Source: a virus. From it: DNA of 32,750 bases. The translations under genes and the position numbers were made by a program. A model generated the notes under the pieces. It saw only the letters and a program-made list of their open reading frames with translations. It searched no databases and was not told where the DNA came from. The DNA is taken from positions 1 to 32,750 of IMG/VR virus record IMGVR_UViG_3300044970_002227; one strand, written 5' to 3'. This document shows, one piece after another, positions 1 through 32,750 of the stretch (the stretch's first letter is position 1; the number at the start of each line of letters is the position of its first letter).

Positions 1-22
1 GGTTCGAATCCCTCCGGCTCCA
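1..22 (+). tRNA. 3' end of a tRNA or tRNA-like gene (truncated by window edge)
   Basis: The first bases read as a T-loop TTCGAAT (3-9), the 3' half of the T-stem CCCTC (10-14), the 3' half of an acceptor stem CGGCTCC (15-21) and discriminator A (22). No complete CCA follows (the next bases are CAA). The 5' part lies outside the window, so the amino acid is unknown, and the end of a tmRNA cannot be excluded because tmRNA ends in the same kind of T-arm and acceptor. It may be a phage-borne tRNA or a host tRNA beside an integration site. The integrase is 24 kb away, which favours a phage-borne tRNA. Confidence 0.5.
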
Positions 23-107
23 CAAAAGGGTAAAATGGTATTGCATTGGCATTAACAGGATCGCATCCATATAGACCACTGCATTAGTTTTACTCTTGCT
101 CCATAAA

Positions 108-364
108 CACACTTCGCCGTGTGGCCGTTCCGAACTCCGATAGGAACGGCAAAACCTTGAACAGCCCCATGAGTAGCTCTCATGGCCCGACCCGTAGGAA
201 TACGGGTTTATCAACAAGGGGCCGACCGGTATTGACAGCGAGAAAGAGACTGAGGGAGACTTCAAAAGCCATAACCGGCAAACAAATCAAAGTAAACTTC
301 GCCCCTGCACAGGAACGTGCGGCTGCATAGTTGGAAGCCCTGGAGAAGTCCGGGGCTTTTTTTT
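108..364 (+). ncRNA. Candidate structured non-coding RNA with terminator
   Basis: Four perfect inverted repeats follow one another: CACAC/GTGTG (108-112/119-123), GCCGTTCC/GGAACGGC (124-131/143-150), CCATGAG/CTCATGG (167-173/179-185) and ACCCGT/ACGGGT (190-195/202-207). A possible closing helix pairs GGCCC (184-188) with GGGCC (219-223), in competition with the third hairpin. The stretch ends in a strong intrinsic terminator. A GTG-started 69-codon frame (121-330) runs through all of this, but it has no start signal and no recognisable protein, so the compensating stems argue for RNA. No clear promoter was seen upstream, so the 5' end is a guess. It matches no RNA family that I recognise; tmRNA and RNase P were considered and do not fit. 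Confidence 0.42.
335..364 (+). terminator. Rho-independent terminator
   Basis: A ten-pair stem AAGCCCTGGA / TCCGGGGCTT (335-344, 349-358) closes a GAAG tetraloop and runs into eight T residues (357-364). It closes the putative RNA gene upstream. The stem and loop closely resemble the terminator at 20704-20733. Confidence 0.85.
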
Positions 365-396
365 ATCCAAATTTTAAAATATAATTATTCCTATTA

Positions 397-471
397 TTTT
401 GGTCTGATTTTGTCCTTTAACTGAAGTAATGTAATAATTTATTAATTAAGTTTTTTTGGTCTGATTTTGTC
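397..471 (+). repeat. Pair of 18-bp direct repeats before the late region
   Basis: TTTTGGTCTGATTTTGTC occurs at 397-414 and again, identically, at 454-471, a 57-bp period in AT-rich DNA. The second copy supplies the -33 TTTG of the promoter at 455-484. The first copy has no matching -7 box. This arrangement is what a binding site for a regulator of that promoter would look like. Confidence 0.7.
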
Positions 472-484
472 TTTTGTATATTTG
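455..484 (+). promoter_or_regulatory. Consensus Bacteroidota-type promoter of the first late gene
   Basis: TTTG (455-458), an 18-bp spacer and TATATTTG (477-484) fit the known Bacteroidota housekeeping consensus (TTTG about 19 bp before TAnnTTTG). Transcription would start near 490, giving a leader of about 10 nt before the ATG at 500. The -33 box lies inside the second copy of the 18-bp repeat. Confidence 0.65.
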
Positions 485-499
485 GACAAATCGCAGAAA

Positions 500-976
500 A
501 TGAAAAAGCACAAACTTCCTGTAAAGCCCTATCTGGTTAAGTATCTTCAAAAGAATATGGTGGATGGGGTTTACCGCTTTCACCGGCGGGTAACACGGGT
601 GGAGCGCAACAGTATGAAGGTGAAGGATTACTTTGAGCGCAATCGAAACTCCCCGCACTTTATATGGGTAGAAATGCGGGAAGCATCGTATTACACTCTT
701 TATGGCATTCAATCCGATCTGGCCGAAGAGTTTCGCTCTTGTCTCTTTACTGTAATGGCTTTTGCGGTAAAAACTGGCATTGGGGCAACTGCCGCCGCTC
801 GTGCATTTCTGGAATCGTACAACATAACCGATGATGATTACGATATAAGCTCTGCCTATCGCACGTGGCAGCGCAGAAAGGAAGAGTATTTGAATCCTAC
901 TATTCCGGTCCTTAAAAAACAGAAGCAACCAGAAGCATCTTTACCTCATGGAAGCAACCAGCTTTCACTTTTTTAA
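500..976 (+). CDS. Hypothetical protein, first gene of the late region
   Basis: This 158-residue basic N-terminal protein has no family I recognise. The reading frame is open from a TTG at 467, but the ATG at 500 is preferred because it follows a consensus promoter at the expected distance and starts a lysine-rich peptide (MKKHKLPVKPYLVKYL). The rest is predicted mostly helical, with a run of Ala-rich helix (about residues 100-115) and an Asp-rich turn. No catalytic motif is visible. It stands 54 bp before a virion protein gene and is read from a separate promoter, so a role as a late regulator or assembly factor is possible, but this is only inference from position. Confidence 0.75.
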   Translation: MKKHKLPVKPYLVKYLQKNMVDGVYRFHRRVTRVERNSMKVKDYFERNRNSPHFIWVEMREASYYTLYGIQSDLAEEFRSCLFTVMAFAVKTGIGATAAARAFLESYNITDDDYDISSAYRTWQRRKEEYLNPTIPVLKKQKQPEASLPHGSNQLSLF

Positions 977-1030
977 ACCAGCTACCCATAAGGGAAACCC
1001 CCGGACGGGCGGTATCTATTTGCCAACGCC

Positions 1031-1813
1031 ATGAAACTTGCCGATTTAATTGCTGCCAGCTCAACGCTTGGATCCTGCGATGTAGCCATTTCCGGAATTG
1101 AAAAGCTGTATCTGGTGCCATTGGGCGATGGGTTTAGCACGTTGTTTCGTACAGAAATAATTACCGAGCTTCCTGATATCGAGGCAATACCCATTGATGT
1201 AAACATTGATTTTGAAAGCTGCAATTTCAAAAGCCGCAAGCGCACCACAGGCAACGGCACGTATTACGACAACTCCATTACCTTTAGCCTGGGCCGAAAC
1301 GTAAGTGCCTGGATATACGCCAATCAGGAAAAACGCTTTTGGGCCATCTTTAAAAAAGGAGGTAAGTGGTACATTTCCGGAGACGAGGCACTACCCTATA
1401 CCATTGCGCAGGATTTTACAACCGGCAAGGCTCCTGGAGAAAAGCATGGGTTTGATGTTGAACTTACCAGCAGCCAGCTTCGGCCCTTCTTTAAATACGT
1501 GGAGCCGGTGTATACTTTGAGCGGCACCGACTGGGAAGAGCTTACGCCATACGCTGGCGCATGGGCCGGAAGCTCGGCAGCATTTAACCTAAACGATTAC
1601 CTCTCTTACAATGGTAATGCCTACCAGCGCACCAATACCGATGTGTTTACCGATACCACACCGGATGCAAATGCAGACTACAATGATCTTGGCACCTTGC
1701 AAAACTGGCTAAGAACCGATACCTATGCCATTGATGATCTGGTGCTTCTCGATGATCGCTTGTATATAAATCTAACCGGGAACAATAACTACACCCGGAC
1801 CATCACAGAGTAA
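1031..1813 (+). CDS. Probable virion protein with carbohydrate-binding-like modules
   Basis: This 260-residue, beta-rich protein has no membrane segment. The N-terminal 150 residues look like a tail/virion fold that I cannot name. From about residue 165 there are two successive patterns of the CBM5/12 type: an aromatic start, a turn, a V/L-x-Y-N-G-x-x-Y core (YNGNAY near 195-200), then a second weaker copy (DDLVLLDDRLYINL near 235-250). Modules of this kind bind polysaccharides in chitinases and some phage fibres. A similar module occurs in the large tail protein at 14890-17283. It precedes the capsid genes and may be a surface adhesin or head decoration. The start ATG is the first in frame and has only an A/T-poor leader. 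Confidence 0.7.
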   Translation: MKLADLIAASSTLGSCDVAISGIEKLYLVPLGDGFSTLFRTEIITELPDIEAIPIDVNIDFESCNFKSRKRTTGNGTYYDNSITFSLGRNVSAWIYANQEKRFWAIFKKGGKWYISGDEALPYTIAQDFTTGKAPGEKHGFDVELTSSQLRPFFKYVEPVYTLSGTDWEELTPYAGAWAGSSAAFNLNDYLSYNGNAYQRTNTDVFTDTTPDANADYNDLGTLQNWLRTDTYAIDDLVLLDDRLYINLTGNNNYTRTITE

Positions 1814-1816
1814 GTA

Positions 1817-1852
1817 GTCCTACACACTGCCCTGCTTGCCAATACATTTTTG
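1817..1852 (+). promoter_or_regulatory. Candidate phage late promoter (GTCCTA-type), capsid operon
   Basis: GTCCTA (1817-1822) is followed after 22 bp by CATTTTTG (1845-1852), four bases before the ATG at 1857. This is one of five intergenic copies of the same two-part arrangement in the late region. The right-hand box resembles the Bacteroidota -7 element; GTCCTA replaces the usual TTTG. Confidence 0.5.
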
Positions 1853-1856
1853 TATC

Positions 1857-3302
1857 ATGGAAGTAAAGCTGCATCCTTTTCAGTACGGCAAAAAGGGCTG
1901 GGTAGATTCTCGTGCTATTACGGGCCAAGTGCTTGCTGCCAATGTAGATGCAGAAAAGGGCATCCTTTACGATGTAGTTCTTTGCCAGGCGATGCAGCCC
2001 AGAGGCATGGCCGGTATCGAAGAATGGACCGGTGCCCGGATTGAAACCCCACTTTCCTTTATTGAAAAACTGGTGGAGCTGGCTGGTGCCTTTGGCGAGA
2101 ATGGTCATCAGGCACGTTTCGGGCATCCAAACGATTGCAATCCTGCGCTGGGCACCTATGCCGGGCGAATCAAAAACGTAAGGCTTAGGGGCAATCAGGC
2201 CATCGGAGATATTTACCTTTCTGAAGCATCGGCCCAGACTCCTGGCAAAGGAGATCTGAAAGGCTACATCCTTAAACTGGCTAAGGAAGATTCGCAGGCT
2301 CTTATGATGAGCATTGTGTTTTCTCCCGGCCATCTGTACATGATCAATGCAGACGGCCACCAGGAGGATTTCCTTTACGATCCTGCCCAGATTGATTATC
2401 TGGCATCCCTTCCGGAAGAGGAGCGGGTGCTCTACGAAACTGTACGAGCCTGGCACTTTACGGACTTTGTAGACCAGGGGGCCAACACGCTGGATATGTT
2501 CAGGGATCAGAACGGAAACATTTCCATAGCTGCACGGGCTACCGACTTTCTCGACAACCATCCCGAAATCTGGGATTTACTCATTTCTCAGCCCCAGGTG
2601 ATGGAGGAATTTACCCGGAAGTACGAAGCGCACCGGGCACGAAAAAACACAAATTCAAATACAACTGTGAACAAAAACCAATCAACTACGGCCAGCCTTT
2701 TGGATCAACTCAAAGGGGTGGCCAACAGTATTCTTGGCATTAAAAATGTCGAAGATGCTGCACCTGCGGAGCCGGTAACGGATGCCGCCAAAACCATTGA
2801 GAACACAACTGCCGATGGTGCCGCCATCAGCATCGATACCGATGCCGAAACGCCAGCGGTAGGAGATCAGGTAACGCTGGCCGGAGGGAGTGAAACACCT
2901 CCTGCCGGAGAACATACCCTAACGGGTGCGCTGGAAGGCTGGGTAATTACAACTGATGAGGCCGGACTGATCACTGCCGTGGTTGAACCTGCTGCCGAAA
3001 CCGCTGATGATGCAGCCGAACCGGTAGCAGCCTCTGCTCATCAGGAGGCAACCGACCGCAATCTGCACAGCCTGGCTGAAGTGCTGAAAAGCCAAAGCCA
3101 AATTCTGGAGCAGGTAACCAACTCGCTCAAATCCATTCAGGCCGATATGAGCCGATTGAAAGAGTCTCCGCTTATGGCTCGTGCCTTTGCCGATTCTGGC
3201 AACCGGATCACCAGTGGAAAAGGATCTGATGCTCCCGAAACCGAATGGGCAAAACTCCAAAGGGAGATCAACGAAAGAAAAGCCGCTCAGGCGCAAAAAT
3301 AA
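1857..3302 (+). CDS. Capsid maturation protease fused to scaffold domain
   Basis: This 481-residue protein has two regions. Residues 1-200 resemble herpesvirus-like prohead serine proteases: His90 in FGHP and Ser152 in MMSIVF are the likely catalytic pair, with the surrounding beta strands GTYAGRIKNVRL and AIGDIYL. Residues 260-480 are acidic, Ala/Glu/Thr-rich and end in a coiled coil (about 400-445, LAEVLKSQSQILEQV and following), as expected of an internal scaffold. A short GEHTLTGALEGWVITTDEAG repeat-like strand motif lies in the linker. The protease would cut the scaffold during prohead maturation. The gene is directly upstream of the major capsid gene. The frame is open from a TTG at 1836, but the ATG at 1857 fits the leader and promoter. 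Confidence 0.8.
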   Translation: MEVKLHPFQYGKKGWVDSRAITGQVLAANVDAEKGILYDVVLCQAMQPRGMAGIEEWTGARIETPLSFIEKLVELAGAFGENGHQARFGHPNDCNPALGTYAGRIKNVRLRGNQAIGDIYLSEASAQTPGKGDLKGYILKLAKEDSQALMMSIVFSPGHLYMINADGHQEDFLYDPAQIDYLASLPEEERVLYETVRAWHFTDFVDQGANTLDMFRDQNGNISIAARATDFLDNHPEIWDLLISQPQVMEEFTRKYEAHRARKNTNSNTTVNKNQSTTASLLDQLKGVANSILGIKNVEDAAPAEPVTDAAKTIENTTADGAAISIDTDAETPAVGDQVTLAGGSETPPAGEHTLTGALEGWVITTDEAGLITAVVEPAAETADDAAEPVAASAHQEATDRNLHSLAEVLKSQSQILEQVTNSLKSIQADMSRLKESPLMARAFADSGNRITSGKGSDAPETEWAKLQREINERKAAQAQK

Positions 3303-3335
3303 TTTCTCACAATTTAAAACCGACCACTCAAAACC

Positions 3336-4274
3336 ATGTCTGTAAACATAACCTCGCTCAACAGCACCCTGGGTGCGTATGCACGGGAAGCCAAAGTAGA
3401 AGCATTTAAAAAAGCACTGAAGGCTTCTACCCGTGATTTATTCACCTCCTACGGTGGATCCATCGACCAACTGCCGCTCGTGCGTTTGCGTTCAGCTTCT
3501 ATGCTGAAGCCTTACGCTACCGGTGGAGGGTTTTCTGCCACATCGGATGCGCTTACGCTTTCGGCCCGTATTCTAAATGCCCGCCGGTGTTCGTTTGATG
3601 CCAGCATCATTCCTTTGGATCTGTACAACTCCTGGATCGGCCAACTGGAAGGGGCACCTCCTGACAGCCCTTTCGACATTCCTTTGGAGCAGTTCATGTT
3701 TGAGGCCATCATTGACCGCATCGTGGACGATCTGGAGGTTGCCGTTTGGACCGGAACCTACAACGCATCCGGCACTACTGCCGCTGCCACCATGGACGGA
3801 ATCCTTACTCTTTTGACTGCTGCCATCACCGCAGAAGAAGTACCAACCGGAAACGTGGCCGATGGTGATGCCATCACAGCATCAAATGCTTTTGATCAGT
3901 TCAAGCTGATCCGGGATAAAATTGCTCCCGAGTACCGTTCAAAAGAAATGCTTTGCCTTTGCTCTGTGGGGGTAAAAGATTTCTACCTGAGCGATTACCA
4001 GGCAACCGTTGGAGCCATCCCTTACAACACTGGCTACGATCAGGTGTATCTGGAAGGCACTCGTGCCAAAATCGTGGCAGTACCAGGAATGGGATCCAGC
4101 CAAAGGGTAATTATCACCCCTAAAGAAAACCTGGTGTACGGGTACGATGTAGATGGTCCTTCCTCTTCAATCATTACTCAGGAATTCAACCGGACCATCA
4201 AGGTTATGGGAGACTTCCGTGCAGGAGTAAACTTCCGCGATGGCCAGGTAATCTGGACAAACGATCAGCCATAA
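3336..4274 (+). CDS. Major capsid protein (HK97-like fold)
   Basis: This 312-residue protein forms the head shell. It follows the protease-scaffold by 33 bp, the classical order. Its length and sequence style fit HK97-type capsid proteins: a helical N-terminal arm (residues 10-35), a long spine-helix region (about 110-145, EQFMFEAIIDRIVDDLEVAVW), an A-domain with GTRAKIVAVPGMGSS near 248 and a C-terminal beta segment (TIKVMGDFRAGVNF) near 290-303. The leader before the ATG is A/C-rich without a Shine-Dalgarno sequence. No frameshift or fusion is seen. The identification rests on context and fold pattern, not on a unique motif. Confidence 0.85.
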   Translation: MSVNITSLNSTLGAYAREAKVEAFKKALKASTRDLFTSYGGSIDQLPLVRLRSASMLKPYATGGGFSATSDALTLSARILNARRCSFDASIIPLDLYNSWIGQLEGAPPDSPFDIPLEQFMFEAIIDRIVDDLEVAVWTGTYNASGTTAAATMDGILTLLTAAITAEEVPTGNVADGDAITASNAFDQFKLIRDKIAPEYRSKEMLCLCSVGVKDFYLSDYQATVGAIPYNTGYDQVYLEGTRAKIVAVPGMGSSQRVIITPKENLVYGYDVDGPSSSIITQEFNRTIKVMGDFRAGVNFRDGQVIWTNDQP

Positions 4275-4302
4275 TTTACACACTTAAACCTAAAAGAAAA
4301 CT

Positions 4303-4839
4303 ATGTGTGTAACTCTTATTGACATGACTCCGGTGTGCGACAGCGCACCCGGAGGCGTAAAAAGGATCATGGGAATCCTTTCCGAAGATTTGACCGCCAT
4401 TTCAGCAGTTGATGGTACTACCAAAAAGTATCTTTCCAATGCCTTTACTTTTGAAACAGGCAAATTTTTCCGAGAGTTTGACTTCATCAAAAATTCTGAG
4501 GGTGGAAAAGCAGGAATTGAAGAAACCGACATTGGAACTCCGCAATCACCAGCTTACGAAACCATTGTAAAGTTCATGGTGAAGGGAAACTCTGCCATCA
4601 ACCGGGATTACCTCAACCAGGTACGTGGAACATTCCGGGGAGTATTTGCGCTGCAACTCAACAACGATGCATGGATGATCGTTGGCACTAAAGAATCTCC
4701 AGCTATCCTTCGCAAGTTAAACCGCAAGTTTGGAGACGATCTTGAGGCAGTAAACGGTCAGGAGGTTGAATTGTACTACAAATCAGCTGTAGGTGCCGTT
4801 GAATTTGAAGGAGGATATGCCCAGCTAATCAACGATTAG
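4303..4839 (+). CDS. Tail-tube-like structural protein
   Basis: This 178-residue, beta-rich protein lies 28 bp after the major capsid gene and before an intrinsic terminator. Alternating hydrophobic strands (NAFTFETGKFFREFDF, YETIVKFMVKG, GVFALQLNNDAWMIVGT, QEVELYYKSAVGAVEFEGGY) suggest a beta-barrel subunit such as a tail-tube or capsid-decoration protein. The position favours an abundant structural protein made with the capsid. The N-terminus is unusual in holding two cysteines (MCVTLIDMTPVC). I do not recognise a specific family. A minor capsid protein is the main alternative. Confidence 0.7.
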   Translation: MCVTLIDMTPVCDSAPGGVKRIMGILSEDLTAISAVDGTTKKYLSNAFTFETGKFFREFDFIKNSEGGKAGIEETDIGTPQSPAYETIVKFMVKGNSAINRDYLNQVRGTFRGVFALQLNNDAWMIVGTKESPAILRKLNRKFGDDLEAVNGQEVELYYKSAVGAVEFEGGYAQLIND

Positions 4840-4853
4840 TAAACTGTAAATCA

Positions 4854-4889
4854 GTCCTAAAGGGGAAGGCAAAAGCCTTCCCTTTTTTG
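4854..4889 (+). promoter_or_regulatory. Candidate GTCCTA-type late promoter with embedded terminator
   Basis: GTCCTA (4854-4859) is followed after 22 bp by CTTTTTTG (4882-4889). The spacer is the hairpin of the terminator of the preceding operon, and the -7-like box is its T-tract. The next ATG is 19 bases downstream at 4909. It is the weakest of the five boxes because the A at position 2 of the -7 box is missing. Confidence 0.35.
4863..4888 (+). terminator. Rho-independent terminator after capsid operon
   Basis: GGGAAGGC (4863-4870), loop AAAA and GCCTTCCC (4875-4882) are followed by six T residues. It ends the protease, capsid and tail-tube-like operon. Confidence 0.9.
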
Positions 4890-4908
4890 TTGCATCAAAA
4901 AAAACGCC

Positions 4909-5658
4909 ATGTCAGAGCTTACCATTAAAGACCAGATCAACAACTGGCTGCAATCGCCTGAAAAAGATTACCATGCAGGAATTGCCCTGCTTTCCCAGAT
5001 TACCCGAAACCGGATTCTGGTACACAACCTGAGTAAAAAGAACAATGCTTATAACCGGGATAAGATCAACTATGAGCTTTCCAAATTTGCAGAGGCAGAT
5101 TACAAGCCTTTGGCTCCCGAAGAGAAACCCGAAAGTGAGCCAACAGCAGAGGAGGTAAAAGAATATGTGGATGGCGAAATTGCCGAGCAAACCCGGTTTA
5201 TTGAATCCCTTCCATCCGATGTGCAGTTAATTGTAAAAGAGAAACGGGCACTCTATAACCTGCGCAATAAGGCAAGCCAATGGCTGGTAGAAAACACTAA
5301 AGACGAAGAGGAGCTTTCCCAGGAAGCCAAAGCCAAAACCAAAGAAGTGCTGGATCTGGATGAGCAGATTAAAGCACTGGATTCTCAGTTAGAGTATTTC
5401 TGGGAATACAAAACCCTTCCGGCTCCTTCCGGTCAAAAAGTTGCCGAAAGCACCGGCATCACCGCTGATCAGAAGGAAGCAAAGCTTCAGGAGCTGGAGA
5501 AAAAACTCAAAAACCAAAAGACCTACGTTTCCAAAGCAGAAAAGAAAGTGGCCGCAAATCCGAAAAACATCCGGCATGCCGAAGATCTTGCGAAGAAAAA
5601 AGCAGAGTACGATGAGCTGCGGTATCAACGAGACATTTTGAAGAATCAGGTAACATAA
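4909..5658 (+). CDS. Coiled-coil protein of unknown function
   Basis: This 249-residue, strongly charged and helical protein has long Lys/Glu-rich coiled-coil stretches at about 120-165 and 185-248. Residues 65-90 are acidic and Pro/Glu-rich. No catalytic, zinc or membrane motif is visible. It forms a single-gene unit, with a terminator on each side and its own candidate late promoter. Coding between the capsid and terminase genes suggests a morphogenesis or virion role (second scaffold, internal head protein or assembly factor); the sequence alone does not decide between these. The leader is an A-run (AAAAAAAACGCC) before the ATG. Confidence 0.75.
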   Translation: MSELTIKDQINNWLQSPEKDYHAGIALLSQITRNRILVHNLSKKNNAYNRDKINYELSKFAEADYKPLAPEEKPESEPTAEEVKEYVDGEIAEQTRFIESLPSDVQLIVKEKRALYNLRNKASQWLVENTKDEEELSQEAKAKTKEVLDLDEQIKALDSQLEYFWEYKTLPAPSGQKVAESTGITADQKEAKLQELEKKLKNQKTYVSKAEKKVAANPKNIRHAEDLAKKKAEYDELRYQRDILKNQVT

Positions 5659-5683
5659 TGGGTAATAGAAGTTTGATAAAAAT

Positions 5684-5713
5684 GCCGAAGGTTTTTCCTT
5701 CGGCTTTTTTTTT
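5684..5713 (+). terminator. Rho-independent terminator
   Basis: GCCGAAGG (5684-5691), a five-T loop and CCTTCGGC (5697-5704) run into nine T residues (5705-5713). The T-tract abuts the GTCCTA box of the terminase promoter. Confidence 0.92.
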
Positions 5714-5748
5714 GTCCTAAAATGCCAAAACACAAACGGCAACCTTTG
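5714..5748 (+). promoter_or_regulatory. Candidate GTCCTA-type late promoter, terminase operon
   Basis: GTCCTA (5714-5719), a 21-bp spacer and AACCTTTG (5741-5748) lie four bases before the ATG at 5753. No TTTG is found at the usual -33 distance, so GTCCTA takes that place. Confidence 0.5.
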
Positions 5749-5752
5749 ATTT

Positions 5753-6313
5753 ATGAATCCTAAATCGGATATGATCGATGTTTACCAGGCCATTGCCACC
5801 GGTCTCCGTAAGGGAACCGATAAGCAAAAAGAGCAGGTAAACCGGATGAGAGCAGCTTTCTGCCTTGTTGCTGCCGGCTATTCGATTATGAAGGCAGCCG
5901 AGCAACTGGAAAAGCAGTTTGATCTCAGCATCCAGCAATCGGCCAACATAGTTTCACAGGCTCTCAAAGTATTTGGCAAAGCCGATGCCCACATGCGGCA
6001 GGGCATGAAGTATGCGGGATACGAAAACCTAATGCGGCTGGCAAAGCTCGCCGAGGAAGATGAGGACTATGTAACGGCCCGACTCCTTATCAAAGATGCC
6101 CACGAACTCATGGGGCTGCACGAGGAGGAAGTAGGCGGCTACGAAAATCCAGAGGACTACATGCAGCCGACCAAATACATCTACACAGATGATCCGGCCA
6201 TGCTCAATGCCGCCAAACGGATTCTCACGCTTGATATTCAGGCTGAAGATGCCGAAATAGTAAACGAAGAAGATGCCGAAGGAAGTAGCAGCGATAATTC
6301 CACTGAACAGTAA
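5753..6313 (+). CDS. Probable terminase small subunit
   Basis: This 186-residue protein has a helical N-terminal region (20-75) that contains a helix-turn-helix-like stretch: AAFCLVAAGYSIMKAAEQLEKQF followed by SIQQSANIVSQALKVFG. The tail is acidic. Small terminase subunits recognise the packaging site and hand the DNA to the large subunit. The gene is directly upstream of the large subunit and overlaps it by 41 bp in another frame, which strongly supports the assignment. The C-terminal 30 residues (Glu/Asp/Ser-rich) may be the contact to the large subunit. The length is normal for the family. The sequence is not a close match to any subunit I can recall. Confidence 0.75.
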   Translation: MNPKSDMIDVYQAIATGLRKGTDKQKEQVNRMRAAFCLVAAGYSIMKAAEQLEKQFDLSIQQSANIVSQALKVFGKADAHMRQGMKYAGYENLMRLAKLAEEDEDYVTARLLIKDAHELMGLHEEEVGGYENPEDYMQPTKYIYTDDPAMLNAAKRILTLDIQAEDAEIVNEEDAEGSSSDNSTEQ

Positions 6314-7805
6314 GCAGAAGCAGTTTCTGCTTTCTCCAGCGAAGTATAAAGCACTCATTGCTGGCCGTGGCTTTGGCAAAACCCATACACTGGGGCACCG
6401 GCAGTTTCAACTGGCGCAAAACCTTCCATCCGGAAAAAGCCTGATTGTGGCTCCAACTTTTGGTCAATTATTGACCAAAACAATGCCGGAAGTGGAAGCC
6501 GTTTGGCATTCTTTGAATCTTTTCGAATGGGATCCGAAGCGAAAGACCGGCCACTATGTTTTTGGTAAAAAACCACCTGGGCACTGGGCCAAACCATTGA
6601 AAGGCCCAAAGAAATACGAATACGCTTACTCATTCATTAATGGCCACGTAAAAGAACTGGCCAGCCTGGAGCAAAACGACCATGCCCGGGGTGGAAGCTT
6701 CGACTCGCTCGATGGAGATGAATCCGCACTTTTTAAGGAAGAAGTCTGGAACAAAATTTTTGTGAACTCCGTGCGGGGCCGGTTGGTAGGTAAAGACCGC
6801 TGGGATCCGGTAAAGAATTACCTCTCCGGCTCCATCTGCCACTACACCTCTGCACCATGGCGTACCGAAGGTAAATGGATTTGGAAATGGCGGGAACTGA
6901 TGGAGCGCAATCCAAAAGACTACCTGCTGGTTTCCGGCACCACCCTGGACAACATCAATATCCTGGGCGAAGAGTACATCGAAAGGCTCCGGCAAAACCT
7001 AAGCCCTCTGGAGTTTTACATTGAGGTATTGAACGGAGAACTCAAACGCCAGGCAGGTGGAGGATTTTACCCTGCATTCAATGAGGAGCGGCACACCACG
7101 CTTACCACATTCGAATACGATTGGGATACCAACGGCCGCATGACTATAAAGCGAGACAGCTTTATAGATGCCCAGAAGTTCTTCATGCTATCCATGGATT
7201 TCAACGTATCGTTTACCTCCATGATTGTTTGCCAGCAGATCCAGCATCCCAGCTTCCAGGAGTTTCGAATCTGTGATAATGTATTTGTAAAGCCGGATCC
7301 CATTAAAGACAAGGAGGGCGAAATGCTGATCGATACATTGGTAGATGAGTTTTGCCATAAGTACGCAGCACACCCCATTAAGTACATTGAGCTTTACGGC
7401 GATGCCTCGGCCAACAACCGGCGCATCGGTGCCCCGCCAATGTTCGAGCAAGCCAAAGCACGTTTCCGCCACCACGGATGGAGCGCAGTAATCAAGGCCG
7501 CAGGTAAACTGCCGGGGCACGAGCAACGCCACATCCTTATCAATAACATCCTGAGCCGAAGAGATAGCAGCTACCCGGTGCTTATGATCAACGCCAACAA
7601 CTGCAAGGCCACCATCCTTTCAATTACCAATGCGCCCATCACCAAGGATTTCAAAAAGGATAAGCGCAGCGAAACCCAGAACATAGACCAGGAGCTGGCC
7701 ACCCACCTATCCGATTGTGTAGACTACATTCTTTGCAGCCTTTACTCCCGACTGATTAACGGAGACAGTGGAGAGCTATGGAGTACGTTTATGCCTGGGC
7801 GGTAG
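6273..7805 (+). CDS. terL: Terminase large subunit
   Basis: This 510-residue protein is the ATP-driven packaging motor and headful/cos nuclease. Walker A is AGRGFGKT (30-37). The Walker B segment is SFDSLDGDES (142-151) with acidic D149/E150. An STS-like coupling motif is seen at TSAPW (192-196). The C-terminal RNase H-like nuclease has candidate metal-binding aspartates in SMDF (D309), LYGDAS (D377) and SDCVDYI (D481/D484). The length is typical of intact large terminases. The ATG at 6273 lies within the small-subunit gene and suggests translational coupling. The gene ends before an AT-rich terminator-like hairpin. Confidence 0.93.
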   Translation: MPKEVAAIIPLNSKQKQFLLSPAKYKALIAGRGFGKTHTLGHRQFQLAQNLPSGKSLIVAPTFGQLLTKTMPEVEAVWHSLNLFEWDPKRKTGHYVFGKKPPGHWAKPLKGPKKYEYAYSFINGHVKELASLEQNDHARGGSFDSLDGDESALFKEEVWNKIFVNSVRGRLVGKDRWDPVKNYLSGSICHYTSAPWRTEGKWIWKWRELMERNPKDYLLVSGTTLDNINILGEEYIERLRQNLSPLEFYIEVLNGELKRQAGGGFYPAFNEERHTTLTTFEYDWDTNGRMTIKRDSFIDAQKFFMLSMDFNVSFTSMIVCQQIQHPSFQEFRICDNVFVKPDPIKDKEGEMLIDTLVDEFCHKYAAHPIKYIELYGDASANNRRIGAPPMFEQAKARFRHHGWSAVIKAAGKLPGHEQRHILINNILSRRDSSYPVLMINANNCKATILSITNAPITKDFKKDKRSETQNIDQELATHLSDCVDYILCSLYSRLINGDSGELWSTFMPGR

Positions 7806-7831
7806 GCAACCAGCAACTTTTCATATAAGCC

Positions 7832-7859
7832 AAAAAGCAACTTTGACCGGTTGTTTTTT
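7832..7859 (+). terminator. Probable rho-independent terminator after terminase
   Basis: AAAAAGCAAC (7832-7841) can pair with GTTGTTTTTT (7850-7859), one G-U pair, around an eight-base loop. The stem is A/T-rich but ends in a T-tract. The following 125 bases (7860-7984) hold no gene that I can see. Confidence 0.55.
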
Positions 7860-7984
7860 GCTAAAGGGCGCCTGTGCCATTTTCTCTGCCAGAAATAAGA
7901 TTAAAACGGGCCAAAAAACTGGTTAAAAGGTTTTTAGCCAAAAATGAGCAAAAAAATAAATAAGAATCAACGGCCTTAAATCAT

Positions 7985-8020
7985 GTCCTAAGAGGTGGGG
8001 TTATGGCATTGCTACTTTTG
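7985..8020 (+). promoter_or_regulatory. Candidate GTCCTA-type late promoter, portal-lysis-tail operon
   Basis: GTCCTA (7985-7990), a 22-bp spacer and TACTTTTG (8013-8020), a full match to the TAnnTTTG -7 consensus. It is the only promoter-like element seen before the long block of overlapping genes that runs to about 19160. Confidence 0.55.
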
Positions 8021-8041
8021 GAATAACAAAAAAGCACAGAA

Positions 8042-8371
8042 TTGAGCGGCCTCAATATTCACTCGGCACTTACGCTGATCCATACCTCGATGGGAGAGTT
8101 TTCTCTTTCGTTTTTAAAAGTGGATGGAAGCAGGCGGGTTTATAAGCCTCGGGTGCGGATTGGTACAGCTCCGAATCGGGCCAGAAAGGGAAAAAGTAAC
8201 GAGGCTGCACCGGTGGATGCTTTAGGAAAAAGAGACTGGAATCACAATATCAACAAGGCCCACAACCTGCTGCTTTTTGATCTGGAGAAAAACCGACCTT
8301 TTGAATTAAAAATCTGCCTGCTGATGGCTTTCAATCAAATAGAAATAAACTGGCATGGCCCGAAGAAATAA
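8042..8371 (+). CDS. Small hypothetical protein upstream of portal
   Basis: This basic protein is 109 residues from the TTG at 8042 or 93 residues from the ATG at 8090. The part before the ATG (LNIHSALTLIHTSMGEF) continues naturally into the beta-like SLSFLKVDGSRRVYKPRV, so the longer TTG form is plausible and better placed 21 bases after the candidate -7 box. It is Lys/Arg-rich around residues 35-60 and ends in WHGPKK. No family is recognised. It overlaps the portal gene by 17 bp and is therefore probably cotranslated with it. Given its place between terminase and portal it may be an assembly factor. Confidence 0.6.
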   Translation: MSGLNIHSALTLIHTSMGEFSLSFLKVDGSRRVYKPRVRIGTAPNRARKGKSNEAAPVDALGKRDWNHNINKAHNLLLFDLEKNRPFELKICLLMAFNQIEINWHGPKK

Positions 8372-9656
8372 CTACGAAAACTGGATTGGGTTTTTGCCCA
8401 AAAGCCGCTCGGTAATTGAAATTACCAACAGCTCAAACACTACCCGCACCAAAAACAAGGGTACCAAATCTGGCTATTCCTTTGAAAAATTTGGAAATGA
8501 TGACAAGCTACCAGATGAAATTCTTAAAGCGGTATGGGAAAATGACTTTATGCCAGCCCTTCTGGAGAAAGCAGTTTACTTTCTGCACGGTACTGGGCTG
8601 GGAATTTTCCAAAAGCGGATTGTACCAGGAACGGAGAACGTGCCAGCCACCACAATTATTGAACCGGTAGAGAATCCGGAGATCAGTGCGTGGATGAAAA
8701 AGGTAAACCTGAAAAAGTATTGGTTGAAAGCCTGCACACAATTTATCCACGGGGCAAATGCGTACACGGGTTTCAATCTCAATGTGTTTGGCCAGCCGCT
8801 GGAGATGAATATTTACGATTGGCCAACGATGAGGGCCGAAATCCGGAACGAAGAAACCGGCCAGATTGAAAACTACATCCTATTTGGAGAGCGAAAAGTA
8901 GAAAACGACAGCGTAAAGGCCCAGCCCCTTCCACGGTATTACACCGGAATTGAAAAACACGAACCTCAGTTTGTGTACCATGTGGCTATGCCAACTCCGG
9001 GGCAGCAGACTTACGGACTGGCCTCATGGTTTGGCGCACTGGAAACCATTAAGGTGCTGAACAAGATACCAAAGTTTCACTCTTCCGGATTGGATAACGG
9101 GTACAACGTAAAGTACCACGTAAAAATACCGGCGGCATGGCTGGACCTGCACGGAGAGCGGGGAAGCGAAAAGCGGAAAGCCGCATGGGATGAACTCCAG
9201 CAGCGAATGGATGATACTCTGAGCGGAGTTGAAAACGTAAACAAGGCTTTGATCACTGAATTTATTATCGATCCATCCACCGGAAGGCCGCTGCCAGGAG
9301 TGGAAGTAATTGCGCTGGATGGTTTTCCAACGGATAAAACGTATCTGGAACTGAGCCGGGATTTCCGGATTAATGCAGCCAGCTCGGTTGGCATCCATCC
9401 AGGTATTGCCAATGTGGATACCGGTGGAAAGCTGGGCGGCTCGGCTTCGGAAATGCGAGTGGCGGCTGATCTGCACACGGCCCTTTGTACTCCAATCCCA
9501 CGGATGCTTTTGCTGGAGCCGATTAACATCGCGATGCGCATGATGGGCTTCGATGAAAAGTATTTCATCCAGCCGATTGATTTCAAACTGGAAACTCTGG
9601 ATAAAAACCCAACCGGACAAAGGACCGTAAACTCCAACATCAATGCCCCTGCTTAA
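8355..9656 (+). CDS. Portal protein (probable)
   Basis: This 433-residue protein lies right after the terminase operon and before a connector protein, the canonical portal position. The portal forms the dodecameric ring at the head vertex through which DNA is packed. Features fitting a portal: an early helical region (LPDEILKAVWENDFMPALLEKAVYFLHG style), a central part with turn-rich strands, and a long C-terminal helical segment after TYLELSRDFRINAASSVGIHPGIA (about 330-360), where portal proteins have their crown-proximal helices. It is shorter than many portals (often 450-550). The family is not one that I can name with certainty. Confidence 0.72.
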   Translation: MARRNNYENWIGFLPKSRSVIEITNSSNTTRTKNKGTKSGYSFEKFGNDDKLPDEILKAVWENDFMPALLEKAVYFLHGTGLGIFQKRIVPGTENVPATTIIEPVENPEISAWMKKVNLKKYWLKACTQFIHGANAYTGFNLNVFGQPLEMNIYDWPTMRAEIRNEETGQIENYILFGERKVENDSVKAQPLPRYYTGIEKHEPQFVYHVAMPTPGQQTYGLASWFGALETIKVLNKIPKFHSSGLDNGYNVKYHVKIPAAWLDLHGERGSEKRKAAWDELQQRMDDTLSGVENVNKALITEFIIDPSTGRPLPGVEVIALDGFPTDKTYLELSRDFRINAASSVGIHPGIANVDTGGKLGGSASEMRVAADLHTALCTPIPRMLLLEPINIAMRMMGFDEKYFIQPIDFKLETLDKNPTGQRTVNSNINAPA

Positions 9657-10641
9657 AACCACTGCCGAAATGAAAGCCTGTTACGGCCGGCTGAATGTGA
9701 ACACTGCTTTTGAAAGCTTTGCCAGTTTTGTGGCCGATGCCCAGGATAAATACATTGTACCGCTGATTGGGCAGGATACGGTGGATGCCTTGCAAGAGTG
9801 GTACGATGATTATGAGGATGGCGTAGAGGAGCAGGATATTGCGAATCTAAAACTTCTGAAGCAGGTACAGCGGCCTCTCACCTTTTACACTTTACTGGAG
9901 GCGGCTCCCGGAATGATTCTGGACATGGGAGACAATGGTTTGGTAGAAACCATGGCCGACAATACAACCGGTGCCCGGCAATGGACAGTAAACAAACTAG
10001 AACTCTACCTTTCGGAGAATGCGGATACGTTTGCCGAATCGCTTCTTTCGTTTCTGGAGAAATTTAAGGCCGATTATGCTTTTTGGGATGAATCGGATTT
10101 CAGGAAAGCAGCCCGGAAACTGTTTATTGATTCCGGATCTCGTTTGACCGATCACATAAAGATTTCTCAACCTCGCAGATTCTTTCTCTCAATGCTTCAG
10201 AGCATTAACAGGGTAGAGAGTTTGAGCATTCCGGTAATAACCGGGCAGGATTTGTTTGATGATCTCAAAACCAAGATGGAAGAGGGCACTCTTTCTGAGG
10301 AAGAAGAAACATTGGTGGCGAAGATCAGGCCGCTGGTAGCCTATCTGGCCATGGCCGATGTGCTTCCACAAATTGCCATCAGCATTACCAGCTCAGGCAT
10401 TAAGGTTTTGAGCGAAAACGAGGGCATAAAAAACGCCCAGGCAGCCGATCCTAATCTGGTAAACGGGCAAGTGCAGTACAATCTATCAATGGCGGCTAAG
10501 TACGAAGGCATTCTGCGAAACTTTCTCAACGATAACGCCGCAGATTACCCGCTTTTTCCGGTGCCAGAAACGGATAACTCCGATACAGCCCGGCCTCAAT
10601 GGTCAGACAACGCCACCAAAAAATCATTCCGTTTTCCATAA
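9643..10641 (+). CDS. DUF6712-like head-tail connector protein
   Basis: This 332-residue protein overlaps the portal end by 14 bp. The opening MPLLKTTAEMKACYG, a helix with a Phe-rich turn (TAFESFASFVADAQDKYIVPLIG) and an all-helical body resemble Bacteroidota-phage proteins of the DUF6712 family, which I associate with head-tail joining; this is recall and not a search result. Long helices at 100-160 and 200-250 and a Pro-rich C-terminal tail (PLFPVPETDNS) are visible. As a connector it would sit between portal and tail. The downstream lysis genes follow by 3 bp. Confidence 0.68.
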   Translation: MPLLKTTAEMKACYGRLNVNTAFESFASFVADAQDKYIVPLIGQDTVDALQEWYDDYEDGVEEQDIANLKLLKQVQRPLTFYTLLEAAPGMILDMGDNGLVETMADNTTGARQWTVNKLELYLSENADTFAESLLSFLEKFKADYAFWDESDFRKAARKLFIDSGSRLTDHIKISQPRRFFLSMLQSINRVESLSIPVITGQDLFDDLKTKMEEGTLSEEEETLVAKIRPLVAYLAMADVLPQIAISITSSGIKVLSENEGIKNAQAADPNLVNGQVQYNLSMAAKYEGILRNFLNDNAADYPLFPVPETDNSDTARPQWSDNATKKSFRFP

Positions 10642-10644
10642 ACT

Positions 10645-10911
10645 ATGAAAATTGAAATCAGCCCTGAGGTAGTGGGAGCAATCATTACTACGGCCAGCCT
10701 TGCATTTACTGCTGTGATTATTCTTTACACCCGGATCACCAAACTGGAAACCCGTGTGGATAATCAGGATCACAATTTTGCGGAGCATAAGGAAGAACTC
10801 CGGGCACTGGCAAAAAGTAATCAGGATCTGGCGGCGGCACTTCGGGAACTGAAAGGATTTCTTGAAGGCGGCGGTTTAGTGAAAAAAGTATCACGAAAAA
10901 TAAGTAATTGA
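10645..10911 (+). CDS. Small membrane protein with coiled coil (lysis region)
   Basis: This 88-residue protein has one membrane segment at about 9-27 (VVGAIITTASLAFTAVIIL) followed by a charged coiled coil (30-75, TKLETRVDNQDHNFAEHKEEL and on) and a basic end. The topology resembles XhlA/hemolysin-type accessory proteins of phage lysis cassettes. It is the first gene of a compact membrane/lysis block and overlaps the next gene by 4 bp (ATGA). A holin accessory role is inferred from topology and neighbours. Confidence 0.7.
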   Translation: MKIEISPEVVGAIITTASLAFTAVIILYTRITKLETRVDNQDHNFAEHKEELRALAKSNQDLAAALRELKGFLEGGGLVKKVSRKISN

Positions 10912-11534
10912 TGGATGGCTACAGTAGATTGGTTTACGGTATTTGGCTGGTTATTATTGTTAGCCTGGCTGTTGTTACCTATCGTATTCATTCCCAAAAA
11001 AAACTCATTACGGAAGTGGCTGGATTAAACCAGGTGGTTAATCCAGAAACTGTTATTGCTAAATCTGAAACCGGTGAAACGGTAGCCAGCCAGCCAAAAG
11101 CCGAAGTATCAAAGGAAACATTCTCAAACCTGATGGATGAGAAGCTGGCCGAATACCAGCGCAAAACACAGCAGGATTTGGGGAAGGTGTACAGCATTGT
11201 GGATGTTACTCTTTCAACCATAAAAAGCCAGAAGCTCCCGGTAAAAGATTCGGTGATTATCACTTACCGGGATTCGGTAGTAATCCGGGATAGTGTACGA
11301 GCCATCCGCTGGAACGGAAGCTTTGAAAACGGGTTGGTACTGATCAAAGGAGATTCGGCTACCGTAAACACCCAAACCGTAAACAAGCTGGCGGTAATGG
11401 AAACCAAAGACCGCTGGAAGGCCAAACACATACTTCCTTGGAACTGGGGCAAACGGAAAAAGCGAGTAAAACTTTTGGTATTCAATCCGGATAGCCGGGT
11501 GGATACGCTCACCAACCTCTCAATCATTCAATGA
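10908..11534 (+). CDS. Membrane-anchored periplasmic protein, spanin-like
   Basis: This 208-residue protein has one N-terminal membrane helix (about 8-27, LVYGIWLVIIVSLAVVTYRI), then a periplasmic stalk with helical repeats (70-110) and a beta-rich C-terminal domain (WNWGKRKKRVKLLVFNPDSR). Proteins with the C-terminal WNWGKRKKR-type strand are common in Bacteroidota phages beside endolysins (DUF6549/DUF6808-like, from memory). The topology would suit an inner-membrane spanin that reaches the outer membrane, but no outer-membrane lipoprotein partner is adjacent. It overlaps its neighbours by 4 bp on both sides. Confidence 0.68.
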   Translation: MMDGYSRLVYGIWLVIIVSLAVVTYRIHSQKKLITEVAGLNQVVNPETVIAKSETGETVASQPKAEVSKETFSNLMDEKLAEYQRKTQQDLGKVYSIVDVTLSTIKSQKLPVKDSVIITYRDSVVIRDSVRAIRWNGSFENGLVLIKGDSATVNTQTVNKLAVMETKDRWKAKHILPWNWGKRKKRVKLLVFNPDSRVDTLTNLSIIQ

Positions 11535-11872
11535 AAAACTTCTGGTCAAAATTTAATGAAGCAATCCTTTCACCTCTGGCTATTTTGTTTTTTGCCGGTG
11601 CTTATTACGGTGTGTACAGTTGGTTTGGCCCGGAGGCTGGGCTAATCCCTCCCGGATACTTTACCAACGTGCTGGCAGGTGCGGCGGTAATGTACATTGC
11701 TGGCTTCATGGCCACGTTTGCCATACGCCTTAATTTCTATCATTTATATCTGGCGATTTATGATCCTCATAAACTGGGCGATACATTTAAAGACAAGGTT
11801 GTAATAACTGCGATATGCGTTTACTTCTGTTACTATGCCTTATCCATCTGGGCACTTACTTCCATGCTTTAG
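11531..11872 (+). CDS. Three-helix membrane protein, candidate holin
   Basis: This 113-residue protein is hydrophobic throughout, with predicted membrane segments near 12-32 (AILSPLAILFFAGAYYGVYSW), 44-66 (FTNVLAGAAVMYIAGFMATFAI) and 89-110. Its size and number of helices match class I holins, which open the inner membrane for lysis timing. It lies directly upstream of, and overlaps by 58 bp, the CHAP endolysin gene. Assignment is by topology and position only. Confidence 0.6.
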   Translation: MKNFWSKFNEAILSPLAILFFAGAYYGVYSWFGPEAGLIPPGYFTNVLAGAAVMYIAGFMATFAIRLNFYHLYLAIYDPHKLGDTFKDKVVITAICVYFCYYALSIWALTSML

Positions 11873-12339
11873 GCGATTTCAAAGCCTCCTGCATAGTTTC
11901 CGAATCCAGAAAGATTCTCGGGATAAAGGAAACGCCGGGTACCAACAACCGGGGGCCTGAAGTGGATGCTCTGGTAAAAGCAGTGGGCGGCAAGATCGGT
12001 ACTCCGTGGTGCGGGTGGACTGCCAAGTACGTTCACCAGAAATGCAAATGCCCCTCGGGAGGCGGCATGGCCTTGTCCTGGTTTATCGCATCAAAGATTA
12101 TCAAAAACGAATGGGTGCCCGGCGATGTGTTCAGCATCTGGAATAAGTACATGGGCCGCATCGGGCACATTGGAATGGTGGAGCAGGTGCTACCTTCCGG
12201 AAACTTTATTGTTTCCATAGAAGGAAATACCAACGGATCCGGAAGCCGGGATGGCGGCGGTGTGTACCGGCTTACCCGACCTGTAAAACAGATTTACTCT
12301 TTCGCTCGCTGGTGGCGCACACCGGTACAATCGTTATGA
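11815..12339 (+). CDS. CHAP-domain endolysin with signal peptide
   Basis: This 174-residue protein is a CHAP-type cysteine peptidase/amidase that cuts peptidoglycan. The catalytic Cys is C66 in PWCGWTAKYVH, the His is H118 in GHIGMVE, and N138 in EGNTN completes the usual triad. The N-terminal stretch MRLLLLLCLIHLGTYFHALG (1-20) is a Sec-type hydrophobic signal, so export may not need the holin. The ATG at 11815 lies in the preceding gene, in another frame. The fold and KETPGTNNRGPEVD opening match Bacteroidota-phage CHAP lysins. The length is complete for a single-domain lysin. Confidence 0.85.
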   Translation: MRLLLLLCLIHLGTYFHALGDFKASCIVSESRKILGIKETPGTNNRGPEVDALVKAVGGKIGTPWCGWTAKYVHQKCKCPSGGGMALSWFIASKIIKNEWVPGDVFSIWNKYMGRIGHIGMVEQVLPSGNFIVSIEGNTNGSGSRDGGGVYRLTRPVKQIYSFARWWRTPVQSL

Positions 12340-12581
12340 AAGGATTTCCAATTATTACAGGGTACCTAATTCCCGATGCAGCTTTGGTATTCATTTTTAG
12401 TACCGCATTCTGGTGCCTGCTCTATGGTGCCATGCTTGGTTTCCCGGAAGGCTTTCCGGATGAACTAAGTGCGGAAGCTGTCCTATTCATAACCATTCCA
12501 ACCTCCGTTCTTTACGCCATCAGCTACTGGATCCACCTGAAAGTAGCACCGCAAACGGATGAACCGGATACAGATAGGTAA
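12336..12581 (+). CDS. Small two-helix membrane protein (lysis block)
   Basis: This 81-residue protein starts at ATG 12336, which overlaps the stop of the endolysin (ATGA). An upstream GTG at 12312 is possible but not needed. Two hydrophobic segments (about 10-33, IPDAALVFIFSTAFWCLLYGAMLG, and 47-66) and a charged C-terminus (APQTDEPDTDR) suggest a small membrane protein. A second holin or antiholin is the best guess. It overlaps the next gene by 23 bp. Confidence 0.6.
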   Translation: MKGFPIITGYLIPDAALVFIFSTAFWCLLYGAMLGFPEGFPDELSAEAVLFITIPTSVLYAISYWIHLKVAPQTDEPDTDR

Positions 12582-13320
12582 GCAACTCATAGCCCTGCCA
12601 TCGAGCTGGCAAGAAATGACAGAGCAGCACCTTCAGCGGGTGGCTCATGTGCTTACCCTGCCGTGGGATGCCAAGCTTCAGTACACGCTGATCCGGCTAC
12701 TTACGCCCGATGTAAAGCCGGAGACCTGGGTAAAACTTTCGGATGAGCAGATCCTTTTCATTCTTCCTCTTACAGACTTTATGAGGGAGCCGGTAAAGCT
12801 GAAATCTACCCGGCTTTTCCGCATGGGCTTCCGTTGGTTTTGGCTTCCCAACCGGGAGGAGGCAAAGCTGGTGGATTGGGCTTTTGCTGAGAATTTACTG
12901 AAGGCATTCACTGCCACCGGCGAGGAAAAATACCTCAACCTTTTGGTAGCCGCTATTTGCCGGCCAAAGAAATGGTGGATCCTGTTTTTCCCATTTCTTA
13001 AAAGCTTCAACCTTAAATGGAACGGCGACCCACGGGAGAAATTTCACTCAGCCATTATGCACCTGCGAGCCGAGAAAATGAATGCAGTACCAATGCACAA
13101 ACGGCTGATGGTATTTTGGTGGGTAGTGCAACTGCGCTGGGAAGTTTACCGAGAAAACCGTGGGCTTTTTTCTGGCTCTGGGAAAAGCTCCGGCGACTGG
13201 ATCGATGCCGGAATGGAGATTGCCAAAACCGGGATCTTTGGCGGGTTTGAAGATACCATGCAGACCAACCTCAACACCATTTTAAAGTACCTGAACCACG
13301 AAAAAAGCAAAGCCGCATGA
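12559..13320 (+). CDS. Conserved-looking phage protein of unknown function
   Basis: This 253-residue, mainly helical protein is rich in Trp and Leu (ICRPKKWWILFFPFLKSFNLKW near 134-154). Its ATG lies inside the preceding gene. It begins like a tail-assembly or adaptor protein (MNRIQIGKQLIALPSSWQEMTEQHLQRVAHVL). The Trp/Phe-rich segment could be a membrane-surface or packing helix but is too polar on its flanks for a clear membrane span. It sits between the lysis block and a likely tail gene, so a tail assembly chaperone is one possibility. No specific family is recognised. Confidence 0.7.
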   Translation: MNRIQIGKQLIALPSSWQEMTEQHLQRVAHVLTLPWDAKLQYTLIRLLTPDVKPETWVKLSDEQILFILPLTDFMREPVKLKSTRLFRMGFRWFWLPNREEAKLVDWAFAENLLKAFTATGEEKYLNLLVAAICRPKKWWILFFPFLKSFNLKWNGDPREKFHSAIMHLRAEKMNAVPMHKRLMVFWWVVQLRWEVYRENRGLFSGSGKSSGDWIDAGMEIAKTGIFGGFEDTMQTNLNTILKYLNHEKSKAA

Positions 13321-13787
13321 ACAACTTCAAAGCCCTGAAAACGTATTTTAAAGGACTGGCCACAGATCATGTGTTGCTGGATGGCCATTTTGTCCACGGC
13401 TCCACCTCAAAACTCCGGGCCGATGTACTGAGCAAAATGCGGTTTCCGCTCATGTGGATGGAAACACCATTTATTGAGATCAGCCGCAGCCCTTCTGCCG
13501 TTTTCGCCAACAAGAAGGGAGCGATCGTAATTCTTGACAAGCTCAATGCCCTGAACGAAACCGAAGATCAGCAGGACGATAAATACGATGCGCTGGAAGG
13601 CATTGCGCTGGACATTATCACCAAACTGCTGAAGGATGGAAAGGAAGGCATTCATAAAATCGATGTTTCAGAATGCGATCTGGATCCGGTAGATCCTCTG
13701 CTGGTAGACAACTGCATCGGGTGGCGGTTCGAGTTTACCATTACCAATGCCATCAATCTTTGTTACAACCCTGAAAACTGGAACTGA
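13317..13787 (+). CDS. Probable head-tail or tail-terminator protein
   Basis: This 156-residue protein overlaps both neighbours by 4 and 1 bp. It has alternating helices and strands, with a C-terminal WRFEFTITNAINLCYNPENW strand typical of small neck/tail-terminator proteins, which end in a beta strand that packs on the tail tube. An acidic middle (EDQQDDKYDALEG) precedes a helix. The order (assembly protein, this gene, baseplate-type proteins) fits. I cannot identify the family and rely on context. Confidence 0.62.
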   Translation: MNNFKALKTYFKGLATDHVLLDGHFVHGSTSKLRADVLSKMRFPLMWMETPFIEISRSPSAVFANKKGAIVILDKLNALNETEDQQDDKYDALEGIALDIITKLLKDGKEGIHKIDVSECDLDPVDPLLVDNCIGWRFEFTITNAINLCYNPENWN

Positions 13788-14893
13788 TGCCAAGATATTC
13801 CAAAAACCCCATCCCCATTTCCGTAACTACTACCGCTGCCAACGAAGCGGTGGAGGTGGAGGTATTTATTGAAAAGGTAAATACACCCGATAATTTTACC
13901 AGCCTGGGCACCTTTACTTTTACATCCAACGCCAGCAGCCTGGTGTTTACCCAGATCAACAGCATACTGGATGCAGCCATGGCCGCAGAAATTGTGGGCA
14001 GCATTCCCGATGGCAAAACCGATGCTCAACTGGTGCCCGAGGCTAGCCGGAAGTATTACTACAGGCACCGGCATTACGATGATGGCGCATGGACGAGCTG
14101 GACAGAAGAAGAGGAGGAATTTGTATTGCTGGGAGGCCAGCCATACGAAGAGTATACCGATGGCTTTGCAGCCTCGGCGGCTACCGGGCCAACCATTCTT
14201 TCTCCCGAAACTGCGCTGCTGGCCTGTACTATTGCGGCCGGTTGGGTGTACGTGCTTATCCAAGCGGCCGGAGAAGTAGATTACGAGTTTACCCACTACA
14301 ATACCGATGGAGATGCGGATGGTACAGTTACCGGAAACATTACCACTACCCGGGCATACCAGGTGATCCGCATTCCTATTGCGCTGCCGACAACTGACCA
14401 AAGTGCGTTCTTTGGGCTTTCTGTTACCGCCGACAGTGTTACCCGTAACGCATCGCTGATGGTAAACAACAGCAGCCAGCTTACCACAAACGATTTTACC
14501 TATCTCAACAGCCGGGGAGGGTGGAGCTTTCTGCCTTGCTATGCCAATCTTTCACGATCTCTGGATGTAAGCCAAAACACGGCCGAAGTTGGGCCGGATG
14601 CCAGCTATTACGAGGCCAACGATGTAAGCCAGTACAAGATTTGGAAAACCGAAGGCCGCAAGAAATTTAAAACGGCTACCGGCTTTCTTCCGCAGGATCA
14701 TTTGGATGTGGTGCTTCAGGATTTTATGCTTTCGCCCCTCCGGTTTATTTGGAATGCCGATTTACAAAAGTGGATCCCAGTAATTGTAACTAGTAAAAGC
14801 GCAGAGTATCGGGATGATTTGGGCGGCAACCTTCGCAGCTTTGCTTTTGAGTTTCAGTATTTGTTTGATAACAACCTCCCATCTGCCCAATGA
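13787..14893 (+). CDS. Tail/baseplate structural protein
   Basis: This 368-residue protein is beta-rich with many Thr, Tyr and Gly. The N-terminal 110 residues read like an immunoglobulin or fibronectin-type fold (ISVTTTAANEAVEVEVFIEK, YYYRHRHYDDGAWTSWTEEE). The C-terminal third, with KTEGRKKFKTATGFLPQDH and LRFIWNADLQKWIPVIV, looks like a Bacteroidota-phage baseplate domain. It overlaps the next gene, a large tail protein, by 4 bp. A distal tail or baseplate hub partner is likely. Confidence 0.7.
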   Translation: MPRYSKNPIPISVTTTAANEAVEVEVFIEKVNTPDNFTSLGTFTFTSNASSLVFTQINSILDAAMAAEIVGSIPDGKTDAQLVPEASRKYYYRHRHYDDGAWTSWTEEEEEFVLLGGQPYEEYTDGFAASAATGPTILSPETALLACTIAAGWVYVLIQAAGEVDYEFTHYNTDGDADGTVTGNITTTRAYQVIRIPIALPTTDQSAFFGLSVTADSVTRNASLMVNNSSQLTTNDFTYLNSRGGWSFLPCYANLSRSLDVSQNTAEVGPDASYYEANDVSQYKIWKTEGRKKFKTATGFLPQDHLDVVLQDFMLSPLRFIWNADLQKWIPVIVTSKSAEYRDDLGGNLRSFAFEFQYLFDNNLPSAQ

Positions 14894-17283
14894 GATTAGA
14901 GCTGATTGCACCAGACGGAACGGTACTCGATTTAAACCCTGGCACACGGGTACAGCTCAACCTGGTAAACTCTGCGTTTGATTCGGATGTGCTGAAGGGA
15001 AGTTTCTCCTACACTTTCTCTATACCCAACAGCCCAAAAAACCGGTTATACTTTGGCTTTCCGGAAGAAATAAGCAGCAATGCCGGATTTACCAATGCCG
15101 TTTCCGGCTTCAGGTTAAAATCGGGTATGGTGGAAGTGCTGTGCAAGGTGAACATCCAAAGCGTTTCGCCCGATGCCATCAACATCTACCTCTACACAGC
15201 CTCGGCAATTTTGGCCGATACCTTGAAAACGAAAAAGCTGAGGGAACTGGATTTGGGTACTGTATCATTATCCAGTAATCCATACACGGGAACTGGTTTG
15301 TTTTTAAATTCTTTGCCACCATCACTCATTTACATTTACATTACTTCTGGAGGGACGAACTGGCTACATGGAGTTAGTTGGTATGGCGAAACGCTTTCAC
15401 GTGCTCACGTGTTAAACAGACTATGCCAGCGGATAAACAGAAAAACCACAAAATATTTGGAGGCGTGGAGTTCAACTACCACTTATCTTGAAAATACAGG
15501 TTGGTGCTTTGCCGGGGGTGATGTGTACGTGGCTAATGTTACTAATACCAACGTAGATCCAGTAACAGACATGACCGGCACTTGGGATTATCGCGGACCA
15601 TATTCCGACTGGCCATCAATCCGAAGCTCAGGCTTAAACTACTATGCATGGGATTTTGATCTGGAAGATGATCCAAAAGACTACCAGGTAATACCAATTA
15701 ATGGAAGTTTTTTGTTTTCAGAGAACTTCATATCAGGGCCATCCTTTGGCGTTGGACCCGAAGGCACAATTCCGAGAGTTTTAGCATTCATGTTTGAAAA
15801 GGCATGGGAAAACGAGCATACTGGCGATGTAAAGTATTTCCCAATTCGTGACGAAAAGGTTCTAAACGGACTGGCCTCCAATAACTGCATAAACTATTGG
15901 AGAGATGGTGGATTTGTAAATGAAAATGTGGGCACGTATGTAGCTAAGGTTGAGCAGGTCTCTGTACCAATGCTTCGGATGGAAAGCATTTTCAATGCAC
16001 TGCATGATGCTCTCAATCTTGGGGTAGATTCGGATGGATTTTTAGATAAAGACTTTTTCAAAAGTCTGGTAGTGTTTTCCAACTATGCTGCTGAACGGGT
16101 TGTATCTGCCGAATACCCAACAGATACCTTTACAATTACCGACATTTTTGCCTATGTTTTTCAAAAAAACTTTTGCACTCCTGATGTTACGTGGGCTGAA
16201 TTTCTGAACGGGATTCGAAGTATGTTTTTTATGGGCACCTGGTTTGACTATTTCCAGAACCAAATCAAATACAAGCCGCTCCGGGATGTGCTTACCGATT
16301 TAGCAAACGCCATCGACATTTCAGCACTGGTGCCGTATTACGATGAGATCAGCTTTACAGAATCGGATGGGTACAACCTTATGTATTCCCACGATGGAAG
16401 CGATGCCGTAACCTCTGAGCAGGTAAAAGTTATTGAAGCTGAAAATGTAACTGAAATTGATTCGGTAACATCGGCAGGATCGCTCCCAACCGATGTAGAA
16501 ATAAATTCTGTGGCATTGGTAGAAGATGTGGAGCGGTACTACATAAGCCGCCGAAACGATGAGGGAGATTTGATTTGGGTTGATTATGCCGCTTGGCTCC
16601 AAAATTTACGAATAGGGAATGCCGGCACTACCATTGCTCCTCGCTGCTCTACTCTGCCCAACTTTATCGGAGCCAATCAGCTTGCCGAACCAACCGTAAT
16701 TGTCCCCACGGAGTACAGCACCTTTCCATCTTACCTACCGGGTGATTATGTAAACTATTCTGGTAATACCTATCGGGTAACCGGCATTTTGCCCGGAGGT
16801 ATGCATTCAATTTCAAATGAAAACGAATTTGAAAAATTGACCAGTACCACTTGGCGAGTGCCTTACTCCGGAATGGATCGGAAAAGCAATTACTACCAGA
16901 AGGCCCAGCCTTGCAGCCTTCGGTTGTTGAGTTATGCAGGTGTGGTACCTAATCCGGAAAGCGAAAACCCGGAAGATATTTACCCACTTGCCACCTGCGA
17001 TTTATATTCTGCCGTTGGCGTAAAGTACCCTGGCCAATACGGCGGCTCTCTCCGTTGGGAGGGAGAGTATGGGTTGTACAACCAGTTTGCAAAGCCCTGG
17101 CTGGATTTCCTGAGCAAGGCAAAACGGGCCACCATCCAGATTCCTGTAACTGAATCGCTCCTGAACCAAATGAAACCTTGGCTCTTGCTTAAAATTAGAA
17201 ACCATTATTTTATGTGGAGCAACCTCACCGTAGATTTTCCGATTGATTCCGGCCTTGCAAAAATTACCATCCACAGACTATGA
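14890..17283 (+). CDS. Large tail/baseplate protein
   Basis: This 797-residue protein begins with a beta-rich domain of the Bacteroidota-phage tail type ([40 protein letters not shown]). The middle contains a CBM5/12-like module (about 192-235: [33 protein letters not shown]), so part of the protein may bind surface glycans. The segment of about residues 127-400 has a visibly higher A/T content than the flanks, as if exchanged. The C-terminal half contains a second aromatic strand pattern ([18 protein letters not shown], near 617-634), a further CBM-like core. Expected place: tail tip or hub. Confidence 0.75.
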
Positions 17284-17630
17284 AAGCCAGGCAGATTTTA
17301 GAAAACCTTTTTAACCAAGCCAGCAGCTTCCGGATCCAGCTTCTTACCCGGTTTCTCTCTTCGGCTGTGCTTAAAGATGAGCTGGAGGATAAGCTGAAAA
17401 GCTTTTCCACTAGTGCCGGAGAGCCCGGTCCAGAAGGACCAGCAGGGCCAACAGGAGCCACTGGACCAGCGGGCCCAACGGGCCCAACCGGACCGACCGG
17501 ACCGACCGGACCAACCGGAGCAACCGGAGCCACTGGGGCCACTGGGGCCACCGGGGCAACTGGGCCACAGGGAATTTCCGGAGATCAGGGTAACATTGGC
17601 CGTCTTTTTTCTTTCTACAATTTTACTTAA
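17280..17630 (+). CDS. Collagen-like tail-fibre protein
   Basis: This 116-residue protein has a helical head (residues 1-45, [27 protein letters not shown]) followed by about 20 uninterrupted Gly-X-Y triplets (47-106; mainly GPT, GAT, GPA). Collagen-like triple helices are used by phage fibres as rigid trimeric shafts. The rest of the head may be the trimerisation or baseplate-anchoring part. It overlaps the tail protein by 4 bp and is followed after 5 bp by the next gene. A shadow Ala/Pro/Val frame exists on the other strand. Confidence 0.82.
17418..17597 (+). repeat. Low-complexity tandem repeats encoding Gly-X-Y triplets
   Basis: A run of imperfect 9-bp units such as GGACCGACC and GGGGCCACT encodes the collagen-like shaft of the fibre protein. 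Replication slippage would change the shaft length in steps of one or more triplets while keeping the frame. Confidence 0.85.
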
Positions 17631-17635
17631 CATAA

Positions 17636-17950
17636 ATGGCACTTGTAAAACTAATCCCTACCAAAGCCTACCGAGACCTTCCGCAGGGCATAACCCAAAC
17701 GGCGTACAGCCGCAGTATTGTTATTGAGGTGTTTAAGCGGTACTCTGGAAATAACATTAAGGCCGATGATCGCCGTATGGCCAGCAACATTATTGAAGCG
17801 GTGGACGATGCCATTATGGCCAATGCCAACGCTGCAAATGTAGATCTAACCAATCCGCAGATTGCATTTTTAAAAACCTGCTTCGCTACCATCACGACTA
17901 CGGTAGACGAAGCCTTTAACTATTATCAATTCGAAAGAGCATTACCATAA
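17636..17950 (+). CDS. Small hypothetical virion-region protein
   Basis: This 104-residue helical protein has no recognised family. It starts MALVKLIPTKAYRDLPQGITQTAYSR and has a helical core (VIEVFKRYSGNNIKADDRRMASNIIEAVDDAIMANANAANVDL) with an aromatic end (DEAFNYYQFERALP). It follows the collagen-like gene by 5 bp and overlaps the next by 1 bp. A fibre chaperone or small tail component is possible. Nothing in the sequence shows a function. Confidence 0.65.
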   Translation: MALVKLIPTKAYRDLPQGITQTAYSRSIVIEVFKRYSGNNIKADDRRMASNIIEAVDDAIMANANAANVDLTNPQIAFLKTCFATITTTVDEAFNYYQFERALP

Positions 17951-18369
17951 TGGCAGCCAACACAACTCCAATTTTTGCACTTACTCCCGAAGTTGTAACG
18001 TGCGAAATTACAGCCGCAAATACTGCACGGGATGGCAGCGGCTCACTTGTAACGCTGGTAACGGCCGGCACCGATGGCACACGGGTAGAGCGGATTAAGT
18101 TTACATCGGCTCAAGCATCGGCAGCGGCCAACAGCTTAATGGTTTGCCGGGTGTTTGTTACCGATACATCGGGATCAAACGCTAGGTTAATTGAGGAAGT
18201 AGTGCTTTCGGCTATAACAGCATCTAATACGGTAATAGGTGCCACTTCAACCATAACTTTTGTCGGTGGCCTATTGCTTAAATCCGGACAACTTGTACGG
18301 GTGGCCCAATCGGTTTATGCCGGGGTGCAGGATAAAGTACAGGCAATGGCTCAGGTAGGGCATTTTTAA
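17950..18369 (+). CDS. Small Ala/Thr-rich beta protein, probable virion component
   Basis: This 139-residue protein has alternating Val/Thr strands (EVVTCEITAANTARDG, GSLVTLVTAGTDGTRVERIKFT, NTVIGATSTITFVGGLLL) resembling a decoration or fibre-adaptor beta-barrel. It has no membrane segment and no charge clusters. The 1-bp stop/start overlaps with both neighbours show it to be part of the fibre operon. Function by position only. Confidence 0.7.
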   Translation: MAANTTPIFALTPEVVTCEITAANTARDGSGSLVTLVTAGTDGTRVERIKFTSAQASAAANSLMVCRVFVTDTSGSNARLIEEVVLSAITASNTVIGATSTITFVGGLLLKSGQLVRVAQSVYAGVQDKVQAMAQVGHF

Positions 18370-19160
18370 TGTACGGGTTTGGCTACATACCACACGGCCT
18401 AATTGTTGGCGGGTTTTCTGGCCTCGACACGCATGCAGCCCTTTTTCTACGGACTGCCCGGATAACCGATGAGCGGATTACCTACGCCATTAACCGCCTG
18501 GTAATGGATTTAAAGCGGCTGAACCTTTGGGATAAAATCCACTGCCTTTATCCCTTTGTAGGGGCTGCGGCTACTCCGCATACCATTAACCTTAAAGCAC
18601 CCGCTTCTAATGCCCTAGCCTATGCTGGAGGAACTTTTACCCATTCTACCGGTGGCGTTGTGGGTACTGGCTCTCTAAGTGCGACAACAGGATTTCTTTG
18701 TAGCTCTCTGGCGGCCGATAGTTATTCGGTTGGGTTTTACGCACGAACGCAAGCAACTGAAGCCGGTAGCCGGATTTACATTGGTGCTGCTACAGGCGTT
18801 GGAGGAACGCCAGGAGTTTGGATAGCCTACACGGGATCTGCATTATCGCTTGTTGGTACCAACCAAACGGCGAGCCGAACACTTGGCATCCGCAATTCTG
18901 TGGGCTTTATTATTGGAAGCCGAACAAGCCTTACCGATCTTGCTCTCTACCGAAATGGAGAGCAACTGGCCACAAATACAGGAATGGCCAGTGGAAGTTT
19001 ACCGGCTACGGCCATTTCCGTTTTTTCTTTGGCAGGCCTGCTACCAACACCTTCTACCTGCGGCCTGGCATTTATTGGTAAAGGTCTAACTCATCCCGAA
19101 GTTTGGAACCTTACCCAGGCAGTGCAAAATTTTGAAAATATTTTACAGCGGGCAGTGTAG
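18369..19160 (+). CDS. Tail protein with concanavalin/lectin-like fold
   Basis: This 263-residue protein starts with a Gly/Phe-rich stretch (MYGFGYIPHGLIVGGFSGLD). It carries an N-terminal helical signature (RLVMDLKRLNLWDKIHCLYPFVG, 43-65) that I know from Bacteroidota-phage tail proteins, followed by a beta-sandwich with jelly-roll/lectin-like features (SVGFYARTQA, GSRIYIGAATGV, LALYRNGEQLA). A role as a receptor-binding tail tip is likely. It ends the fibre operon and is followed by a separately promoted lipoprotein gene. Confidence 0.75.
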   Translation: MYGFGYIPHGLIVGGFSGLDTHAALFLRTARITDERITYAINRLVMDLKRLNLWDKIHCLYPFVGAAATPHTINLKAPASNALAYAGGTFTHSTGGVVGTGSLSATTGFLCSSLAADSYSVGFYARTQATEAGSRIYIGAATGVGGTPGVWIAYTGSALSLVGTNQTASRTLGIRNSVGFIIGSRTSLTDLALYRNGEQLATNTGMASGSLPATAISVFSLAGLLPTPSTCGLAFIGKGLTHPEVWNLTQAVQNFENILQRAV

Positions 19161-19162
19161 AT

Positions 19163-19189
19163 TTGAGCTTCAATCAAATTCTACCTTTA
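19163..19189 (+). promoter_or_regulatory. Candidate promoter of the lipoprotein gene
   Basis: TTG (19163-19165), a 16-bp spacer and TACCTTTA (19182-19189) resemble the Bacteroidota consensus, with the last base of the -7 box being the A of the ATG. It lacks GTCCTA, so this gene appears to be independent of the late promoters. Confidence 0.4.
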
Positions 19190-19611
19190 TGAAAAAAATT
19201 GGCATTATTCTTTTGTATTGTTTCTGCCTTTACCGTTGTACGGCCCCGGATAAAAAACCTGAGGCCAAAGAAACAAAGCCTCCATTAGTTGTTAAGACAG
19301 ACAAAGAAATTGTTATTGATACTGTTCAGTATTACGCGAAACGGTACGTTGCTGATACTGCATCCTACGAGCCAATCGGAACAAATTTTCTTGATACGTC
19401 TCGGACTGCTGAAGGGCAGCCCTGTGGTCTTTTCGTGACTCATTCTTTTAAAGCTAAGAATAAATTTAACGCCTTGGTGTTTCAGGAGTTATATATTATT
19501 TTAGACTTAAAAACCCATAAAATTCATAAAATCACAAAGTACTTTGAATTCCTTGAAGACCTTCCTTGCGGCAAATTTAGTAAGGTCAAAGTCCCTAATT
19601 TAAAACACTAG
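19189..19611 (+). CDS. Small lipoprotein, possible moron (cargo) gene
   Basis: This 140-residue protein starts at ATG 19189 (an upstream in-frame start at 19132 would overlap the tail gene and hide the signal). MKKIGIILLYCFCLYRC is a hydrophobic signal ending at a Cys, close to a lipobox (LYRC). The mature part (KKPEAKETKPPLVVKTDKEI) is Lys/Pro-rich, then beta-rich with an FVTHSFKAKNKFNALVFQELYIIL core. No family is recognised. The gene is clearly more A/T-rich than its neighbours, has its own promoter and terminator, and interrupts the tail region, all typical of a moron. A surface role in superinfection exclusion is possible. Confidence 0.75.
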   Translation: MKKIGIILLYCFCLYRCTAPDKKPEAKETKPPLVVKTDKEIVIDTVQYYAKRYVADTASYEPIGTNFLDTSRTAEGQPCGLFVTHSFKAKNKFNALVFQELYIILDLKTHKIHKITKYFEFLEDLPCGKFSKVKVPNLKH

Positions 19612-19686
19612 GGTTTCAGATTTATTTGCAATTTCCAAACTCATCCACCATCTTCGCATCGCTTAGATAGATAGTGGATGCGGAAG

Positions 19687-19727
19687 CCACTCAAAACTTT
19701 TCCGAAGTTGTTATGAGTGGTTTTTTT
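19687..19727 (+). terminator. Rho-independent terminator after lipoprotein gene
   Basis: CCACTCA (19687-19693) pairs with TGAGTGG (19714-19720), with an inner AACTT/AAGTT stem, followed by a seven-T tract (19721-19727). It lies about 75 bp after the lipoprotein stop. No gene is seen from 19612 to 19854. Confidence 0.85.
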
Positions 19728-19854
19728 GTGTCCGCACCTTCCAATTTTGATTTAAAACCTGCCCCGGAGCTGTGTGAGTGCCAGTAATGGCCTCCGATTT
19801 AAACCCACTGTTTATCTAAGCAACAGCCACCCGGGGCATACTTTTATCAAAAAA

Positions 19855-20124
19855 ATGGATACACAAATCCAGCCCGTATGGGCAACACACCCCGATGGAA
19901 ATATTGCCATAGAAACCTCTGCTTTGCTGCAGCGAATTGCCGGACCAGATCCGAGAAAAAACAAGTCTGATTTATTGTATGCCATTAACAGGGCCATGCT
20001 TGAAATAGAGCACGAAACTACGGGCCCAAATAATAGGGAGAAATACCATTGGGATTTATACGACCTGCTTGATGCTTTGAAAAAAGCTTATGTAAATTGT
20101 TGCATTAAAGAATTTGAAGAGTAA
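19855..20124 (+). CDS. Small hypothetical protein before KilA-N gene
   Basis: This 89-residue protein starts at the ATG at 19855, preceded by an A-run and a TACTTTTA box 8 bases upstream of the start; the upstream in-frame extension (from 19774) reads like a leader, not protein. Helical at 15-80, with a DPRKNKSDLLYAINRAMLEIEHE core and a Cys pair near the end (VNCCIKEF). It overlaps the KilA-N gene by 1 bp, so the two are probably cotranslated. Function unknown. Confidence 0.65.
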   Translation: MDTQIQPVWATHPDGNIAIETSALLQRIAGPDPRKNKSDLLYAINRAMLEIEHETTGPNNREKYHWDLYDLLDALKKAYVNCCIKEFEE

Positions 20125-20663
20125 TGGAAACAAACAGCATTCAGGTTTTTACTTTCGGCGGGGCCGATGTGGAATTCAATTTTGCCGGAAACCAGGTAAT
20201 GGTAAATGCCACAGAAATGGCTAAGATTTTTGGTGCTCAGGTTAATGAGTTTTTGAGCAATCAGAAGACAAAAGCCTTTCTTGAGGAGTGCTTAAAAAAC
20301 GGAAATTCCCGTTTTTTGGAGGTCGAAAAAGAGGAAGATTTGATCTTTTCTCGGCAGAAATCCGGCACGTGGATGCACCGGGTTTTGGCATTGAAGTTTG
20401 CGGCCTGGCTGGATCTAGCTTTTGAGCTTTGGGTTTTCCGTACAATTGATACCGTACTTTTCGGCCGGTACCGGGAAATGGAGGCCCAGCTAAAAACCAG
20501 TGCCGAGCGCAAGGTAAAAATGGAGGCTTTGAAAAGGGAATTGGCCACAAACGAAACCTACATAGAGCTGGAGCGTTTGGAAAAACTGGAAAAGGAGGCT
20601 ACATATGTACGCCGTAACGAAGCAAGCCGACAACTCAAAATTTTTATTGAGCAGCTCAATTAG
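20124..20663 (+). CDS. KilA-N domain protein (antirepressor-like)
   Basis: This 179-residue protein has a KilA-N domain at about 20-110: VMVNATEMAKIFG, FLSNQKTKAFLEECL, and KSGTWMHRVLALKFAAWLDLAFELWV. KilA-N proteins bind DNA and often act as phage antirepressors or regulators. The C-terminal third (115-179) is a charged helix or coiled coil (EAQLKTSAERKVKMEALKREL), probably for oligomerisation. It is placed between the tail fibre and tape-measure genes, so an antirepressor is not in its usual early place. It is followed by an intrinsic terminator. Confidence 0.85.
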   Translation: METNSIQVFTFGGADVEFNFAGNQVMVNATEMAKIFGAQVNEFLSNQKTKAFLEECLKNGNSRFLEVEKEEDLIFSRQKSGTWMHRVLALKFAAWLDLAFELWVFRTIDTVLFGRYREMEAQLKTSAERKVKMEALKRELATNETYIELERLEKLEKEATYVRRNEASRQLKIFIEQLN

Positions 20664-20703
20664 CATCTGGATGGACTAAAAACCAGACGTAGATAAAAAA
20701 GCC

Positions 20704-20733
20704 AAAAGCCCCGGAGAAATCCGGGGCTTTTTT
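20704..20733 (+). terminator. Rho-independent terminator after KilA-N gene
   Basis: A perfect twelve-pair stem AAAAGCCCCGGA / TCCGGGGCTTTT (20704-20715, 20720-20731) around a GAAA loop, ending in a T-run. The stem resembles the terminator at 335-364. Confidence 0.93.
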
Positions 20734-20736
20734 CTT

Positions 20737-20771
20737 GTCCTATTTTCTGGCTCCATTCCTTCCGATTTTTG
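20737..20771 (+). promoter_or_regulatory. Candidate GTCCTA-type late promoter, tape-measure operon
   Basis: GTCCTA (20737-20742), a 21-bp spacer and GATTTTTG (20764-20771) lie three bases before the ATG at 20775. It follows a strong terminator, so the operon must have its own start. Confidence 0.5.
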
Positions 20772-20774
20772 AAC

Positions 20775-21323
20775 ATGGCAAAACCGGAAGTCTCGGCAGA
20801 AATGGCCCAGCAGTTGGAGGATGCTTCGGCTGCATGGTTAGAAATGGCCATCCGGGAGCTGAAGGCATCGGCCAAAAACAAAAAGGTAGAGCTTTCCGGA
20901 GAAACCATTGCCTCCATTGCAGGGAGTATTTCCGCATTTTCTGCGGATGGAGTTGGTCAAATCCTGATTAACTTCCAAAACTCCGGCCGGTTTCAGGATT
21001 GGCGCACACGGCCCGACTACAAAAATCAGGCTCCGGTAGATGTGCTGGAGGAGTGGGTAAAAAAGATCGGCATCAACAAGTTTAAATCCATTCCCGGCTA
21101 CGCAAAGGGAAAAACTCCCATATCAGAATCGGCAGCGGCCCGGCGCATTGCCTGGGGCATTGCGGTTTCCCGGCTCAACCGCGGCCCACAAAAACGAAAG
21201 CGATGGTTTGCCAAACTGATGTACGGCCCATTGCTGGCCCGGCTAATTGCCGCACAAATTGAGGTAATGGGCACCTCCAGCCTCCGGGTAATTACTGAGA
21301 ATTTCAAAATAGAAGAAGAATAA
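20775..21323 (+). CDS. Conserved-looking protein upstream of tape measure
   Basis: This 182-residue protein starts at ATG 20775, three bases after the candidate -7 box (a TTG at 20769 is part of the promoter). It is helical and basic toward the C-terminus: RRIAWGIAVSRLNRGPQKRKRW, then LMYGPLLARLIAAQIEVMG. The location one base before the tape-measure gene suggests a tail assembly chaperone or minor tail protein. No family is recognised, and the role is inferred from position. Confidence 0.68.
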   Translation: MAKPEVSAEMAQQLEDASAAWLEMAIRELKASAKNKKVELSGETIASIAGSISAFSADGVGQILINFQNSGRFQDWRTRPDYKNQAPVDVLEEWVKKIGINKFKSIPGYAKGKTPISESAAARRIAWGIAVSRLNRGPQKRKRWFAKLMYGPLLARLIAAQIEVMGTSSLRVITENFKIEEE

Positions 21324-21324
21324 A

Positions 21325-23808
21325 ATGGCAGGAAAAGCAACAGAAACGCAGGTTAATCTCAAGATTAACGGGCAGGAAGCCAGCAATACCATTGCCGGTT
21401 TACAATCCGATGTTAAGACTTTGAGCAAAGAACTTCGGCAGCTCCCGGCCGATACCGAAGCTTTTAAGCAAAAAGCCAAAGAGCTGGGCGAAGCACAGAA
21501 CCGGCTGCAAGGCATTCGGGATGATGCCAAAAAAGTACGGGATCAAATGAAAGCCCTCGGCGATGATGCCAAAACGGCCCGGGCCGATCTGCTTTCGATG
21601 TCTCCAGTGGGTGGAATGCTCCAAAACTTTACGCAGGGGTGGACCGCAGTACGCACAGCGATCGCTGCAAACGTAGCCGCCATGGGCTTACTGAGGGTGG
21701 CCATTATCGCTACCGGAATTGGTGCGCTGGTGGTGGCCGTTGGTGCTTTGTACACCTACTTTACAAGAACCGATGAAGGAGCCGTAAAGCTGGCTGGTGC
21801 CATGAAGGGGCTGGAGATCATTTTCAAAACCATTACTGATGTGGTGGCCAAGCTGGGAGAATGGATTTTTAAGGCTTTCGACAATCCAAAGCAAGCCATC
21901 AAAGATTTGGGCGATCTGATCCTTACCAATCTGGTAAACCGGGTAAAGGCTTTTGCTGTGATCTTCCAGGCCATTGCCGATATGGACCTGAAAAAGCTTA
22001 CCGACGGTACAATACAGCTTGCCTCCGGTGTGGAAAACGTAACCGACAAGGTAAAGCAGTTTGGAAACGAAATAGATGCCGCCATAAAGAAGGGCGCAGC
22101 CTTTGCCCAGCTTGCCGATCAGATTGATGAGGCTGAAACGAAGCAAATAGTAAATAATGCCAAAGCGGAGGAGCAAATCAGCCGGCTGCTGCTTCAGGCA
22201 AAAGACCGCACCAAAACGGAAGGTGAGCGGCTTATGCTTTTGGATCGTGCCTCAGCTCTGGAACGGCAGCGGCTGGAGGAATCCATTGCCTTACAGGCTC
22301 AAAAGGTTGAACTGGCTAAACAAGATTTAGCCAGTGTGGCAAAAGGCTCTGCCGAGGAGGATGAGAAGAAACGGAAACTGGCAGAATCTGAGGCTGCACT
22401 TATTGAACTCCGGAAATCATCCATCGATTTGCAGGAAAAAATTACCAACCGGAGAAATGCGCTGATCGATGGCGAAGCCGCCAAAGCCAAAGCCCTGAAA
22501 GATGCCGAAGAGAAAGCCCAGGAGGAGGCAGACAAAGCCGATCTGGAATATCAGAGGCGGTTAAGCGATTTACGAATTGCCAACGTAGTAGATGAGGATG
22601 AGCGCAAGCGGCTAGTGATCCTTAATAATTACAAACGAGGTCTGGAAGATGCGTTTTTAAATGGCCAGCTTACCAAAGATCTGGAGTTGGAATTGGTTAC
22701 GGCCAGAGATCAGGCATTAGATGCGCTGGATGCCCAGCTTGAAGAAAAAAAAGCAAAGGCCCAAAAGGACAAGGAGGATAAGGCCCTGGCCAATGAAGCT
22801 GCCAAACTTGAAATAGAAAATGAACGCAGGCTGCTGGCCGCAGATGCGGTGATAGAGGCCGAGGAGCTGAAGGAACAGAGGTTATATGAAGTTCAACGTA
22901 TGGGATTGAATAACCGGTTGACTCTGATTCAAAATGCCGGAAGGTCAGAATCTACGGAGGCTCAAAAAATTGCGCTGGAAATTGAGAAACTGGATGCCGA
23001 GCATTACAAAAAGAGGGATGATTTGGCAAAAAAATCGGCTGAATTTGAAAGGCAAATGGGCAACAAGCGGCTGGATTTCTTCGGGGGCATGGTTGGTGGT
23101 ATTGCCGATTTATTGAAATCAGACGAAGGGAACCGAAAGAAAAATGCCGATGCTATTAAAGCCTTTACCATTGCCGAAATTGTAACGCTTGGGATAAAAG
23201 AGGTGGCCGGTATTTGGAGCAACTCTAACATTAATGCCCTTAATGCCCTGATCCCGGGATGGGGGCCAGCCTTTGCGGCCGTTCAAACAGGAATGGCCGT
23301 GGCACGTACTGCCATCGGCATAAAAAATGCGGTCTCTCAGAGATTTGAAACCGGTGGAACTATCACACCTAAAGGCGGCACTCTAAACGCTGGCCAGCGG
23401 CACAGCTCTGGCGGCATTCATTTGTACGATGGCCTTACCGGTGATCACCTGGGCGAAGTAGAAAGGGGAGAAGCCCTGCACGTGTACAGCCGCAGCACGG
23501 TGCAAAATAATGGAGAGGTAATCAATGCTCTGCTGGATTCCAGCTTGTACCGTGGCGGGGCACCTATTGGCTCCGGCTCTCGCAAGTTTGAAACCGGTGG
23601 CATCATTGATGTAGCCAGCCGATCCGGAGCCGGTGGCGATGCGGCAGCGGCAAACAACGCTATGAGTATGGCACTGCTTTCCGAGATCAAAGGTTTGCGG
23701 GGCGATTTTCAGAATTTCCCACGGGTTTTACATGCTCGGGTAGATTACGAGCAAAACAACCGGGTGGCCATGCAGGCCGCTGAGATTGAAGCGGGGGCAG
23801 ATGCTTAA
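21325..23808 (+). CDS. Tail tape-measure protein
   Basis: This 827-residue protein has the typical tape-measure plan: an N-terminal coiled-coil region (15-90), a hydrophobic patch of two or more membrane-like helices (about 110-150, AAMGLLRVAIIATGIGALVVAVGALYTYF is split here by turns), a very long Lys/Glu/Ala coiled coil (about 250-560), and a C-terminal Gly-rich part with FETGG repeats (FETGGTITPKGGTLNAGQRHSSGG and FETGGIIDVASRSG). Its length sets the tail length and it may help DNA entry. The tail would be a medium-length one. The stop overlaps the stop of the integrase gene on the other strand. Confidence 0.9.
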   Translation: MAGKATETQVNLKINGQEASNTIAGLQSDVKTLSKELRQLPADTEAFKQKAKELGEAQNRLQGIRDDAKKVRDQMKALGDDAKTARADLLSMSPVGGMLQNFTQGWTAVRTAIAANVAAMGLLRVAIIATGIGALVVAVGALYTYFTRTDEGAVKLAGAMKGLEIIFKTITDVVAKLGEWIFKAFDNPKQAIKDLGDLILTNLVNRVKAFAVIFQAIADMDLKKLTDGTIQLASGVENVTDKVKQFGNEIDAAIKKGAAFAQLADQIDEAETKQIVNNAKAEEQISRLLLQAKDRTKTEGERLMLLDRASALERQRLEESIALQAQKVELAKQDLASVAKGSAEEDEKKRKLAESEAALIELRKSSIDLQEKITNRRNALIDGEAAKAKALKDAEEKAQEEADKADLEYQRRLSDLRIANVVDEDERKRLVILNNYKRGLEDAFLNGQLTKDLELELVTARDQALDALDAQLEEKKAKAQKDKEDKALANEAAKLEIENERRLLAADAVIEAEELKEQRLYEVQRMGLNNRLTLIQNAGRSESTEAQKIALEIEKLDAEHYKKRDDLAKKSAEFERQMGNKRLDFFGGMVGGIADLLKSDEGNRKKNADAIKAFTIAEIVTLGIKEVAGIWSNSNINALNALIPGWGPAFAAVQTGMAVARTAIGIKNAVSQRFETGGTITPKGGTLNAGQRHSSGGIHLYDGLTGDHLGEVERGEALHVYSRSTVQNNGEVINALLDSSLYRGGAPIGSGSRKFETGGIIDVASRSGAGGDAAAANNAMSMALLSEIKGLRGDFQNFPRVLHARVDYEQNNRVAMQAAEIEAGADA

Positions 23809-25100
23809 TACTCCGGCCAGTTGCCAAGGAACTGATCCGTTTTATTAATCAGGCCCATGTTAATCAGGTACTCTTCGGTTTGGCTGGCCGATTCGTGGCC
23901 AATCAGTACCTGGATAATGCTTACCGGCACTCCGGCTTTGTAGGCCATAATGGCTCCGGTATGCTTAAAGGCATAAAGCGTATGCCGGTTTTTGTCAATT
24001 TTACAAGCCGCAAGGTACTTTTGGAGGTAATCGTAGAAATGAGTGGAGGTGTACGGGTTTGGGCCAGGTGAGCCACCCTTGCCGAATACGTAATACTCCT
24101 CCGGATACTGCCGTAGCTGGTGTTTTTTTATTAGTTTTTCAAGCGGTGGCAAAATGGGCACGGTGCGCCCTCCGGTTTTTCCCCGCTCTTTTGGGATGAA
24201 AATGCTCTTTTCCCTGATCTCCTTTACCTGGAGAAAATGCAGCTCTTTCCGTGGCCTTGCCAGTGTGTACAGGCAGAAGTCAATAAACAGGCACCACTGC
24301 GGGTTTCCATCTTTTTCGGCTGCAGCCTTTAGCTTACCGATGGCTTCCATGCTAAATGGAATGTTACTTTCGCCTTTGGGCACCCGTTTCTTTGGCACCC
24401 GGCTGGCATAGTTTACCGGCACCACATCCACCAGCACCATGTGCGCCACCGTGGAGGAAATAATGCCCAGGTATTCGTTGTAGGTTTTGGGGCCAAAGCG
24501 TTTTTTCTTGTGCATCCAGTCCATAATGGCCAGATAATCCATCACCCGCATAGTGGACAGGAGAGGAGGCTTTTTTTTGCCGTAAAATGCCGACACCAAG
24601 CCCATAATGTACTGATGAGTGCGCTTCCAGTTACGGCTGAGATCGGCCTCCTTCCTTTCAAACACATGAGCAAGGGCATCGGTAAGGGTAAAGTTTTTAA
24701 ATGGGCTGGTTTCCTTTTTTTTTCGGGGTGGGCTGGCATCAATGGGCTTTACTGCCAACTGCCTCCGCATCCATGCCATAATCTTTTCGGCATAGGCATA
24801 CCGCTCTTGTGCCGTGGGCAGCTTGTTTAGGCCGGAGGTAAACTTCCTTCGCTTAATTTTTTTGTTTACAGCATCCCAGGCTCCAAATTCAATGTACCAG
24901 ATCTGCGATACATCGCCACCACGATCATTAAGAACAGGATCTTTGGTTCGTTTTGCCAATTTCAGGGAAGAAAAAGCGGCGCCAAAAAGTGCGCCAAAAA
25001 GTGCGCCAAAAGTTTTTGTATTTTCTAACTCTGTAAAGTACAGAAGGTTAAGTAGTGAACCATACTGGATTCGAACTACCTCTAACAGCATGTTTTTCAC
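23805..25100 (-). CDS. int: Tyrosine recombinase (phage integrase)
   Basis: This 431-residue protein carries out site-specific integration and excision. An arm-binding-like region (45-120) and a SAM-like core domain (135-240) precede the catalytic domain. Visible catalytic residues: Arg in ARPRKEL (R282 or R284), Lys in ERGKTGGRTVPI (K308), a modified box II YAFKHTGA (376-383), in which the usual His-x-x-Arg is Tyr-x-x-Lys, H402 in GHES and nucleophile Y411 in TEEYLI. The first 45 residues include FGALFGALFGAAF, coded by a 12-bp tandem repeat. No other ATG exists before residue 104, so this extension may be real. The gene converges on the tape-measure gene, with the two stops overlapping. Confidence 0.88.
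   Translation of the reverse strand: MKNMLLEVVRIQYGSLLNLLYFTELENTKTFGALFGALFGAAFSSLKLAKRTKDPVLNDRGGDVSQIWYIEFGAWDAVNKKIKRRKFTSGLNKLPTAQERYAYAEKIMAWMRRQLAVKPIDASPPRKKKETSPFKNFTLTDALAHVFERKEADLSRNWKRTHQYIMGLVSAFYGKKKPPLLSTMRVMDYLAIMDWMHKKKRFGPKTYNEYLGIISSTVAHMVLVDVVPVNYASRVPKKRVPKGESNIPFSMEAIGKLKAAAEKDGNPQWCLFIDFCLYTLARPRKELHFLQVKEIREKSIFIPKERGKTGGRTVPILPPLEKLIKKHQLRQYPEEYYVFGKGGSPGPNPYTSTHFYDYLQKYLAACKIDKNRHTLYAFKHTGAIMAYKAGVPVSIIQVLIGHESASQTEEYLINMGLINKTDQFLGNWPEY
24979..25014. repeat. Three tandem 12-bp units inside the 5' end of int
   Basis: Units GCGCCAAAAAGT (24979-24990), GCGCCAAAAAGT (24991-25002) and GCGCCAAAAGTT (25003-25014) are in frame and encode FGALFGALFGAA. A further TGCGCCAAAA lies at 25173-25182, upstream of int. 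They are candidates for integrase arm-type sites, or a simple coding repeat. Confidence 0.7.
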
Positions 25101-25188
25101 AATTTAAAATTTTAAAATATTGATATATAGGAAGTTGCAAAAATGTTTTTTTGGGAAAAACATCGAAAAAAATGCGCCAAAACATGCG

Positions 25189-25605
25189 CTATTTATTGGC
25201 ATTTGGGAAGTGTTTAATAATAAAAGCTTTGAGCTTTTCATTTTCCTCCTTAAAGGCTTCAAGCTCTTTCTGTATGCGAAGGTTTTCGCTCATAAGAAGC
25301 AGTGGTGGAAGCATAACATCCTCATTATTAAAGCTGAATGATGGTTCTTGCAGGACGTTTTCGGCAGTAACCTCCTTTCGGAAAAACCGATCCCATTCCG
25401 AGGAAGGAATGTCAGTATTAAAGATGGCCGGATCAATGTTATACACCCGGCAAATCATTCCTGCATCGGTCATTGATAGGCGATTTCGCCCGTTTTCTAT
25501 GTCCGAATAGCCTCCCTGAGTAAGGCCCAACACATCGCCCATCGCCTTTTGAGTAATCCCCAGACGCTGGCGAATGAACTTTAGAGCATAATTTTTACCG
25601 CTCAT
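25189..25605 (-). CDS. XRE-family repressor (probable CI-like)
   Basis: This 138-residue protein has an N-terminal HTH of the XRE type (residues 8-60: FIRQRLGITQKAMGDVLGLT, GGYSDIENGRNRLSM). The C-terminal part (95-138) is a helical coiled coil (LLLMSENLRIQKELEAFKEENEKL) for dimerisation; no S24-like self-cleavage domain is seen. It faces the early genes across a divergent operator region with inverted repeats and is therefore the likely lysogeny repressor. It is separated from int by 88 bp. Without a peptidase domain, induction could need an antirepressor such as the KilA-N protein (inference). Confidence 0.85.
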   Translation of the reverse strand: MSGKNYALKFIRQRLGITQKAMGDVLGLTQGGYSDIENGRNRLSMTDAGMICRVYNIDPAIFNTDIPSSEWDRFFRKEVTAENVLQEPSFSFNNEDVMLPPLLLMSENLRIQKELEAFKEENEKLKAFIIKHFPNANK

Positions 25606-25724
25606 AGCTTAAAAGTTACCGTTCATATAAGAATAGGGTTTTTAACTTTAAATACTTTGAGAAAAAGTATTTCACGTTATTCCTTTGCCCCTAGTTATAC
25701 CTAGTAACAAATCTAAAATAATTA
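25606..25724. promoter_or_regulatory. Divergent operator/promoter region of repressor and early genes
   Basis: The 119-bp A/T-rich gap holds several symmetric elements. A perfect 9-bp inverted repeat AAATACTTT / AAAGTATTT is at 25650-25658/25664-25672. A 7-bp repeat AAAGTTA / TAACTTT is at 25612-25618/25643-25649. A CTAGT direct repeat (25691 and 25701, 10-bp period) overlaps GTTA/TAAC (25694-25697/25705-25708). A TTTG at 25684-25687 may be a -33 box of the early promoter. The arrangement is what two opposed promoters and repressor sites would show. Confidence 0.7.
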
Positions 25725-25988
25725 ATGGCAGTTGCAAAAAACAAAATGACGGAGTACCTGGATCTGTGGATGAGTTTACAGGGCAGGACTTTTAGGGGCT
25801 ATGCTTTAGCTACGGTGGAAAGATTACGATTAACAGACCCGGGCGTGGTGGTGTCTGCTAAAACTGTACACAATGTGATGACTGGTGCAGTAAGGGATTG
25901 GGCTATACTTAACGCAATAAACGATGTAGTTACGGAGTTCGATGCATCCATGGAATTTGAAAAAAAATTACACCTTAAATCGGCCTAA
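25725..25988 (+). CDS. Early small protein, possible DNA-binding regulator
   Basis: This 87-residue protein is the first early gene, directly across the operator from the repressor, the usual place of a Cro-like or early regulator. The segment VSAKTVHNVMTGAVRDWAILNAI (about 42-64) reads like the recognition part of an HTH. Otherwise it is a helical protein with an acidic tail. No family is recognised, and the Cro-like role is inferred from position. Confidence 0.65.
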   Translation: MAVAKNKMTEYLDLWMSLQGRTFRGYALATVERLRLTDPGVVVSAKTVHNVMTGAVRDWAILNAINDVVTEFDASMEFEKKLHLKSA

Positions 25989-25990
25989 CC

Positions 25991-26212
25991 ATGTCAAACA
26001 TCCAAATCCTTTTGCCCGAATTGCTCCGGCTAGATCAGGCTGCCACCATCTTAAAGGCCAGCCTTTGGGATGTCCGGAATATGGTAATTAACGGTACAAT
26101 GGAGAGCAATAGCCTGGAGGTTATTCCAACCAAATCAGTAGCCACCCGACTGCATGAGCTGCACGGGTGGGAGTGGGATTATGTGGAACGCTTTATCCTG
26201 GAAATGATATGA
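25991..26212 (+). CDS. Small HTH-like protein (possible excisionase)
   Basis: This 73-residue protein carries LLRLDQAATILKASLWDVRNMVINGTMES (about 10-39), which resembles the winged-helix/HTH motif of excisionases and MerR-like proteins (AAxxLxVSxxxVxxLIxxG). It begins 2 bp after the previous stop and overlaps the next gene by 4 bp (ATGA). An Xis role fits the presence of a tyrosine integrase, although the gene is on the opposite side of the repressor. The evidence is pattern and position only. Confidence 0.6.
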   Translation: MSNIQILLPELLRLDQAATILKASLWDVRNMVINGTMESNSLEVIPTKSVATRLHELHGWEWDYVERFILEMI

Positions 26213-26460
26213 AGCCAGAATACTTGTACCATATCGGATTCCAAACCTCGCATTTTGGTGGATCCCAGCTTTCTGAAACCGTTTTAAAGTTTGGTTTCCC
26301 AATAGACTCAGAAGAGCGGCTATCGATGGTGCGCAAGAGCATCGAAGATGGCACCCGATGCAGGGTTGTAATTACCGGAATAAGCCTTTTGCGCAAAATA
26401 GAATATGGCCGCAGCGCAAAGGCAGGATACTCAAGGCCAACAAACCTTTTACACTCCTAA
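26209..26460 (+). CDS. Small early protein of unknown function
   Basis: This 83-residue protein starts at ATG 26209, overlapping the stop of the preceding gene; an upstream in-frame GTG (26167) would extend it into that gene. It has MKPEYLYHIGFQTSHFGGSQLS and VRKSIEDGTRCRVVITGISLL stretches and a basic C-terminus (RSAKAGYSRPTNLL). No motif is recognised. It belongs to a run of small early genes. Confidence 0.6.
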   Translation: MKPEYLYHIGFQTSHFGGSQLSETVLKFGFPIDSEERLSMVRKSIEDGTRCRVVITGISLLRKIEYGRSAKAGYSRPTNLLHS

Positions 26461-26465
26461 CCTTT

Positions 26466-26678
26466 ATGAAAAATACCCTTGAAAGGGTGGGCCGAATGCT
26501 CACCGACCGGGCAGATTTTGCCTTAAAACTGGGCCGATGCCCTAAATGCGGGTGGCTGGGCAGCTTCCCGGAGCCTCACCATCCAAAATGCAGCCAGCAC
26601 GAAGGACCACGTAGGCCAGTATACCGGTATTCTCTGGATGCCAGCCCCATTTGTTTCACTCCAAACCAACCAAACTGA
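26466..26678 (+). CDS. Small zinc-ribbon-like protein
   Basis: This 70-residue protein starts at ATG 26466, five bases after the previous stop. C-x2-C (CPKCGW, about 26-29) followed by HHPKCSQH (about 38-45) forms a possible zinc-binding C2-HC set. The N-terminal helix (MKNTLERVGRMLTDRADFAL) is amphipathic. The family is unknown. It overlaps the next gene by 1 bp. Confidence 0.6.
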   Translation: MKNTLERVGRMLTDRADFALKLGRCPKCGWLGSFPEPHHPKCSQHEGPRRPVYRYSLDASPICFTPNQPN

Positions 26679-26929
26679 TGTTTCCAGTTGATAATTCGAC
26701 CCTTACAATAGACGAGGCAATGATGTATAGCTTTTGCATTTGCCTTTTGATTGCCTCTATCTGGCTGGCATTTGCTAGAAAGCCTGTGTCAACGCCAAGT
26801 GCACAGGATTTAGCCTATCCACCAGCTTGCGACATGACTTTTTTTGAAATCCACTCAGGCAAGTGCAGGAATGCGGAGAAAATTGGAGGAAAGATTTCCT
26901 GCGGTAATCCCAACTGCAAACATTTTTAA
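26678..26929 (+). CDS. Small membrane protein with Cys-rich end
   Basis: This 83-residue protein has an N-terminal membrane segment (about 14-34, MMYSFCICLLIASIWLAFA) and a C-terminal part with a small Cys/His cluster (CRNAEKIGGKISCGNPNCKHF). The Cys spacing could bind a metal. The start ATG shares its A with the stop of the previous gene (TGATG). Function unknown. Confidence 0.6.
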   Translation: MFPVDNSTLTIDEAMMYSFCICLLIASIWLAFARKPVSTPSAQDLAYPPACDMTFFEIHSGKCRNAEKIGGKISCGNPNCKHF

Positions 26930-26930
26930 A

Positions 26931-27299
26931 ATGATGAATACTCAAGTAAGATACTTTACCATGAAGCTGGCTCTCAAAATGCTACAGCGATGCCTTGCCG
27001 ATGCCTCTTTTGGCAAGGAGGGCGAAATGATTCAATCCGTAATCCGCACTCTGGACACCAATCTGGAGCAAATGAAGGCTTTCCAGAATCAAAGCCTGCT
27101 GGCCGGTGTACTCCAGTGCCGTGATACCATTATTGAACTGGGCGAAAAGCTAACCGAAGGAGACTGGGAGCAGCTTTCTGTGGTTATGAATCTGCTTTCT
27201 GAGGTAACGGCAGGCAATGTGCTGATCGTTGAAAAGGAAGAGTTCCAGGAGCTGGAGAAGCAGCTGGATAATGAGGGCTTTAATGTTCCGCAGTTGTAA
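26931..27299 (+). CDS. Small helical protein of unknown function
   Basis: This 122-residue protein starts at ATG 26931 (26934 is equally possible), directly after the previous stop. It is helical with repeated Leu/Glu heptads (LKMLQRCLADASFGKEGEMIQ and VEKEEFQELEKQLDNEG). It begins the run leading to the methyltransferase 2 bp downstream. An upstream in-frame ATG (26844) would overlap the preceding gene heavily and is not favoured. No family is recognised. Confidence 0.62.
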   Translation: MMNTQVRYFTMKLALKMLQRCLADASFGKEGEMIQSVIRTLDTNLEQMKAFQNQSLLAGVLQCRDTIIELGEKLTEGDWEQLSVVMNLLSEVTAGNVLIVEKEEFQELEKQLDNEGFNVPQL

Positions 27300-27301
27300 G
27301 T

Positions 27302-28216
27302 ATGGGAACGCAAAACAGCTACATCCCAACTGCAAATGGCTATTTCTCCGGGATTGGAGGAATGGAAATCGGACTGATGGAGGCCGGTGTGAATGTGGTA
27401 CAGAGTCTGGATCTGGACCTGGATGCTATTGAGTGCATGAAACTGAACCCTCGGTATTTCGGCCACTCCATTACTCAATCGGATATTCGGAATGAAAAGG
27501 TATCGGGCCATGGTGATACGGATATTATTGTGGGCACCTATCCTTGTACGAAGTATTCCACCATTGCCGACATCCACGGCACCCGTACCGGCGATGATCT
27601 GTATCTCCATTTCTTCCGGTTTCTGGCTTTAAAGCTGCCTGAAATGTACATCCTGGAGAATGTACCGGGAATGCGAAAGTTTCAGGTGGTGATGGAGGCA
27701 ATGACGAAGCTGCCGGGGTATTACATCAATATGTTTTGCCCGGTGGAAACCACCAACTGGCTTCCTCAGAAACGGGATCGGCTTATTTTAATCGGTACCC
27801 GAAAACCATTTACTATATCATCTCCAACCAAGGCCACCCGGATTCCGAAAATGAGTGATGTGCTGGAAAAAAATCCGGTATATGAAATGCCCGAGTACGT
27901 GGTTTCCAGAATAAACGGCAAGTACAGGGATAAGCCGATTGTGGTGGATCCGGAATTGGTTAATGCTCTGGCTCCAACCTGTGTGGCGCACTATTCGAAA
28001 GACCTGGGCACCCGCCTGGTGAAGGACAAAAAGGCGAAACACGGGCTGCGTCCGTTCAGCATCCGGGAATACGCCCGGCTTCAAGGATTTCCCGATGATT
28101 TTATTCTACCCGAAAAGCGCAGCTCATACAAGCTTATTGGCAATGCTGTGCCCGTACCCATGGGCCGATGGGCGGGGGAACAGGCAATCAAATATTTCAA
28201 TCAAAAACAAGCCTGA
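27302..28216 (+). CDS. C5-cytosine DNA methyltransferase
   Basis: This 304-residue protein methylates cytosine in DNA at C5. Conserved motifs in order: I YFSGIGGMEIGLMEAG (14-29), IV with the catalytic Cys in TYPCTKYS (C82), VI ENVPG (119-123), VIII QKRDRL (156-161), IX RPFSIREYARLQGFP (250-264) and X KLIGNAVPVPMG (277-288). The target-recognition region (about 170-250) is short. Motif IV is YPC where PPC is commoner. No restriction enzyme is seen nearby, so it is an orphan that probably protects phage DNA from host restriction. It overlaps the next gene by 1 bp. Confidence 0.92.
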   Translation: MGTQNSYIPTANGYFSGIGGMEIGLMEAGVNVVQSLDLDLDAIECMKLNPRYFGHSITQSDIRNEKVSGHGDTDIIVGTYPCTKYSTIADIHGTRTGDDLYLHFFRFLALKLPEMYILENVPGMRKFQVVMEAMTKLPGYYINMFCPVETTNWLPQKRDRLILIGTRKPFTISSPTKATRIPKMSDVLEKNPVYEMPEYVVSRINGKYRDKPIVVDPELVNALAPTCVAHYSKDLGTRLVKDKKAKHGLRPFSIREYARLQGFPDDFILPEKRSSYKLIGNAVPVPMGRWAGEQAIKYFNQKQA

Positions 28217-28497
28217 TGAATCTACCAAAATGCAACCTAACCACCTGCACCCTGCGCAACAACTGCCAGCGGTACGATGCGGCCGGGAGCCACACGCCGA
28301 TAATGCCCTTTATGCCGGAAGGCGTGGTGCCTGAACCTAACAAACCCTACACCGGGCCGCTGAACGGCTGCGAAGATTACTGGCCGGTGGGCACCGGCAC
28401 CGAGTTTTTTGAGGGGAAGGCTACCAAAACCCCGATGCCGAAGGTTTCTATAAGTGATCAGGATCTATTGCATAAACAATTAATCCTATCCGCATGA
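28216..28497 (+). CDS. Small Cys-rich protein of unknown function
   Basis: This 93-residue protein starts at ATG 28216, overlapping the methyltransferase stop (TGATG). The N-terminus has Cys at CNLTTCTLRNNCQRY (about 6-18), with C-x5-C-x5-C spacing, and a fourth Cys in LNGCEDYW (52). This could be a metal or disulfide cluster, but no family is recognised. It overlaps the following DnaB-N-like gene by 4 bp. Confidence 0.6.
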   Translation: MNLPKCNLTTCTLRNNCQRYDAAGSHTPIMPFMPEGVVPEPNKPYTGPLNGCEDYWPVGTGTEFFEGKATKTPMPKVSISDQDLLHKQLILSA

Positions 28498-29129
28498 TTT
28501 CAGAAAACCGAAAACTACTGGAATACCGGATCGTAGGCACCTGCCTGGTAGATCGGGCCAGCATTGCGGTAGTAACGCAGTACATCCATGTGCGGAATCT
28601 GGCCGATAACGATTCTGCAAGGGTACTCTCCTGGATGCTGGCCCACCCCGAATGCAACCGGATGGAAAACGATCAGCTTTTGCTCGCTGTAAAGCAGGAC
28701 ACGGGTGTAAAACCAATCGTTTTACTGCGAATGATAAAGGGTGGAGTTGTCTTACTGCCACTTCTCCAGTCCTGCTTTCATTTGTTGGAGTCTTGTTTCA
28801 GGGCCGAAGCAGCCCGCATTTTAAACCAGAACCGGGATAAGGCTCTGATACCTCTCGGCCCCATCGAAAAGGATATTGAAAACGAAGGGAATGAGGTATG
28901 GAGCATAATCACAGCAGCGGCCAATTACTGTAGCGATGCCGGTCTGGATAGTTTGGCCGATCAACTTTCAAATCTTCTAATTCAAATGAATCAAAAAGCC
29001 CTGATTTTAAAAGATACCCAGCGTACCGGAGCCATGGTAAACCAGCTCAAAGCAATTTCTCAGCAGGATCCGGCACAGATTAAACCATTTGTTCACGTTT
29101 TAAAGGAAATGGTTGATGCAAATAGATAA
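28494..29129 (+). CDS. DnaB N-terminal-domain-like protein
   Basis: This 211-residue protein resembles the N-terminal (primase/loader-interacting) domain of DnaB-type helicases: KLLEYRIVGTCLVDRASIAVVTQYIHVRNL, then DNDSARVLSWMLAHPEC and LLLAVKQDTGVKPIVLLRMI. The helicase domain itself is absent: no Walker A is present, and the C-terminal part (110-211) is helical. It overlaps the DUF3987 ATPase gene by 14 bp, so the two may form a split helicase/primase complex. It could otherwise be a helicase loader. Confidence 0.62.
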   Translation: MISENRKLLEYRIVGTCLVDRASIAVVTQYIHVRNLADNDSARVLSWMLAHPECNRMENDQLLLAVKQDTGVKPIVLLRMIKGGVVLLPLLQSCFHLLESCFRAEAARILNQNRDKALIPLGPIEKDIENEGNEVWSIITAAANYCSDAGLDSLADQLSNLLIQMNQKALILKDTQRTGAMVNQLKAISQQDPAQIKPFVHVLKEMVDANR

Positions 29130-30546
29130 GAGCTGGGAGGTTTATAAAACTCAAAGCAGAGATGTAAATCTGGAAATTGGTAGCAGCACCCTAAGCCGGG
29201 AGCAATTACTCAAAGAACTATTCAAACGTGAAAGCATAGAGGTATTTCCGCTGGAAATTTTTCCGATAGAACTGCACCACTATATTCAGGAGCTTACCGA
29301 GCGGCTGCACATTCCACGCTCTTTTGTCGGGCTTTTCCTGCTGGCCTCCGGCGGGGCAGCGGTTGGGAGCCACTATCTGGCAGAAGCCCACACGCAGCGC
29401 ACCTATCCGGCCATTTGGGCCTGTGCGGTTGGAGAAACCAGCTCCGGGAAAACTTTCTGCATGGATCGCCTTTTCGAAGTTTTTGAGGCCATTGATATGA
29501 ATATGGCCGGAGACAATTACCAGGATTACCAGAGCCGCTCCACTGCCGGGCAAATGGCCAATCAGGAAACGGATTACGAGGATTATGAGGAGAAAACCAT
29601 CATTTTTAAAAAAGGTACGTTTCCGGCCTTCTTGCAGAAAGCCCTGAAATCCAATCCGAAAGGAGTGATTCTTTGGAAGGAAGAGATCATTACCCTGATG
29701 GCCGAATTCCAGAAGAAGAACAACGAAGATTTTGAGCCCTTTCTTCTGGAGGCATGGAGCGCAAAGCGGCCATATAAGTACGATAAGGTAAGCATGCGCA
29801 GGGCGTTGATCATTCCACGCACGTTCACCACGCTGATCGGCACCACGCAGCCTGCCATGGTAAAGCGGATTTTTGGGCAGGATCGGGATTTTACCGGATT
29901 TACCTACCGGATGCTTTTTGCCCTGGATACGGATAACAAAACCCTTGTGCCAGACATTGACTTTGAGCCAAATCTGGAAGCATACAGCCGGTACGAGCAA
30001 ATGGTGCGCAGGTTGTACGAAGATCTTACCGTGGCATTGTATGGCATTAAGGCCGAAGAGCCGAAAATAGTAAAGTGCAGCCGAAAGGCCGTGGAGCTGC
30101 TGGACAAATGGAAGCGGATCCACAAGCAGAAAGCCGACAATTTGAAGGATGATGATGCCGTAAACCGGGAAACCTACAAGGGTGCCTTTGGTAAGCTGGG
30201 AGAATACGCCATACGCTTTGCGCTGATCCTTCGGTGTATGGATGAAGCCTGTAAAGCTTACGGCGATGTGCGGTGCATTCAGAGCATTGATGAGAGCGTA
30301 ATGGCCCGGGCACTTACGGCAGCCGATTACTTTATGTACTCCTATCTGGAGGTGGCGAAAATGGCCGACAGCCGGAGGCTCCCCGAGGAGGCCAGCATTA
30401 TATCCAACTGCATAAAGCGGGGAATGAGCTACTCAAAGATTGCTGAACACCTGGGCGAGATATACGGCAAGGGTTTCCAGAAATCCAGCATTTCCCGTAA
30501 GGTCATTAGCTACCGGAACAAGTACCCAAAAGACTTTTTAAACTAA
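29116..30546 (+). CDS. DUF3987-type replicative ATPase/helicase
   Basis: This 476-residue protein has Walker A GETSSGKT (106-113), Walker B-like GVILWKEE (183-190), a sensor-like LIGTTQP (240-246) and a possible arginine finger in GFTYRMLFAL (R265). These match DUF3987, found in phage and plasmid primase/helicase proteins. The C-terminus (about 425-476: SIISNCIKRGMSYSKIAEHL, SISRKVISYR) is a helix-turn-helix-like DNA-binding tail. It starts inside the preceding gene, and the stop is followed directly by the inverted-repeat region. The function is to unwind DNA at the phage origin. Confidence 0.82.
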   Translation: MQIDKSWEVYKTQSRDVNLEIGSSTLSREQLLKELFKRESIEVFPLEIFPIELHHYIQELTERLHIPRSFVGLFLLASGGAAVGSHYLAEAHTQRTYPAIWACAVGETSSGKTFCMDRLFEVFEAIDMNMAGDNYQDYQSRSTAGQMANQETDYEDYEEKTIIFKKGTFPAFLQKALKSNPKGVILWKEEIITLMAEFQKKNNEDFEPFLLEAWSAKRPYKYDKVSMRRALIIPRTFTTLIGTTQPAMVKRIFGQDRDFTGFTYRMLFALDTDNKTLVPDIDFEPNLEAYSRYEQMVRRLYEDLTVALYGIKAEEPKIVKCSRKAVELLDKWKRIHKQKADNLKDDDAVNRETYKGAFGKLGEYAIRFALILRCMDEACKAYGDVRCIQSIDESVMARALTAADYFMYSYLEVAKMADSRRLPEEASIISNCIKRGMSYSKIAEHLGEIYGKGFQKSSISRKVISYRNKYPKDFLN

Positions 30547-30557
30547 AAAGTACAATG

Positions 30558-30883
30558 AAAAAAAATGGGACGGTACAAAACCAGTCAAAACCGCTGATAG
30601 CCAGTAAATTAAACCCCATAACATTGGACCATTTCGTCCCAAATGGAGAAATTTCAAAACCGTATCTTATTGATAATATGAATATTATGCAAAAACCAGC
30701 GTCCCAAAATTTGGGACAAAAAACGTCCCAAAAAATGGGACGGCCATTTTTACACAAACAACTGAAATAAAGAAAGTTACCATTTTTTAAAACACAGAAA
30801 TGGGACGAAATGGTCCAATGTTATGAGACTTAAAAAACAATGAATCAATAAGTTAAGTGCATAGAGTACCGTCCCATTTTTTT
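30558..30883. repeat. Nested inverted-repeat array with eight TGGGAC sites (candidate origin or operator)
   Basis: An outer perfect 18-bp inverted repeat (30559-30576 and 30866-30883) encloses a perfect 25-bp inverted repeat (30617-30641 and 30801-30825), which encloses two short palindromes: GTCCCAAAATTTGGGAC (30701-30717) and CGTCCCA/TGGGACG (30724-30730/30736-30742). All arms carry the hexamer TGGGAC or its complement, eight copies in about 310 bp, in the order + - - + - + + -. The DNA between the arms is A/T-rich (30642-30700, 30743-30800). ACAATG flanks both ends (30552-30557, 30884-30889). It lies between the helicase gene and the next gene. Candidates are a replication origin, a repressor operator, a structured RNA or a MITE-like insertion. 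Confidence 0.8.
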
Positions 30884-30897
30884 ACAATGTTCTTTTT

Positions 30898-31281
30898 ATG
30901 AAAAACATCCCACAAACTATATTTCTGCAAGTAGATCCGGCAGGCGAAAGGCCGGAAGATTTCAACCAAATTGGCGAGGCAACCTGGTGTAAAGACCGGA
31001 TCAACTCAAACGATCTGGAGTATGTAATTAAGCCAAAGGGCCAGATCAACATTAAGGCGGTTCGCCTTTTTGGTTTCAATTCTTTGCAGGACTGGGTAAA
31101 AGACTCAAACCGGATGCTGGATAAGTACCGCAAGCCGGGCGCACCTTTCGAATCTTCCCGGATTATTTATCTGGATGCGGAGGGATTTGCGTGCACCACT
31201 GGAGAAGATTTCAGGCAGGCCGAGGCAAACGGCACATTTCCGGTAACTGCATACCGATTATCCAAATCGCCAATACAATGA
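30898..31281 (+). CDS. Hypothetical protein downstream of the inverted-repeat array
   Basis: This 127-residue mixed alpha/beta protein has a helical segment DWVKDSNRMLDKYRKPG (about 63-79) and a last strand TFPVTAYRLSKSPIQ. The ATG at 30898 follows TTCTTTTT and is 15 bp after the end of the array, the last TGGGAC-type site being 22 bp upstream of the start. The gene could thus be controlled by whatever binds the repeats. It overlaps the next gene by 4 bp (ATGA-like overlap). No family is recognised. Confidence 0.65.
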   Translation: MKNIPQTIFLQVDPAGERPEDFNQIGEATWCKDRINSNDLEYVIKPKGQINIKAVRLFGFNSLQDWVKDSNRMLDKYRKPGAPFESSRIIYLDAEGFACTTGEDFRQAEANGTFPVTAYRLSKSPIQ

Positions 31282-31499
31282 GCAGCTTAAAACCCATCAT
31301 CGGCTACATGGTGTACACTTACCACAGGGGCCAAAAGGCAAAGTATTTTAAAGCCACCCGGCATGAAGCCTGGGATCTGGCAGAAGAGAAGCGGAAGGTA
31401 TGCCAGAGGGTGTATTTTAACTCTGTAACCCGGCTGGGGAAGCGGGATGCGACAAATTTGGAAACCAGCAGTATTTCTGTCCTTTCTGCGAATCGCTAA
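31278..31499 (+). CDS. Small basic hypothetical protein
   Basis: This 73-residue protein starts at ATG 31278, overlapping the preceding gene's stop; an earlier in-frame start (31191) would duplicate coding over that gene. Lys/Arg-rich: MSSLKPIIGYMVYTYHRGQ, then KAKYFKATRHEAWDLAEEKRK. Probably a small beta-alpha fold. No family is recognised. Confidence 0.6.
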   Translation: MSSLKPIIGYMVYTYHRGQKAKYFKATRHEAWDLAEEKRKVCQRVYFNSVTRLGKRDATNLETSSISVLSANR

Positions 31500-31531
31500 A
31501 ATCCGGATTTTCGGAAAACAAACCGCTGAAA

Positions 31532-32566
31532 ATGAACACAAAGGCCAACGAAATCCGAAAGATTCTGAACGCTCATTCTGGCAAAGTAACGTATGCAGCC
31601 ATTGCCGCTGCTGCCGACATTGCCGGAACTACATTCAACTACGCAAAAAAGGTGTGGTACAATCCAATCGAAACACCAACGCTGCACGAGCTTCCGGAGG
31701 TAGAAAGCGACAAAAAGGAAAGGGATTTTAACTGGCGGGAGTGGGTGCGCCCACTTCAGGAAATGCAGGAATTGCAGGGCCGTGCCAGCAATACGCAGGG
31801 AACGGCCAAAGTAAAGATTAATACTCGGAAGCCAATCTGCGTGGTGCTTATTGCCGACTGGCACCTGGGTAGCTGGGGCACTGATTACTCCCGGTTCATG
31901 GAGCTAACTGAGGAGATTAAAAACACCGAAAACCTTTATGTGATCATTGCCGGAGATATGACTCAAATGGCCATAAAAATGCGCTCAGTGATGGAGATAT
32001 CAGACAATGCCCTTAAACCAAAACTGCAATGGCTGTGGCTCGAAAGCTGGATGGAGGAGATCAAACACAAAGTAATTTGCTCAACTTGGGAGAATCACGC
32101 ACAGATGCGGGAAGAAAACGTGATTGGCTGGAGTCCATCGGCTGAAATAATGGCGCAAAAAACCATCCACTTTAATGGAATTGGGCATTTGGATTTAAAG
32201 GTGGGTACTCAAACGTACAAAATAGCGGTTTCGCATTTTTTCCGTGGATCCAGCATTTACAACCCATGCCATAGTCAGCAGCGTTATGGCAAGTTTGAGG
32301 GGCAGGACCGGGATATTATCATGAGCGGAGACACGCACACTTTTGGCCGGTTAAGTTACCGGGAGGGAGGCCGCAAGAAACTGGCACTCAACTGCGGAAG
32401 CCTTCAGGTAAACAGTGGGTATGCCAAGCGGTTCTTTTCGCTTACCACCCATCCGGATTTCCCATGTGTGGAGCTGCATCCGGATGAACACCTGATGGTA
32501 GACTTTGAATCGGTAGCCGCATGGTTAAAAAGCACCCGCAGAATGAAAAGGAAATTAGGGGCGTAA
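31532..32566 (+). CDS. HTH-calcineurin-like metallophosphoesterase
   Basis: This 344-residue protein has two parts. The N-terminus (5-45, ANEIRKILNAHSGKVTYAAIA and AAAADIAGTTFNYAKK) looks like a helix-turn-helix. The rest is a calcineurin-type phosphoesterase with two-metal motifs: D-x-H in LIADWHLG (D109, H111), GD in IIAGDM (D142), NH in ENHAQ (N188, H189), His in AVSHFF (H235) and a GDTH in MSGDTHTFGR (D267, H269). Such folds include Mre11/SbcD nucleases and cyclic-nucleotide or protein phosphatases; the substrate cannot be told. The HTH suggests it works on or near DNA. The start follows a 32-bp gap. Confidence 0.82.
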   Translation: MNTKANEIRKILNAHSGKVTYAAIAAAADIAGTTFNYAKKVWYNPIETPTLHELPEVESDKKERDFNWREWVRPLQEMQELQGRASNTQGTAKVKINTRKPICVVLIADWHLGSWGTDYSRFMELTEEIKNTENLYVIIAGDMTQMAIKMRSVMEISDNALKPKLQWLWLESWMEEIKHKVICSTWENHAQMREENVIGWSPSAEIMAQKTIHFNGIGHLDLKVGTQTYKIAVSHFFRGSSIYNPCHSQQRYGKFEGQDRDIIMSGDTHTFGRLSYREGGRKKLALNCGSLQVNSGYAKRFFSLTTHPDFPCVELHPDEHLMVDFESVAAWLKSTRRMKRKLGA

Positions 32567-32577
32567 ATGGGTGTAAA

Positions 32578-32750
32578 ATGATTTACACATTTACAACCAA
32601 AAAAGAAACCGAAGCTTTACGCATTGTTAAATCTTTGGATATGGCCTTGGTGCTTTGGAATCTTTTGGCCAACGGCCTAAAAGAAAACGAACCGGCAAGA
32701 AAAGAGCTGGTGGATTTGCTCAAGAAGTTCGGAATTGATCCAGATGAATT
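32578..32750 (+). CDS. Partial gene at right edge
   Basis: An open frame runs from ATG 32578 to the window end (57 full codons). It starts MIYTFTTKKETEALRIV and continues as a helical, Lys/Glu-rich stretch. The start codon lies in the four-base loop of a perfect 7-bp inverted repeat GTGTAAA/TTTACAC (32571-32577, 32582-32588), which could mask it in the mRNA. An in-frame ATG in another phase at 32567 stops at once. The function is unknown and the 3' end is outside the window. Confidence 0.6.
   Translation, partial: MIYTFTTKKETEALRIVKSLDMALVLWNLLANGLKENEPARKELVDLLKKFGIDPDE

Follow-up and report, generated by a model that had tools for sequence, protein, structure and literature searches.

The window analysed here, the whole 32,750-bp stretch at positions 1 to 32,750 of the virus record IMGVR_UViG_3300044970_002227 (IMG/VR), carries an array of eight TGGGAC sites behind a gene for a DUF3987 ATPase, which ends 20 nt before the first site (Table 1). 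On the 3′ side the array is followed by a 127-aa gene with no assigned family and an exonuclease-like gene. Upstream lie the gene for a 211-aa protein, a C5 methyltransferase gene and a divergent repressor gene, and the large terminase gene is approximately 23 kb away. The first 25 nt of the window resemble the 3′ end of a tRNA gene (GGTTCGAATCCCTCCGGCTCCAC) and are likely a prophage attachment core; an integrase gene is also present.

Table 1. Coordinates of the array, its sites and the genes discussed in the text
Feature	Coordinates	Strand	Remarks
Likely prophage attachment core	1-25		Resembles tRNA gene 3′ end
Large terminase gene	6273-7805		
Integrase gene	23805-25100		
Divergent repressor gene	25189-25605		Upstream of array
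C5 methyltransferase gene	27302-28216		Upstream of 211-aa gene
211-aa protein, alternative binder/loader	28494-29129	+	Homologue (55% identical) at equivalent place in G003
DUF3987 ATPase, proposed initiator helicase	29113-30546	+	PF13148; PHROG DNA helicase
Helix-turn-helix-like C-terminal end, proposed site-binding domain	30421-30546	+	Residues 437-477
Whole two-fold symmetric array, proposed replication origin	30544-30898	.	Centre 30721
Site 1, TGGGAC	30566-30571	+	CGGACC in G003
Extra TGGACC, left long arm	30625-30630	+	Identical in G003
Site 2, TGGGAC	30636-30641	-	TGGACC in G003
Site 3, TGGGAC	30701-30706	-	TGGACC in G003
Site 4, TGGGAC	30712-30717	+	TGGACC in G003
Site 5, TGGGAC	30725-30730	-	TGGACC in G003
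Site 6, TGGGAC	30736-30741	+	CGGACC in G003
Site 7, TGGGAC	30801-30806	+	CGGACC in G003
Mirror TGGACC (GGTCCA), right long arm	30812-30817	-	Identical in G003
Site 8, TGGGAC	30871-30876	-	TGGACC in G003

An earlier note on this DNA had claimed eight copies of TGGGAC or GTCCCA in the orientation + - - + - + + -, nested in perfect inverted repeats of 18 and 25 bp. All eight are exact copies within 30566-30876, none occurs elsewhere in the window, and the site strands follow the claimed, two-fold symmetric order; the inverted repeats are likewise present, as the cores of 33-nt arms with 91% pairing. The sites are spaced by 70, 65, 11, 13, 11, 65, and 70 nt, so that all four pairs share the centre at 30721, and none of 1000 random arrays of equal size matched this symmetry. 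Of all hexamers in the window, GTCCCA clusters most strongly (Poisson log10P -11.5; the next -5.3). When every centre in the window was scored for the match of its 178-nt arms, 30721 ranked best with 109 (next 75; mean 44 +/- 6), and the outer arms extend across 30544-30898. We also considered avoidance of TGGGAC outside the array and rejected it, since GGGAC is scarce in both this phage and its sister phage (below) and the same absence is seen for 10 of 1815 hexamers.

The array is non-coding, as judged from the pattern of substitutions relative to the sister phage. Two open reading frames in this region, 30555-30770 (+) and 30506-30757 (-), were rejected as genes on the absence of third-position bias. 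It is present as a single copy in the virus record, and its DNA shows no similarity to known phages beyond a chance match of 22 bases. No sigma-70-like promoter was found in the array region by a scan that does not cover Bacteroidota promoters. The GC-skew curve does not turn at the array, a result that neither proves nor excludes an origin there. A search of open-access papers for TGGGAC or GTCCCA returned nothing relevant.

The protein encoded next to the array matches PF13148 at 94.7 bits (cut-off 27; 8.6e-27) and is thus a DUF3987 protein; it also matches a PHROG DNA helicase (6.5e-23). A role as helicase in the replication of mobile elements has been predicted for DUF3987 (PMC5862659). 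The Pfam scan of this ATPase gave DUF3987 only, with no D5/primase C-terminal domain and no DUF927. In its C-terminal end two helices are predicted at residues 440-451 and 457-470 from the sequence pattern and low-confidence models, and a fold search with these poor models gave no match. We found no solved structure of a DUF3987 relative.

Searching with the large terminase yielded one close relative, the 32,397-bp sister phage G003. Its DUF3987 protein is 88% identical to that of the window and is the best conserved protein shared by the two phages. In G003 the homologous array begins 267 nt past the DUF3987 gene, behind an additional 70-aa gene, and the gene 3′ of it is unrelated to the downstream gene in the window. 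The earlier note had named a same-helicase relative lacking the repeats as evidence against its reading; G003 carries them in the same symmetric layout, with five of five pairs kept, including the conserved TGGACC pair. The sites themselves all read YGGACC in place of TGGGAC. Motif positions 4-5 are altered at all eight sites while positions 2, 3, and 6 are retained at all eight, a change equally describable as one G lost and one C gained, the same at every site. Outside the sites the DNA of the array is 70% identical in the two phages. Because the genes flanking the array are not the same in the two phages, a single sequence-specific binder, and not a neighbouring gene, seems to maintain the sites. 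If all sites are recognised by one specific protein and its preference shifts, a concerted change of this kind would be expected. Four residues differ between the phages in the last 41 of the DUF3987 protein, and three of them (Q456T, S458T, and S461T) lie where the predicted second helix of the helix-turn-helix begins. With 3 of 8 residues exchanged, this clustering within the predicted recognition helix is no more than suggestive. Further sister arrays were sought through the conserved arm pattern, which returned only G003 and otherwise unrelated matches, and genome scans of GTDB found no homologues. The terminal stretches of G003 (1-1549 and 30846-32397 on its reverse complement) match each other at 91% over 1.55 kb, reflecting either a tandem duplication or variants joined in assembly.

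The array was also sought beside other DUF3987 genes, a check named in the earlier note, and distant loci often carry arrays of their own at the equivalent place. In an exploratory set of 15 DUF3987 loci, mostly 17-30% identical to each other, a motif-blind hexamer scan found the strongest array at the gene's 3′ end in nine, including both sister phages. The hexamers differ between elements: ACTGCA and CTGCAA in gut phages, ACTGAA in a Bacteroides xylanisolvens plasmid, GTCAAC in a Parabacteroides plasmid, and GCGACA, GGTCAA, and CCTCTA in cyanobacterial plasmids. A test region of 1250 bp was chosen on this set and fixed before a second set was obtained. Among the 14 further loci the array ranked first in eight (expected 1.53, P=3e-5), the cyanobacterial loci of this test being partly related to one another. 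About 40% of DUF3987 loci have no leading array at the 3′ end, including a whole clade (L274, L275, and L278), and the one PF13148 case among 100 array-bearing viral records also has none there. Several of the cyanobacterial arrays fall inside the 3′ part of the gene. Two-fold symmetry recurs in the arrays of L281, L300, and L303 and, more weakly, in those of L279, L280, L291, and L305. GAC or GTC is contained in 9 of the 17 leading hexamers (background 13.7%, P=1.4e-4 in this exploratory comparison), namely those of L281, L290, L292, L299, L303, L304, L309, and the two sister phages; the excess perhaps points to a core contact conserved in the binding domain. Two of the DUF3987 loci show further peculiarities. 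In an unverified gut phage record (L280:3642-4832) the DUF3987 frame is seemingly frameshifted, and the array starts at the broken 3′ end. The Gloeocapsa plasmid pGLO7428.02 (L307, 10111-11212), recorded as linear, has a protelomerase-family gene approximately 3 kb past DUF3987.

Many viral contigs contain TGGGAC clusters, often directly past genes for AAA_25 RepA-like helicases. As a widespread phage motif the hexamer was rejected: control hexamers gave similar counts, and the strict dyad pattern occurred 7 vs 7 times, so that TGGGAC itself is not special. The arrays at AAA_25 phage helicases are lineage-specific, lie beyond the gene's 3′ end at +16 to +140 nt, and were fetched by three different hexamers. 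Such 3′ arrays are found at L026, L050, L057, L065, and L113 and, fetched by control hexamers, at L135, L139, L155, L176, L234, and L249, many of these control loci looking like one phage lineage and hence not independent. Since loci fetched by control hexamers share the array placement, this placement belongs to the initiator helicases and not to the hexamer. Other TGGGAC clusters lie where the small terminase gene begins, ahead of a lambda gpA-type large terminase and near annotated or likely cos sites (L005, L010, L015, L027, L038, L063, L085, and others; L244 and L245), where they are possibly terminase binding sites. At L033 (7191-7940) and its relatives L044, L046, L051, L056, and L066, hexamer clusters sit inside an HTH_36 initiator-like gene and translate to repeated VPKLGT-like peptides, as in lambda O.

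We conclude that the array is very probably the replication origin of the phage. The earlier note had left the choice between an iteron-type origin and a multi-site operator. The origin is favoured because conservation does not extend to the genes beside the array, and arrays recur at DUF3987 loci; the operator is disfavoured. The fuller claim, that the origin is bound by DUF3987 itself as initiator helicase, we regard as likely. The helix-turn-helix at the C-terminal end of the protein would bind the eight TGGGAC(G) sites, and the ATPase would then assemble on the array, possibly as two oppositely facing hexamers. The A/T-rich spacer DNA would melt and forks would depart both ways. From the two-fold symmetry we infer that the array may suit two opposed hexamers and bidirectional firing.

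Several known systems resemble this arrangement in part. Iterons in the classical sense form tandem direct repeats, each some 17-22 bp long. The window shares with iteron plasmid origins the several copies of one site and the A/T-rich DNA beside a predicted initiator gene, whereas its 6-7 bp sites are inverted and symmetric and do not form direct repeats in one orientation. As in the lambda-type origin, which lies inside gene O, the array is physically tied to the initiator gene; unlike that origin it follows the gene and carries no coding signal, and lambda O is not a helicase. The AAA_25 (RepA-like) arrays likewise consist of element-specific hexamers beyond the gene's 3′ end, the hexamer being TGGGAC in several lineages, but the ATPase family differs and two-fold symmetry is absent from those AAA_25 arrays that were tested. 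Through a C-terminal domain, SaPI Rep and SCCmec Cch2 bind iterons located immediately 3′ of their own genes, Rep apparently as two hexamers (PMC7581432). The window similarly has short repeats directly 3′ of a predicted initiator-helicase gene, and the helix-turn-helix-like C-terminal end predicted for this helicase is a candidate binder. Its sites differ in being inverted hexamers with exact two-fold symmetry, those of Rep and Cch2 being direct repeats, and its ATPase is a DUF3987 protein outside the Rep/Cch ATPase families. Since Pfam finds DUF3987 only, the window ATPase may work like Rep and Cch without being a member of their families.

The same origin could be read by another protein, such as the 211-aa protein or a small phage protein that loads the DUF3987 helicase. 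The 211-aa gene adjoins DUF3987 in both phages and, at 55% identity, has diverged more, as a protein with shifted specificity might; in Bacteroidales elements a small helix-turn-helix gene lies directly upstream of DUF3987. Pfam and PHROG searches, however, gave the 211-aa protein no family match and no recognised DNA-binding domain, the arrays go with the helicase gene's 3′ end in different families, and the SaPI Rep and Cch2 helicases bind through their own C-terminal domain (PMC7581432). We therefore consider a separate binder unlikely. A multi-site operator, on which a repressor or activator would control the early genes, would account for the paired inverted sites, which are typical of dimeric regulators, and the phage does encode a repressor. 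Yet there is no exact TGGGAC near the repressor gene or elsewhere in the window, degenerate sites remaining possible; the promoter scan, limited as described above, was negative in the array region; and the downstream gene in G003 is unrelated, with an additional gene inserted upstream of the array. Array placement, moreover, follows helicase genes in unrelated elements, and control of the early genes from the array is improbable.

The long nested inverted repeats might also belong to a mobile or structural palindrome, either inserted like a MITE or folded back to serve as a rolling-circle origin. The large foldback suggested in the earlier note is energetically real (z -9.8). As a functional structure it is not supported, for arm pairing falls to 91/178 in G003 vs 109/178 in the window while the sites there remain symmetric. 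The homologous location in G003 and the concerted change of the sites also speak against a palindrome of this kind, as the single copy and the lack of similar DNA among known phages do against a MITE, and we hold this explanation to be very improbable. That the array is a packaging site (cos/pac) bound by the small terminase is suggested by some lambda-like phages, in which TGGGAC clusters lie near the small terminase start and in one case near an annotated cos end; with the large terminase so far from the array and TGGGAC absent near it, we give this reading very little credence. The methyltransferase encoded upstream raises the idea that the array is a cluster of its target sites, for example gating replication, and the G003 motif GGACC resembles known C5-methylase targets. 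But G003 has no homologue of this methyltransferase and keeps the array, which argues against methylation as the explanation, and GGACC is not rare outside its array (26 copies). A methylation role is barely credible.

An origin next to its own helicase gene is an architecture already known from staphylococcal elements. The new parts are that this architecture would extend to DUF3987, that all sites were rewritten in concert between two sister phages, and that two-fold symmetry recurs. A joint and broader proposition, that DUF3987 proteins form a broad class of initiator helicases with the origin at the 3′ end of their own gene and an element-specific, rewritable hexamer code, seems to us as apt to hold as to fail. 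If true, it would span phages, Bacteroidales elements, and cyanobacterial plasmids, with codes that are often GAC-cored and often two-fold symmetric. All sites and a few recognition-helix residues would be rewritten together, giving rapid change of replicon specificity. In cyanobacterial plasmids little is known of the replication proteins, and vectors are in demand (PMC10899382, PMC10079941). One cyanobacterial DUF3987 protein resembles, in its N-terminal part, the plasmid replication proteins of the CyRepA1 family. The two sister phages, with eight sites switched and few differences at the C-terminal end of the helicase, offer a ready system for the co-change of initiator and origin. For DUF3987, so far a domain of unknown function, the rule of a hexamer array at the 3′ end would supply an origin and a mechanism, and with them a direct test in many phages and plasmids, those of cyanobacteria among them.
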